NCBI GenBank assembly: GCA_902582345.1
Contig: CACHRU010000006.1
Span: forward strand, 1-52,113
DNA length: 52,113 nucleotides
Direction: 5' to 3'
From: an uncultured Pelagibacteraceae bacterium
GTDB taxonomy: Bacteria; Pseudomonadota; Alphaproteobacteria; Pelagibacterales; Pelagibacteraceae
Shown here one piece after another: positions 1 through 52,113 of the stretch. Below the pieces are notes generated by a model. It searched no databases and was not told where the DNA came from. It saw only the letters and a program-made list of their open reading frames with translations. A program made the position numbers and the translations under genes. Position 1 is the first letter of the stretch. Each line of letters starts with the position of its first letter.

Positions 1-595
1 TAGAAATTAAACAATCATACATTGAGCGTAAAAGATGAGCTACTTTTCTTGAATTGTAACCAGTAATCCATTTTTGCTTTTTATGTTTTGTAAAATAGTC
101 ATTGGTTATTGCAATTTTAGCATCTATTAATGGTAAATCTAAACTATGTTGTAAACTATAGCTTCCATAAAAGTTTTTTGTATATTGTTTGAGAGATATA
201 TTTTTTATGTATATTTTATTTTTTTTAAGCGTTTTCTTTAACTTGTTTTTTGTTCTTGGGTCAAAATCTTTTGAAGCAAAGAAAATCTTTCCTATTTTTT
301 TTTTAATAATTATCCTCGTGCATGGTGGCGTTTTGCCAAAATGACAGCAAGGCTCCATAGTTACGTATAAACTAGCTTTTTTAAAATCTTTATTTTTGTT
401 TAATGCGTTAAACTCTGCATGAGGTCTTCCGTTGAATGATGTAACGCCTGAGGATAAAACTGTATCATCTTTTTCAACAATACACCCAACTGACGGATTG
501 CTCTTAGTGCTTCCAAGGTTGATCTTGGCTTGTTCGAAAGCAAGATAAAGTAGTCTATTATGTTTTTTATTTAGATTATTTCTTTGGCTTGGCAT
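1..595 (-). CDS. ribD: Riboflavin biosynthesis protein RibD, 5' part (runs off window start)
   Basis: Bifunctional diaminohydroxyphosphoribosylaminopyrimidine deaminase / 5-amino-6-(5-phosphoribosylamino)uracil reductase of the riboflavin pathway. Only the first 198 codons are in the window. The start ATG (593-595) begins M-P-S-Q-R-N and lies inside the last codons of nrdR, a 20-base overlap. The deaminase zinc site is clear: a NPSVGCIVE segment, then HAE in GRPHAEFNA, then PCCHFGKTPPC. The beginning of the reductase domain follows (WITGYNSRKVAHLLRS). A run of ten T at 295-304 does not disturb the frame. The order glyA-nrdR-ribD is common in alphaproteobacteria. The identification is firm; the 3' part is outside the window. 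Confidence 0.93.
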   Translation of the reverse strand, partial: MPSQRNNLNKKHNRLLYLAFEQAKINLGSTKSNPSVGCIVEKDDTVLSSGVTSFNGRPHAEFNALNKNKDFKKASLYVTMEPCCHFGKTPPCTRIIIKKKIGKIFFASKDFDPRTKNKLKKTLKKNKIYIKNISLKQYTKNFYGSYSLQHSLDLPLIDAKIAITNDYFTKHKKQKWITGYNSRKVAHLLRSMYDCLIS

Positions 596-1041
596 CCAAT
601 TTTTCAATATATTCTCCAAATTCACCTACTTCTTTAAAATTTGTATATACTGAAGCAAATCTAACGTAAGCAATTTTATCTAATTCTTTTAAGGTTTCCA
701 TTACTTTTTTTCCTATTACGCTTGATTGAATTTCGGATTGTCCCAATTCTTCGAGTTCTCTAGAAATTTTAGACACAACTTTTTCAATTGTATCTGAGTC
801 TATCGGTCTTTTTTTTTAAAGCAGTAAAAAAAGATTTTGCAAGTTTTTCTCTATCAAAAGGAGCTCGTCTTCCATTTTTTTTTATAACTGACAGTTCTCT
901 AAATTGAACTCTTTCAAAAGTTGTAAACCTTTGGCCCCCTCCACAAGTACAAACTCTTCTACGTCTTATTGCAGTTCCGTCTTCTGTTGGTCTTGAATCA
1001 ACAACGGAAGTATCTTTTTCTCTACAAAAAGGGCAAATCAT
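576..1041 (-). pseudogene. nrdR: Transcriptional repressor NrdR, interrupted by a +1 frameshift in an A9 tract
   Basis: NrdR is the zinc-ribbon/ATP-cone repressor of ribonucleotide reductase genes. The first frame (784-1041) gives the zinc ribbon (CPFC, then [20 protein letters not shown]) and the start of the ATP-cone ([19 protein letters not shown]), then ends in a non-homologous tail. The second frame resumes at once as [18 protein letters not shown] and continues through IAYVRFASVYTNF to a stop at 576. The join falls in nine A on the coding strand (T at 809-817). With eight A the product would be one normal NrdR of about 154 residues. It could be a sequencing or assembly indel, a real inactivation, or a slippage-corrected gene; the sequence alone cannot decide. 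The C-terminal codons overlap the ribD start. The second zinc pair is C-x-C rather than C-x-x-C. Confidence 0.9.
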
Positions 1042-1052
1042 GAATTTGTTAG

Positions 1053-2357
1053 TTAATTTATACTATATATAGGAAAAGAGTCACAAAGATCAATCACCTC
1101 TTTTTGAACTTCTGCCTCAATTTTTGAATTATTTTCCTTACTCTCAGATAAACCTTTAATAATTTTAGTAATTAGCTCGCCGACTATTTTAAATTCTTTT
1201 TTTGAAAACCCTCTTGTGGTTGCTGCTGGTGTTCCTAATCTTATTCCAGATGTAATCATTGGGCTTTCTGTATCAAAAGGTATACCATTTTTGTTACAAG
1301 TAATATTTGCCCTACCCAAACTTTCCTCTGCATCTTTTCCTGTAACTTTATAAGGTCTTAAGTCTACAAGCATTAAATGAGTATCTGTTCCTCCTGAAAA
1401 TATTTTAAAATTATTTTTTGTTAATGTTTCTGCCAAAACTTTTGCGTTCTCGATAACATTTTTTGTATAAGATTTAAAATCATCTCTTAATGCCTCTTCA
1501 AAACAAACAGCTTTTGCTGCTATAACATGCATCAAAGGTCCGCCTTGAAGACCTGGGAATACTCCGCTATTAAATTTCTTTATAAGCTCATCTTTATTTG
1601 TAAGAATAATTCCCCCCCTAGGACCTCTGAGAACTTTATGAGTTGTAGATGTAACCACGTCTGCATAATTTATTGGATTTGGGTAAGCTCCTCCAGCAAC
1701 CAATCCAGAAAAATGAGCCATGTCTACTAAGAAGTGCGCATTTACTAAATCTGCGATTTCACGAAATTTTTTAAAATCAATTATTCTTGAGTAAGCACTT
1801 CCTCCAGCAATTATTAACTTAGGTTTATGTTCAATAGCAAGTTTTTTTATATTATCGTAATCAATAAGACCAGTTTCCTTATCTACTTCATAATGAACTG
1901 CATTGAACCATTTGCCTGATTGTGCTGGCTTGGCACCATGAGTTAAGTGACCACCAGAATTCAAACTCATTCCTAAAGTAGTATCACCAGGTTTTAATAG
2001 CGCCAAATAAACTGCACCGTTCGCTTGAGCCCCCGAATGAGGTTGTACATTTGCATATTTTGAATTAAATAATTTCTTAGCTCTTTCAATTGCCAAATTT
2101 TCAGCAACATCAACGAATTCGCATCCTCCATAATATCTTTTTCCAGAGTAGCCTTCAGCGTATTTATTAGTCAAAACTGAACCTTGAGCTTCTAATACAG
2201 CTCTCGAGACGATATTTTCTGATGCAATTAGTTCAATATGTTTTTTCTGTCTATCAAATTCAGCATTAATTGATTTGAAAATTTCTTGGTCGGTTTTCTT
2301 TAAATCATTTTCAAAGAAACCACTTATAAACTTATTTAATTTTCTTACTGTTGACAT
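1053..2357 (-). CDS. glyA: Serine hydroxymethyltransferase
   Basis: PLP enzyme that interconverts serine and glycine and supplies 5,10-methylene-tetrahydrofolate. It has 434 residues, a normal length. Visible motifs are [10 protein letters not shown] (about residue 42), [15 protein letters not shown] (64-78), the PLP-phosphate region QPHSGAQAN (105-113), and the Schiff-base lysine K241 in [13 protein letters not shown]. It lies 11 bases before nrdR and 5 bases after rpiB, so it is probably cotranscribed with both. The chosen start gives a short N-terminal extension (about 20 residues) before the conserved core, which is usual for the family. Confidence 0.97.
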
Positions 2358-2362
2358 AATCC

Positions 2363-2800
2363 TTATATTTTTTTTACCCTTCTATTGTGTCTACCACCTT
2401 CAAATTTAGTTCTCAAAAAAACAGACAATATTTTGTTTACTAACTTTTTTCTAGTAAGTCTAGATCCAATACACAACACATTAGCATTATTATGCTGACG
2501 ACACAAACGTGTTGATTTGATATTATAGCAAACAGCAGCTCTAATTCCCTTTATTTTATTTGCTGATATTGACATGCCAGTACCAGAGCCACAAACAAGT
2601 ATTCCTACATCGCTTTTTTTCGACTTTACTCTATTACCCACCTTCTTAGCAAAATCTGGATAATCAACAGAATTATCGTTTCTAGGACCTAAATCTATTA
2701 TTTGAATTTTTTTGCTAATCAAATAGTTTTTTATATTTTCTTTAAGTGAGAATCCCGCGTGATCTGATGAAATACAGATGTTTTTAAAGAGATATTTCAA
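2363..2800 (-). CDS. rpiB: Ribose-5-phosphate isomerase B
   Basis: Interconverts ribose 5-phosphate and ribulose 5-phosphate in the non-oxidative pentose phosphate pathway. The protein is 145 residues, typical for the RpiB/LacAB fold. It opens with [12 protein letters not shown] (residues 10-21). The active-site cysteine C70 sits in [14 protein letters not shown]. The [15 protein letters not shown] segment matches the conserved substrate-binding strand. It is placed between the upstream oxygenase-like gene (1-base gap) and glyA (5-base gap), as in many alphaproteobacteria where rpiB precedes glyA. Confidence 0.95.
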
Positions 2801-2801
2801 A

Positions 2802-3398
2802 TTAATTAAATCTATCTTCTAGTAAGCAAGCAACAATGTGAATTCTATTTTGTTCACCACCATTAAAAAAATTATGGTATTTTGTATTATTTGTAATCCA
2901 GACTTTTCCGTCAGCTGGTAGATGTTTAGCTACATCTTCAATAACCATTTTACATCCAGGATTTGTTATAATTGGAATATGCAATCTTGGCTCGGGATCT
3001 TTATGCCAGCTTAAAGTTGATCTTGGTTCTTTTAATAATATTCTTACCCTTCCTAATTTAAATTTTGATCTTAAAACTTTGTAAACTTCCTCAAAATAAG
3101 TATTTCTAAATTCCTTAGTTAATTCTGTATATTTGGACTCATCTATTGCTTTGTCCCTTGCAACTTCTTTCCCTGACTCATCAGGTTTTGTCCAATATAT
3201 ACCTCTAACATTGTGTCCTTGTATTGAACTTTCGTCACCCGGGATCCTATTCATTGGTATAGCTGCAAAATTGGTTATACCTAAGGTTTGATATTTTGAT
3301 TTTTTTAAAACATTCTCAAGATCTTTCCTCAATTTACTTATATCAAAATTAAGATTCGGTACTTGATAAAAATCTGATGATATTGATGAATTTGACAT
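2802..3398 (-). CDS. Aspartyl/asparaginyl beta-hydroxylase-like 2-oxoglutarate oxygenase
   Basis: Probable soluble Fe(II)/2-oxoglutarate-dependent oxygenase of the aspartyl/asparaginyl hydroxylase-like cupin family, 198 residues. Candidate iron ligands are H132 and D134 in LSWHKDPEPRLHIPI and H175 in TKYHNFFNGG; R185 in QNRIHIVACL is a candidate 2-oxoglutarate anchor. There is no signal peptide or membrane segment. The first 100 residues are not recognised. The substrate is unknown; family members hydroxylate Asp/Asn or His side chains, or free amino acids. It leads the rpiB-glyA-nrdR-ribD run and is divergent from hemB. Family membership is well supported, the specific function is not. Confidence 0.7.
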   Translation of the reverse strand: MSNSSISSDFYQVPNLNFDISKLRKDLENVLKKSKYQTLGITNFAAIPMNRIPGDESSIQGHNVRGIYWTKPDESGKEVARDKAIDESKYTELTKEFRNTYFEEVYKVLRSKFKLGRVRILLKEPRSTLSWHKDPEPRLHIPIITNPGCKMVIEDVAKHLPADGKVWITNNTKYHNFFNGGEQNRIHIVACLLEDRFN

Positions 3399-3429
3399 AT
3401 ATAATAATTAAATTACTTTTCTTATAAGT

Positions 3430-3465
3430 TATAATATTATATTTGTCGCATTAAAAATATAGCAA
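3430..3465. promoter_or_regulatory. Putative divergent promoters between the oxygenase gene and hemB
   Basis: The 77-base gap between divergent genes holds a minus-strand sigma70-like promoter: TTGCTA (3460-3465), an 18-base spacer, and TATAAT (3436-3441), about 38 bases before the oxygenase start. A plus-strand TATAAT lies at 3430-3435, about 40 bases before hemB, but without a good -35. In DNA this AT-rich such matches arise easily by chance, so this is tentative. Confidence 0.35.
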
Positions 3466-3475
3466 ATTTGAAAAA

Positions 3476-4477
3476 ATGATGAGAATAATTGGAAAATATC
3501 CAGATATTAGATTGAGAAGAGTTCGCAACTCAGATTGGGTTAGACGACTCGTATCAGAAAACAACCTTTCCGCTAACGATTTAATTTTACCTATCTTTGT
3601 TACAGAAGGAAAAAACAAGATACAAAAAATAAAAAGTATGGAAGGTGTTTATAGGTATAGTGTCGATAAATTAGATCAAATAGTAAATCAAGCGGTTAAA
3701 TTTAAAATACCAATGATAGCTATTTTTCCACACACGGATAACAAAAAAAAAGATTCTAAAGGTACTGAAGCATTAAATGAAAATAATTTAGTTTGTAAGT
3801 CAATTATAAAAATTAAAAACAAATTTAAGAATATAGGTGTTATGTGCGATGTAGCTTTAGATCCTTATACTTCTCACGGTCATGACGGTATAATTAAAAA
3901 AAAACAAATTCTCAACGATGAAACAATAGAAATTTTAGAAAAACAGTCAGTTCTTCAAGCACAAATGGGATGTGATGTTATTGCACCTTCAGACATGATG
4001 GATGGGAGAGTGGGTCGTATAAGAAAAATATTAGACAAAAATAATTTTCAGAACGTTAAAATATTGTCATATGCTGTTAAGTATGCCTCAAACTTTTATG
4101 GCCCGTTCAGAGATGCTGTAGGCTCAAGAACAAATCTAAAAACCAATAAAAAATCCTATCAAATGGATTATAGAAATTCTAATGAAATTTTTAGAGAAGT
4201 TGCTTTGGATATTAAGGAAGGTGCAGATTTCGTAATGGTAAAGCCTGGATTACCTTATCTAGATATTATCTCAAAAATTAAGGATAGTTTCAAAATACCT
4301 GTTTTTTCTTATCAAGTATCTGGTGAATATTCACTTATAAAAACAGGTATTAAGAACAAGTTAATAAATGATGAAGCTATTCTGGAGTCTTTGATTTCTT
4401 TAAAAAGATCTGGATCTTCAGCTATTGTTACTTATTTTGCACTAGATGTACTTAAAAAAATAAAAAACTTTAGTTAA
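3476..4477 (+). CDS. hemB: Delta-aminolevulinic acid dehydratase (porphobilinogen synthase)
   Basis: Condenses two 5-aminolevulinate molecules to porphobilinogen in heme biosynthesis. It has 333 residues, normal for HemB. The two Schiff-base lysines are visible: K202 in LSYAVKYASNFYGPFRDAVGS and K256 in VMVKPGLPYLDI. The CDVALDPYTSHGHDG segment (124-138) lacks the extra cysteines of zinc-dependent forms, suggesting the Mg-type metal site common in alphaproteobacteria. The start is a double ATG; either could be used. Its 3' end overlaps recO by 8 bases in a convergent arrangement. Confidence 0.97.
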   Translation: MMRIIGKYPDIRLRRVRNSDWVRRLVSENNLSANDLILPIFVTEGKNKIQKIKSMEGVYRYSVDKLDQIVNQAVKFKIPMIAIFPHTDNKKKDSKGTEALNENNLVCKSIIKIKNKFKNIGVMCDVALDPYTSHGHDGIIKKKQILNDETIEILEKQSVLQAQMGCDVIAPSDMMDGRVGRIRKILDKNNFQNVKILSYAVKYASNFYGPFRDAVGSRTNLKTNKKSYQMDYRNSNEIFREVALDIKEGADFVMVKPGLPYLDIISKIKDSFKIPVFSYQVSGEYSLIKTGIKNKLINDEAILESLISLKRSGSSAIVTYFALDVLKKIKNFS

Positions 4478-5147
4478 AATATTTTTCTAATAAAATTCTT
4501 GATTGGGGAAAATAAATATTATTAGGAATAAAAAACTTATTTAATAAAATACTTCTTGTAAATATTAGAGAATTTTTAATCATATCGTTATTTATTTTTA
4601 TTGGTAGTTCATTTTTGAGAATATAAGGAGGAACGCTATATCTAACACCATCAATATCAAATATTGTCAAATCATGATCTTTAATCTTTTTTAATTTCAT
4701 ATCAGACTCAAATCCATAACCCAGTTCCCTGATAATTTTTAACTCCCAGAAAATATAAAGAAAAATCCAATTATCGTTATTAAAGCTTTTAAGTAATTCA
4801 GATAATGAAACATAAATCTTCTTATGTACTTGAGCTTCTGGTAATAGAGAGGTTAAAATTGACCCTATTGATAAAAGTGCTGCTGTTCTTTTTTTGTCAT
4901 TAAAGTATTTGGGTGAAATTGGTTCGATTAACTCTGTTTGAAAATATCCAATTCTATTTATATTTTTTGTCGAGTAACTTAAAAAGAGTTTATTAATTAT
5001 TTGCAGGTAATTTTTTTTTTTTCTAGATAATCCACCATAAACTATACCTGAAATCTTTCCATATTTAAGAGTAAAAACATTTATCAAATTCTCATTTTCT
5101 CTAAATTTTTTTTTACTTAATAAATAACCTTCGTCTTCCCAATTCAT
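4470..5147 (-). CDS. recO: DNA repair protein RecO
   Basis: RecO works with RecR to load RecA onto SSB-coated single-stranded DNA in the RecF pathway. It has 225 residues. The N-terminal OB-fold is recognisable from MNWEDEGYLLSKKKFREN and VFTLKYGKISGIVYGGLSRK. The helical C-terminal half is diverged, and no zinc-binding cysteine set is apparent. A run of twelve T at 5011-5022 keeps the frame. It is the last gene of the dapA-to-recO run, 1 base after rnc. The usual alphaproteobacterial order has era between rnc and recO, and era is absent here. Confidence 0.88.
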   Translation of the reverse strand: MNWEDEGYLLSKKKFRENENLINVFTLKYGKISGIVYGGLSRKKKNYLQIINKLFLSYSTKNINRIGYFQTELIEPISPKYFNDKKRTAALLSIGSILTSLLPEAQVHKKIYVSLSELLKSFNNDNWIFLYIFWELKIIRELGYGFESDMKLKKIKDHDLTIFDIDGVRYSVPPYILKNELPIKINNDMIKNSLIFTRSILLNKFFIPNNIYFPQSRILLEKYFN

Positions 5148-5148
5148 T

Positions 5149-5817
5149 TTAAATTTTAAGTTCTTTTAGAAGTTTTTTTGCAGCATTTTGTTGGCCATCT
5201 TTTTTGGAGCTGCCAATAGCTGAATAGGTTTTTGAGTTAGGTATTGAAACTTCAACTTTAAAAATAGGGTTGTGTTGGGGTCCTGACTCTCTAATAATTT
5301 TATACTTTGGTAGTAATTTATACTTCTTTAAACTAAATTCTTGAAGTTTTGTTTTTGCATCAATTTGCGTATTTTCTGCAAGTTGAATTTTATCATGCCA
5401 GTATCTTAAAATAAATTTTTCAACAATATCTATTCCTTTATCCAAATAAATTGCTCCTATTAAAGCTTCTAATGCATCACTTGTAATTTTCTCATCCGAA
5501 CGTTTCAATTTTTTATATGACTGACCAAATGTCATAAATTTTTGAATGTCTATTTTTTTTGCAACATCCGCACAAGTTTTTTTATTGACTAATGAGGCAA
5601 GTTTTTTATCAATAGCACCCTCAGTTTCTTTTGAATAGATTTTAAGTAAAGTTTTTGCAAGAACTAAACCTAGGACTCTATCTCCTAAGAATTCCAGTTT
5701 CTCATTATTTTTATTTTTGTTACAACTTTTATGAATTAAACTTTCTTTTAGTGTGTTTTCATTATCAAACTTTATTCTTATAATATTTTGTAGCTCTGAT
5801 ATTTTTTTTTCAATCAT
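5149..5817 (-). CDS. rnc: Ribonuclease III
   Basis: Double-strand-specific endoribonuclease that processes rRNA and mRNA precursors. It has 222 residues, a standard length. The signature NEKLEFLGDRVLGLVLA gives catalytic E42 and D46; the second pair, D114 and E117, is in SDALEALIGAIYLD. The dsRNA-binding domain is C-terminal (about 155-220; ends SSKKDGQQNAAKKLLKEL). The start overlaps the lepB stop by 4 bases, implying translational coupling. Confidence 0.96.
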   Translation of the reverse strand: MIEKKISELQNIIRIKFDNENTLKESLIHKSCNKNKNNEKLEFLGDRVLGLVLAKTLLKIYSKETEGAIDKKLASLVNKKTCADVAKKIDIQKFMTFGQSYKKLKRSDEKITSDALEALIGAIYLDKGIDIVEKFILRYWHDKIQLAENTQIDAKTKLQEFSLKKYKLLPKYKIIRESGPQHNPIFKVEVSIPNSKTYSAIGSSKKDGQQNAAKKLLKELKI

Positions 5818-6551
5818 AACTTTTTTAAAAAACGGTTAGTCCTAAGGGATTCATTTAAATTCCAAAACTTGAGAATTCTACTTTTATTAGTATCATTAGA
5901 AAAAAAAACAATTGAAGCTTTTCCAACTAAATTAATCTTATTTACATAACCAACGCTACTTAAAAATCTACTATCTTTTGAACAATCTCTATTATCACCC
6001 ATCAAAAAAAAACTCTCTGGTGGAACTTTATATATATCGGAATTTTTTAAAGTACCTATTTTAGAATAGACAGCAGTATATTGTACTCCATTAGGTAAAG
6101 TTTCAGTGAAATTTACAGTATCGAAATTTTGAGAACCACACATGACTTGAATTTGTTTATCCGTTTTTTGTCTAAGAATTTTTTTGTTATTGAGTAAAAT
6201 CTCACCGTCTTTAAATTGAATAGTATCCCCAGGAAGTCCTATTAGCCTCTTGATATAATCAGTTCTATTATCTGATGGTGTTTTAAACACTACTAGGTCA
6301 CCTCTCTCAGGTGGTTTTGAAAAAATTCGTTGATTGAAAATATTTGGACTAAAAGGAAATGAATGTTTGCTGTAGCCATAAGAAAATTTTGAGACAAAAA
6401 TTCTATCTCCAACTAACAAAGTAGGCTCCATAGATGATGATGGTATGTAAAATGGTTGATATAAGATACTCCTGATGGCCACAGCGATTAATAAAGCGTA
6501 AAAAATTGTTTTAATATTATCTATTAAAATGATTAAAAATCTATTTTTCAT
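5814..6551 (-). CDS. lepB: Signal peptidase I
   Basis: Inner-membrane serine protease that removes signal peptides from Sec/Tat exported proteins. It has 245 residues with one clear N-terminal membrane segment (about 5-28). The catalytic nucleophile is S40 in IPSSSMEPTLLVGDR, and the general base is K101 in DYIKRLIGLPGDT. The family box MGDNRDCSKDSR is present near residue 185. It overlaps acpS by 11 bases and rnc by 4. The gene order lepB-rnc is conserved in alphaproteobacteria. Confidence 0.96.
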   Translation of the reverse strand: MKNRFLIILIDNIKTIFYALLIAVAIRSILYQPFYIPSSSMEPTLLVGDRIFVSKFSYGYSKHSFPFSPNIFNQRIFSKPPERGDLVVFKTPSDNRTDYIKRLIGLPGDTIQFKDGEILLNNKKILRQKTDKQIQVMCGSQNFDTVNFTETLPNGVQYTAVYSKIGTLKNSDIYKVPPESFFLMGDNRDCSKDSRFLSSVGYVNKINLVGKASIVFFSNDTNKSRILKFWNLNESLRTNRFLKKL

Positions 6552-6936
6552 AAAGTGCTAAGACTATTGCGATTGCTATTGGTTTATCATCAGAAAGAGA
6601 GATTGAAAATTTATATTTTTTGTTTTTGAATAATTTGTTCACAATTTTTAATGTTTTTCCAACTAATTTAAGCTTTGGCTTTCCAGATTTGTCATTGGTA
6701 ACAATTATTTCTTTAAAACTAATTCCATCTGAAATTCCTGTACCGAGTGATTTAGAAAATGCCTCTTTTGCTGCAAACCTTTTAGAATAACATAGGTATT
6801 TGGTCTTTATTTTTTTTTCGCAATATTTTATCTCAGCGGGACTAAAAACTCTCTTCTTTATATTATTATTTCGAATGATTTTATTTTTTAATCTTAAAAT
6901 ATTAATTATATCAATACCTATACCGTATACTTTCAT
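6541..6936 (-). CDS. acpS: Holo-[acyl-carrier-protein] synthase
   Basis: Transfers 4'-phosphopantetheine from CoA to acyl carrier protein for fatty-acid synthesis. It has 131 residues. The magnesium-binding aspartate is in GIGIDIINI (residues 5-13) and the second motif is KRFAAKEAFSKSLGTG. A short Lys-rich middle is typical of this AT-rich genome. It overlaps pdxJ by 4 bases and lepB by 11, so translation is probably coupled. Confidence 0.94.
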   Translation of the reverse strand: MKVYGIGIDIINILRLKNKIIRNNNIKKRVFSPAEIKYCEKKIKTKYLCYSKRFAAKEAFSKSLGTGISDGISFKEIIVTNDKSGKPKLKLVGKTLKIVNKLFKNKKYKFSISLSDDKPIAIAIVLALYEK

Positions 6937-7667
6937 TTTTTATTTATAATTTTTATAAATCTTTTAATTATTTTCGGAAAACCACCAAAAATTGACTCAC
7001 CCACAATAAAATGACCGATATTAAATTCTTCGATATTTTTAATTTTAGTTAAAATTTTTGTTGATTTAAAATTTAACCCATGACCAGCATGAACCTCTAA
7101 TTTTAATTCATTTGCATAGACTGCTGCTTTTTTAATTTTTTCGTAATCTTTTTTATAGTTTTTATTTTTATTAAAATTGTTACAAAATTTTCCAGTGTGT
7201 AACTCTACACAGTCCGCACCTAAATCTTTGGCTTTTGAAATATCTTTTTTAATTGGTTCGATAAAAAGACTTACTCTTGTGCCATTTTTTTTTAGATTCT
7301 TTATAATTTTGGATAAAAATTTTGGATTAAATGAAAGATTTAATCCTCCCTCAGTTGTTATTTCTGCTCTTTTTTCTGGAACAATACAAACAAAAGAGGG
7401 TTTAAACTTTAGAGAAATCTTTAACATTTCTTTTGTTGCTGCCATCTCTAAATTTAAGGGAATTTTTAATCTTTTTTTAATTTCTTTTAAATCATTATCT
7501 TTTATATGTCTTCTATCCTCTCTTAAATGAATCGTTATTGAGTCGGCCCCACATTTTTCAGCTAATAATGCTGCACGTAGCGGACTAGGATACATTTCTC
7601 CTCTTGCATTTCTTACAGTCGCAACATGGTCGATGTTGACTCCTAGTCTCTTTTTTTTATACATCAA
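6933..7667 (-). CDS. pdxJ: Pyridoxine 5'-phosphate synthase
   Basis: Last step of the DXP-dependent vitamin B6 pathway: condenses 3-amino-2-oxopropyl phosphate with deoxyxylulose 5-phosphate. It has 244 residues in a TIM barrel. Signature segments are LGVNIDHVATVRNARG (near the N-terminus), ADSITIHLREDRRHI, PLNLEMAA, VSLFIEP, ADCVELHTG and VHAGHGLNF. A second Met precedes the conserved start and either could initiate. It overlaps pyrE and acpS by 4 bases each. Confidence 0.96.
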   Translation of the reverse strand: MMYKKKRLGVNIDHVATVRNARGEMYPSPLRAALLAEKCGADSITIHLREDRRHIKDNDLKEIKKRLKIPLNLEMAATKEMLKISLKFKPSFVCIVPEKRAEITTEGGLNLSFNPKFLSKIIKNLKKNGTRVSLFIEPIKKDISKAKDLGADCVELHTGKFCNNFNKNKNYKKDYEKIKKAAVYANELKLEVHAGHGLNFKSTKILTKIKNIEEFNIGHFIVGESIFGGFPKIIKRFIKIINKK

Positions 7668-8245
7668 AGGTTTCTACTTCCTGGTTTAATTGCTTTAATA
7701 GATTTTAGATCATCAGGAATATCATTTTCATTAAACGTTGGAATGTTTAGTTGAATTTGAGAAACAATTTTCTCTTTTATCTCTGACTTTTTGTTAGCTC
7801 TATCAATTATGCAGGCAAAACCAATTAAATTAGCATCTGCTTTCTTAACTAATTTACTACATTCAATCGATGATTTACCTGTTGTTATTACGTCTTCAAC
7901 TATTAATATATTTGAGTTTTTTTTAAGAGAAAAATTTCTTCTCAATTCAAATACTCCTTTAACTCTTTCAGCAAAAATAGTTTCTAAATTTAATATTCGT
8001 CCAATTTCATATCCTATAATTATTCCTCCCATAGCTGGAGATAAAATTAAATCAATATTTGTAAACTCTTTTTTAATTTTTTCCGCCAGTGACTCGCATA
8101 TCATTTTCGCTTTTTCGGGCTTACTTAGTAATTGGGCACATTGAATATATTTTGGACTGTGCAATCCTGAAGAGAGAATAAAATGGCCTTCAATGAGAGC
8201 ATTAGTCTCTTTTAAAATTTTTAAGGATTCTTTGTAAGAGAGCAT
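7664..8245 (-). CDS. pyrE: Orotate phosphoribosyltransferase
   Basis: Adds ribose 5-phosphate from PRPP to orotate to form OMP in pyrimidine biosynthesis. It has 193 residues. The start region ALIEGHFILSSGLHSPKYI and the PRPP-binding signature ILIVEDVITTGKSSIE are diagnostic. The start overlaps the end of spoT by 44 bases. No internal Met is available before the conserved GHFILSSGLHS region, so the long overlap seems genuine. pyrB and a dihydroorotase-like gene of the same pathway lie about 18 kb away. Confidence 0.95.
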   Translation of the reverse strand: MLSYKESLKILKETNALIEGHFILSSGLHSPKYIQCAQLLSKPEKAKMICESLAEKIKKEFTNIDLILSPAMGGIIIGYEIGRILNLETIFAERVKGVFELRRNFSLKKNSNILIVEDVITTGKSSIECSKLVKKADANLIGFACIIDRANKKSEIKEKIVSQIQLNIPTFNENDIPDDLKSIKAIKPGSRNL

Positions 8246-9950
8246 TTTTTTTCTGTTTGTGTCTTATTATTTTAAAATTTAATTGTTTCTGTTTAATTTG
8301 ACTCATTAAATTTGTAAAGCTTTTTAAATCCTTTATCTGAATATCAAAAGAAAACTTTAAAAAGTCATTTTTTCTTTTTAAAAGTTCAACATTTATAATA
8401 TTGCTACCGTTCAACCCTATTAACGTACTTACTTCCCCTAAAACACCGGGTTTGTGAGGTAGATCTATCACTATTGTAGATGAATACATTTTATCTTCAT
8501 TTGTGATATTTTTATTCATTCTTCCCTCCCAATATTTTCTTATTGCCGATCTTGCTTTTCCAGTTTTAGTAGAGGAAAGCCAATGCATAGAAGGGGAAAC
8601 TTTTTTAGAGGTAATTATTTTTACCATATCGCCATTTTTAAGGGGGTGCTGTAAAGATAGCTCTCTTCCATTTACATAAGTTCCAATTGCTGTATCACCT
8701 ATTTTAGTATGAACAGCATATGCAAAATCAATTGAGCTCGCATCTTTTGGAAGTTTTATTACAGCTCCTTTAGGTGTAAAACAAAAAACATTATCTTGGA
8801 ACATTTGCATTTTAGTGAACTCATAATAATGTTCAGGATTATTGCCGGCTTCTAAAATTTCAACCAAGTCTCTTAACCAATCGTATTCTTTCCAAGAAAG
8901 ATCTGAAAACTTTTCGGAGGACTTATATTTCCAATGTGATGCTATACCTCTTTCAGCAAATTCATGCATTTCATAAGTTCTTATTTGCACTTCAATTCTT
9001 TGTTTTTTTGGACCAATAAGTGAAGTATGAATTGATTTATAATTATTTATTTTAGGTGTTGAAATATAATCTTTAAATTTCCCAGGAACAGTTGAGTAGT
9101 GACTATGCAAAATACCTAAAGTTTTATAGCAATCCTCAACACTTTCGACTATAATTCTAAATCCAACAATATCTGTCAATTGTTCTAAAGAAATTTTCTT
9201 CTTTTGAATTTTGCGCCATATTGAAAATGGTCTTTTTTCTCTTCCCGCAATTTTGACTTTAACACCTTTTTCGGAAAGTAAACTTATTAATTCCTTTGAA
9301 ATTATATTAAAATTATCCTCTCTATTATTTTTTATAAATTTAAGTCTTTCTAAAATAAGATTTCTCGCTTTATTATTTAATACACCAAAAGATAAATCTT
9401 CTAGTTCATCTCTAATTCTATTCATACCCATTCTATCGGATAATGGTGCATAGATTTCCATTGTTTCTTTTGCTATTTTTCTCTTTTTGTCTTCAGATTT
9501 AAAACCATTTATTGTTCTCATATTATGTAATCTATCAGCTATTTTTACCAGAAGAACTCGAATATCTTTGGATGTTGCTAAAATAAGTTTCCTAAAATTT
9601 TCTGCTTTATTATTTTCTATTGCTTTATTTTCTAGAGCAGAAATTTTGGTGACCCCATCCACTAAATCTGCGACCTCTTTACCAAACTCTTTCAAAACTA
9701 TGTCATAAGTAGCGTTAGTATCTTCTATTGTATCGTGTAAGAGTCCAGTTGTGATTGTTGCGCTATCTAATTTTAGTTCAGAAAGTATGTTTGCAACAGC
9801 GACAGGATGTATTACAAAAGGATCACCGGACTTTCTTTTTTGGTTTTTATGTGCATCTAATGCAAATTTGAAAGCTTTGTTCAAAGCGTCATAATTTAGA
9901 AATTTATTATATGATTTTACTTTATTAATCAGTTCTTCATTATTTATCAT
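8202..9950 (-). CDS. spoT: Compact bifunctional (p)ppGpp synthetase/hydrolase (RelA/SpoT family)
   Basis: Stringent-response enzyme, 582 residues, shorter than the usual 700-750. The HD hydrolase domain is intact (H48, H72-D73 in GLLHDTIEDT, D139 in IADRLHNMR). The synthetase domain (about 235-345) has GREKRPFSIWRKI, DIVGFRIIV, YKSIHTS and EVQIRTYEMHE. A TGS domain follows (about 388-450) and a C-terminal ACT domain begins near 491 (STIVIDLPHKPGVLGEVS). The helical and zinc-finger region normally between TGS and ACT is nearly all missing. It overlaps folK by 4 bases. Alphaproteobacteria usually have a single bifunctional enzyme of this family, which fits both active sites here. Confidence 0.94.
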   Translation of the reverse strand: MINNEELINKVKSYNKFLNYDALNKAFKFALDAHKNQKRKSGDPFVIHPVAVANILSELKLDSATITTGLLHDTIEDTNATYDIVLKEFGKEVADLVDGVTKISALENKAIENNKAENFRKLILATSKDIRVLLVKIADRLHNMRTINGFKSEDKKRKIAKETMEIYAPLSDRMGMNRIRDELEDLSFGVLNNKARNLILERLKFIKNNREDNFNIISKELISLLSEKGVKVKIAGREKRPFSIWRKIQKKKISLEQLTDIVGFRIIVESVEDCYKTLGILHSHYSTVPGKFKDYISTPKINNYKSIHTSLIGPKKQRIEVQIRTYEMHEFAERGIASHWKYKSSEKFSDLSWKEYDWLRDLVEILEAGNNPEHYYEFTKMQMFQDNVFCFTPKGAVIKLPKDASSIDFAYAVHTKIGDTAIGTYVNGRELSLQHPLKNGDMVKIITSKKVSPSMHWLSSTKTGKARSAIRKYWEGRMNKNITNEDKMYSSTIVIDLPHKPGVLGEVSTLIGLNGSNIINVELLKRKNDFLKFSFDIQIKDLKSFTNLMSQIKQKQLNFKIIRHKQKKNALLQRILKNFKRD

Positions 9951-10462
9951 AATTCTAATATAACACTTTCTTTTATTCTTGTAATCTCATTCCTTTTGGT
10001 TGGAGTTAAGTTTTTGATTAAAATATCAATTTTTAGATTATTTACAGGATGTTTCCAGTCAGGACATATTTCATATAATGGCATTAAAACGAAATTTCTC
10101 TCATGAGTTCTTGGATGTGGCAATGTCAATAATTTTGTATTTGTAATCATTGATTTAAAATCAATAATATCAATATCTAAAGTTCTTGGCTCATTATTGA
10201 GAGTAACCACACGGTCCATCTTTTTTTCAACCAAATTCATTAATTTTAAAAGCTCAATAGGGCTACCTAAAAAATCTATTTTAACAGCTATATTAATAAA
10301 TTTAGGTAGTTTTTTGTTTGGATAAGATGGTGTTTCATAAAACCTTGAAACTTTTAAGATTTTAAGTTTTTTATTTTCTAGTAACTTTAATGATCTTCGG
10401 ATATTTTCAAATCTATCTCCAAATTTTGAATTTAAATTCGATCCAATGCTTAAATAAATCAT
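9947..10462 (-). CDS. folK: 2-amino-4-hydroxy-6-hydroxymethyldihydropteridine pyrophosphokinase
   Basis: Pyrophosphorylates 6-hydroxymethyl-7,8-dihydropterin in folate synthesis. It has 171 residues. HPPK signatures are [18 protein letters not shown] at the start, [12 protein letters not shown] with the magnesium-binding aspartates, and [16 protein letters not shown]. It overlaps smpB and spoT by 4 bases each. In many relatives rpoZ lies between this region and the spoT homolog; here it does not. Confidence 0.95.
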
Positions 10463-10932
10463 CTATTTTTTCTATTAAAAATTTTAGCTTTTTCTCTTTG
10501 CCAGTCTCGCTTTTTTTTAACCAATCTTTTATCAAATAATTTTTTTCCTTTTGCAACAGCTATATTTATTTTTGCCTTCCCTTTAACAAAATACATTTTA
10601 GTTGGGACTAAAGTTAACCCCTCTTGTCTTACTCTCCCTATAAGTTTATTAATTTCTTTTTTATTGAGTAATAATTTTCTATCTTCTCTTGGATTGTGAT
10701 TGTTGTAACTTGATTGTCTATAAAGAGGGATATGAGAATTTACTAAAAAAATTTCTCCATTTTTATCAATTGCATATGAGTCAGCTATGCTAGCTTTCCC
10801 ATCTCTTAATGATTTTACTTCTGAACCTTTTAAAACAATTCCTGCTTCTATTAATTCTAATAAATAATAGTTAAAACTTGCTTTTCGATTTAAACAAATT
10901 ATTTTTTGACCAGGGGATGTTCTCTTTTTCAT
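10459..10932 (-). CDS. smpB: SsrA-binding protein SmpB
   Basis: Binds tmRNA and brings it to stalled ribosomes for trans-translation. It has 157 residues, standard length. Conserved segments are [48 protein letters not shown] and the basic C-terminal tail [12 protein letters not shown]. Its ATG shares one base with the dapA stop (TAATG type) and its end overlaps folK by 4 bases. The dapA-smpB pairing is common in alphaproteobacteria. Confidence 0.97.
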
Positions 10933-11813
10933 TAAAGTAATTTGGCACTTTTTAAAGCATTTTCAATTATTACTTTTGTTTCTTTTCTGACCTTTACAAG
11001 AGGTAATCTCACATCATCAGATGCAAGCTTAAGTAATGAAGCTGCATATTTTACTGGAGACGGATTACTTTCTATAAATAAAGCTTTATGTAGTGGAGAT
11101 AACTTTTTAAAAATTTCTTCGGCTTTTTTAATTGAATCTTTTGTATTAGTTAACGATTGATTTTGAAAATCAGAACATAATTTTGCAGCTATGTTTGCTG
11201 TAACACTTATACAGCCTACACCACCACGTTTATTAAACTCTAAAGCATTGTCATCTTCTCCAGTAAGCTGAATAAATTCTTTTCCCATTGCTTTTTTTTG
11301 AAGATCTACTCTATCAAGATTTCCTGTTGCATCTTTAACGCCCTTAATATTTTTCAGTTCATATAATTTTGCCATTGTATCTACGGACATATCAATTACA
11401 GATCTTGATGGTATATTGTAAATTATAATTGGAATACCAACTTTATCATTAATTGATTTATAATGTTCGTATAACCCCTCTTGTGTAGGTTTGTTATAAT
11501 AAGGTGTTACAATTAATAAACCATCAGCACCTGAGTTTTCGGCATGTTTTGAAAGTTCAATAGCCTCGCTCGTTGAATTAGAACCTGTACCTGCAATTAC
11601 AGGAATTTTACCTTTACATTCTTTTACAGCAATTTCGATTACTTTTTTATGTTCATTATGAGATAAAGTTGGGGACTCTCCAGTTGTACCAGCTGGTACA
11701 ACGCCATTTGTACCATTTTTGAGATGATGGTGTAATATTTCGGTATAATTACTTTCATCTAATTTATCATCTTTAAAAGGTGTTATTAATGCTACGATTG
11801 AACCTTTGAACAT
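10932..11813 (-). CDS. dapA: 4-hydroxy-tetrahydrodipicolinate synthase
   Basis: Condenses pyruvate with aspartate semialdehyde, the first committed step of lysine/diaminopimelate biosynthesis. It has 293 residues. Key sites are the TT of GTTGESPTL (42-50), Y132 in IIYNIPSRS, and the Schiff-base lysine K160 in GVKDATGNL. It is the first gene of the ten-gene minus-strand run that ends with recO, and is divergent from slt across only 33 bases. Confidence 0.97.
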
Positions 11814-11824
11814 AAATCAATATA

Positions 11825-11840
11825 AGATTATTTATAATCT
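11825..11840. repeat. Short inverted repeat in the dapA/slt divergent gap
   Basis: AGATTAT-TT-ATAATCT, a 7-base perfect inverted repeat with a 2-base centre, occupies half of the 33-base gap between two divergent genes. It includes a plus-strand TATAAT (11833-11838). It could be an operator or simply a chance AT-rich dyad. Confidence 0.35.
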
Positions 11841-11846
11841 ATTTTT

Positions 11847-14090
11847 ATGCTTATTCGATTAATTAGTCTAGCTATTTTATTACTATTAATAGATGTAAAT
11901 CTCATTGCTTTAGCTGATAATAATTTCATACTGCCTAAAGACAAACCTTCTGTTTTTAAAAAAATTGAAAAAACTAAAACATCCAATAAAAATTTGATAC
12001 CCCAATCAAAACCAATTATTAAAACTGAGACGACTACTAAGAAAAAAGAAGAAATTATAGAAAAAACAAAAGAGTTAGACAAAACAGTACAAAAGGTAGA
12101 AAAAAAAGTTAAAATTGATGGTTTCGTTTTACCTAAAAAAAAACCCAAAACTATCAAGAAAGTAACCGCCTCGGTCAAAAAATCAAAATTTCTAAGTCAA
12201 AAAGACTTTGAAAGAGCAAAGGCAGCCTTTAGTCAGATTAAATCAGGTAAGATGATTACGGGGTATAAAACTTCCGAAAAAATAAAAGATAAAGATTTTA
12301 AATTATTTGTCCAATGGCTTTACTTGATGAAAAGCTCGAACAACGCGACATTTTCAACGTATGAAACTTTTATAAAAGATAATATGGATTTTCCTAGAAT
12401 TGGAAGATTGCAGTATTTAGCTGAACAGAAGATTTATCTTAAAAATTCTTCACCTAAAAATATTATAAAATGGTTTGAAGAATTTCCACCAGTTAGTGGT
12501 ACTGGAAAAATCAAATTAGGTGAAGCGTATTTTGATCTAAAAGATTTAAATAGTTCAAAAACATTAATAAAAGAAGGTTGGATAAGTGCAGATTTAAGTA
12601 AGAGTGAGCTAAGATTTTATCGAAAAAAATTTAAATCAATTTTAGATAGTGAAGATCATATTAAAAGAGCAGATTACCTAGCTTGGAATAAAAAATATTG
12701 GGATCTTAAGAGAATGCTTGTTTATTTACCTTCAGATTTTAAAGCTTTATATAATGCTAGACAAATATTAATGAGTAATTCATATGGAGTTGATAATGCT
12801 ATTGCGAAAGTTCCAGATAGATTTAAAAAAGATATAGGTCTGGAATACGATAGATTAAAATGGAGAAACAGAAGAGGTAGATTAGAATCCTCCCTTCAAA
12901 TTCTGTACGATAATTCAAATAGAACCGAGGAAGAATTAGTAAGGGCAGACCTGTGGTGGAAACAAAGAGAAAGTATAGTTAGGAGTTTAATTTATAAAAA
13001 AAGATATAAGACCGCTTATAAGGTATCAAGTGAACACTCTCTTTCTTCTGGGCCGGAGTTTGCAGAAGCTGAATGGTTAGCTGGATGGATAGCGCATTCA
13101 TTTTTAAAATCACAAGAATACGCTATAAATCATTTTCTTAATTTTTATGATAATGTAAGTTATCCAATAAGTTTAGCACGCGGTGCCTACTGGTTGGGAA
13201 AATCATATCAAAAGACAGGTAATATAAAAAAAGCTGAGGAATATTTTAAAGAAGGTTCAAAGTTTTTAACAACGTATTATGGTCAACTTTGTTTTAAAGA
13301 AATCAATTATGAGGGAGAATTTACCTTAAAAGAGGATGCAACTTATTCTAAAGAATATGAAAAAGAATTTTTAAAAAATAAACTTGTTCGGATAGTAAAA
13401 ATTTTAAAAGAACTTGATCACACAAAATATTCAAAAGACGTACTTAAACACCTTGCAAGTCAAAATATTGAAGAAGGAAGTGAAGTATTGGCAGCTAAAT
13501 TGGCAACTGAAATAGAAAGATATGATTTTGCCATCCAAATCTCTAAGAAAGCTTCTTACGAAAAAAGATTTTATTTAAAATATAATTATCCAATCATTTC
13601 AACACCAAGAGAAATTAATAATAAATCTATGCCCCCTAGCGAAATGATACACGCAATTATAAGGCAAGAGAGTGAATTTGATAGTAAGGCTAATAGTTAT
13701 GCTGGTGCTAGAGGCATGATGCAATTAATGAAATATACTGCAAAAATTGTAGCCAAACAAGCAAAGTTACCTTATAGCATCAGTGGATTAACCGAAGATC
13801 CAATTTATAATATCAAATTAGGTTCATATTATTTTGATGGTTTATTAACTGATTATAATGGAGTTTATCCTTTCGCAATAGCAGCTTACAACGCGGGTCC
13901 CAATAGAGTAAAAACTTGGAGAAGAGTTAATGGTGATCCAACTAAAAATCAATTAAGTTACATAGACTGGATTGAATTAATTAGGTTTAAAGAAACTAGG
14001 AATTATGTTCAAAGAGTTTTAGAAAATGTTAATGTTTATAAATATATGATCAGTAAGGAACCAGTTAAAATTGAAGGGTTTTTCAAATAA
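11847..14090 (+). CDS. slt: Soluble lytic murein transglycosylase (Slt70-like)
   Basis: Periplasmic peptidoglycan-cleaving lytic transglycosylase, 747 residues. An N-terminal signal peptide (about 1-23, ending LIALA) is followed by a Lys/Thr/Pro-rich linker (about 30-115), a long helical superhelix typical of Slt70, and a C-terminal SLT domain. The catalytic glutamate is E608 in IIRQESEFDSKANS, followed by AGARGMMQLM, then AIAAYNAGP and YVQRVLENVNVY. Its stop codon ends one base before the encoded CCA end of the convergent tRNA-Ser. The slt-dapA divergent pair is seen in other alphaproteobacteria. Confidence 0.94.
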   Translation: MLIRLISLAILLLLIDVNLIALADNNFILPKDKPSVFKKIEKTKTSNKNLIPQSKPIIKTETTTKKKEEIIEKTKELDKTVQKVEKKVKIDGFVLPKKKPKTIKKVTASVKKSKFLSQKDFERAKAAFSQIKSGKMITGYKTSEKIKDKDFKLFVQWLYLMKSSNNATFSTYETFIKDNMDFPRIGRLQYLAEQKIYLKNSSPKNIIKWFEEFPPVSGTGKIKLGEAYFDLKDLNSSKTLIKEGWISADLSKSELRFYRKKFKSILDSEDHIKRADYLAWNKKYWDLKRMLVYLPSDFKALYNARQILMSNSYGVDNAIAKVPDRFKKDIGLEYDRLKWRNRRGRLESSLQILYDNSNRTEEELVRADLWWKQRESIVRSLIYKKRYKTAYKVSSEHSLSSGPEFAEAEWLAGWIAHSFLKSQEYAINHFLNFYDNVSYPISLARGAYWLGKSYQKTGNIKKAEEYFKEGSKFLTTYYGQLCFKEINYEGEFTLKEDATYSKEYEKEFLKNKLVRIVKILKELDHTKYSKDVLKHLASQNIEEGSEVLAAKLATEIERYDFAIQISKKASYEKRFYLKYNYPIISTPREINNKSMPPSEMIHAIIRQESEFDSKANSYAGARGMMQLMKYTAKIVAKQAKLPYSISGLTEDPIYNIKLGSYYFDGLLTDYNGVYPFAIAAYNAGPNRVKTWRRVNGDPTKNQLSYIDWIELIRFKETRNYVQRVLENVNVYKYMISKEPVKIEGFFK

Positions 14091-14091
14091 C

Positions 14092-14183
14092 TGGCGGAAG
14101 AGGAGAGATTCGAACTCTCGGTACGATGTTACTCGTACGGTTAGTTAGCAACCAACTGGTTTCAACCGCTCACCCACTCTTCC
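14092..14183 (-). tRNA. tRNA-Ser (anticodon GCU)
   Basis: The minus strand folds as a class II tRNA. The acceptor stem pairs GGAAGAG (14177-14183) with CTCTTCC (14096-14102). The anticodon stem pairs GTTGG with CTAAC and encloses the loop TTGCTAA, giving anticodon GCU for Ser AGC/AGU. There is a long variable arm (CGTACGAG...CGTACC), and the T arm is GAGAG-TTCGAAT-CTCTC. The discriminator G and the CCA end are encoded (14092-14095). The 3' end lies one base from the slt stop. Confidence 0.97.
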
Positions 14184-14224
14184 GTATTACTAATGTTATT
14201 TAGTACTAATTATTAAATAATTAC

Positions 14225-14252
14225 CATATAAATCAATTAAAAAAATGGTCAA
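14225..14252 (-). promoter_or_regulatory. Putative promoter of tRNA-Ser
   Basis: On the minus strand TTGACC (14247-14252), a 16-base spacer and TATATG (14225-14230) lie about 40 bases upstream of the mature tRNA 5' end. The element abuts the rarD start codon. The -35 is good and the -10 is weak. Confidence 0.4.
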
Positions 14253-15125
14253 ATGAAGAAAAATTTATTTCAGGGATCTTTATATACTGTGGGTGCTTCT
14301 CTTTGGTGGGGTATCATAGGCGTAATTTATTTTAAATTTGTGTCATTTGCATCACCTATTGAACTAACCATACATAGAACGATATGGACAACATTGCTTT
14401 TGGTAATTACAACAACCTATTTTAGGAAATGGTCTGAGTTTAGAAAAATATTGAAATCATTTTCTACCTTAATCCTCTTATTTATAACGGGAATTTTAGT
14501 ATCTATAAATTGGTTTACTTGGTTGTATTCAATTTCAGTAAATAATATGCTTGATGCATCACTTGGTTATTACATTTTTCCAATTTTAAGTATTTTTTTA
14601 GGTAAAATATTTTTGAAAGAAGGTATAAACAAGAATAAAGCTATTGCTATTTTTCTTGTTTTTTTATCAATTATTTATTTGCTTATAGAGTTTAAGAATA
14701 TTCCATGGATTGGCTTGACAGTAGCAATCACATTTAGTTTATACACATTAATTAGAAAAAAAATAAATATTTCATCAGATATTGGATTGTTTTTTGAAAC
14801 TTTGTTTATATCACCTATTGCGTTAATTTTATTCAGTTATCTTGTTTTTAATAATACAAACATTTTTGGATTTGAAAATCCAGCATTGTCTTTATATCTA
14901 TTTTTTTCAGGGTTAATGACACTTGTTCCTCTTTTTATGTATATTAAAGGTTTTGAGTTAATAGGTATAGGGCCTGCAAGTATGATATTTTTTTTAACAC
15001 CTACAGCTCAATTCTTTTTAAGTATATTTTATCTTGATCAAACACTAGAAATAGAAAAATTAATAAGTTTTATATTTATATGGATTGCTGTAATAATTTA
15101 TCTTAATGAATTGCGTAAAGAATGA
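14253..15125 (+). CDS. rarD: RarD-type EamA-family transporter
   Basis: Ten-helix inner-membrane protein of the drug/metabolite transporter superfamily, 290 residues. It starts KNLFQGSLYTVGASLWWGIIGVIYFKF, typical of RarD proteins, and carries NWFTWLYSISVNNMLDASLGYY and a second EamA repeat with LVPLFMYIKGFELIGIGPASM. The substrate is not known; RarD was named from chloramphenicol sensitivity, but many homologs are metabolite exporters. Its last 28 bases overlap the convergent thiV 3' end. Confidence 0.85.
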   Translation: MKKNLFQGSLYTVGASLWWGIIGVIYFKFVSFASPIELTIHRTIWTTLLLVITTTYFRKWSEFRKILKSFSTLILLFITGILVSINWFTWLYSISVNNMLDASLGYYIFPILSIFLGKIFLKEGINKNKAIAIFLVFLSIIYLLIEFKNIPWIGLTVAITFSLYTLIRKKINISSDIGLFFETLFISPIALILFSYLVFNNTNIFGFENPALSLYLFFSGLMTLVPLFMYIKGFELIGIGPASMIFFLTPTAQFFLSIFYLDQTLEIEKLISFIFIWIAVIIYLNELRKE

Positions 15126-16549
15126 GCAAGAATTATAATTAAAGGTATAATTAAGGATAATAAAAAAGAAATAAAAAGCAAGTTTGTTCTTATAATAATT
15201 GAAAAATTATCAAAAGAAATTAAATTTCCAACTAGAATACTACTTTCAAAATTTTGACTAGGAAAAAATAATAAACCAATAATTAAACCAGAAATTATGG
15301 AATATGCTGCAAGTTTAGTATTTATATCTTTATTAAAAAAACCATAAAAAATTGTTACGACAGCAGCACAACAGAGAAGGTCAGCTAATAAAAATAAATA
15401 TAATATACTGTATCCTCTAGATGCTAAAATAAAAACTAAAAAACATATGAATAAGATTATTAAATTTGTTTTTTCCTTAATTTTTTCTCCTTTCATTTTT
15501 TTACTTATTTGATTTCCATTTACAATAAGTAAACTTGAAATAGCATTAATTAAAGTATCAATGGTACTTAATGTTAGTGACAGTGCTAAAACTAATAGCA
15601 TTATTACAACAAGTGAGCTTTTTTTGTTTAAAATCAAATCAAAAAAAGCGAGATCAGGAATTACTTTTGGATTTAATGAAAAGGATATTAAACCAGTATA
15701 CCCCATCCAAAAAACTATAAAAAAAATAATGACAAATGAATTAATTAAACTTTTTTTTAAAATTAAATTATTTTTTGCCGAAAAAATTCTTTGCCAATTA
15801 CCTTGATGAAATAAATTAGTGCAGGCCACTGCTATGAAAAAGGTTAAACCAGCTGTATAATTAGGTAAATAATTCTTATCAATTAATTCGGGTGAATTTT
15901 TTCTTATCATTTCAAAACTAGGTATATTTAAATTTCCTAATATTAATATTAGGGAAAATAAAATAATTCCTGCTATAAAAACAAACTGATATTTATCAGT
16001 AATAATTGAAAGTTTGAATCCACCTCTTAATATATAAAGTAAGCAAATCATTAGTGTTAATCCTGCTGTAATCCAAAGTGGAACTTTTGAAATATAGTTT
16101 AACAAAGAGGCAATAGCGGTTACTTCTGCTATTAAAAAGATTATCAAATAAAATAGCATTAAGAATAGACTTAACTTTAATATAGCTTTACCGAATCTTT
16201 TTTCTATGAATTCAGTCAATGTTAAACCATCAGGAAATTCTTTTCGAATTTTAGGGCCAAAATTGTAAAGAAATAGCATTGGGGTGGCCGCACCTAGTGC
16301 ATACCCTATCACAGCTCCTATACCTCCCCACGTAGCTGCAGAGGGAGGACCAAATAAGATCCAAGCACCTAGTGCAGAGGCTATTAAACTCGAAGTTAAT
16401 GAGAATATATTTTCATCTCTTCCACCAACAATATAATTTTTATTATTAGGTATTTTTTGAGTATTTAGATAGCCTAATCCAATAAAGAATAGACCAATTA
16501 AAATGGTGACGATTATTGATATTTGTATTGATAAATATTCTTTTTCCAT
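15098..16549 (-). CDS. thiV: Sodium:solute symporter under TPP riboswitch control (ThiV-type)
   Basis: Polytopic inner-membrane protein, 483 residues, about 13 hydrophobic segments, of the sodium:solute symporter superfamily. Signs are NYIVGGRDENIFSLTSSLIASALGAW near the N-terminus, GPPSAATWGGIGAVIGYALGA, and FPDGLTLTEFIEKRFG. The preceding TPP riboswitch ties it to thiamin. In SAR11 a symporter with this arrangement was named ThiV and proposed to import the thiamin pyrimidine precursor HMP; applying that here is inference from family plus riboswitch. The start ATG (16547-16549) is preceded by AGGGAG, which is also the 3' end of the riboswitch. Confidence 0.88.
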   Translation of the reverse strand: MEKEYLSIQISIIVTILIGLFFIGLGYLNTQKIPNNKNYIVGGRDENIFSLTSSLIASALGAWILFGPPSAATWGGIGAVIGYALGAATPMLFLYNFGPKIRKEFPDGLTLTEFIEKRFGKAILKLSLFLMLFYLIIFLIAEVTAIASLLNYISKVPLWITAGLTLMICLLYILRGGFKLSIITDKYQFVFIAGIILFSLILILGNLNIPSFEMIRKNSPELIDKNYLPNYTAGLTFFIAVACTNLFHQGNWQRIFSAKNNLILKKSLINSFVIIFFIVFWMGYTGLISFSLNPKVIPDLAFFDLILNKKSSLVVIMLLVLALSLTLSTIDTLINAISSLLIVNGNQISKKMKGEKIKEKTNLIILFICFLVFILASRGYSILYLFLLADLLCCAAVVTIFYGFFNKDINTKLAAYSIISGLIIGLLFFPSQNFESSILVGNLISFDNFSIIIRTNLLFISFLLSLIIPLIIILAHSLRNSLR

Positions 16550-16550
16550 A

Positions 16551-16613
16551 TCTCCCTTACTGAATTACCGGTCAGGTTCATCGGGTATAATCTCAGTCTC
16601 TCAGACACCCCGT
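16551..16613 (-). promoter_or_regulatory. TPP (THI-box) riboswitch, compact form
   Basis: The minus-strand sequence fills the thiV leader. It holds GGGGTG, then a minimal P3 hairpin (GTCT-GAG-AGAC), the core CTGAGA, ACCC pairing back to GGGG (P2), GAACCTGA, a P5 hairpin CTGA...TCAG around CCGGTAAT, and the closing AAGGGAGA. The final AGGGAG is the likely ribosome binding site, 5 or so bases before ATG, so ligand binding would most simply block translation initiation. P1 pairing is weak by eye. All THI-box landmarks occur in order. Confidence 0.93.
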
Positions 16614-16620
16614 TATTAAA

Positions 16621-16650
16621 TTTATACTACTATTTTAGGTAACAAGTCAA
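16621..16650 (-). promoter_or_regulatory. Probable sigma70 promoter of thiV, inside the umuC 3' end
   Basis: On the minus strand TTGACT (16645-16650), an 18-base spacer and TATAAA (16621-16626). The expected start of transcription, about 7 bases downstream (near 16614), coincides with the first base of the TPP riboswitch. The -10 overlaps the umuC stop codon. It closely resembles the umuD promoter (TTGACG-N18-TATAAA). Confidence 0.65.
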
Positions 16651-17905
16651 ATGAAGCTGTATCTATTTTAGATGAATGCTCTCTTCTCATTTTCCAACCC
16701 TTGCTCAAACCTGCTTGTGCTATACTTATTGCATATCGTCCGTATTTTGTATTTGTATAATCTATTGCTTTCATTAATTTTTTAGATTTATTTTCTAGTA
16801 ATGGAGTTAAAAGATTTTGGTCATTTTGATTAGAATCTTTTAAACCTGATAATATTATACCAGCTTTCTGATATGAATACCCATGCTTGTATATATCTGT
16901 TAAAGCTTTAACAGCATCTTTTATTAACTCTATACTATTGTTAGTTGGAATAGCTAAATCAACTGTTTTTGAGTTTGAATAATATTTTCTATTTTTATCG
17001 AATGGGCTAGTCCTTATAAATACTGTTATTGTTTTTGCAACTTGGTCGTCAGCTCTAATTTTTTCTGCAGCGTTTAAACAATGAGTAATTATCGACTCTT
17101 CTAGCTCATTTATTTCCTTTACTTTTCTACCAAAAGATCTTGAGACACAACAATTTTTTCTTTTTTCTTGCTCTGTCTGCAGGTCAATACAAGGTATCCC
17201 TCTTAATTCCATTGCGGTTTTGGCGCCTAAAACGTTTGTTCCCTTTTTAACCCAAGTATTAGACACATTTTTTAAATCATAAGCATTTTTTATATCATTT
17301 TTATAATAAAATTTAGATAATTGTTTTCCCACTCCCCAAACATCTTCGATTGGAAATTTTTTTAGTTTTTCATCAATATTTGTATTTAAATACATTACAC
17401 CTGCTTTTTCTTTTTTTGCTATATGATTTGCAACTTTACTTAATGTTTTTGTAGTAGCTATACCAACACTAGTTGGTATTCCTGTCCATTTTAACACTCT
17501 TGCTCTTACCTCTCTTCCGTAATCTTCTATTCCTTTCTCATCTACAAAAGATAAATCAATAAAAGCTTCGTCGATCGAATAGATTTCAACTTTAGGTGAA
17601 AAAGTTTTCAATACTTTCATTACTCTACGGGATATATCTCCGTATAACGCATAATTTGAAGAGTATACTTCAACCTTGTTTTTTTTTACTAAATCTTTTA
17701 CTTTAAAGTATGGTTCTCCCATTTTAATACCAAGGACCTTTGCTTCTTTTGATCTAGATATTACACAACCATCATTGTTTGATAAAACAACCACAGCTTT
17801 TTTTTGTATTTTAGGATTAAATAGCCTCTCACATGAAACATAAAACGAATTACAGTCTACTAAGGCTATTTTGTTTTTTTTACTGATGTACTTGATGGAT
17901 GACAT
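16622..17905 (-). CDS. umuC: DNA polymerase V catalytic subunit UmuC (Y family)
   Basis: Error-prone translesion DNA polymerase that works with processed UmuD'. It has 427 residues, standard length. Catalytic acidic residues are D17 in IALVDCNSFYVSCERLF and D112-E113 in YSIDEAFIDLSF. LSNNDGCVISRSKEAK, GIKMGEPYF and TKTLSKVANHIAKK are also typical, and the C-terminal UmuC-specific region ends GLSKGWKMRREHSSKI. Translation starts inside umuD (26-base overlap), giving about 12 residues before the usual family start. No transposon or plasmid marker is nearby, and base composition matches its neighbours. Confidence 0.95.
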   Translation of the reverse strand: MSSIKYISKKNKIALVDCNSFYVSCERLFNPKIQKKAVVVLSNNDGCVISRSKEAKVLGIKMGEPYFKVKDLVKKNKVEVYSSNYALYGDISRRVMKVLKTFSPKVEIYSIDEAFIDLSFVDEKGIEDYGREVRARVLKWTGIPTSVGIATTKTLSKVANHIAKKEKAGVMYLNTNIDEKLKKFPIEDVWGVGKQLSKFYYKNDIKNAYDLKNVSNTWVKKGTNVLGAKTAMELRGIPCIDLQTEQEKRKNCCVSRSFGRKVKEINELEESIITHCLNAAEKIRADDQVAKTITVFIRTSPFDKNRKYYSNSKTVDLAIPTNNSIELIKDAVKALTDIYKHGYSYQKAGIILSGLKDSNQNDQNLLTPLLENKSKKLMKAIDYTNTKYGRYAISIAQAGLSKGWKMRREHSSKIDTASFDLLPKIVV

Positions 17906-18278
17906 AGGTTACCACTCCCCAAATTATTATTTCCTGATCTTTTGATAAATGAATTCTATCTTCTATTTTTTTTGATCCCGAAGCCAAAAATGTTTCTCCT
18001 TTTTCTTTCAAAATTGTTTTTACTACCAGTTCATCATTTACATTAGCAATAACAGTAGAAAAATTTTTAGGATTTATACTTCTATCTACTATTAATAAAT
18101 CTCCATCATAAATACCAACACCGTTCATAGATTTCCCTTGAACCCTGATGATGAATGTTGCTGGTGAATTTTTTATTAAGTGGTTATTCAAATCAACATC
18201 GTCTTCTATGTAATCTGTGGCAGGTGATGGAAAACCAGCTCCTACTTTGTGTATGTAATAAGGTATTTTAAGCTCCAT
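17880..18278 (-). CDS. umuD: UmuD, self-cleaving subunit of DNA polymerase V
   Basis: S24-family protein cleaved through RecA stimulation to UmuD', which activates UmuC. It has 132 residues. The cleavage site is A14-G15 in VGAGFPSPATDY. The catalytic dyad is S50 in VQGKSMNGVGIYDGD and K87 in LVVKTIL. These lie exactly ten residues before the E. coli positions (cleavage at 24-25, S60, K97), so all functional residues are conserved. An SOS-type operator and promoter sit immediately upstream. Confidence 0.95.
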   Translation of the reverse strand: MELKIPYYIHKVGAGFPSPATDYIEDDVDLNNHLIKNSPATFIIRVQGKSMNGVGIYDGDLLIVDRSINPKNFSTVIANVNDELVVKTILKEKGETFLASGSKKIEDRIHLSKDQEIIIWGVVTYVIHQVHQ

Positions 18279-18282
18279 AAAT

Positions 18283-18297
18283 GTTCTTGATTTGTTC
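18283..18297 (-). promoter_or_regulatory. Putative LexA (SOS) operator of umuDC
   Basis: A perfect direct repeat GTTC-N7-GTTC (GTTC at 18283-18286 and 18294-18297), the LexA recognition pattern known for alphaproteobacteria. It lies 4 bases upstream of the umuD ATG and directly downstream of the -10, covering the expected transcription start. No lexA or recA gene is in the window. Confidence 0.8.
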
Positions 18298-18298
18298 T

Positions 18299-18328
18299 TT
18301 TATACATTATAAAGTTATCAAACGTCAA
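18299..18328 (-). promoter_or_regulatory. Sigma70 promoter of umuDC
   Basis: On the minus strand TTGACG (18323-18328), an 18-base spacer and TATAAA (18299-18304). The predicted start is near 18292, within the SOS operator, giving a leader of only about 14 bases. The rest of the gap to 18388 is AT-rich and must contain the divergent promoter of the binding-protein gene, but I see no convincing -35/-10 pair for it. Confidence 0.65.
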
Positions 18329-18388
18329 GATATTAATTGGGTCAAAATGCACAAAGATAAAAAAAAGAAATTGTATTAAAAAAGAATA

Positions 18389-19168
18389 ATGAAGAAAATA
18401 GTAGTTGCATTCATTCTGTCCTTAGTAACAACAACATGCTTTGCAGATGGTCATGCAAAATCAAAGCTGGCTGCAATTAAAAAAAGCGGTGAATTACGCG
18501 TTGGAACAACTGGAGATTGGGATCCGATGTCGATGAAAGATCCTGCAACAAACAAGTATAAAGGATTTGATATTGATGTAATGAAAGAACTTGCTAAAGA
18601 TCTAGGGGTAAAAGTAAAGTTTGTACCTGCAGAATGGAAAACAATAGTGGCTGGAATAACTGCGGATAGATACGATATTTCAACAAGCGTAACTAAAACG
18701 CCTAAAAGAGCAGAGGTAGCGGGATTTACAGCTACTTACTATAAATACGGTACTGTTCCTCTTGTTCTAAAGAAAAATTTAAAAAAGTTTCCAACATGGG
18801 ATTCATTAAATAATAAAAAAGTTACAATAGCTACAACATTAGGTACTTCTCAAGAAGAAAAAGCAAAAGAATTTTTCCCAAAATCAAAACTTAAATCTGT
18901 TGAAGCACCTGCTAGAGATTTTCAAGAAGTTTTGGCGGGAAGAGCAGACGGCAACATTACGAGTTCTCTTGAAGCCAATAAATTAATCGTTAAGTATCCT
19001 CAATTAGCTATAGTTCCTGATGGAGGCAAGAACCCTGCTTTTCTGGCTATGATGGTTCCAAAAGGAGATAAGATTTGGAATGACTATGTTAGCAATTGGA
19101 TCAAAAGAAAACAATCTTCTGGGTTTTTTATGACTCTTGAAGCTAAATATAACCTTAAAAGTTTATAA
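18389..19168 (+). CDS. Periplasmic solute-binding protein, family 3 (amino-acid type, PheC-like)
   Basis: Secreted protein of 259 residues with a signal peptide (1-19, cleavage after CFA). The bacterial solute-binding family 3 fold is shown by [58 protein letters not shown] and [17 protein letters not shown]. The start of the mature protein is closest to cyclohexadienyl dehydratase (PheC)-type members of this family, so an enzyme is a possible alternative. The adjacent permease 41 bases downstream favours transport of an amino acid or related small acid. The ligand cannot be read from sequence. Confidence 0.82.
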
Positions 19169-19209
19169 TTTAAGTTTAAAAAATCTTTATTTACAAATAT
19201 AGTCAATTA

Positions 19210-19944
19210 GTGAAGATTTTAAAATTAACAGTTTTATTTTTTTTTCTACAAGGATGTAGCTCAAACTACGAGTGGGGTTGGTATATTCTTAGTCCAGAAA
19301 ATATAGAGGGTCTGACAAATCTTAAATTTTTGATAAGTGGAATAACTACCACTATTTATATTTCAGTAGTGTCTATAATTCTTGCGATGATTATAGGTTT
19401 GATTGTTGCTTTACCTTCGCTTTCAAATAATAAGTTTCTGAGTTATTTTAATATTGGTTACGTTGAATTTGTTAGAGCAATACCTTTATTAGTATTAATT
19501 CTTTGGATTTATTATGGGTTACCAATAATGCTGGGGGTAAGCTTTTCTCCATTTGTGTCTGGCATAATAGCTTTAACGATAAGTGAAAGTGCCTTTCAAG
19601 CAGAAATTTTCAGAGCAGGTATAAATTCAATTTCTAAAGGACAACACGAAGTATCTGAGTCCCTCGGAATGGATTTTTGGAAAAAAATGAGATTAGTAAT
19701 TTTACCACAAGCTATTAAAGTTGTATTACCCGCGATGGGAAATCAATTTGTTTATGTTTTAAAAATGTCCTCTCTAGTATCGATTATAGGGATAGGAGAT
19801 TTAACAAGAAAGGCTAATGAACTAGTCACAACTACCTACAGACCTTTAGAAATATATACATTTTTAATACTAGAGTACTTAGTGTTAATATTAGTAGTCT
19901 CTTATTTTGTAAGAAAATTAGAAAATAAACTAAAATACAAATAA
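19210..19944 (+). CDS. Amino-acid ABC transporter permease (HisM/GlnP type) with lipobox-like N-terminus
   Basis: Inner-membrane permease of polar amino-acid ABC transporters, 244 residues, starting at GTG. Family features are GITTTIYISVVSIILAMIIG, FVRAIPLLVLILWIYYGLP, the coupling loop ESLGMDFWKKMRLVILPQAIKVVLPAMGNQFV, and VSIIGIGDLTRKANEL. The first 18 residues read as a hydrophobic stretch ending LQGCSS, like a lipoprotein signal, which is unusual for a permease. No ATPase gene follows; the next gene is a convergent MATE pump overlapping by 15 bases. An ATPase from another locus must serve it if it is a transporter. Confidence 0.88.
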   Translation: MKILKLTVLFFFLQGCSSNYEWGWYILSPENIEGLTNLKFLISGITTTIYISVVSIILAMIIGLIVALPSLSNNKFLSYFNIGYVEFVRAIPLLVLILWIYYGLPIMLGVSFSPFVSGIIALTISESAFQAEIFRAGINSISKGQHEVSESLGMDFWKKMRLVILPQAIKVVLPAMGNQFVYVLKMSSLVSIIGIGDLTRKANELVTTTYRPLEIYTFLILEYLVLILVVSYFVRKLENKLKYK

Positions 19945-21291
19945 CTTTTTAAAAGAAACTCTAAAAACCCTTTTCAAAAAAAATGGCACAAAAGTTAATA
20001 CCACTAGTCCCATCATCCAATTTGTTGCCAGGATTGTGTAGAAAATATCTTGGTATTCACCATTTTTAATATTAATTACATACCAAAGAGACATAAATGG
20101 TATTAACGTAAGTCTAAGTATCGTCATATATAAACTATAAATTGGTCTTTTAAGAGCTTGGAATAGAGCAGAAGTAATGAAAAATACGGGATAAACAGGC
20201 CCTATTAAAGCAGCAACCTGTAAATAAAGTGCTCCTCTTTGAATAACCTCGGGGTCATTTGTAAAAAAAGAAATTATAATTTCAGATGTAAGATAAATAA
20301 AAATACCCGCTAACACCATAAATCCAGAACCAAACATTAATGCTTTTCCATAAACCTCTTTGACTCTGAAGTACATTTTTGCTCCAAAATTTTGACCAGC
20401 AATGGATAGAACGGCAGTGTTCAAACCTATAACGGGTAGTAATAATACTTGTTCTATTCTCACTGCGGTTCCATAACCTGCTGTTGCTAATTCACCAAAT
20501 TGTCCAACAAAATAAAAAATATTAAATACCCCAAACATTATCATTAACATAGTAAACATTATTGGAACCGACTGTTTAAAAAGTGTGCTGATGTAATCAA
20601 ATTTTGGCTTAAAGCATTCTATGTACAAGAACTTTTTTAATTTACAGCAATAAACTTTATTAGCTAGATATATTAAACCTATACACTGGGATACTAGGGT
20701 GGCAATCGCTAAACCAGCTATACCGAATGATGGTATAAATCCATAACCAAAAATAAATAAAGGATTTAAAAATATATTTAAGAAGAATGTAAATATTAAA
20801 ACGTTTCTATAACTTTTTGTATCTCCCTGTGCATTCAAAGTCCCATTTAAAGATAACTGAACTAATACAATTACGGCGCCCAAAAATATAATATCTAAAT
20901 ATTCACGTGTTAAAATTATACTTTCTTCGGTCGAACCCATAATTCTTAAAAGTTCATCTGAAAAATTTAAACCAAAAAGGGTTACGAAGATTGAGGTAAC
21001 AATCGCTAATATTATAGACTGTGCAACGTACATAGAGGCTTTTCTGTCTTCTTTAGCTCCAATGGAGTTACTTATTAATGCTGTGGTCCCAGCTCCAATA
21101 CCAACAGCTACAGCTATTGCTATAAAATAAATAGGCCATGATTTTGCTATCGCTGCTAGTGCTTCTGGGGAAATTTTTCCTGCAAAATAGGTATCCACTA
21201 AATTATAAAAAGTTTGAAAAAGAGATCCAGTACTAGCTGGTATAGTCACCTTTCTTAAAAGTTGCCAAATTGAACCTTTAGTTAAATCCAT
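19930..21291 (-). CDS. MATE family efflux transporter
   Basis: Twelve-helix inner-membrane exporter of the MATE/NorM superfamily, 453 residues. It starts GSIWQLLRKVTIPASTGSLFQTFYNLVDTYF, the family signature, followed by GTTALISNSIGAKEDRKAS, and the second half repeats with GYGTAVRIEQVLLLPVIGLNTAVLSIAGQNFGA. MATE proteins export organic cations, drugs or metabolites using Na+ or H+ gradients; the substrate is unknown. It is 2 bases after trhO and may be the distal gene of the gatCAB-trhO run. Confidence 0.9.
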   Translation of the reverse strand: MDLTKGSIWQLLRKVTIPASTGSLFQTFYNLVDTYFAGKISPEALAAIAKSWPIYFIAIAVAVGIGAGTTALISNSIGAKEDRKASMYVAQSIILAIVTSIFVTLFGLNFSDELLRIMGSTEESIILTREYLDIIFLGAVIVLVQLSLNGTLNAQGDTKSYRNVLIFTFFLNIFLNPLFIFGYGFIPSFGIAGLAIATLVSQCIGLIYLANKVYCCKLKKFLYIECFKPKFDYISTLFKQSVPIMFTMLMIMFGVFNIFYFVGQFGELATAGYGTAVRIEQVLLLPVIGLNTAVLSIAGQNFGAKMYFRVKEVYGKALMFGSGFMVLAGIFIYLTSEIIISFFTNDPEVIQRGALYLQVAALIGPVYPVFFITSALFQALKRPIYSLYMTILRLTLIPFMSLWYVINIKNGEYQDIFYTILATNWMMGLVVLTFVPFFLKRVFRVSFKKLFVF

Positions 21292-21293
21292 AT

Positions 21294-22199
21294 TTAATAT
21301 TCCTTTTGAAATTTATGCTTCTTTCCTTCTTTTTTAGCAAGATTAATTTGACTCTGCCTCATTCTAAATCTTGATTTTTGTAAATTTGTTAGTGTGTCAT
21401 GACACCTTTGACAAGAAACGCCCTCTTCATATTTATTAGACCTTTTGTCATTTCTTGATATGGGTTTACGACAGCCAGCGCAAATTGAAAAAGTTCCTTG
21501 TTTTAATTTATGTTTTAGAGAAACTCTATTATCGAAAACAAAACATTCACCCTTCCACAAGCTATCTTTTTTTTTTGTTTTGTTAAGATAATTAAGTATT
21601 CCACCTTTTAATTGAAAAACATTTTTAAACCCTTTCTTTTTTAAAAATATTGAGGCCTTTTCACATCTTATTCCTCCAGTACAAAACATTGCAACGGGTT
21701 TAGTTTTTTCAATTTCATTTAAAAATTTTGGTAAATCTTTAAAATTTTGAATATTTGGATTAATAGCTTTTTTAAAAGTTCCAACATTAAATTCAAAAGG
21801 TTTTCTTACATCTATTACAAGGGTTTCTTTTTTTGTAATTAGATTATTCCATGATTTACCAGATACATACCTGTTAAGTCTTTTTTTCTCATTATCAATT
21901 ATTAATCCTAGGGGTACTACCTCTTTTTTTATTTTTACTCTTGCTTTATGAAATGGTTGAAAACAACTTTTAGATATATTGGTGCTGTCAAAGAGTTTAA
22001 ATTTAAAATTTTTTTTTAATAAATTTGTAATTTTACTCACATCTTTGTTTTGACCTGCAAGAGTTCCATTTATACCTTCAGGTGATAATATTATTGTTCC
22101 TTTAACACTGTTGTTAAATATTTCATTTTCTAAATAATTTTTATACTTTCTTAATGAGTTAATCTTTTTAAACTTATAAAATCCAAAAACAGTAAACAT
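21294..22199 (-). CDS. trhO: tRNA uridine(34) hydroxylase TrhO (rhodanese family)
   Basis: Rhodanese-related protein (YceA type) that forms 5-hydroxyuridine at tRNA position 34. It has 301 residues. An N-terminal acylphosphatase-like domain (GTIILSPEGINGTLAG) is followed by the rhodanese domain (VIDVRKPFEFNVGTF) with the catalytic loop MFCTGGIRCEKAS (C173, C179). A C-terminal zinc-type region has CAGCRKPI and CQRCHD. The start overlaps the O-methyltransferase stop by one base. Confidence 0.92.
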   Translation of the reverse strand: MFTVFGFYKFKKINSLRKYKNYLENEIFNNSVKGTIILSPEGINGTLAGQNKDVSKITNLLKKNFKFKLFDSTNISKSCFQPFHKARVKIKKEVVPLGLIIDNEKKRLNRYVSGKSWNNLITKKETLVIDVRKPFEFNVGTFKKAINPNIQNFKDLPKFLNEIEKTKPVAMFCTGGIRCEKASIFLKKKGFKNVFQLKGGILNYLNKTKKKDSLWKGECFVFDNRVSLKHKLKQGTFSICAGCRKPISRNDKRSNKYEEGVSCQRCHDTLTNLQKSRFRMRQSQINLAKKEGKKHKFQKEY

Positions 22200-22852
22200 T
22201 ATCTTTTAATACAAATTGTAAATCCGTCTCCAATAGGAATTATGTTTTTTGTAATTCTTTTATCTTTTTTAACATGTTTATTAAAATCCCTGATAATATT
22301 TGTAAATTTCTCGTTATTTGCATTATCAGCAACCTCACCGTGCCACAAAACGTTATCAATTATTATTAGACCTTTTTTTTCTATCAAATCAATACAAATT
22401 TCATAATAATTTAGATAGTTTTCTTTATCAGCATCAATGAAAATTAAATCGAATAATTTTTTTGATTCTTTAAATTCTTTTAAACTTTCAATAGCTGGTT
22501 TGATAATTTGTTTAATTTTTTTTTCGTTGGCTTTATCATAAAAAAGTTTAGCTTTATTACTAAATTCAGGATTTTTATCTAGACTAATTAAAGCGCCATC
22601 AGAAGGAAGTGCCATTGCCATAGATAAAGCACTAAAACCAGTGAAACTACCAATTTCTAAAATTTTTTTAACATTCGAAACTTTTATTAATGTTTGTAGA
22701 AATTGAGCTTGTGATATAGATATTTGCAATCTTTGCTGATCTCCTAAACTTACATTGTACTGAATTATTTCTTTCTGTACATCGGACAAGCTTTCTGAAT
22801 GATCAATAATATATTGTTCAAGACTGTCAGTTAAATCTAATTTTTTAGGCAT
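22199..22852 (-). CDS. Class I SAM-dependent O-methyltransferase (caffeoyl-CoA/catechol type)
   Basis: Soluble methyltransferase of 217 residues in the cation-dependent O-methyltransferase family. The SAM motif is ILEIGSFTGFSALSMAMALP. The metal/substrate segment is DLIFIDADKENYLNYYE, followed by GLIIIDNVLWHGEVAD. The physiological acceptor is unknown; bacterial members act on catechol-like compounds in vitro, and some modify tRNA wobble uridines (TrmR-type), which is a possibility beside trhO. It is 2 bases after gatB. Confidence 0.85.
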   Translation of the reverse strand: MPKKLDLTDSLEQYIIDHSESLSDVQKEIIQYNVSLGDQQRLQISISQAQFLQTLIKVSNVKKILEIGSFTGFSALSMAMALPSDGALISLDKNPEFSNKAKLFYDKANEKKIKQIIKPAIESLKEFKESKKLFDLIFIDADKENYLNYYEICIDLIEKKGLIIIDNVLWHGEVADNANNEKFTNIIRDFNKHVKKDKRITKNIIPIGDGFTICIKR

Positions 22853-22854
22853 AA

Positions 22855-24333
22855 TTAGCCTTTTAAAAGTTTTTTTAAAATTTCGTTTGTTAATTGCGGG
22901 TTTGCTTTTCCATCTGATTGTTTCATAACTTGACCAACAAAAAAACCAAATAGCTTTTCTTTACCGGACTTATACTGATCAACTTTATCTTTATTCTTGA
23001 ATAATATTTCATTGATGATTTTTTCTAATTCTTTGGGATCACTTTGTTGTTTCATCCCTTTTGACACTATAATATTTTTTGGGTTGTCCCCACTTTCGAC
23101 CATTATTTCAAAAACTTCTTTTGCTATTCTACCAGAAATTTCTCCTGTTTTTATTGATTGAACTAACTCGGCAAAGTTTTTAGCAGAGATGGGTGAGTTA
23201 GAAATATTGAGTCCTTTATCATTTAACATTGCGAATAAGTCTCCCATCATCCATGTAGCTGCAAGTTTTTTATCAGATAACTTTGCAGCCTCCTCGTAAT
23301 AGTCAGAAATTTCTTTTTCAGAAACCAGCACATTTGCTTCATATGAATTGAGTCCATATTCATTAATAAATCTCTCTTTTTTATTATCAGGTAACTCAGG
23401 TAAAGATTTTTTTAAATCATCGATTAATTTTTGTTCAATTTTAAGAGGTAAAAGGTCAGGGTCTGGAAAATATCTATAGTCATGAGCATCCTCTTTTGAT
23501 CTCATTGATCTTGTTTCATTTTTTTTTGTATCAAATAGTCTTGTTTCCTGATCAATTTTTTTTCCTTCATCTAATAATTCAACTTGTCTTTTTGCTTCAT
23601 ATTCGATCGCCATTTGCATAAATTTAATTGAATTTACATTTTTAATCTCACATCTTGTGCCAAATTTTTTATCTCCGACTTTTCTTACCGATACGTTAAC
23701 ATCAGCTCTTAATGATCCTTCTTGCATATTACCATCGCAAGTACCTAGATATCTCATTATTGTTCTAAGTTTTTTTATGTAAGCATTGACTTCTTCTGGA
23801 GATCGAAGATCTGGTTTACTTACTATTTCCATTAATGCAATTCCAGAACGATTTAAGTCTACAAAAGTACTTGATGGATCCATATCATGAATACTTTTAC
23901 CGGCGTCTTGTTCTAAATGGAGTCTTTCAATTCCAATTTCTTTTGAGCCATACGGCATATCTAATAAAACTTTTCCTTCACCAACAATAGGATTTTTATA
24001 CTGTGAAATTTGATAACCTTGAGGAAGATCCGCATAAAAATAATTTTTTCTATCAAACACCGAGTTTTTATTAATCTTGGCATTTAATCCTAAACCTGTC
24101 CTGATAGCTTGGTTTATACACTCTTTATTTATAACAGGCAGCATGCCTGGAAAAGCAGAGTCTATAAGACTTACCTGACTATTAGGTTCAGCACCAAATT
24201 TAGTTGACGAGCCAGAGAAAAGTTTTGAATTTGATAATACTTGAGCATGAACTTCCAAACCAATAATTACCTCATACTGGTTTTTCTCTCCTTTTATAAA
24301 GTAATCAAATTTATCTTTACTCATAACCACCAA
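22855..24333 (-). CDS. gatB: Aspartyl/glutamyl-tRNA amidotransferase subunit B
   Basis: Subunit of GatCAB that activates and amidates Glu-tRNA(Gln) and Asp-tRNA(Asn). It has 492 residues. The signature region is [20 protein letters not shown], with [33 protein letters not shown] and [16 protein letters not shown]. The C-terminal YqeY-like tRNA-binding domain ends [20 protein letters not shown]. It overlaps gatA by 13 bases. The start here adds about 15 residues before the conserved core; the second Met (residue 4) is equally possible. Confidence 0.97.
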
Positions 24334-25778
24334 TTCTTTATTTCATTTTTAAAATTACAATTTTTTTCAAAAGCATAAGCAATATTTAATATATTTTGTT
24401 CATCTAAAGTCTTGCCAATTAATTGTAGCCCTAACGGATAGCCTTTTTTATCCAAACCTGCAGGTATCGAAATTGCAGGTAAACCAGCTAAATTCACTGG
24501 TACAGTAAATATGTCATTAAGATACATAGAAATAGGATCATTAGTCTTTTCGCCAATTTTAAATGCAGAACTTGGTGTTGAAGGTGTTAAAATAGCATCT
24601 ATCTTGCCAAAATTTTCATCAAAGTCTTTTTTTATAAGCTGTCTCACTTTTTGAGCTTTAAGATAATAAGCATCATAATATCCTGATGATAAAACATAAG
24701 TGCCAATTAGTATTCTTCTTTTTACTTCATCTCCAAATCCCTCGGACCTTGTATTCATATACATTTCAATTAAATCATTTCCTTTTGAAGATCTGTAGCC
24801 ATACTTTACGCCGTCATATCTTGCTAAATTTGAAGAAGCCTCAGCTGGTGCAACTATATAATATGTTGGCAGTGCATATTTTGTATGAGGAAGTGAAATA
24901 TCGATAATTTCAGCACCTAAATCTTTCAAAATTCTTTTTCCATTATTCCATAACTCATCAATTTCTTTTGGCATATTTTCAACTCTATATTCTTTTGGAA
25001 TTCCTATTTTCAGACCTTTAATGTCTGTTTTCAAATTTTTAGAATAATTTTCTTTTTTCTTTTCTATAGATGTAGAATCTTTTTTATCAAATCCAGCCAT
25101 AGCCTCTAACATGATTGAACAATCTTTTACAGATTTAGTCATCGGACCAGCTTGATCAAGTGATGAGGCAAAGGCAACTATTCCCCAACGTGAACATAAT
25201 CCATAAGTTGGTTTTAACCCAACAGTTCCAGTAAAAGATGCAGGCTGTCTTATTGAACCACCTGTATCTGTTCCAATTGTTGCTGGAGTCAAATCTGCTG
25301 CAAGTGCGGATGCAGAACCACCAGATGACCCCCCTGGTACAGTATCCTTAGCAACTGGATTTATAACATTTCCAAAATGACTTGTTTCGTTAGATGAACC
25401 CATTGCATATTCATCACAATTCAATTTACCAAGTAAGATTGCTCCTTCTTTCCATAAATTTTCTGTAACTGTGGACTCATAATTTGGTATAAAATTTTTT
25501 AGCATTTTGCTACCGGCTGTAGTTTTAAAACCATTGGTGCAAAAAAGATCTTTTATAGCCAATGGGACGCCTGGAAGTAAAGAGTTTATATTCGGTTTTT
25601 TGTCAAATTCTTTTGCTTTTTGAATAGTATGCTCAAAACAGGTAGTTATATATGAATTAAGTTTTTTGCTTTTGTTTATTTTGTCTATATAAAGATTAAC
25701 AAGCTCCTCGGATTTGATTTCTTTTTTTTTCAATAATTCTATTATCTCTGATAAGTTCTTTTTTATAATTTCTGACAT
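24321..25778 (-). CDS. gatA: Aspartyl/glutamyl-tRNA amidotransferase subunit A
   Basis: Amidase subunit that releases ammonia from glutamine for GatB. It has 485 residues. The Ser-cisSer-Lys triad is K76 in LAIKDLFC, S151 in [10 protein letters not shown] and S175 in [14 protein letters not shown]. It shares one base with the gatC stop and overlaps gatB by 13 bases, so gatCAB is a compact operon. Its presence implies that Gln-tRNA and/or Asn-tRNA is made by transamidation. Confidence 0.97.
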
Positions 25779-26065
25779 TATTCAATTACCTTTGGAACAA
25801 CAAAAAATTCCTCATTCTTTTTTGGCGAATTTTTGAGTATCTTATCTCTTATTTTTCCATCATCTATTTTGTCTTCTCGTGATCTAAGCGGTGTATTCAA
25901 AATGGAGGATAATGGCTCTACCTTTTCAGTATTTAACTCATTTAATTGCTCTATAAATTTGAAAATAGATGTAAGATCTTTTGCTAAAGACTCGGTTTTA
26001 TTTGAATCTAAAGAAATTCTAGCTAACTTACTAATATGCTTAATTTTATCTTTATCTATGGACAT
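25778..26065 (-). CDS. gatC: Aspartyl/glutamyl-tRNA amidotransferase subunit C
   Basis: Small stabilising subunit of GatCAB, 95 residues. It starts [18 protein letters not shown], typical of GatC, with [19 protein letters not shown] in the middle and a conserved end FFVVPKVIE. It is the first gene of the gat run and is divergent from ruvX across 54 bases. Confidence 0.95.
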
Positions 26066-26119
26066 CTGTGATTTAAGTTATTTATATAGGAAATTAATAC
26101 CATAAAATATAATAAATAC

Positions 26120-26584
26120 ATGTTGGATATTGAAGAATTTAAGAAAAAACTAGACAAAAAATCAAGGCTTATGGGCATTGATCCAGGGAAAAAGCGTATA
26201 GGGGTCGCTATTTCTGATGAAAACAAAAAAATTGCAACACCTTATACAACAATAGTTAAAAAAAATTACTCTGACTTTCTAATTGAAATTAAAAAGATAT
26301 TTTTTGAAAATAACATAAAGGGTATAATAATTGGAAATCCTATAAATATGGATGGCTCACCTAGTGCATCATCTCAATCTGCTAAAGATTTGGCTATAAA
26401 TTTATCAAAAGATATTACTAAAAATATCACTTTATGGGATGAAAGACTATCCAGCGAAGGAGCATTTAATTTATCAAGTAATTTAGATGTAAATGTTAGT
26501 AAAAAGGTGCAAAAACTCGACGAAAACGCAGCTCAATTCATTTTGCAGGGAGCTTTGGATTATTTAACAAAAAATAATACTTGA
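26120..26584 (+). CDS. ruvX: Putative pre-16S rRNA nuclease / Holliday junction resolvase-like YqgF
   Basis: RNase H-fold protein of 154 residues. Motifs are LMGIDPGKKRIGVAISDE near the N-terminus, IIIGNPINMDGSPSASS in the middle, and LWDERLSSEGAFN, with a last conserved acidic residue in LDENAAQFILQGAL. In E. coli the homolog YqgF processes the 16S rRNA 5' end; a Holliday-junction role has also been proposed. It lies 35 bases before pyrB on the same strand. Confidence 0.9.
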   Translation: MLDIEEFKKKLDKKSRLMGIDPGKKRIGVAISDENKKIATPYTTIVKKNYSDFLIEIKKIFFENNIKGIIIGNPINMDGSPSASSQSAKDLAINLSKDITKNITLWDERLSSEGAFNLSSNLDVNVSKKVQKLDENAAQFILQGALDYLTKNNT

Positions 26585-26619
26585 TGTGATCACGTAAAAG
26601 GCTTATAGAGTTGATTTTA

Positions 26620-27567
26620 ATGGCAGTAGTTAAAAAAAACGTAGCTATTAAAAATGAAATTAATCACCTTCTTGGTATCCAAAACATTTCAATTCTACAA
26701 GCAAAAGAAATTTTAACTCAGGCAAAAGAGTTTATAAAATTAAATAGAAGTAGTTCAAAGAAACTAGATGTTTTAAGAGGAAAAACTCAAATCAATTTAT
26801 TTTTTGAACCATCTACTAGGACACAAAGCTCTTTTGATCTTGCGGGTAAAAGGCTTGGAGCTGACGTAATGTCAATCAATGTTGGAAATTCTGCATTAAA
26901 AAAAGGAGAGACACTTATTGATACTGCTATGACTCTCAATGCAATGCATCCAGATATAATTGTAATTAGACACCAGGATTCAGGCGCGCCTAATTTGTTA
27001 TCTCAAAAAGTTAACTGTTCAGTTATCAATGCAGGAGATGGGAGAAGAGAACATCCAACTCAAGCATTATTAGACGCTCTTACTATTATTAACCGAAAAG
27101 GAAAAATTGAAGGTCTAAAAATAGCTATATGCGGTGATATACTTCATTCAAGAGTTGCAAGATCAAATGTCTATTTAATGAACATGTTAGGAGCGGAAGT
27201 AAATGTTATAGCTCCAAAAACATTGATGCCTAGGTCTATTGAAAAATTAGGTGTTAAATCTTTTACCGATATGAAAAAAGGATTAGACTCTTGTGATATT
27301 GTAATGATGTTAAGAATACAAAATGAAAGAATGCACGGATCTTTTCTTCCGTCTAAAAGAGAATATTACGAGTACTTTGGTTTGACACCTGAAAAACTTA
27401 AGTATGCAAGTAAAGATGCATTAGTAATGCATCCTGGACCCATGAATAGAGGAGTTGAAATTGACACTAAATTAGCAGACGACATAAACGTAAGCTTGGT
27501 AAAAGAACAAGTGGAATTAGGTGTAGCGGTAAGAATGGCATGTTTAAAAATATATTGTAAAAAGTAA
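26620..27567 (+). CDS. pyrB: Aspartate carbamoyltransferase catalytic subunit
   Basis: Condenses carbamoyl phosphate with aspartate in pyrimidine biosynthesis. Signatures are the carbamoyl-phosphate loop [21 protein letters not shown], the HQDSGAP loop, [25 protein letters not shown] and [14 protein letters not shown] chose the ATG at 26620 (315 residues) over an in-frame TTG at 26611 because AGAG at 26607-26610 gives normal spacing to the ATG. Its TAA is followed at once by the ATG of a dihydroorotase-like gene, a class of pairing (pyrBC') known to form a holoenzyme in several proteobacteria. Confidence 0.96.
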
Positions 27568-28860
27568 ATGAAAGAAAAAGCAATTTTAAATGCAAGAATA
27601 GTTGATCCTTCCCAAAATATGGATGAAATCGGTGGTATAATTATCGACTCCAAAGGTAAAATTGAAGGTATTGGTAAGAAAGTTAATAAAAATGAGATTT
27701 CAAATGATTACGAAATTATTGATGCACAAAAGAAAATTCTTGTGCCAGGAATAATCGATATGAAAGTTTTTGTTGGAGAACCAGGCTTCGAATATAAAGA
27801 AAATTTCAGAACCTTAAGTCAAGCAGCATTAGCCGGTGGTGTAACCTCAGTAGTGTCTATGCCAAATACTAAACCAATAATTGACAACGTCTCTATGGTA
27901 GATTTTATCATTAGAAGGGGAAGAGATAAAGCCAGAATAAATATTTTTCCAAGCGCATCTCTGACTAAAAATATGGACGGAAACATGATGACTGAATTTG
28001 GATTATTAACTGATAAAGGTATCATAGGTTTTTCTGATGTAAATAAAACAGTACAAAATACTGAAACAATGTCTAAAATAATGAATTATGCTTCAGATTT
28101 AGGTGTTTTGGTAATGCAGCATGCTGAAGATTATGAACTTTCTAAAAATGGCAATATAAATGATAGTGAAATAGCTACTCGACTTGGCCTAGAAGGAATA
28201 AGTGACGTAGCTGAAAAAATAATAGTTGAAAGAGATTTAACTCTGCTTGAAAAATATCCCTGTAGATATCATATAAATCAGATCTCCTCTTCTAAATCTC
28301 TTGATGTTATTAAAAAAAATAGAGAAAAAGGCTTGTCTTTCACGGTTGGTGTTTCTATAAATAATATTTCCTTAAACGAAAATGATATCGGTGATTTTAA
28401 AACTTTTCTAAAATTATCACCTCCCTTAAGATCAGAAAATGACAGAAAGTCTTTAATAAAAGGTATTAATGACAACCTAATAGATGTAATTGTTTCAGAT
28501 CACGTGCCTGAGGATGAGGAAAGTAAAAGATTACCTTTTGCTCAAGCAGCTCAGGGAGCTATTGGTGTCGAAACCCTTTTACCTTTGGCTTTAGAGTTGT
28601 ATCATAACAAAAGTCTTTCATTGAATAAGATTATAGAGGTTCTTACAATAAATCCTGCTAAAATTTTAAAAATTGATAAAGGATCTTTAAAAAAGGGATC
28701 CCAAGCAGATATATGTGTTTTTGATATTGACAAACCCTGGATTGTAAAAGCTGATAAATTAAAATCGAAATCAAAAAATACAGCAATTGAAAATAGAAAA
28801 CTACAAGGAAAAGTATTAATGACTTTTTTGAGTGGAGAACTATTATATAATCAAAAGTGA
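27568..28860 (+). CDS. pyrC: Dihydroorotase-like protein lacking the HxH metal motif (PyrC')
   Basis: Amidohydrolase of 430 residues in the dihydroorotase family, directly after pyrB. Alignment landmarks are ILVPGIIDM, EPGFEYKENFRTLSQAALAGGVTSVVSMPNTKP, VMQHAEDYELS, VSDHVPEDEESK and NPAKILKID. The normal D-x-H-x-H-x-R-E-P-G motif reads D-M-K-V-F-V-G-E-P-G here (K66, F68 and G70 replace His, His and Arg), so the binuclear zinc site is probably missing. Related inactive PyrC' proteins act as structural partners of PyrB. A separate active dihydroorotase would be expected elsewhere in the genome. The last bases (GTGA) overlap the plsY start. Confidence 0.9.
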   Translation: MKEKAILNARIVDPSQNMDEIGGIIIDSKGKIEGIGKKVNKNEISNDYEIIDAQKKILVPGIIDMKVFVGEPGFEYKENFRTLSQAALAGGVTSVVSMPNTKPIIDNVSMVDFIIRRGRDKARINIFPSASLTKNMDGNMMTEFGLLTDKGIIGFSDVNKTVQNTETMSKIMNYASDLGVLVMQHAEDYELSKNGNINDSEIATRLGLEGISDVAEKIIVERDLTLLEKYPCRYHINQISSSKSLDVIKKNREKGLSFTVGVSINNISLNENDIGDFKTFLKLSPPLRSENDRKSLIKGINDNLIDVIVSDHVPEDEESKRLPFAQAAQGAIGVETLLPLALELYHNKSLSLNKIIEVLTINPAKILKIDKGSLKKGSQADICVFDIDKPWIVKADKLKSKSKNTAIENRKLQGKVLMTFLSGELLYNQK

Positions 28861-29438
28861 ATTCAGATATTTTAACAGTTTTATTTTTTTCTTATTTCAT
28901 TGGTTCAATTCCATTTGGATTAATTTTAAGTAAAGTATTCCTAAAAAAAGATATAAGAAAATTGGGGTCAGGCAACATTGGCGCTACAAATGTTTTAAGA
29001 GCGGGAACAAAATTATTAGCAGGTTTAACTCTTTTTTTTGATGTTGCTAAAGGATTTGTTGTTATTTATTTTGTTAAACAATTTAATTCAGAATTAATTT
29101 TTTTTAGCGGTTTACTTTGTTTAATTGGACATATTTTTCCCATATGGCTTAAATTTAAGGGTGGCAAAGGAGTCGCTACTTATTTAGGAATAGTTTTAGC
29201 TTTATCTTTTAATTTGAGTCTAGTTTTTGGATTATCCTGGATTATAATTTTTTTTCTATCTAGATACTCATCTTTGGCTTCTATTTTTGGCTCATTAAAT
29301 GTTTTTTTATTTGCTTTTTTTTCAGATAAAATTGTACCAGATTTTATTTTTTTCACTTTTTTTATTATTATAATTTTCACCCATAGAGAAAATATTCTTC
29401 GATTAAAGAATAAAAATGAAACCAAAATAAAGTTTTAA
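28857..29438 (+). CDS. plsY: Glycerol-3-phosphate acyltransferase PlsY
   Basis: Inner-membrane enzyme that transfers acyl from acyl-phosphate to glycerol 3-phosphate, starting phospholipid synthesis. It has 193 residues and multiple membrane segments. Diagnostic loops are IGSIPFGLIL, KLGSGNIGATNVLRAGTK, and FKGGKGVATYLG. The GTG start overlaps the TGA of the upstream gene (GTGA), which indicates coupling. Confidence 0.95.
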   Translation: MNSDILTVLFFSYFIGSIPFGLILSKVFLKKDIRKLGSGNIGATNVLRAGTKLLAGLTLFFDVAKGFVVIYFVKQFNSELIFFSGLLCLIGHIFPIWLKFKGGKGVATYLGIVLALSFNLSLVFGLSWIIIFFLSRYSSLASIFGSLNVFLFAFFSDKIVPDFIFFTFFIIIIFTHRENILRLKNKNETKIKF

Positions 29439-29460
29439 TTTATTGACTTTTTTAACGATA

Positions 29461-29482
29461 AATTTGTTTGATTTGACAAATT
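29461..29482. repeat. AT-rich inverted repeat before topA
   Basis: AATTTGT (29461-29467) and ACAAATT (29476-29482) form a 7-base perfect inverted repeat with an 8-base loop in the 72-base plsY/topA gap. It could be a weak hairpin or protein site; there is no T-tract directly after it, so it is not a standard terminator. Confidence 0.25.
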
Positions 29483-29510
29483 GTTCAATTTTTGAAATTA
29501 AGTTAATTAG

Positions 29511-32078
29511 ATGAATTTAGTCATAGTTGAAAGTCCAGCTAAGGCAAAAACTATAAATAAATATTTGGGTAAGGAATATTTAGTTTTAGCTAGTTATGGG
29601 CATATAAGAGATTTACCTTCTAAGAATGGATCAGTCGATCCTGATAATAAATTTCAAATGGAGTGGGAAATTGATTCTTTTTCAAAAAAATATTTAAAAG
29701 AAATTACAAATGCTGCTGAAGATTCCAAAAAAATTATTTTAGCTACAGACCCAGATCGTGAGGGAGAGGCAATAGCTTGGCATGTAAAGGAAGTTTTAGA
29801 AAAAAAGAAACTTCTCAAAGATAAAAATTTAGAAAGAGTAGTCTTTAATGAAATAACTAAAAAAGCAATACTTGACGCAATAAAAAATCCAAGACAAATT
29901 CATTTGCCACTAGTTGAAGCTTATTTAGCAAGACGAGCTTTAGATTATCTTGTGGGGTTTAATATTTCTCCTATTCTTTGGACAAAACTTCCAGGATCTA
30001 AATCTGCTGGTAGAGTTCAATCAGTGGCGCTAAAACTTATTACCGAAAGAGAAAAGGAAATAGAATTATTTAAACCAGAGGAATACTGGACACTTACATC
30101 AGATTTTGCAGATAAAAATAATAAAAATATTTTTTCAAAACTAAGTTTATTTGATGGTAAAAAAATTGAGAGATTTTCGTTTAAAAACAAAGAGGAAATT
30201 CAAAAAGCTATCGATGTAATTAATAAGACAAAATTTAAGATTGCAGATGTTAACACCAAATTATATCGAAGAAATCCATTAGCGCCTTTTACAACTTCCA
30301 CATTACAACAAACTGCCTCAGGACGATTTGGTTTTGGTGCATCTAGAACAATGCAGATTGCCCAACGATTATACCAAGGAGTAGACATTGAAGGTGAAAC
30401 AACTGGATTAATAACATACATGAGAACAGATGGTACAAATATTTCAAAAGAGGCTGTAGAAGATTTCAGAAAACACATTAAAGATGATTATGGAGAGAAA
30501 TATTTGCCCGATGTACCAAATAGTTTTGCAGGTAAAAAAGCTAAAAATGCACAAGAGGCACACGAAGCAATAAGACCAACAAATATTAAAAGAAAACCTG
30601 CAGAAATAAAAAAATATGTAAACGCAGATCAGTTCAAACTTTATGAACTTATATGGAGTAGAGCTCTTTCATCTCAAATGAATCCTGCTGAGTTTGATAG
30701 AAATACAATTATTATTTCATCACAGAATAATCAAATAAATTTTAGAGCCAGCGGGTCTGTAGTAAAATTTGATGGTTTCCTTAAGGTTTATCAAGTTCAA
30801 GAAACTGACGAAGATGCAAAAAATATATTACCTGAAGTAAATGTTGGTGAAGAAATAAGTATTTTAAAGTTAAATGATGAGCAACATTTCACAGATCCGC
30901 CTCCAAGATATTCAGAAGCAAGCCTAGTAAAAAAAATGGAAGAGTTAGGTATTGGACGACCATCTACATACGCAAGCATCATATCAGTATTATCAACTAG
31001 AAATTATGTCGAGTTAATGAATAAAAGATTTCATCCAACAGATAGGGGTAAGTTAATTTCAGCTTTTTTAGAGAAATTATTCTCCAAATACGTTGATTAC
31101 AACTTTACAGCTGATCTCGAAAATCAGCTTGATGAAATAACAAGTGGAAAAATTGAATGGGTACAAGTGCTAGATAATTTTTGGAAAGACTTCTATAAAA
31201 ACGTTGATAAAGTGAAAGAAAAAAGAACTAGAGAAGTGCTTGATTTATTAAATGAAAGTTTGGGGGCATTAATCTTTGAAAGGGACGAAAAAGACGCTAT
31301 AGACAGAAAATGTAAACTATGCGCTGACGGTCAATTAAGTCTTAAAAATAGCTTTAGAGGAGGTGCTTTTATAGGGTGTTCAAATTATCCTGAATGTAAA
31401 TTTACAAGGCCACTGTCAAAAGTTAAAGCTGCTGCTCAATATAATTTGGCAGAACCTAAACTATTAGGTCAAAACCACAATGGTAAAAATATATATTTAA
31501 AAAACGGTAGATTTGGCCCATACCTTCAGTATGAAAAGGAAAAGGATGAACTTGAATTAAAAAAGAAAAAAGGTAAGAAGAAAAAAAATGAAAATGATAA
31601 TGTTAAAAATGTTTCTATACCAAAAGGAATAGATATAGATAGTGTAGACTTAGAGAAAGCAAAATATTTATGCTCTCTTCCAAAGGTTTTAGGACAACAT
31701 CCGGAAAATGGTCAGGATATAACTCTTAACTCGGGAAGATTTGGACCGTATTTAAAATGTGAAAATAAATCTGCAAGACTTGAAAATGTAGAAGATCTTT
31801 TCTCTATAGGTTTAAATCGAGCTGTTACTATGATTGCTGAAGCTAAACCTGGAAGAATATCTTCATCACTTATAAAAGATTTAGGAGAACACCCTGAGGA
31901 TAAAAAACCAGTTAGAGTAATGAAAGGACAATTTGGTCCATATATAAAATATAAATCTCTAAATGCAACAATTCCAGAGGAAAAAGATCCTAATGAATTG
32001 ACTATGGAAGAAGCTTTAATATTAATAGAAAAAAGAAAAGAATACGACAAAACAAAAAAAAGGGGTAAAAGAAAATGA
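29511..32078 (+). CDS. topA: DNA topoisomerase I
   Basis: Type IA topoisomerase that relaxes negative supercoils, 855 residues. The Toprim domain starts NLVIVESPAKAKTINKYLGKE, with ATDPDREGEAIAWH. The active-site tyrosine is Y303 in TGLITYMRTDG. A single four-cysteine zinc ribbon (CKLC...GCSNYPEC) lies near residues 600-630. Three C-terminal repeats carry GRFGPYLQYE, GRFGPYLKCE and GQFGPYIKYK, the form usual in alphaproteobacteria. A Lys-rich linker separates repeat one from repeat two. The stop overlaps the next ATG by 4 bases. Confidence 0.97.
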   Translation: MNLVIVESPAKAKTINKYLGKEYLVLASYGHIRDLPSKNGSVDPDNKFQMEWEIDSFSKKYLKEITNAAEDSKKIILATDPDREGEAIAWHVKEVLEKKKLLKDKNLERVVFNEITKKAILDAIKNPRQIHLPLVEAYLARRALDYLVGFNISPILWTKLPGSKSAGRVQSVALKLITEREKEIELFKPEEYWTLTSDFADKNNKNIFSKLSLFDGKKIERFSFKNKEEIQKAIDVINKTKFKIADVNTKLYRRNPLAPFTTSTLQQTASGRFGFGASRTMQIAQRLYQGVDIEGETTGLITYMRTDGTNISKEAVEDFRKHIKDDYGEKYLPDVPNSFAGKKAKNAQEAHEAIRPTNIKRKPAEIKKYVNADQFKLYELIWSRALSSQMNPAEFDRNTIIISSQNNQINFRASGSVVKFDGFLKVYQVQETDEDAKNILPEVNVGEEISILKLNDEQHFTDPPPRYSEASLVKKMEELGIGRPSTYASIISVLSTRNYVELMNKRFHPTDRGKLISAFLEKLFSKYVDYNFTADLENQLDEITSGKIEWVQVLDNFWKDFYKNVDKVKEKRTREVLDLLNESLGALIFERDEKDAIDRKCKLCADGQLSLKNSFRGGAFIGCSNYPECKFTRPLSKVKAAAQYNLAEPKLLGQNHNGKNIYLKNGRFGPYLQYEKEKDELELKKKKGKKKKNENDNVKNVSIPKGIDIDSVDLEKAKYLCSLPKVLGQHPENGQDITLNSGRFGPYLKCENKSARLENVEDLFSIGLNRAVTMIAEAKPGRISSSLIKDLGEHPEDKKPVRVMKGQFGPYIKYKSLNATIPEEKDPNELTMEEALILIEKRKEYDKTKKRGKRK

Positions 32079-32539
32079 ATAATGTCGATAAAAAAATAAA
32101 AATTTTAAAAATAGAATTACCGGAACCAAAAGCTCCTGTTGGAGCTTACGTAGCTACAAAAATTGTTGGAAATTTACTTTTTATTTCTGGACAGGTTTCA
32201 ATAAATAAAGATGCTACACTAATTATTGGTAAAATTGGTAAAGATTTAAATCTAGATGAGGGTTACAAAGCTGCAGAAAGATGTGGTTTAAGTATTATTT
32301 CACACGCAAAAAAAGCTTGTCAAGGTGATCTAAGCAAAATTAAATCCTGTGTAAAATTAACTGGGTATGTTAATTCAACTAATGATTTTAAAGACCAGCC
32401 AAAAGTTATAAATGGAGCATCTGATATTATAGCTAAAGTTTTTGAAAAAAAAGGAGAACATACACGTGCAGCAGTAAGTGCGAATAGCTTACCACTTGGT
32501 GTTGCAGTTGAAGTTGATGCTATTTTTGAGCTTATTTAG
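32075..32539 (+). CDS. RidA/YjgF-family protein
   Basis: Soluble 154-residue protein of the RidA (YjgF/YER057c/UK114) family. Visible motifs are NLLFISGQVSIN, GYVNSTNDF and the conserved TRAAVSANSLPLGVAVEVDAIFEL, with the arginine that binds substrate carboxylate in RidA. RidA hydrolyses reactive enamine/imine intermediates; this member belongs to the longer subfamily (about 154 residues) whose activity is less clear. It starts inside the topA stop (ATGA) and overlaps ugd convergently by 8 bases. Confidence 0.9.
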   Translation: MNNVDKKIKILKIELPEPKAPVGAYVATKIVGNLLFISGQVSINKDATLIIGKIGKDLNLDEGYKAAERCGLSIISHAKKACQGDLSKIKSCVKLTGYVNSTNDFKDQPKVINGASDIIAKVFEKKGEHTRAAVSANSLPLGVAVEVDAIFELI

Positions 32540-33836
32540 CTAATGGTCTGCCTACTGAATAATATTTAATTTTGTTAAGTTTCATTTCTTCAGTACTATA
32601 AAGATTTCTTAAATCGTAAACTTTAAATTTCTTATTTTTAACTACTTTTTTAAAATCAATAGATTTAAACTCATCCCATTCTGTTAGTATAATAATTAAA
32701 TCTGCATCATAACAGTTCTCTCTAATATTATTTTTAAAAAAACAATTTTTAATCTTTTTAAATTCTTGCTTTTCACCTGAGGGATCATAATAATTAATTA
32801 ATGCACCCTTTTTACTTAAATAAGGTATCATTTTAAGGCTGGAAGAATCTCTCATATCATCTGTATTTGGTTTAAATGTTACTCCTAAAAATGAAATTTT
32901 TTTATTCTTTAAGTTTCGGCCAAGAATTTTATCTATTCTACGGATTAATAAATTAACACGATCAGAGTTAGATTTAATTACAGATTTTACCACAGAAAGA
33001 TTAATCTTATATTTTTTAGCAGTGGAAACTAAACCTTTAGTGTCTTTAGGAAAACATGATCCACCGTAAGCCGGACCTGCCCGTAAAAACCTACCACCTA
33101 TTCTAGAATCAGATCCCATTCCTAAAGATATATCCTCAATATTTACTCCTGATTTTTCGCACAAATTTGCTAATTCATTTACAAATGTAATTTTCGTAGC
33201 AAGGAAAGCATTAGATGCATATTTAATTAACTCAGCTCCTCTTCTTGACGTTTTAAAAAATTTTGAACCTTTATTAATTAGTGGAGAATATAATTTTCTC
33301 ATTGTGTTAAATGCTTTTTTTTCATTTGAACCAATTACTATTCTATCTGGATATCTAAAATCCCTTATCGCCTCACCTTCTCTAAGAAATTCAGGATTGG
33401 ATATTATTGTAAATAATTTTTTCTTTTTCTTTAAATAATTTTCGATATTGTCGCCTGTTCCAACTGGCACAGTAGACTTAGTCACAAGAATTTTCTTTTT
33501 TTTTGTGTGCTTCAAAATTTCTTTACAACTTTTAAAAACATATGAAAGATCAACATTAAGAGACCCCTTTTTGGTAGGAGTGCCGACGCAGATAAATATG
33601 ATATCTGAAGAATTTATTGCCTTTTTAACATCTGAACTAAAAAATAATCTTTTGGCTAAATAATTTTTTTTTATTAGTTCACTTAAGCCAGGTTCATAAA
33701 TTGGACATATTCCAGATTTTAATTTATTTATTTTATCTAGATTTTTGTCAACGCATATTACTTGATTGCCAATATCTGCAAAACAAGTTCCACTTACCAA
33801 ACCAACATAGCCTACGCCTATCATGCACAATTTCAT
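32532..33836 (-). CDS. ugd: UDP-glucose 6-dehydrogenase
   Basis: NAD-dependent oxidation of UDP-glucose to UDP-glucuronate, a surface-polysaccharide precursor. It has 434 residues. The Rossmann start is MIGVGYVGLVSGTCFAD; SDIIFICVGTPTKKGSLN, LVTKSTVPVGTGD and NPEFLREGEAIRDF follow; the catalytic cysteine is in AYGGSCFPKDTKGL. The C-terminal domain has FLGVTFKPNTDDMRDSSS. It overlaps galU, the producer of its substrate, by 4 bases. Confidence 0.96.
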   Translation of the reverse strand: MKLCMIGVGYVGLVSGTCFADIGNQVICVDKNLDKINKLKSGICPIYEPGLSELIKKNYLAKRLFFSSDVKKAINSSDIIFICVGTPTKKGSLNVDLSYVFKSCKEILKHTKKKKILVTKSTVPVGTGDNIENYLKKKKKLFTIISNPEFLREGEAIRDFRYPDRIVIGSNEKKAFNTMRKLYSPLINKGSKFFKTSRRGAELIKYASNAFLATKITFVNELANLCEKSGVNIEDISLGMGSDSRIGGRFLRAGPAYGGSCFPKDTKGLVSTAKKYKINLSVVKSVIKSNSDRVNLLIRRIDKILGRNLKNKKISFLGVTFKPNTDDMRDSSSLKMIPYLSKKGALINYYDPSGEKQEFKKIKNCFFKNNIRENCYDADLIIILTEWDEFKSIDFKKVVKNKKFKVYDLRNLYSTEEMKLNKIKYYSVGRPLAK

Positions 33837-34651
33837 TTTTTACCTTTATAAATTTGAGCGCCAGACTCGATGTAGCCATTTAAAGTTCCGCAATCAAGGT
33901 ACTTACCTTTAAAAATATTTCCATAAAACTTATTATTTTTATGTATTAAATTTTTAATTGCGTCTGTAATATGTATTTCTCCTCCTTTGCCTGGCTTCAA
34001 TTTTTTTATTTCTTCAAAGATTTTTGAAGTTAAAATATATCTTCCTATAATTGCAAAATTTGATGGCGCTTTTTTGATGCTTGGTTTTTCTACAACATCT
34101 TTGATTTGAAAATAACTCTTTTTCTTATTTTTTATTGATAAAATTCCCCATCTAGAGACGGTTTTTCTATCTACCCTTTTGGTGGCTATTACAGATCCGT
34201 TGGTAATTTTATGTAACCTAATCATTTCTTTTGAGCAGTTATTTCTAATTATGAGATCATCTGGTAATAACATTAGGAAAAATTTATTTTTAACTAATTT
34301 TTGACATTTTAAAACTGCATCGCCTGTACCTCTAGGAGTATTTTGATAAACAAATTTTATCATTTTCTGGTATTTTTTTATTTTTTTATACTCATGGATT
34401 ATTCTTTTATCTTTTTTTTTCTTAATAATCTTGTTATAGAAATGGTCGTTAAAAAAATATTTTTTAATAGAAAGTTTGTTTTTAGAAATAATAAAAATAA
34501 ATTCTTTGATTCCAGCATTTAAACATTCCTCTAAGATATATTCTAAATTAGGTTTTCCATTAATTGGCATAAGCTCTTTTGGCACCACACTTGTCAAAGG
34601 AAGCATTCGAGTACCTAATCCAGCTAATGGAATAATCGCTTGTTTTATCAT
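33833..34651 (-). CDS. galU: UTP-glucose-1-phosphate uridylyltransferase
   Basis: Makes UDP-glucose from UTP and glucose 1-phosphate. It has 272 residues. The nucleotide-binding start is AIIPLAGLGTRMLPLTSVVPKELMPI; NTPRGTGDAVLKC, LLPDDLII and KGGEIHITDAI match the GalU subfamily. The AGLGTRMLP loop differs slightly from the common AGLGTRFLP. It is coupled to ugd, giving a two-gene UDP-glucuronate module with no glycosyltransferase next to it. Confidence 0.95.
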   Translation of the reverse strand: MIKQAIIPLAGLGTRMLPLTSVVPKELMPINGKPNLEYILEECLNAGIKEFIFIISKNKLSIKKYFFNDHFYNKIIKKKKDKRIIHEYKKIKKYQKMIKFVYQNTPRGTGDAVLKCQKLVKNKFFLMLLPDDLIIRNNCSKEMIRLHKITNGSVIATKRVDRKTVSRWGILSIKNKKKSYFQIKDVVEKPSIKKAPSNFAIIGRYILTSKIFEEIKKLKPGKGGEIHITDAIKNLIHKNNKFYGNIFKGKYLDCGTLNGYIESGAQIYKGKK

Positions 34652-34689
34652 ATGATTCTTATAATAGTTATTACCATTACAATAAAGAA

Positions 34690-35490
34690 ATGAAAATATT
34701 TAAAAGTAAACATAAATTGAAAAAGGCTATCCAAAACCAGAAAAGTTTATCTTTTGTACCGACTATGGGTGGACTTCATAAAGGTCATGTATCTTTGATA
34801 AAAAGGTCTAAAAAATTCAAAGAAAAAGTAATTGTTTCAATCTTTGTAAACCCGACACAATTCAACCAAAAAAAGGATTTTATTAATTATCCCAGAAATT
34901 TAAAAAAAGATTTATCTATCTTAAAAAAATTAAAAGTAGATTTTTTATTTATTCCTAATAAAAGGGATATGTTTACTTTTCGCCCAAAAAAAAGCGTATA
35001 TCTTAATAATTTCTCTAAAAAACTTTGTGGTTCATTTAGAAAGGGTCATTTTGAAGGTGTGTTAAATATAGTCAACAGATTTTTAGAAATTATCAAACCA
35101 AAAAGAATTTTTTTAGGAGCTAAAGATTTTCAACAATTAACTCTAATTAAAAAGCATATTATTAAAAAAAAAATTAATACTAAAATAGTTTCTTGTAAAA
35201 CTATAAGAGAAAAAAATGGTATTGCGTGCTCATCAAGAAATGATCTTTTAAGTCAAGATGAAATAAAAAAAGCTTCTAAAATTTATAAGATTTTATCAAA
35301 TGAGAAAAAAAAACCATCGATAAACTTAAAAGCAGTTAAAGAAAAAATTATTAAGATTGGGGTTAAAAATATTGACTATCTTGAAATTTATAATGTTAAT
35401 ACACTTAAAAAATCTAATAAATTAAATAAAAATACAAAATTATTTATTGCTTACCATTTAAAAGATGTTCGAATAATAGATAACATTTAG
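34690..35490 (+). CDS. panC: Pantothenate synthetase
   Basis: ATP-dependent ligation of pantoate and beta-alanine in the coenzyme A pathway. It has 266 residues, slightly short. The nucleotidyltransferase motifs are FVPTMGGLHKGHVSLIKRSK (HxGH type), VSIFVNPTQFN, KRIFLGAKDFQQLTLIK and CSSRNDLLS. It is divergent from galU, with a TATAAT at 34660-34665 but no clear -35. No panB is adjacent. Its TAG stop shares bases with the mgtE stop. Confidence 0.95.
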   Translation: MKIFKSKHKLKKAIQNQKSLSFVPTMGGLHKGHVSLIKRSKKFKEKVIVSIFVNPTQFNQKKDFINYPRNLKKDLSILKKLKVDFLFIPNKRDMFTFRPKKSVYLNNFSKKLCGSFRKGHFEGVLNIVNRFLEIIKPKRIFLGAKDFQQLTLIKKHIIKKKINTKIVSCKTIREKNGIACSSRNDLLSQDEIKKASKIYKILSNEKKKPSINLKAVKEKIIKIGVKNIDYLEIYNVNTLKKSNKLNKNTKLFIAYHLKDVRIIDNI

Positions 35491-36866
35491 TTTAAAAAAT
35501 AATATGATCCAAGACCTAAAAAAGATAAAAAACCTATTACGTCAGTAATTGTAGTTACAAAAACGCTTGAAGCTAAAGCTGGATCAATATTAAGTTTTTT
35601 TAAAGAAACTGGTACTAAGATTCCAAATAATCCTGCAACAATCATATTAAGTATCATTGATATTCCAATTAAAATAGCTAAGGATATTTCATTAAACCAT
35701 AATTGAACAATTAATGCAGTTATTACTGCAAATATAATTCCATTTAAAATTCCAATAAGAAATTCTTTTCCTACAATTCTATTAAAATTACTTGTTGAAA
35801 GTTCTTTTTTTGCTATTGCTCTAATTGTTACGGCTAATGTTTGCATGCCTGCATTTCCTCCCATCGAAGCTACAATTGGCATTAAAAAGGCTAAAGCAAC
35901 CATTTGTTCTATGGAAGCACCAAATTTACTTATCACCCATGTTGCTATTAATGCAGTTATCAAATTTAATAAAAGCCAATTAAATCTTCTTTTCGTTTTA
36001 ACTAAAACGCTATCAGTAATCTCTTCTTCTCCTACACCGGCTAGTCTTAGAGCGTCTTCTTCTGCTTCCTCTTGAACAACTGTTACGACATCATCGGCTG
36101 TTATCATCCCAACTAATTTATTATTTTTATTAACTACTCCAGCAGATACTAAATTATAATTCTCAAATGTATGACCTACCTCTTCCTTATCCATATTAAC
36201 TGAGATTAAAACTGGCATCTGTCTCATTATTGAATTCATTTTACTTTCTCTTGGCGTTCTCAAAACTCTTGAAGAGGGCACTATTCCAATAGGTTTAAAG
36301 TCGTTATCTACAATAAAAATTTCCAAAAATTCCTCTGGCAGTTCCTTGTTTTCTCTTAAGTAATCAATTGTTTGGCCAACAGACCAATTACTTGGTACGG
36401 CCGTAAATTCTCTCTGCATAATTCTAGCGGCAGAGTCCTCAGGATAACTTAAGCCCTCTTCTAATAAGAATCTATCTTTTGGTGGCAGTTTATCTAAAAC
36501 AATTTCTTTTTTTTCTTTATCGAGATTCTCTAATATTTTAATTGAATTATCAGATTCTAATCTTTTTAGAATTTTAGCTATAGCCTCAGGTGAAAGTAAT
36601 TCTAAAACTTTTTTTTGTATTGACTCATTTATCTCAACAAATATCTCTGGATCTATATTAAATGCCTCTATTTCTATTAATTTAGCCCTTACTTCCTCAG
36701 ATAGATTCTCAATCAAATTTGCTACATCTGAGGGGTGTAAATCTTTTAAAGTTTGATTTATAAAATTTATATCTCTTTCTTTGATTTTATCAGTGAAAAT
36801 ATTTATAAATTCTTTATTAAAGTCAAAATTTACTTTTTTTGCACCTATGGATTTAACTAAACTCAT
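35487..36866 (-). CDS. mgtE: Magnesium transporter MgtE
   Basis: Mg2+ channel of the MgtE family, 459 residues. The N-terminal helical domain (LHPSDVANLIENLSEEVRA; EAIAKILKRLESDNS) is followed by two CBS domains (about 140-260, with IGIVPSSRVLRTP and LVGMITADDVVTVVQEEAE), and a five-helix membrane domain from about 285 (RRFNWLLLNLITALIATWVI; MPIVASMGGNAGMQTLAV). The cytoplasmic part senses Mg2+ and gates the pore in studied homologs. AGAGG lies upstream of the ATG as a ribosome binding site. Confidence 0.95.
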   Translation of the reverse strand: MSLVKSIGAKKVNFDFNKEFINIFTDKIKERDINFINQTLKDLHPSDVANLIENLSEEVRAKLIEIEAFNIDPEIFVEINESIQKKVLELLSPEAIAKILKRLESDNSIKILENLDKEKKEIVLDKLPPKDRFLLEEGLSYPEDSAARIMQREFTAVPSNWSVGQTIDYLRENKELPEEFLEIFIVDNDFKPIGIVPSSRVLRTPRESKMNSIMRQMPVLISVNMDKEEVGHTFENYNLVSAGVVNKNNKLVGMITADDVVTVVQEEAEEDALRLAGVGEEEITDSVLVKTKRRFNWLLLNLITALIATWVISKFGASIEQMVALAFLMPIVASMGGNAGMQTLAVTIRAIAKKELSTSNFNRIVGKEFLIGILNGIIFAVITALIVQLWFNEISLAILIGISMILNMIVAGLFGILVPVSLKKLNIDPALASSVFVTTITDVIGFLSFLGLGSYYFLN

Positions 36867-36894
36867 AAAAAACCTCTATTACTTTTTGTTGAGA

Positions 36895-36923
36895 CTAATA
36901 GTTCATATGGTGGTAAAATTCAA
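36895..36923 (-). promoter_or_regulatory. Putative promoter of mgtE
   Basis: On the minus strand TTGAAT (36918-36923), a 17-base spacer and TATTAG (36895-36900), with the start codon about 29 bases downstream of the -10. It lies in the 63-base gap divergent from lipB. Moderate match only. Confidence 0.35.
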
Positions 36924-36929
36924 TTTAAA

Positions 36930-37538
36930 ATGAGTATAAAAGTAATAATTGAGAAAAAAGCGATTTCATACAAAAAAGCTATGAAATATATTGAAAAAAA
37001 AGTCCAAAATTTAAAAAAAGGAAAGAATTCTGAATTAATATGGATTTTAGAACATCCATTAACATATACTGCCGGTGTCAGTTTTGATAAGAAAGATATT
37101 TTGAAAAAGATAAAGCTAATTAAAACTAATCGTGGTGGGAAAATAACAGTTCATAATCCTGGTCAAAAAATAATATATTTTGCTATTGATTTGAATACCA
37201 GGAAAAAAGATATAAGAAATTTAATTAAAGTAATTGAAAATAGTATAATTGAATTTTTAAAAATTTATAAAATTGAGGGTAAAGCAGATAAAAAAAATAT
37301 CGGGATTTGGGTTAAAAATAAAAAGATAGCTGCAATAGGTATTAGAGTAAGCAGATGGATAGCATTTCATGGTTGTTCAATTAATATTAAAAATAATCTA
37401 GAGGATTATAAGAATATTAATCCATGTGGATTAAATAATAGATTGGTTACGAATTTAAGATCGGAGACAAAAGAAGATTTAATCGATATAGATAAGAACT
37501 TAAAAAAAATATTTTTAAATAATTTTAATAAAATTTAA
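36930..37538 (+). CDS. lipB: Octanoyl-[acyl-carrier-protein]:protein N-octanoyltransferase
   Basis: Transfers octanoate from ACP to lipoyl domains, the first step of lipoate synthesis. It has 202 residues. Motifs are LEHPLTYTAGVS, NRGGKITVHNPGQKIIYFAI, GIWVKNKKIAAIGIRVSRWI with the catalytic lysine (K131/K132), FHGCSINI, and the catalytic cysteine C166 in NPCGL. No lipA lies alongside. Its TAA stop and the opposite rluC-type stop share the tetranucleotide TTAA. Confidence 0.94.
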   Translation: MSIKVIIEKKAISYKKAMKYIEKKVQNLKKGKNSELIWILEHPLTYTAGVSFDKKDILKKIKLIKTNRGGKITVHNPGQKIIYFAIDLNTRKKDIRNLIKVIENSIIEFLKIYKIEGKADKKNIGIWVKNKKIAAIGIRVSRWIAFHGCSINIKNNLEDYKNINPCGLNNRLVTNLRSETKEDLIDIDKNLKKIFLNNFNKI

Positions 37539-38431
37539 AAATTTTTTTTGATAAATTTTTCAAATTTTTCATTATATTTAGCTTTAAAGTTATATTTAAT
37601 ACCGTTTATCATAAATTTTATTTTATAAGCATGTAACATCAAGGGTAATCTGTAAAAAGTTTTTTTAAAATTATATTTATCATCCCCTATTATTGGATTA
37701 TCTATAATGCTAAGTTGTTTTCGTAACTGATGTTTTCTTCCCGTAATAGGATTTAATTCTAATAGAGAATAATTATCATTTGTTTTTATTATCTTAAGTT
37801 TAGTAATTGCATTTTGACTTATTTTTCTTTTGTTCTCGTATATTATGAGTTCGTTTTCTAATTTTTTAATTTGACTATTTACTCTTCCATTAACTATAGA
37901 AAGATAGGTTTTATGAATCTTTCTTATTCTGAATAGAGTGGTGAAGAGTTGTGCATACTTCCTGTTTTTTGCAATAATTAGCAAACCTGAGGTTTCCTTA
38001 TCAATTCTATGAACTATATATGGTTTTGAATTATTGAAATATTTTGTATCCTTAATTATATCTATTATATTTTTGAAAGATTTAGTACCAGATTGCACGG
38101 GTATTCCGTTAGGTTTATTTAAAACTAAAAAATTTTCATTGTCTTCTATAATAAAATCATCGTAAACTTTTCTCTCCTTTTTAGAAGATTTATATAGAAT
38201 TTTTTTTTGTTCTTCAGTTCTTGGTTTAATATTTTTGATATTATATATTTCGATTAAATCTCCTTTTTTTATTCTGTAAGAAGATTTTGTTTTTTTACCA
38301 TTAACTTTAATTTGATTTTTTCTAATTAGTTTTTCAAATAAGGCTTGGGGAATATTTATTATTTGGTTTTTAAACCATTTATCTAATCTCGTGTTATCAA
38401 AATCATCTTTGATTTTATAATTTTGAAACAT
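37535..38431 (-). CDS. rluC: RluA-family 23S rRNA pseudouridine synthase (RluC-like)
   Basis: Pseudouridine synthase of 298 residues. An N-terminal S4 domain (RLDKWFKNQIINIPQALFEKLIRKNQIKVNGKK) precedes the catalytic domain, whose aspartate is in YIVHRIDKETSGLLIIAK. ELNPITGRKHQLRKQL and GDDKYN are the other family motifs. Length and S4 domain favour RluC over RluD or RluA, but the exact target uridines cannot be read from sequence. It is 14 bases after rplQ. Confidence 0.88.
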   Translation of the reverse strand: MFQNYKIKDDFDNTRLDKWFKNQIINIPQALFEKLIRKNQIKVNGKKTKSSYRIKKGDLIEIYNIKNIKPRTEEQKKILYKSSKKERKVYDDFIIEDNENFLVLNKPNGIPVQSGTKSFKNIIDIIKDTKYFNNSKPYIVHRIDKETSGLLIIAKNRKYAQLFTTLFRIRKIHKTYLSIVNGRVNSQIKKLENELIIYENKRKISQNAITKLKIIKTNDNYSLLELNPITGRKHQLRKQLSIIDNPIIGDDKYNFKKTFYRLPLMLHAYKIKFMINGIKYNFKAKYNEKFEKFIKKNF

Positions 38432-38445
38432 TATCTTTTATGATT

Positions 38446-38889
38446 TTACTTTGATACTTGTTTTGGTGCAGATTCGTTTTTTAAATTTTTGCTTTTTTCT
38501 TTTTTCGGTTTGTCAATCTTTTTGGCTTCTATATTTCTGTCTACAAGTTCTATCACTGCCATAGGTGCGTCATCTCCTGTTCTAAAGCCAGCTTTTATTA
38601 CTCTAGAATACCCTCCACTTCTTTTTGTATACCTATTAGAAAGTTCATCAAAGACTTTCTTAACTGATTTTTTGTCTTGAAGTTTTGAAAATAAAATTTT
38701 TTTGTTACTTAAAACTTTCTTCTTTCCTATAGTAATAACTTTATCTATTTGAGGTTTTAACTCTTTTGCTTTGGGTAAAGTAGTAATTATTTGCTCATAC
38801 TTAATTAATGAATTGAGCATATTTTTAAATAAAGCTTTTCTGTGCTCGCTAGTTTTATTTAATTTTCTATAACCTAACTTATGTCTCAT
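38446..38889 (-). CDS. rplQ: 50S ribosomal protein L17
   Basis: Large-subunit protein of 147 residues. It starts [20 protein letters not shown], the L17 signature, with [22 protein letters not shown] and [28 protein letters not shown]. The last 30 residues are a Lys-rich tail beyond the usual core. It shares one base with the rpoA stop and is the last gene of the alpha operon. Confidence 0.97.
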
Positions 38890-39920
38890 TAATAGTTATT
38901 CTCCTCAAGTTTTTTGGATAATTCAGCAATATTATCTGGGGGCCAATTAGGAATTTCCATACCTAAATAAAGAGACATAGTATTCAACACTTCTTTAATC
39001 TCATTTAAGGATTTTCTACCGAAATTAGGCGTTCTTAGCATTTCTGGCTCAGTTTTTTGAACAAGGTCACCGATATAAATTATATTATCGTTTTTTAAAC
39101 AATTCATTGATCTAACAGAAAGTTCTAGTTCTTCAACTCGTTTTAATAAATTCTTATTAAACTCTGGTTCTGTAGATTTAACTTCTTTTACAATTTCTTT
39201 TGGATCTTCAAAGTTTACAAACATCGACAATTGATCTTGAAAAATTCTAGCGGAGTATGCAATAGCGTCCTCTGCATCAACTGTTCCATTAGTCTCTACT
39301 GTCATTAAAAGTTTATCATAATCTAATGCACTACCTGCTCTTGTGTTTTCGATTGCAAATGAAACTTTTTTAACTGGATTGAATAAAGAGTCTATCGTTA
39401 TTAAGCCTAATGGATTATCGTCAGACTTATTTTTATTTGCGGAAACATAGCCTTTGCCTGTATTTACAATCATTTCCATATGAAAGTTTGTTTTTTCATC
39501 TAAATTACATATAGTTTGCTCCGGATTTAATATTTCAATTTCAGGAACTAAAGTTATATCTTTTGCTTTTACTTCTTTTGGACCTTTAACATCTAAAACA
39601 ATTTTTTTTGCGGCATTAGACGAACTTTTTATTGCTAAATTTTTTACATTTAAAACAATATCCGTTACATCCTCCCTAACACCTTTTATTGATGAAAATT
39701 CATGAAGAACACCATCAATTTGAATAGCAGTAACCGCCGCACCTTGAATCGATGATAAAAGAATTCTTCGTAATGAGTTACCAATAGTTTGACCAAATCC
39801 TTTTTCTAGAGGTTCGGCAACAACCTGTGCTACTGACTTATTTTCATTACTTTTGATTTTTAATTGTTCTGGTTTTATAAGAGCCTTCCAATTTTTATCG
39901 ATAACATTATTTGCTTCCAT
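38889..39920 (-). CDS. rpoA: RNA polymerase alpha subunit
   Basis: Alpha subunit, 343 residues. The N-terminal dimerisation domain has [29 protein letters not shown] and [19 protein letters not shown]. The C-terminal DNA-binding domain (about 255-325) has [22 protein letters not shown] and [12 protein letters not shown]. It lies 5 bases after rpsK in the rpsM-rpsK-rpoA-rplQ block. Confidence 0.98.
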
Positions 39921-39925
39921 ATAAT

Positions 39926-40387
39926 TTATACTCTCCTTTTTTTTGGTGGTCTCGCTCCGTTATGCGGCATAGGTGTAGTATCTCTAATTGAAGTTATTTT
40001 AAAACCTCTCGCTTGTAGAGATCGTAAAGCTGTTTCTCGGCCAGAGCCTGGGCCTTTCACTTGAACCGATAATGTTCTTAAACCTTGCTCATAAGCTTTT
40101 CCCCCAGCATCATCAGCGGCAACTTGTGCAGCGTACGGAGTTGATTTTCTTGATCCCTTAAAACCTTTTGAACCTGCTGAAGACCAGGATACAACGTTAC
40201 CACTTTCATCTGCTATTGAAATGATTGTATTGTTAAAAGTTGAATAAACATAAGCTATGCCAGAAGTAATATTTCTTTTAGTTTTCTTTTTTTTTGCAAA
40301 CTTTACTGACTTATTTGTTACTTCTGTTTTTTCCACGCTTTTTTTTGCTTCAGTTTTCGTTTTTTTTTTATTATCTTTTTTATCCAT
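39926..40387 (-). CDS. rpsK: 30S ribosomal protein S11
   Basis: Small-subunit protein of 153 residues, about 25 longer than usual because of an N-terminal Lys/Thr/Glu-rich extension (1-37). The conserved core is [58 protein letters not shown] and [16 protein letters not shown]. The ATG before the extension has no better internal alternative, as no Met occurs before the core. Confidence 0.97.
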
Positions 40388-40391
40388 AAAA

Positions 40392-40775
40392 TTATTTTTT
40401 TAGAGGTGTTAATTTTTTTCCTGCAATAGCAATCGCCTTACCTTTTCTTGTTCTGGCATTACAATGTGTTCTCTGACCTCTAACAGGTAATTTTTTCTTA
40501 TGTCTGCTGCCTCTATAGGTAGCTAAATCTACCAATCTTTTAATATTAACTGCTACTTCTCTCCTCAAATCTCCTTCAACTTTATGATTTTGATCTATAT
40601 ATTCTCTAATTTTTAATACCTGATCTTCCGATAATTCGTTCACTCGAGTTTTATCCGGGATATTTAATTTGTTACAAATTTTTCTAGATGCATGTAAGCC
40701 AATTCCATGAATATAGGTTAAAGCTATTTTTACAAGTTTATTTTGTGGAATATTAATTCCGGCTATTCTTGCCAT
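40392..40775 (-). CDS. rpsM: 30S ribosomal protein S13
   Basis: Small-subunit head protein, 127 residues. It starts [22 protein letters not shown], with [13 protein letters not shown] and the basic end [22 protein letters not shown]. It is the first gene of the alpha block, 4 bases before rpsK, and is separated from adk by 53 bases, the longest gap in the ribosomal cluster. rpmJ (L36), often found before rpsM, is not present. Confidence 0.98.
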
Positions 40776-40804
40776 AATAATTTGGGTTTTTTGTTAAAGT
40801 GGTA

Positions 40805-40832
40805 TTTATATGGCGTTGTCATACAAAGTCAA
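40805..40832 (-). promoter_or_regulatory. Probable promoter of the rpsM-rpsK-rpoA-rplQ operon
   Basis: On the minus strand TTGACT (40827-40832), a 16-base spacer and TATAAA (40805-40810), about 30 bases before the rpsM ATG. The -35 overlaps the adk stop codon. The position in the only sizeable gap of the cluster supports it. Confidence 0.55.
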
Positions 40833-41401
40833 CCCTCAAGATTATTCATTATTTCGCTTATTTCTTTATTAATTTGATCTATCGAGCTTTCTCCCTGTAT
40901 CACTTTTAATAAATTCAATTTTTTATAATAATCAATCAAGGGTTCAGTAGATTTTTCGTATGTTTCATATCTTTTAACTACCACGTTTTCGTTATCATCG
41001 GGTCTTTTTTCTAAATTTCTTCTTTCTGAAATTCTTTTTTTTACTGTTTCGAGACTTACTGATAGTTTTAATACTACACCTATTTTTTGTTTATACTTCT
41101 TTAATAAATAATCCAAGTTTTTTGCTTGAGATAAACTTCTTGGGTACCCGTCAAATATAATTCTGTTGTCATATTTTTTTTCTTTAATAATTTTTTCAAT
41201 TAGATTGGAAACTATTTCATCTGAAACAAAAGATCCGGTACCCATTATTGATGAAATTTTTTGACCTACTGAAGTATTTTTTTTTATTTCATTTCTTAAA
41301 AAGTCTCCGGTAGATAATTGAAATAAATTATATTTTTCTGCTATATATTTAGACTGAGTACCCTTTCCAGCTCCTGGCGGTCCGAATATAATTATATTCA
41401 T
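40829..41401 (-). CDS. adk: Adenylate kinase (short-lid form)
   Basis: Interconverts ATP plus AMP and two ADP. It has 190 residues. The P-loop is IIFGPPGAGKGTQSKYIAEKY, with LSTGDFLRNEIK and IIFDGYPRSLSQAKNL. The LID is the short type (RRNLEKRPDDNENVV) without zinc cysteines. It lies 7 bases after secY, as in many spc operons. Confidence 0.97.
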   Translation of the reverse strand: MNIIIFGPPGAGKGTQSKYIAEKYNLFQLSTGDFLRNEIKKNTSVGQKISSIMGTGSFVSDEIVSNLIEKIIKEKKYDNRIIFDGYPRSLSQAKNLDYLLKKYKQKIGVVLKLSVSLETVKKRISERRNLEKRPDDNENVVVKRYETYEKSTEPLIDYYKKLNLLKVIQGESSIDQINKEISEIMNNLEG

Positions 41402-41408
41402 TTTTTAA

Positions 41409-42710
41409 TTATTTTCCAAATTTTGTTTTTCTTATTAAAGACTCGTACTGAGAACTCATAAGTCTTGTTTGAACTTGTGTAACAGTATCCATTGCAACCA
41501 CAACAACAATTAATATTGAAGTTCCACCTAAATAAAATGGTATAGGATATTTTGAAATAAGAAATTCCGGCATTAAACATACAATAGTTAGATATAAAGA
41601 GCCAATTGTTGTAAGTCTAATCAAAATCGTTTCAATGTATTCTGCAGTCCTTTCTCCAGGTCTAATCCCGGGTACGTATCCTCCATACTTTCTTAAATTT
41701 TCAGCAGTCTCTTTAGGGTTAAATACAATTGATGTATAAAAAAATGAAAAGAAAATTATTCCAGATGCATACAACAACATATAGAGTGGTTGGCCTTGAG
41801 TGAACATCGAGGAAATATCAATAAAAGTTTCTGACTCTGAAAAGCCAAAATTTGAAAATGTAATTGGTAGAAGTAATAAAGCTGATGCAAAAATCGCCGG
41901 GATAACACCTGCAGTATTTATTTTCAGAGGAAGATGCGATGAATCTCCTCCATAAATTTTGTTTCCTACTTGTCTTTTAGGATAATTAATTAAAATTTTT
42001 CTTGCTGCTCTCTCAAAAAAAACAATAAATAAAACTGTTATAATGACTAAAATAAAAATCCCCACTATCATAGCAGCTGATAACGCTCCAGTTCTACCCA
42101 GTTCAAATGTGGACGCTAACGCTCTTGGGATTTCGGCGACTATACCTGAAAATATTATTAAAGAAATTCCGTTACCAACCCCTCTTAAAGTTATTTGTTC
42201 TCCGAGCCACATTAAAAAAGTTGTTCCTGCTACTAATGAAATAGTAGTTGTAATTCTAAAATTCATACCAGGTTCTACAACTATAGAACCTGCATTTTCA
42301 AGTCCTACTGCTACTCCATAACCTTGGAGGAAAGCAATTAAAACTGTTCCATATCTTGTAATTTGAGTAATCTTTTTTCTTCCAATTTCACCTTGATCTT
42401 TTAAGCTTTTGAAATAATCCGACACACCAGTCAAAAGTTGAACTATAATTGATGAAGAGATATATGGCATTATTCCTAAAGCAAAAATTGCCATCCGCGT
42501 AACTGCCCCACCAGAAAACATATTGAACATTCCCAACAGTCCTTTTTGACTGCCTGCCATGATTTCTTTTAAAGCATCGGGATCTATACCGCTTAGTGGA
42601 ATGTAAGTACCTAATCGGTAAATAATTAATATTAAAATTGTAAATAAAATTCTATTTTTTAGATCGCTTGTTTGACTGCTGAATGACGGGTTAAGTGTTT
42701 CTGAGGACAT
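41409..42710 (-). CDS. secY: Preprotein translocase subunit SecY
   Basis: Ten-helix channel subunit of the SecYEG translocase, 433 residues. Features are YRLGTYIPLSGIDPDALKE, LGIMPYISSSIIVQLL, the cytoplasmic loop ERAARKILINYPKRQVGNK, KINTAGVIPAIFAS and RKYGGYVPGIRPGERTAEYI. It is 5 bases after rplO and 7 before adk. Confidence 0.98.
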   Translation of the reverse strand: MSSETLNPSFSSQTSDLKNRILFTILILIIYRLGTYIPLSGIDPDALKEIMAGSQKGLLGMFNMFSGGAVTRMAIFALGIMPYISSSIIVQLLTGVSDYFKSLKDQGEIGRKKITQITRYGTVLIAFLQGYGVAVGLENAGSIVVEPGMNFRITTTISLVAGTTFLMWLGEQITLRGVGNGISLIIFSGIVAEIPRALASTFELGRTGALSAAMIVGIFILVIITVLFIVFFERAARKILINYPKRQVGNKIYGGDSSHLPLKINTAGVIPAIFASALLLLPITFSNFGFSESETFIDISSMFTQGQPLYMLLYASGIIFFSFFYTSIVFNPKETAENLRKYGGYVPGIRPGERTAEYIETILIRLTTIGSLYLTIVCLMPEFLISKYPIPFYLGGTSILIVVVVAMDTVTQVQTRLMSSQYESLIRKTKFGK

Positions 42711-42715
42711 TGAGT

Positions 42716-43171
42716 TTATTTATTTTTAATTATACTTAAGTTGCCACCAATTTTCTCTATTTTTGACTTTGCTTGGTTTGAAACATAATTTGCGGTTATA
42801 GTAATTTTTGATTTAATCTCACCTGAACCAAGTATTTTTAACTTTTTATATTTTTTGTTTAATATCTTTTTTTCTATAAGGGTTTTTAAATCTATTGTTT
42901 TTTTTGTATCTAATTTTTTATTATCATAATATTTTTGTAAATTTGATAGATTTAAAATTGCTATATTCTTCTTATTAAGGCTTTTAAAACCTCTTTTTGG
43001 CAATCTTCTATAAAGTGGCATTTGACCTCCTTCAAAGCTTTTGATAGCCACTCCAGATCTTGATTTCTGACCTTTATGACCTCTGCCTCCGGTTTTTCCT
43101 TTTCCAGAACCAATCCCTCTACCTGGCCTGATTTTTTTTTCATTTGTTTTTATTAAATTGTTTAATTTCAT
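42716..43171 (-). CDS. rplO: 50S ribosomal protein L15
   Basis: Large-subunit protein, 151 residues. The glycine-rich start is KIRPGRGIGSGKGKTGGRGHKGQKSR (within 15-40), followed by FEGGQMPLYRRLPKRGF. It shares one base with the rpsE stop; rpmD (L30), normally between these two genes, is missing. Confidence 0.97.
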   Translation of the reverse strand: MKLNNLIKTNEKKIRPGRGIGSGKGKTGGRGHKGQKSRSGVAIKSFEGGQMPLYRRLPKRGFKSLNKKNIAILNLSNLQKYYDNKKLDTKKTIDLKTLIEKKILNKKYKKLKILGSGEIKSKITITANYVSNQAKSKIEKIGGNLSIIKNK

Positions 43172-43689
43172 TAATTTGCCTCTCTTTTTGAAACAACTTC
43201 AGAAATTTTCTTTCCTCTTAAGGAAGAGATAAACTTTGGTGAACTTTGAGACTTTAAACCTTTTATACAAGCTTTAAGAACATTATGTGGATTGGCTGAA
43301 CCAAGAGATTTAGCTACAATATCTTGAATTCCTAAAACCTCGCAAACTGATCGTACAGGACCACCAGCTATTATGCCTGTTCCAGCGGGTGCAGCTCTCA
43401 TAAAAACTTTACCTGAACCATTTTTTCCTTTAACGTCATGATGTAAAGTTCTGCCCTCTTTAAGAGGAATCTTTATTTGATTTCTTTTAGCAACTTCAGT
43501 AGCCTTTTTAATAGCATCAGGCACTTGTTTTGATTTTCCTTGACCGATACCAATTGAACCTTTTTGATTTCCAACAACTACAAGCGCAGCAAAACCAAAT
43601 CTTCTTCCACCTTTAACCACTTTGGTTATTCTATTTATAGCTACTAATTTTTCTTTAAACTCGTTTTCAATTTTTTGAATTTCCGCCAT
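43171..43689 (-). CDS. rpsE: 30S ribosomal protein S5
   Basis: Small-subunit protein, 172 residues, important for decoding accuracy. Conserved segments are [60 protein letters not shown] and [13 protein letters not shown]. It shares one base with rplR and with rplO. Confidence 0.98.
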
Positions 43690-44039
43690 TAAAACTCCAA
43701 TCCATTTTTTCTTAAAGCATCAGCAAAAGCTTTGACTCTTCCATGAAATTTATAAGAACTTCGGTCAAAATAAACTTTATTTATTTTTTTTTCTTTTGCT
43801 CGTTTTGCTAATATTTCACCCAATAAATTTGACATTTCTATTTTTTTACTTTTTTTTGTCTTTAAATCTTTTTCAATAGAAGAGGCCGAAACCAAAGTTT
43901 TTTGAGAGCTATCATCAATTATTTGAGCTGAAAAATTCTTTGTTGATTTATAGACTGCTATTCTTAATCTACCATTATTAACTGATTTAAGCTTTTTTCT
44001 GTTTCTCAAAGTTCTTTTATATTTTGTGTTACTTTTCAT
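43689..44039 (-). CDS. rplR: 50S ribosomal protein L18
   Basis: Binds 5S rRNA; 116 residues. [24 protein letters not shown] at the start and [28 protein letters not shown] at the end (each within the usual L18 pattern) identify it. It shares one base with its neighbours rplF and rpsE. Confidence 0.97.
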
Positions 44040-44584
44040 TACTTTTTCTTTCCCTCTTTCCTTAAAACAAACTGATTTCTCTCTTTTATCCCTTTAGCTT
44101 TATAAGGTTCAACAGGTTTTAAACTTTTAATATCAGCAGCAACTTTTGAAACTAAATCCTTATCAACTCCAGTTATTTTTAAGATTGTTTGCTTTTCAAC
44201 TGCTATCTTAATATCTTTTGGAATTTTAAAATTAATGTCGTGACTAAAACCAAGCTGCATACTTAATGTTTCTCCTTTTAAATTAGCACGAAAGCCAACG
44301 CCTGATATCTCTAAAATTTTTTCATGTCCAGTTGAGACGCCTTTAACAGCATTATTTATCAAGCTTCTATAAGTTCCCCATAATATTGAAGTTTTTTTAT
44401 CAACTTTTTTATCAAGAGGCGTTAGCTGAAATTCATTCTTATCATTTACAGTTGATGAAAAAATCTTTTGATCAATAGTGATTTGTTTGCTTCCTTTTGG
44501 TCCACTAATATTCAAATTCGCCCCTTCAATTTTAATTGAAGACTCTTTTGGAATAGATATATTTTTTTTTCCTATTTTTGACAT
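44039..44584 (-). CDS. rplF: 50S ribosomal protein L6
   Basis: Large-subunit protein, 181 residues, two repeated L6 domains. It starts MSKIGKKNISIP; LNISGPKGS, LEISGVGFRANLKG and the C-terminal EPYKAKGIKERNQFVLRKEGKKK region are characteristic. It is directly coupled to rpsH and rplR. Confidence 0.97.
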   Translation of the reverse strand: MSKIGKKNISIPKESSIKIEGANLNISGPKGSKQITIDQKIFSSTVNDKNEFQLTPLDKKVDKKTSILWGTYRSLINNAVKGVSTGHEKILEISGVGFRANLKGETLSMQLGFSHDINFKIPKDIKIAVEKQTILKITGVDKDLVSKVAADIKSLKPVEPYKAKGIKERNQFVLRKEGKKK

Positions 44585-44982
44585 TAAAACACCCTACAAA
44601 TTATTTCTCCACCAATCTTATTCTTTCGTGCTTCGCTATCAGACATAACACCCTTTGAGGTTGACAATATAGCTAATCCTAAACCATTTTGTATTTTTGG
44701 AACACTTGTTGCCCTTGAATAAACCCTTCTCCCTGGTTTTGATACTCTCTTGATTTCTTTTATTACAGGCATACCTTCGTAATACTTTAAATCAACTTTT
44801 AATATTTTTTTATTGTTTTCCAATTTTTCAATAAAAAAATTGAGAATGAAACCTTCTTGTTTAAGAACTTCTAGAATTTTTAGTCTAAAATTTGAAGATG
44901 GCACATCGATAGTTTTAAGTTGTCTTAATTGACCATTTCTTATTCTTGAAAACATATCTCCTATTGGATCCGTTAAAGTCAT
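44584..44982 (-). CDS. rpsH: 30S ribosomal protein S8
   Basis: 16S rRNA-binding protein, 132 residues, autoregulator of the spc operon in E. coli. It starts LTDPIGDMFSRIRNGQLRQL; the conserved C-terminal part is GLGLAILSTSKGVMSDSEARKN with GGEIICRVF at the end. The gap to rpsN is 7 bases. Confidence 0.97.
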   Translation of the reverse strand: MTLTDPIGDMFSRIRNGQLRQLKTIDVPSSNFRLKILEVLKQEGFILNFFIEKLENNKKILKVDLKYYEGMPVIKEIKRVSKPGRRVYSRATSVPKIQNGLGLAILSTSKGVMSDSEARKNKIGGEIICRVF

Positions 44983-44989
44983 ATACCTC

Positions 44990-45295
44990 CTACCAGCTTG
45001 ATTTGATCATACCAGGAATTTTGCCAGAGGAAGCCATTTCTCTCAGAGCTATTCGTGATATTCTAAGTTTTCTATAAACACCATGAGATCTACCAGTAAT
45101 CTCACATCTATTTCTAATTCTTATTTTTGCAGAATTTTTTGGTAATTTATTAAGTTTCAGCTGTGCTGCAAAACGTTCTGATAAATCTAACTTTTTATTT
45201 TTAATAATCTTTTTTAATGCCATCCTTTTTTTAGCAAATTTTTTTTCAAGTTTTATTCTTTTTAAATTTCTTTGAATTGCACTTGTTTTAGCCAT
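44990..45295 (-). CDS. rpsN: 30S ribosomal protein S14 (zinc-free form)
   Basis: Small-subunit head protein, 101 residues, the long form without CxxC zinc motifs. The diagnostic C-terminal part is [20 protein letters not shown] followed by [22 protein letters not shown]. It lies 6 bases after rplE. Confidence 0.97.
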
Positions 45296-45301
45296 AATAC
45301 C

Positions 45302-45856
45302 TCAATTCTTTTTTTTAGTTGTTAACGGAAAATTGAATTCTTTAAGCAGTTCTAAAGTATCGTTTTTAGCCTTACTGTTTGTTACAATACTTATGTCCAA
45401 ACCTCTAATTTTATCTACTTTATCAAAGTTTACCTCTGGAAATATTATATGCTCTTTAATACCAAAACTATAGTTGCCAAAATTATCTATACCACTAGGG
45501 CTTAATCCTCTAAAATCTTTTATTCTTGGTAAGGCTATGTTAACCAATCTATCTAAAAATTCATACATTTTAACTCCTCTTAAAGTTACTTTAATACCAG
45601 CTCCAGCTCCTTTTCTAGTTTTAAAGTTTGATATCGACTTTTTAAATTTTGTTACAGAGGGTTTTTGACCTGTTATTAAAGCTAAATCGTCTTGACAAAC
45701 TTTTAATTTTTTTCCGTCAGAACCATCAGCGCCAAGACCCATATTAAGCACTATTTTTTTTATTTTTGGGACTTGATGCTTATTTTTATAATTCAGTTTT
45801 GACATTAAATTATTAATTATTTCTTTTTCATATATATTTTTTAGTCTAGCGATCAC
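45302..45856 (-). CDS. rplE: 50S ribosomal protein L5
   Basis: 5S rRNA-binding protein, 184 residues. Segments include VPKIKKIVLNMGLG, ALITGQKPSVTKFKKSISNFK, LRGVKMYEFLDRLVNIALPR and FGIKEHIIFPEVNFDK. It is 2 bases after rplX. Confidence 0.98.
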   Translation of the reverse strand: MIARLKNIYEKEIINNLMSKLNYKNKHQVPKIKKIVLNMGLGADGSDGKKLKVCQDDLALITGQKPSVTKFKKSISNFKTRKGAGAGIKVTLRGVKMYEFLDRLVNIALPRIKDFRGLSPSGIDNFGNYSFGIKEHIIFPEVNFDKVDKIRGLDISIVTNSKAKNDTLELLKEFNFPLTTKKKN

Positions 45857-45858
45857 AA

Positions 45859-46110
45859 TTATTTACTTCCTTTCTTTTTTTTTTCTTTTTTTACGTCTGT
45901 ATTTTTTACATTGGATTGATGGATAAAATTTTCTTTTGAGATAATTCCACCTTTATTTTGTTTTGTAGGTTTCAAATGTTTTTTTATCATATTGATTGAC
46001 TTTATCTTTAATAGATTTCTCTTCCTGTCTATTTCCAAAATCTCGCCTGTTTTTCCCCTGTCTTTACCCGATATAATTTTTACTTGATTTCCTTTTTTTA
46101 AATTCATCAT
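45859..46110 (-). CDS. rplX: 50S ribosomal protein L24
   Basis: Assembly-initiating large-subunit protein, 83 residues, about 20 shorter than usual. The KOW motif is LKKGNQVKIISGKDRGKTGE, followed by INMIKKHLKPTKQNKGGII. The usual C-terminal region is replaced by a short Lys-rich tail (NTDVKKEKKKKGSK). The start is a double ATG; the first overlaps the rplN stop by one base. Confidence 0.95.
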   Translation of the reverse strand: MMNLKKGNQVKIISGKDRGKTGEILEIDRKRNLLKIKSINMIKKHLKPTKQNKGGIISKENFIHQSNVKNTDVKKEKKKKGSK

Positions 46111-46478
46111 TAAATAACCTCCGGAGCTAAAGATATAATTTTAGTGTGACCTTTAACTCTTAATTCTCTTGTTACTGGTCCAAAAATCCTTGTACCGATA
46201 GGTTCACCTTTTTCATCAGTTAAAACAACAGCGTTGCTATCAAATTGCACTTTTGAACCATCGTCTCTAAAAATTTCTTTTTTTGTTCTTACAACAACAG
46301 CTTTATGAACAGCTCCTTTTTTAACTTTTCCTTTTGGTATAGCATCTTTAACACTTATCACAATCAAATCACCTACACCTGCATATCTTCTTTTTGATCC
46401 CCCTAGCACTTTAATGCACTCGACTCTTTTTGCGCCAGTATTATCTGCAACATTTAATTCTGTTTGAATTTGTATCAT
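46110..46478 (-). CDS. rplN: 50S ribosomal protein L14
   Basis: Large-subunit protein, 122 residues, exact family length. It starts [34 protein letters not shown] and the end [19 protein letters not shown] are typical. It overlaps rpsQ by 4 bases. Confidence 0.98.
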
Positions 46479-46705
46479 CTTTCAATTACTTCCCACGTTT
46501 TTTTTTTCGATATTGGTTTGCACTCTGAAATCTTAACTTTGTCTCCTACTTTAAACTTATTTTTCTCATCATGAGCATGATATTTTTTAGATCTAGAGAT
46601 AACTTTCCCATAAAACGGGTGTTTAAACCTTCTAATAACTTTGACAACAATAGTTTTATCATTTTTCGCACTAGTAACTAAACCTTGTAAAATTTTTTTT
46701 GTCAT
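46475..46705 (-). CDS. rpsQ: 30S ribosomal protein S17
   Basis: 16S rRNA-binding protein, 76 residues. [39 protein letters not shown] and [20 protein letters not shown] cover the S17 fold. It overlaps rplN and rpmC by 4 bases each. Confidence 0.97.
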
Positions 46706-46893
46706 TTTGTTCCTTTTAAATTTGTATAAAGTCGAGCAATGCTTTTTTTAATTTCATTGTATTGAGCAGGATTTTCTACCTGACCATTAATTTTTTTAAA
46801 CCTTATGTTAAATAGGTCTTTTTTCAAAGACATTATCTTTTTTGTAGCTTGATCTTTTGTTAATTTTTTATCTTCTTTTTTTTTACTTTTCAT
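46702..46893 (-). CDS. rpmC: 50S ribosomal protein L29
   Basis: Large-subunit protein near the exit tunnel, 63 residues. [40 protein letters not shown] is the L29 pattern. I place the start at 46893, immediately after the rplP stop; the same frame stays open further upstream, but that part is rplP read in another frame. Confidence 0.94.
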
Positions 46894-46894
46894 T

Positions 46895-47299
46895 TTATCT
46901 TTTAATAAATTTAGTTTTAATTGGTAATTTTGCTGATGCTTTATAAAGTGCCTCTCTTGCAACTTCTTCTGATATACCATCAACTTCAAAAATAATTCTA
47001 CCTGGTTTAACTCTACACGCGTAGTACTCTGGGGAACCTTTACCTTTTCCCATTCTAACCTCAGTTGGCTTTTTTGAAACAGGAATGTTTGGAAAAACTC
47101 TTGTCCAAACTTTTCCAGTTCTTTTCATATATCTTGTGAGTGCAACTCTAGCTGCTTCAATTTGTTTACCTATTACTCTCTCGGGCTGCAAAGCTTTTAA
47201 ACCGTATTGACCGTAATTTAGTTTTGAACATCTAGATGCTTTACCATGTATTCTGCCTTTGAAAGCTTTTCTATATTTAGTTCTTGTTGGCTGTAACAT
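46895..47299 (-). CDS. rplP: 50S ribosomal protein L16
   Basis: Large-subunit protein at the A site, 134 residues. It starts [56 protein letters not shown] and [16 protein letters not shown] identify it. It overlaps rpsC by 23 bases. Confidence 0.98.
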
Positions 47300-47963
47300 T
47301 CTTTACCCTTTCCTTTTTTTCTTTTTCAATATCTTTATCAAAAAGTTCTCCTTTATAAATCCAAACTTTTACTCCAATAATTCCATATGTTGTTAACGCT
47401 TCAGCAAAACCATAGTCAATATTTGCTCTAAGCGTATGTGAAGGGATGCTGCCTTCTCTTAGCCATTCTGTTCTTGCTATTTCATTGCCGGCTAATCTTC
47501 CGCTCAACATTACTTTTATACCCTTTGCATTAAGTTTCATGGCGGCTTGCATGCATCTTTTCATTGCTCTTCTGTATGCAATTCTTTTTACTAATTGCTG
47601 TGCAATATTTTCTGCTGCAAGGTTTGCATTTAATTCTGGTTTTTTTATTTCTTTTATATTTACAGAAACCGCACTGTCAGTAATTTTAGATATATTTTTT
47701 TTAATTTTTTCAATATCTGCACCTTTTTTTCCAATAACAAATCCAGGTCTTGAAGTATGAATTGAAACAGTGCAGTTCTTTGATGAACGTTCAATTATAA
47801 TTTCTGAAACTCCTGAGTTTGTTATATTCTTTTTAATATATTTTCTTATCTTAAAATCTTCAATTAAGTACTTCCCAAATTCTTTCTTTTTAGCAAACCA
47901 AGTGGAATCCCAACCTCGATTTACTCCTAATCTAAGACCAACTGGGTTAATTTTTTGTCCCAT
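47277..47963 (-). CDS. rpsC: 30S ribosomal protein S3
   Basis: Small-subunit protein at the mRNA entry site, 228 residues. It starts [20 protein letters not shown]; the KH domain has [19 protein letters not shown], and the C-terminal domain has [20 protein letters not shown] and [14 protein letters not shown]. It overlaps rplV by 17 and rplP by 23 bases. Confidence 0.98.
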
Positions 47964-48318
47964 CTCTACCTTCCTTCTTTTCTTCTAAAATTATAGTAAT
48001 TCTACTAAATGGTTTTTTAATTCCGCTTGCTCTACCTTTTGCTCTAGGTCTAAATCTTTTCATTACTAAAGATTTTCCTACATAAGCTTCTTTGATAAAC
48101 AAATTATCAATATCGTATTGGTAGTTATTTTCTGCATTAGAAATAGCTGATCTCACGGTTTTGCTAACATCTTTAGAAATTCTTTTTCTTGTAAATTCAA
48201 GGTCCCTCAAAGCAATATCCGCTTTTTTGCCTCTTATATGATTAAGCACTAAAGCAATTTTTCTTGGGCTAGACCTTACATTTTTGTTTATTGCTTTAAC
48301 TATATTATTTTTTTGCAT
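47947..48318 (-). CDS. rplV: 50S ribosomal protein L22
   Basis: Exit-tunnel protein, 123 residues from the ATG at 48316-48318. [39 protein letters not shown] and [20 protein letters not shown] are diagnostic. The frame is open for 48 more codons upstream, but that segment is the rpsS tail read out of frame and is Gln/Arg-rich with no L22 similarity. It overlaps rpsS by 14 bases. Confidence 0.96.
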
Positions 48319-48676
48319 TATCTTTTCCCTTTTCAGCCGTTGCTGTTGCAGGTTTGGCTGTACCACCTGTTGCCGCAGGTTTTGCTGCTGAGGCTCCATC
48401 AGCCGCAGCCTTTTTGTCTGCTGGTGTGTGACCTTTAAAAATTCGTGTCGGAGCAAACTCACCTAACTTATGACCGACCATCTCTTCAGAAATCGTTATA
48501 GGAATAAAAGTTTTTCCGTTATGTATCATAAAACTATGTCCTACAAAATCTGGTATAATTGTAGAATTTCTTGACCACGTTTTAATAGGTTTTTTTCCTG
48601 TTTGACCTTTTAATTTATCGATCTTTTTTAAAAGACTTGGATGCACAAAAGGACCTTTCCATATTGATCTTGCCAT
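48305..48676 (-). CDS. rpsS: 30S ribosomal protein S19 with Ala-rich C-terminal extension
   Basis: Small-subunit head protein, 123 residues against about 92 usually. The core is complete: [40 protein letters not shown] and [18 protein letters not shown]. After [10 protein letters not shown] a low-complexity Ala/Thr/Gly/Lys tail of about 35 residues follows (residues 89-123). The DNA for this tail is markedly richer in G+C than its surroundings. Confidence 0.96.
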
Positions 48677-48677
48677 A

Positions 48678-49508
48678 TTATTTTCTCTTCTTTCTCCTGC
48701 TTATAATTAATTTATCGCTTCTTTTAGGTTTTCTTGTTTTTAAGCCTTTGGCAGATTGACCCCAAGGAGATACTGGACTTCTTCCTCCTGAAGTTTTTCC
48801 TTCACCTCCTCCATGAGGGTGGTCTACTGGGTTCATAGCTACACCTCTAGTTTGAGGTCGCTTTCCTCTCCATCTGTTTCTTCCAGCTTTTCCAATTTTA
48901 ATATTTTTTTGATCGGCATTTGAAACGACACCGATAGTAGCAACGCAATCACTTCTAACTTTTCTAGTCTCACCTGAAGCAAGTTTAATTATTGCATATT
49001 CGTCATCATATCCTGACAAAGTAACCGATGAACCAGCTGATCTTGCTAGTTTGCCACCGTTCCCGGGTAATAACTCAACATTATGCACCTGAGTTCCAGG
49101 AGGTATGTCTTTCAATTCTAGACAGTTTCCAATTTTGATTTCTGCTTCCTTGCCTGACATTATTTTATCACCAATTTTTAAATTCTGAGGACAAATAATA
49201 TAATTTCTTTCTTTGTCATCATATTTTATCAATGCTATGTATGCTGTCCTGTTTGGGTCGTACTCAATTCTTTCTACTTCTGCTAATACATTCTTTTTTT
49301 TTCTTAAAAAATCTATTATTCTAAATTTATGCTTTTGCCCTCCACCTTTATGTCTTGATGTAATTCTTCCATAATTATTTCTTCCACCAGTGCTTGTTTG
49401 ACCTTTAGTTAAAGGTTTAAAAGCTCTTCCTTTCCAAAGAGAACTTTTATCCACGATTACAGTTCCTCTGTTGGATTTTGTGTAAGGTTTAAAAGTTTTT
49501 AGTCCCAT
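48678..49508 (-). CDS. rplB: 50S ribosomal protein L2
   Basis: Large-subunit core protein near the peptidyl transferase centre, 276 residues. [40 protein letters not shown] and the conserved loop [19 protein letters not shown] are clear. It lies 1 base from rpsS and rplW. Confidence 0.98.
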
Positions 49509-49509
49509 A

Positions 49510-49803
49510 TTATATTCCAGTTGTTAGGTCTATACTTTGACCTTTTTTTAATGTGATAATTGCTTTTTTATAGCCAGATTTAGTGGATAGTTTTCCCTGT
49601 TTAATTTTTTGTTTTCTTTTTGAATTAACTATATTTATTTTAATCACTTTCACTTTGAAGATTTTTTCAATATTTTTTTTTATATTTTTTTTATTGGCTT
49701 TAGCATGAACTTTAAAAACTGTTTTATTTTGCTCAGACAAAACTGTAGCCTTTTCGGTTATTATAGGTGTTTTAATAGAGTCAATATAATTAATTTTTTT
49801 CAT
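49510..49803 (-). CDS. rplW: 50S ribosomal protein L23
   Basis: Exit-site protein that docks trigger factor and SRP, 97 residues. IKTPIITEKATVLSEQNKTV and FKVHAKANKKNIKKNIEKIF at the start, and a KVKVIKINIVNSKRK strand, match L23. It overlaps rplD by 14 bases. Confidence 0.96.
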   Translation of the reverse strand: MKKINYIDSIKTPIITEKATVLSEQNKTVFKVHAKANKKNIKKNIEKIFKVKVIKINIVNSKRKQKIKQGKLSTKSGYKKAIITLKKGQSIDLTTGI

Positions 49804-50425
49804 TTAAAATCCTGTTTTCCAAATTTTTAATTGATGTTGATGTAAATATCACATTATTAAATTTTATCAGATCGTAAACATTGGTTCCTTCGTCTTTGAT
49901 TAGTTTAAGGTCCTTGATATTTCGTGCTGACTTGTTGATATTTTTTATACTCTCTTTATCAGAAACGATTAAAACATTGGACAAATTATTATCTGTTAAA
50001 AATTTATTAAAAACTTTTGTTTTTTTTATTTCTTTTTTAACATCGGATAAAATGTGCAATTTTTTATCTGTATTTTTTTTTGAAATTGTTTGAGCAAGAG
50101 CTAACTTTCTTACTTTTTTATTAATCTTTTTAATTTTGTAAACATTTCCTTTAGGGCCGTGAGCTACTCCACCACCTACAAATATAGGGGCCTTTCTACT
50201 TGCGTGCCTTGCTCCACCAGTACCTTTTTGTGGGATTATTTTTTTTGTCGAACCCTTAATTTCATTTCTTTGTTTAGTTTTAGCTTTTCTAGGTTTTGAG
50301 TGGTTAAGTTGCCAATCTATGACATCTTTAATAAGCTTATGATTAACTTTAAGATTTATTAATTTGTCCGAAATATCTATGCTTTCAGATTTATTTCCCT
50401 CTATGTTCAAAAGTTTAAATTTCAT
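49790..50425 (-). CDS. rplD: 50S ribosomal protein L4
   Basis: Large-subunit protein, 211 residues, autoregulator of the S10 operon in E. coli. RKAKTKQRNEIKGSTKKIIP, QKGTGGARHASRKAPIFVGG and GVAHGPKGNVYKIKKINKK form the tunnel loop. The C-terminal half is diverged and Lys/Asn-rich. It shares one base with rplC. Confidence 0.97.
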   Translation of the reverse strand: MKFKLLNIEGNKSESIDISDKLINLKVNHKLIKDVIDWQLNHSKPRKAKTKQRNEIKGSTKKIIPQKGTGGARHASRKAPIFVGGGVAHGPKGNVYKIKKINKKVRKLALAQTISKKNTDKKLHILSDVKKEIKKTKVFNKFLTDNNLSNVLIVSDKESIKNINKSARNIKDLKLIKDEGTNVYDLIKFNNVIFTSTSIKNLENRILNEKN

Positions 50426-51132
50426 TACTTCTTTTTACCTTTCGATGCTTCTGCTTTTTTTAATTTATCGTTATATTTTTCTAAAACAGTCTTTCTTTTT
50501 ACATCTTTAACTGACTCTTTTAAAAATATAGTTGAATTTTTTGATCCTGGAACTGAACCTCTTAGGTAAATCAAATTATTTTTTTCATCAGACTTTATAA
50601 TTTCTAGATTCAACATTGTTCTATACTTATCTCCCATATGGCCAGCCATTTTTTTTCCTTTAAAAACTTTTCCGGGGTCTTGTCGTTGACCGGTTGATCC
50701 ATGGGATCTATGTGATACTGAGACACCATGTGATGCTCTCAAGCCGCTAAAGTTCCATCTTTTCATTACTCCGGCAAATCCTTTTCCTTGAGTTTTTGAT
50801 CTTACGTCGACAAATTTTTTATCTTTGAATATTTCTAAACCAAATTCATTTCCTTCTTTAAATTCATCAATCTTATCTACCCTGAATTCTTTTAAAACTT
50901 TTTTAGGCTCAGTCTTTTTCTTTGCGAAAAAACCTTTCATTTGTTTTGTTAATTTTGAATTCTTAAGTTTAAAAAAACCAACTTTCACTGCAGAATATCC
51001 TCTTTTTTCTTTTGAGATAATATCTAAAACTCTACCTTTTTCTATTTTAATGACTGTTACAGGTACAGATTGCCCGCTTTCAAGAAACTCTCTTGTCATA
51101 CCTAATTTTGTGCCTATTAATCCTAGTTTCAT
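50425..51132 (-). CDS. rplC: 50S ribosomal protein L3
   Basis: Large-subunit assembly protein, 235 residues, about 25 longer than usual due to a Lys-rich C-terminal tail. It starts MKLGLIGTKLGMTREFLESG; SKTQGKGFAGVMKRWNFSG, HRSHGSTGQRQDPGKVFKGK and KMAGHMGDKYRTMLNLEI are diagnostic. It is 4 bases after rpsJ. Confidence 0.98.
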   Translation of the reverse strand: MKLGLIGTKLGMTREFLESGQSVPVTVIKIEKGRVLDIISKEKRGYSAVKVGFFKLKNSKLTKQMKGFFAKKKTEPKKVLKEFRVDKIDEFKEGNEFGLEIFKDKKFVDVRSKTQGKGFAGVMKRWNFSGLRASHGVSVSHRSHGSTGQRQDPGKVFKGKKMAGHMGDKYRTMLNLEIIKSDEKNNLIYLRGSVPGSKNSTIFLKESVKDVKRKTVLEKYNDKLKKAEASKGKKK

Positions 51133-51136
51133 AAAT

Positions 51137-51445
51137 TTATATTTTTATCTCTATGTCTACACCAGCAGCTAAATCTAGTTTCATGAGAGCCTCCACAGTT
51201 TGAGGAGTAGGCTCAATAATATCAATTAACCGTTTGTGTGTTCTTGTTTCAAATTGTTCTCTACTTTTTTTATCAATATGGGGTGATCTTAAAACTGTAT
51301 ACCTTTCTATTCTTGTTGGAAGAGGTATTGGTCCTTTAATTTGAGCGCCTGTTCTTTTCGCAGTATTGATAATTTCTTCCGTAGAAAGATCTAAAATCTT
51401 ATTATCGTATGCTCTTAAATGTATTCTTATATTTTGATTTTCCAT
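51137..51445 (-). CDS. rpsJ: 30S ribosomal protein S10
   Basis: Small-subunit protein (also NusE), 102 residues. [40 protein letters not shown] and [20 protein letters not shown] are conserved. It follows fusA by 5 bases; the tuf gene often found between them is absent. Confidence 0.98.
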
Positions 51446-51450
51446 AATAA

Positions 51451-52113
51451 TTAAGCCAATTTTTTTGTTACCTCATCCTGAACATTTTGTGGAACTTTTT
51501 CGTAATGTGAAAATTGCATTGTATATTGTGCTCTTCCTTGAGTTGAAGATCTTAGATTGTTAATATATCCAAACATATTTGCTAATGGCACCATCGCCTG
51601 AATAGCTGTAGCGTTTCCCCTAGCTTCGGTTGAGGACACTTGTCCTCTTCTACTATTGAGGTCACCAATCACATCTCCCATAAAGTCCTCTGGGGTTACG
51701 ACTTCAACCTTCATCATAGGCTCAAGTAACTTTAATGATGCTTTTTTGCAAGCCTCTCTAAAACACATTCTCGAAGCAATTTCAAAGGCAAGTACGCTAG
51801 AGTCTACATCATGATGTAATCCGTCCAAAATTGTAACTTTATAATCAATAAGTGGGAACCCAGCTAAAATTCCGCTATCAGCAACACTCTCAACACCTTT
51901 TTCTACTCCAGGAATAAATTCTTTTGGAATTGCGCCGCCTTTAATTTTATTATCAATCTCTCTGCCTTTACCTGGCTCTAAAGGTTCAACGCTTAATTTA
52001 ACTCTTGCAAATTGACCTGCACCTCCACTTTGTTTTTTATGTGTGTAATCATTTTCAGCATTTGCAAGTATGGTCTCTCTGTAAGCCACTTGTGGAGCAC
52101 CAATATTTGCTTC
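51451..52113 (-). CDS. fusA: Elongation factor G, 3' part (runs off window end)
   Basis: The C-terminal 220 residues of EF-G, domains IV and V. The visible part begins [15 protein letters not shown] at the window edge, then [79 protein letters not shown] and the end [20 protein letters not shown]. The GTG at 52087-52089 that could look like a start is the valine in PQVAYRE, so the gene continues beyond the window. Confidence 0.97.

Follow-up and report, generated by a model that had tools for sequence, protein, structure and literature searches.

Overlap of a shortened TPP-family aptamer, its pyrophosphate pocket collapsed, with the thiV ribosome binding site in Pelagibacteraceae

Introduction

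A TPP riboswitch has been reported before a thiV-type transporter gene of Ca. Pelagibacter ubique (SAR11_0811; Meyer 2009, McRose 2014), with Carini 2014 also cited for it, and SAR11 thiV has been described as repressed by TPP. The pairing of riboswitch and thiV in SAR11 is already published. The locus studied here raises two further questions, namely which ligand such a compact aptamer recognizes and how it acts on a gene whose start codon lies immediately behind it. We analyzed 52,113 nucleotides of an uncultured Pelagibacteraceae bacterium (GCA_902582345.1, contig CACHRU010000006.1; hereafter the window), in which an initial annotation had proposed a TPP riboswitch between umuC and thiV. 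The THI-box is real, and its kind and location were mostly known already.

A TPP-family aptamer between umuC and thiV

In a permissive scan of positions 16500-16700, the best Rfam family was RF00059 (TPP), which matched the minus strand at 16622-16535 with 43.1 bits and an E value of 1.3e-7. This confirmed a THI-box aptamer in the umuC-thiV gap and placed it on the minus strand (Table 1). The expectation that the element would be recovered as a TPP aptamer in a covariance search was borne out for the family and the E value, but its score remained below the RF00059 gathering score of 54.3 bits. Because of this cut-off, the aptamer is missed by a whole-window Rfam scan at gathering thresholds, in which a tRNA gene with a long variable arm (14095-14183, minus strand) was the sole match above threshold. 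The gap itself measures 72 nt (16550-16621) rather than 63. A covariance model built from relatives (R1), which has the aptamer itself among its training sequences, scored it at 93.1 bits, with 15.2 bits for the next-best match in the window. A second TPP-like match at 44072-44156 (19.6 bits, E 0.086; 15.2 bits with R1) carried neither the UGAGA nor the CCUG landmark and was attributed to chance. The source genome (978,207 bases, 84.9% complete) contained two RF00059 matches at an E value of 1 or better. Within the source genus, designated g1, 135 of 169 genomes had a match at an E value of 0.001 or better, and 0 of 169 reached the gathering score.

Table 1. Features of the thiV leader and its neighbors, in window coordinates.
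Feature	Position	Strand	Basis or remark
umuC, upstream neighbor, stop UAA 16622-16624	16622..17905	minus	ORF and profile matches
Compact THI-box (TPP-family) aptamer, C-GGGG ... AGGGA, 60 nt	16553..16612	minus	RF00059, relatives' model R1 and letters
P2 5' strand CGGG	16609..16612	minus	pairs with 16582-16585; outer pair covaries
P3 5' strand GUCU	16603..16606	minus	pairs with AGAC
P3 3' strand AGAC	16596..16599	minus	four base pairs around a 3-nt loop; P3a absent
J3-2 UGAGA, pyrimidine (HMP-moiety) pocket, intact	16591..16595	minus	invariant alignment columns
P2 3' strand CCCG	16582..16585	minus	pairs with CGGG
P4 5' strand CCU	16574..16576	minus	invariant in 49 sequences
J4-5 remnant, 5' side (G60 equivalent; A61, U62 absent)	16573	minus	cmscan gaps and control comparison
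P5 ACCG-GUAAUU-CAGU with conserved C.A mismatch	16559..16572	minus	outer pair covaries
J5-4 remnant (position 79; C77, G78 absent)	16558	minus	cmscan gaps and letters
P4 3' strand AGG, Shine-Dalgarno core	16555..16557	minus	letters; unconstrained minimum-energy fold pairs AGG with CCU
Shine-Dalgarno AAGGGAG of thiV	16552..16558	minus	AGGGA-to-ATG spacing
thiV, sodium:solute symporter, LFHQGNWQR subtype, 483 aa	15098..16549	minus	PF00474 E 9e-14; TIGR00813 below cut-off

Collapse of the J4/5 pyrophosphate pocket

The initial claim that all THI-box landmarks are present is not supported: the J4/5 pyrophosphate pocket is missing and helix P1 is undetectable. In the available descriptions of E. 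coli thiM, the J4/5 loop (G60-A61-U62 / C77-G78-U79) holds the pyrophosphate. The accessible portions of two papers (PMC3764141, PMC7824784) describe G60, C77 and G78 as highly conserved in TPP aptamers, and they assign to C77/G78 (G78 alone in one of them) a contact with the pyrophosphate or with its metal ion. Before thiV, this internal loop has collapsed to one mismatch, and four J4/5 positions are gaps in the cmscan alignment; from the numbering in the published text available and our own alignment, they were taken as A61, U62, C77 and G78 of E. coli thiM.

The collapse is a property of most of the lineage. C77-G78 was absent in 54 of the 57 distinct loci read in genus g1 by tool label, where 59 loci from the 135 matching genomes had been drawn from best-scoring lists and one hand-picked batch. 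Pooling these with 46 named relatives, which carried no tool genus label and were placed with genus g1 by the closeness of their thiV, gave 78 of 81 distinct loci. The names of all 46 are of SAR11 type (Pelagibacteraceae, Pelagibacterales, Pelagibacter, SAR11 cluster), which identifies the window as SAR11 DNA; they include HIMB058, a marker of SAR11 subclade II, and PRT-SC02 (L076), which may belong to another SAR11 group. Three sister genera lacked the dinucleotide in 32 of 33 loci (g82, 2/2; g84, 4/4; g81, 26/27, hand-picked among better-scoring matches), and it was present in genera g83 (4/4) and g80 (2/2) as well as in the sister family f2 (22/22). The pocket could be parsed in 165 of 174 loci, those missed being six of family f2, L078, L079 and L163, the last of which had no CG by eye. 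Genome G096 of genus g1 has both aptamer types (L084 and L208), at an estimated contamination of 7%.

Among class controls, C77-G78 was present in 70 of 72 loci, L260 being a true exception and L254 unread; by eye, CG is there in both L245 and L253, the latter with a single additional base. This control, based on RF00059 at an E value of 1e-6, could miss weak collapsed aptamers, because some members of the genus score between 1e-6 and 3e-5. With model R1, matches were obtained in 52 of 385 class genomes, 47 from outside Pelagibacterales, and no collapsed variant was found among the 25 places read outside that order (24 with CG, L296 with TG). An exact pattern search retrieved none from viral contigs. 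The collapsed form was also found in genome G273 at 786499-786587, where 76 of its 89 nt overlap the intergenic region published for Ca. P. ubique HTCC1062 (786467-786574); the TPP riboswitch reported for this model SAR11 strain therefore probably shares the collapsed pocket. We found no description of the J4/5 collapse in the literature listings and paper passages searched, and one may already be in print. With the pyrophosphate pocket gone from most of the lineage, the ligand is uncertain, and as P1 is undetectable too, TPP as the ligand is an assumption.

Helices, pyrimidine pocket and covariation

The remaining anatomy was examined in an alignment of 49 of the 80 distinct collapsed aptamers, from four genera. 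The UGAGA pocket, whose residues form the pyrimidine pocket in the accessible parts of PMC3764141 and PMC7824784, was invariant in 49/49, as were the UAAU of loop L5 and the equivalents of U59 and A80; G60 was retained in 48/49. P2 cells were paired in 96.7% of cases, with an outer pair that is A-U in 19 sequences, C-G in 12, U-A in 10, U-G in one and unpaired in seven. P3, correctly annotated with four base pairs, was 100% paired, with compensatory changes in two of the three pairs counted, the fourth pair of the source sequence falling outside this count. The outer pair of P5 was formed in all 49 (A-U 30, U-A 18, G-U 1), and the C.A mismatch within this helix (16561 and 16570, minus strand) was kept unpaired in 47/49. 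P4 was paired in 49/49 with zero sequence variation, so covariation says nothing about its pairing.

Excluding P1, 92.5% of the P2-P5 cells were paired versus 85.0% in shuffles, and the covariation score was 0.212 versus 0.083 in shuffles, with slid controls reaching no more than 0.046. Five pairs had changed on both sides versus 3.3 in shuffles (8/500 as high), counts that are not independent events as the aligned rows are related to one another. Further pair types were not above shuffles in the same alignment (11 versus 10.3; 198/500 as high). An alternative ON hairpin, CUGR/YCAG (CUGA-UCAG here), kept three of its four pairs in 47-49 of the 49 sequences, but its fourth pair was unpaired in 18/49. 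The outer P5 pair that competes with it covaries, and folding as P4-P5 was more favorable by 1.4 kcal/mol; the hairpin was dropped as the main reading and is a less likely alternative.

Helix P1, initially described as minimal, could not be detected in genus g1, where the flanks pair like shuffled ones: 58 distinct flank pairs gave 1.81 contiguous pairs, the same as their shuffles, and the 36 tool-labelled pairs of collapsed type gave 1.97 versus 1.95. Over four genera, 49.6% of P1 cells were paired. Flank pairing exceeded shuffles in genera g80 (6.0 versus 3.0, n = 2), g82 (5.0 versus 2.8, n = 2) and g83 (4.5 versus 2.7, n = 4), and did so slightly in g81 (3.07 versus 2.68), g84 (2.75 versus 2.41) and family f2 (2.61 versus 2.15). 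Class controls averaged 4.46 pairs over 68 loci, taken as the best of several GGGG choices and without a shuffle. Judged from these flanks, genus g1 is the only group in which P1 is clearly lost.

Overlap with the Shine-Dalgarno sequence of thiV

The thiV start codon (ATG, 16549-16547, minus strand) follows AGGGA after 3 nt, a spacing found in 50 of 57 distinct genus g1 loci (range 2-6). AGGGAG is, as annotated, the Shine-Dalgarno sequence of thiV. Rather than closing P1, however, its AGGG belongs to the 3' strand of P4: both the letters and an unconstrained fold place the core AGG in this aptamer helix, adjoining the start codon. An energy model gave AGGG a mean unpaired probability without ligand of 0.40 over 55 distinct sequences placed in genus g1, and of 0.26-0.35 in other groups; the ligand-free state may thus already be partly closed.

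No terminator-like site was found within 16450-16850, which is weak evidence because only 0.1 would be expected by chance. The proposal that there is no room for a separate expression platform and that control is translational fits this absence and the position of the Shine-Dalgarno sequence inside the aptamer. In the text available of PMC2258182, use of the purine-rich 3' end of the TPP aptamer core as ribosome binding site is termed direct translation attenuation. Such an arrangement was also observed in family f2, where canonical TPP aptamers end in GAGGA and an ATG follows 3-9 nt later in 23 parsed loci (L003-L016, L018-L020, L143-L146, L148-L155). Since the L003 product is a thiamin-binding protein, platform-free control would extend beyond thiV.

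A promoter starting transcription at the aptamer (TATAAA, 16621-16626) was considered and rejected, as no minus-strand site passed the scan. Among 60 upstream flanks, 23 have their best -10-like hexamer ending 8 nt before GGGG, a hint at most: it overlaps the end of umuC, and protein conservation would explain its spacing equally well. Upstream of thiV and on the same strand lie umuD and umuC (16622-18278), an SOS-type operon that might read through; thiV could be readable from the umuDC transcript. Relatives L024 and L053 likewise have a UmuC-like ORF at their thiV loci. Farther upstream, divergent ORFs at 18389-19944 (plus strand) resemble, from their translations read by eye, a binding protein and a permease of an amino-acid-type ABC transporter.

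ThiV subtypes and thiamin metabolism

The product of thiV was assigned as a sodium:solute symporter (PF00474, E 9e-14) with a THI-box upstream. In a tree of 28 ThiV proteins, for which rows were hand-selected and the same genome occurs twice in L139/L261 and L158/L271, a single branch (support 100/99) separated the 10 proteins encoded behind CG aptamers from the 18 behind collapsed aptamers, and 0 of 500 shuffles gave a split as low. The former carry CFG(V/I/L)WILIGP and LFDQG(I/V)WQR, the latter (A/S)LG(A/T/S)W(I/V)LFGP and LFHQGNWQR. Five further ThiV proteins all agreed with their aptamer type, those of L262 and L265 ending before the second motif. Genera g1 and g81 each contain both aptamer/ThiV types, with one of the three g1 examples (L084) coming from the genome with 7% contamination. 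Linkage on one DNA segment alone could explain this co-segregation without any function. Canonical aptamers precede the other thiV subtype in g80 and g83, so the target gene alone does not predict the aptamer type. In genus g84, three of four collapsed aptamers precede an NMT1/THI5-like gene (one product tested, the others assigned by a similar start). The single product tested in family f2 (L003) is a thiamin-binding protein, over the cut-off for TIGR01254 and below it for TIGR01276 (thiB).

According to the sections available of published work, SAR11 strains studied so far rely on dissolved HMP, and HTCC7211 cells take it up, with ThiV named by the authors as the likely transporter. Transport of HMP by HTCC7211 dropped within an hour of exposure to HMP, and the same authors state that ligand specificity still needs testing. 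We found thiC in 0 of 61 genus g1 genomes, four of them at least 90% complete. Together with the reported HMP uptake, this supports precursor import as the regulated step, as first proposed. Both thiD and thiE were over their cut-offs in the source genome. TPK was found in 0 of 23 genus g1 genomes and in 12 of 14 genomes of family f2. At an E value of 1e-25 or better, thiL was detected in 158 of 297 genomes of the order, all in genus g81 among 11 genera; a 45-bit candidate in the source genome turned out to be a PurM-like ORF beside a PurN-like one, both named from reading their sequences. Neither ThiL nor TPK was matched for L036 and genus g1, although thiD and thiE are present in the source genome, leaving the TMP-to-TPP step without a recognized enzyme. 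Subclade IIIa is described as having lost thiL (PMC10030771). The status of thiL does not track aptamer type: g81 combines thiL with the collapsed form, both thiL and the pocket are missing from g1, and g80 and g83 have the pocket without thiL.

What the aptamer may sense and how it may act

With a probability of roughly 0.7, we consider the element to be a shortened TPP-family (THI-box) aptamer with an altered ligand site that turns thiV off directly at translation. Its identity as an aptamer, its anatomy and conservation, the overlap with the Shine-Dalgarno sequence and the loss of J4/5 are observed; that it binds a ligand, and in which direction and how it controls thiV, is what we infer. 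By binding at the intact UGAGA pocket for the pyrimidine, a ligand would lock P4 and its junction with P2. The locked P4 would hide AGG, the Shine-Dalgarno core with the start codon 3 nt on, and ribosomes would be blocked, so that less thiV would be translated and less thiamin precursor imported. Without ligand, the three-pair P4 would breathe and thiV would be translated. The ligand would carry the HMP pyrimidine, either as TPP held by altered contacts or as HMP, HMP-P, thiamin or TMP; the collapse of the usual pyrophosphate site means that its identity is not fixed as TPP, and HMP or HMP-P is a serious alternative.

Two readings of the ligand deserve most weight. The element may be an ordinary TPP sensor in which the shortened P3 and P4-P5 arms bring in other nucleotides and Mg ions, the loss of the pocket being mere streamlining. 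We give this nearly an even chance, as TPP is the best Rfam family, the U59 and A80 equivalents are invariant with G60 kept in 48/49, both arms are shortened, and genus g81, which keeps thiL and can make TPP normally, is nonetheless collapsed in 26/27 loci. The parts of Meyer 2009 available to us also describe SAR11 RNAs as tending to be short, a trend its authors call not statistically significant. What such a sensor would have to do without, however, are nucleotides that are highly conserved elsewhere, C77/G78 contacting the pyrophosphate or metal ion (PMC3764141, PMC7824784, in the portions accessible), and CG persists in 70/72 class control loci. The odds are somewhat against the other reading, in which a re-tuned variant responds to the pool of pyrimidine precursors (HMP, HMP-P, or thiamin/TMP) instead of TPP, so that the importer would be closed down by what it imports or by the first product made from it. 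It would account for an invariant pyrimidine pocket beside a vanished pyrophosphate pocket, for the collapsed aptamers preceding LFHQGNWQR ThiV or, in three of four g84 loci, the NMT1/THI5-like gene, and for the rapid fall of HMP transport in HTCC7211 reported in the available text; family f2, with canonical aptamers, has a thiamin-binding product (one tested) and TPK in 12/14 genomes. The canonical aptamers before the other thiV subtype in g80 and g83 weigh against it, and linkage could produce the co-segregation.

Other explanations are far less probable. A decayed aptamer kept only as a ribosome binding site, free of ligand control, would be in line with the lost P1 of genus g1, the lost J4/5 and the conserved mismatch in P5, but decay would not be expected to preserve helices and UGAGA across genera, and here P2, P3 and P5 are kept paired by compensatory change with UGAGA invariant in 49 sequences; we regard it as improbable. 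Control by attenuation of transcription seems very improbable for an aptamer that ends 3 nt before the ATG, with terminator-like sites absent from 16450-16850. 

In its boldest form, the translational OFF switch would be a natural specificity variant of the TPP aptamer, carried by most Pelagibacteraceae, that no longer has a pyrophosphate sensor, reads HMP or HMP-P and blocks translation of its own importer without a platform, in genus g1 even without P1. We put this forward tentatively, as a possibility with the balance against it. If true, some of the most abundant marine heterotrophs would harbor a pyrimidine riboswitch masked by the TPP riboswitch label. Absence of the TPP pocket would call for another look at the feedback signal of SAR11 thiV. 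The thiV leader, in which aptamer and ribosome binding site are one, would offer a natural test of which half of a TPP aptamer suffices for control.

Comparison with known systems

The element shares with the TPP riboswitch (RF00059) P2, P3, the UGAGA of J3-2, P4, P5 and the UAAU loop, in the same order, but differs in the absence of A61, U62, C77 and G78, in a P1 that is undetectable in genus g1 and in a score below gathering. Compared with the SAR11_0811 riboswitch, it is the same kind of aptamer before a transporter called ThiV, with J4/5 collapsed in the overlapping G273 hit; the outer P5 pair is U-A there and A-U in the source sequence. The accessible portions of Meyer 2009 and McRose 2014 contain no mention of the pocket that we could find. 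As in the direct translation attenuation riboswitches (Barrick and Breaker 2007, in the part available), the purine-rich 3' end of the aptamer is the ribosome binding site, but no P1 is detectable in the SAR11 thiV element. The HMP-PP riboswitch (thiS motif) is described, in the text available, as sensing the pyrimidine precursor of thiamin, as may also hold for the SAR11 element, but it does so with another architecture, embedded in a terminator, and as an ON switch.
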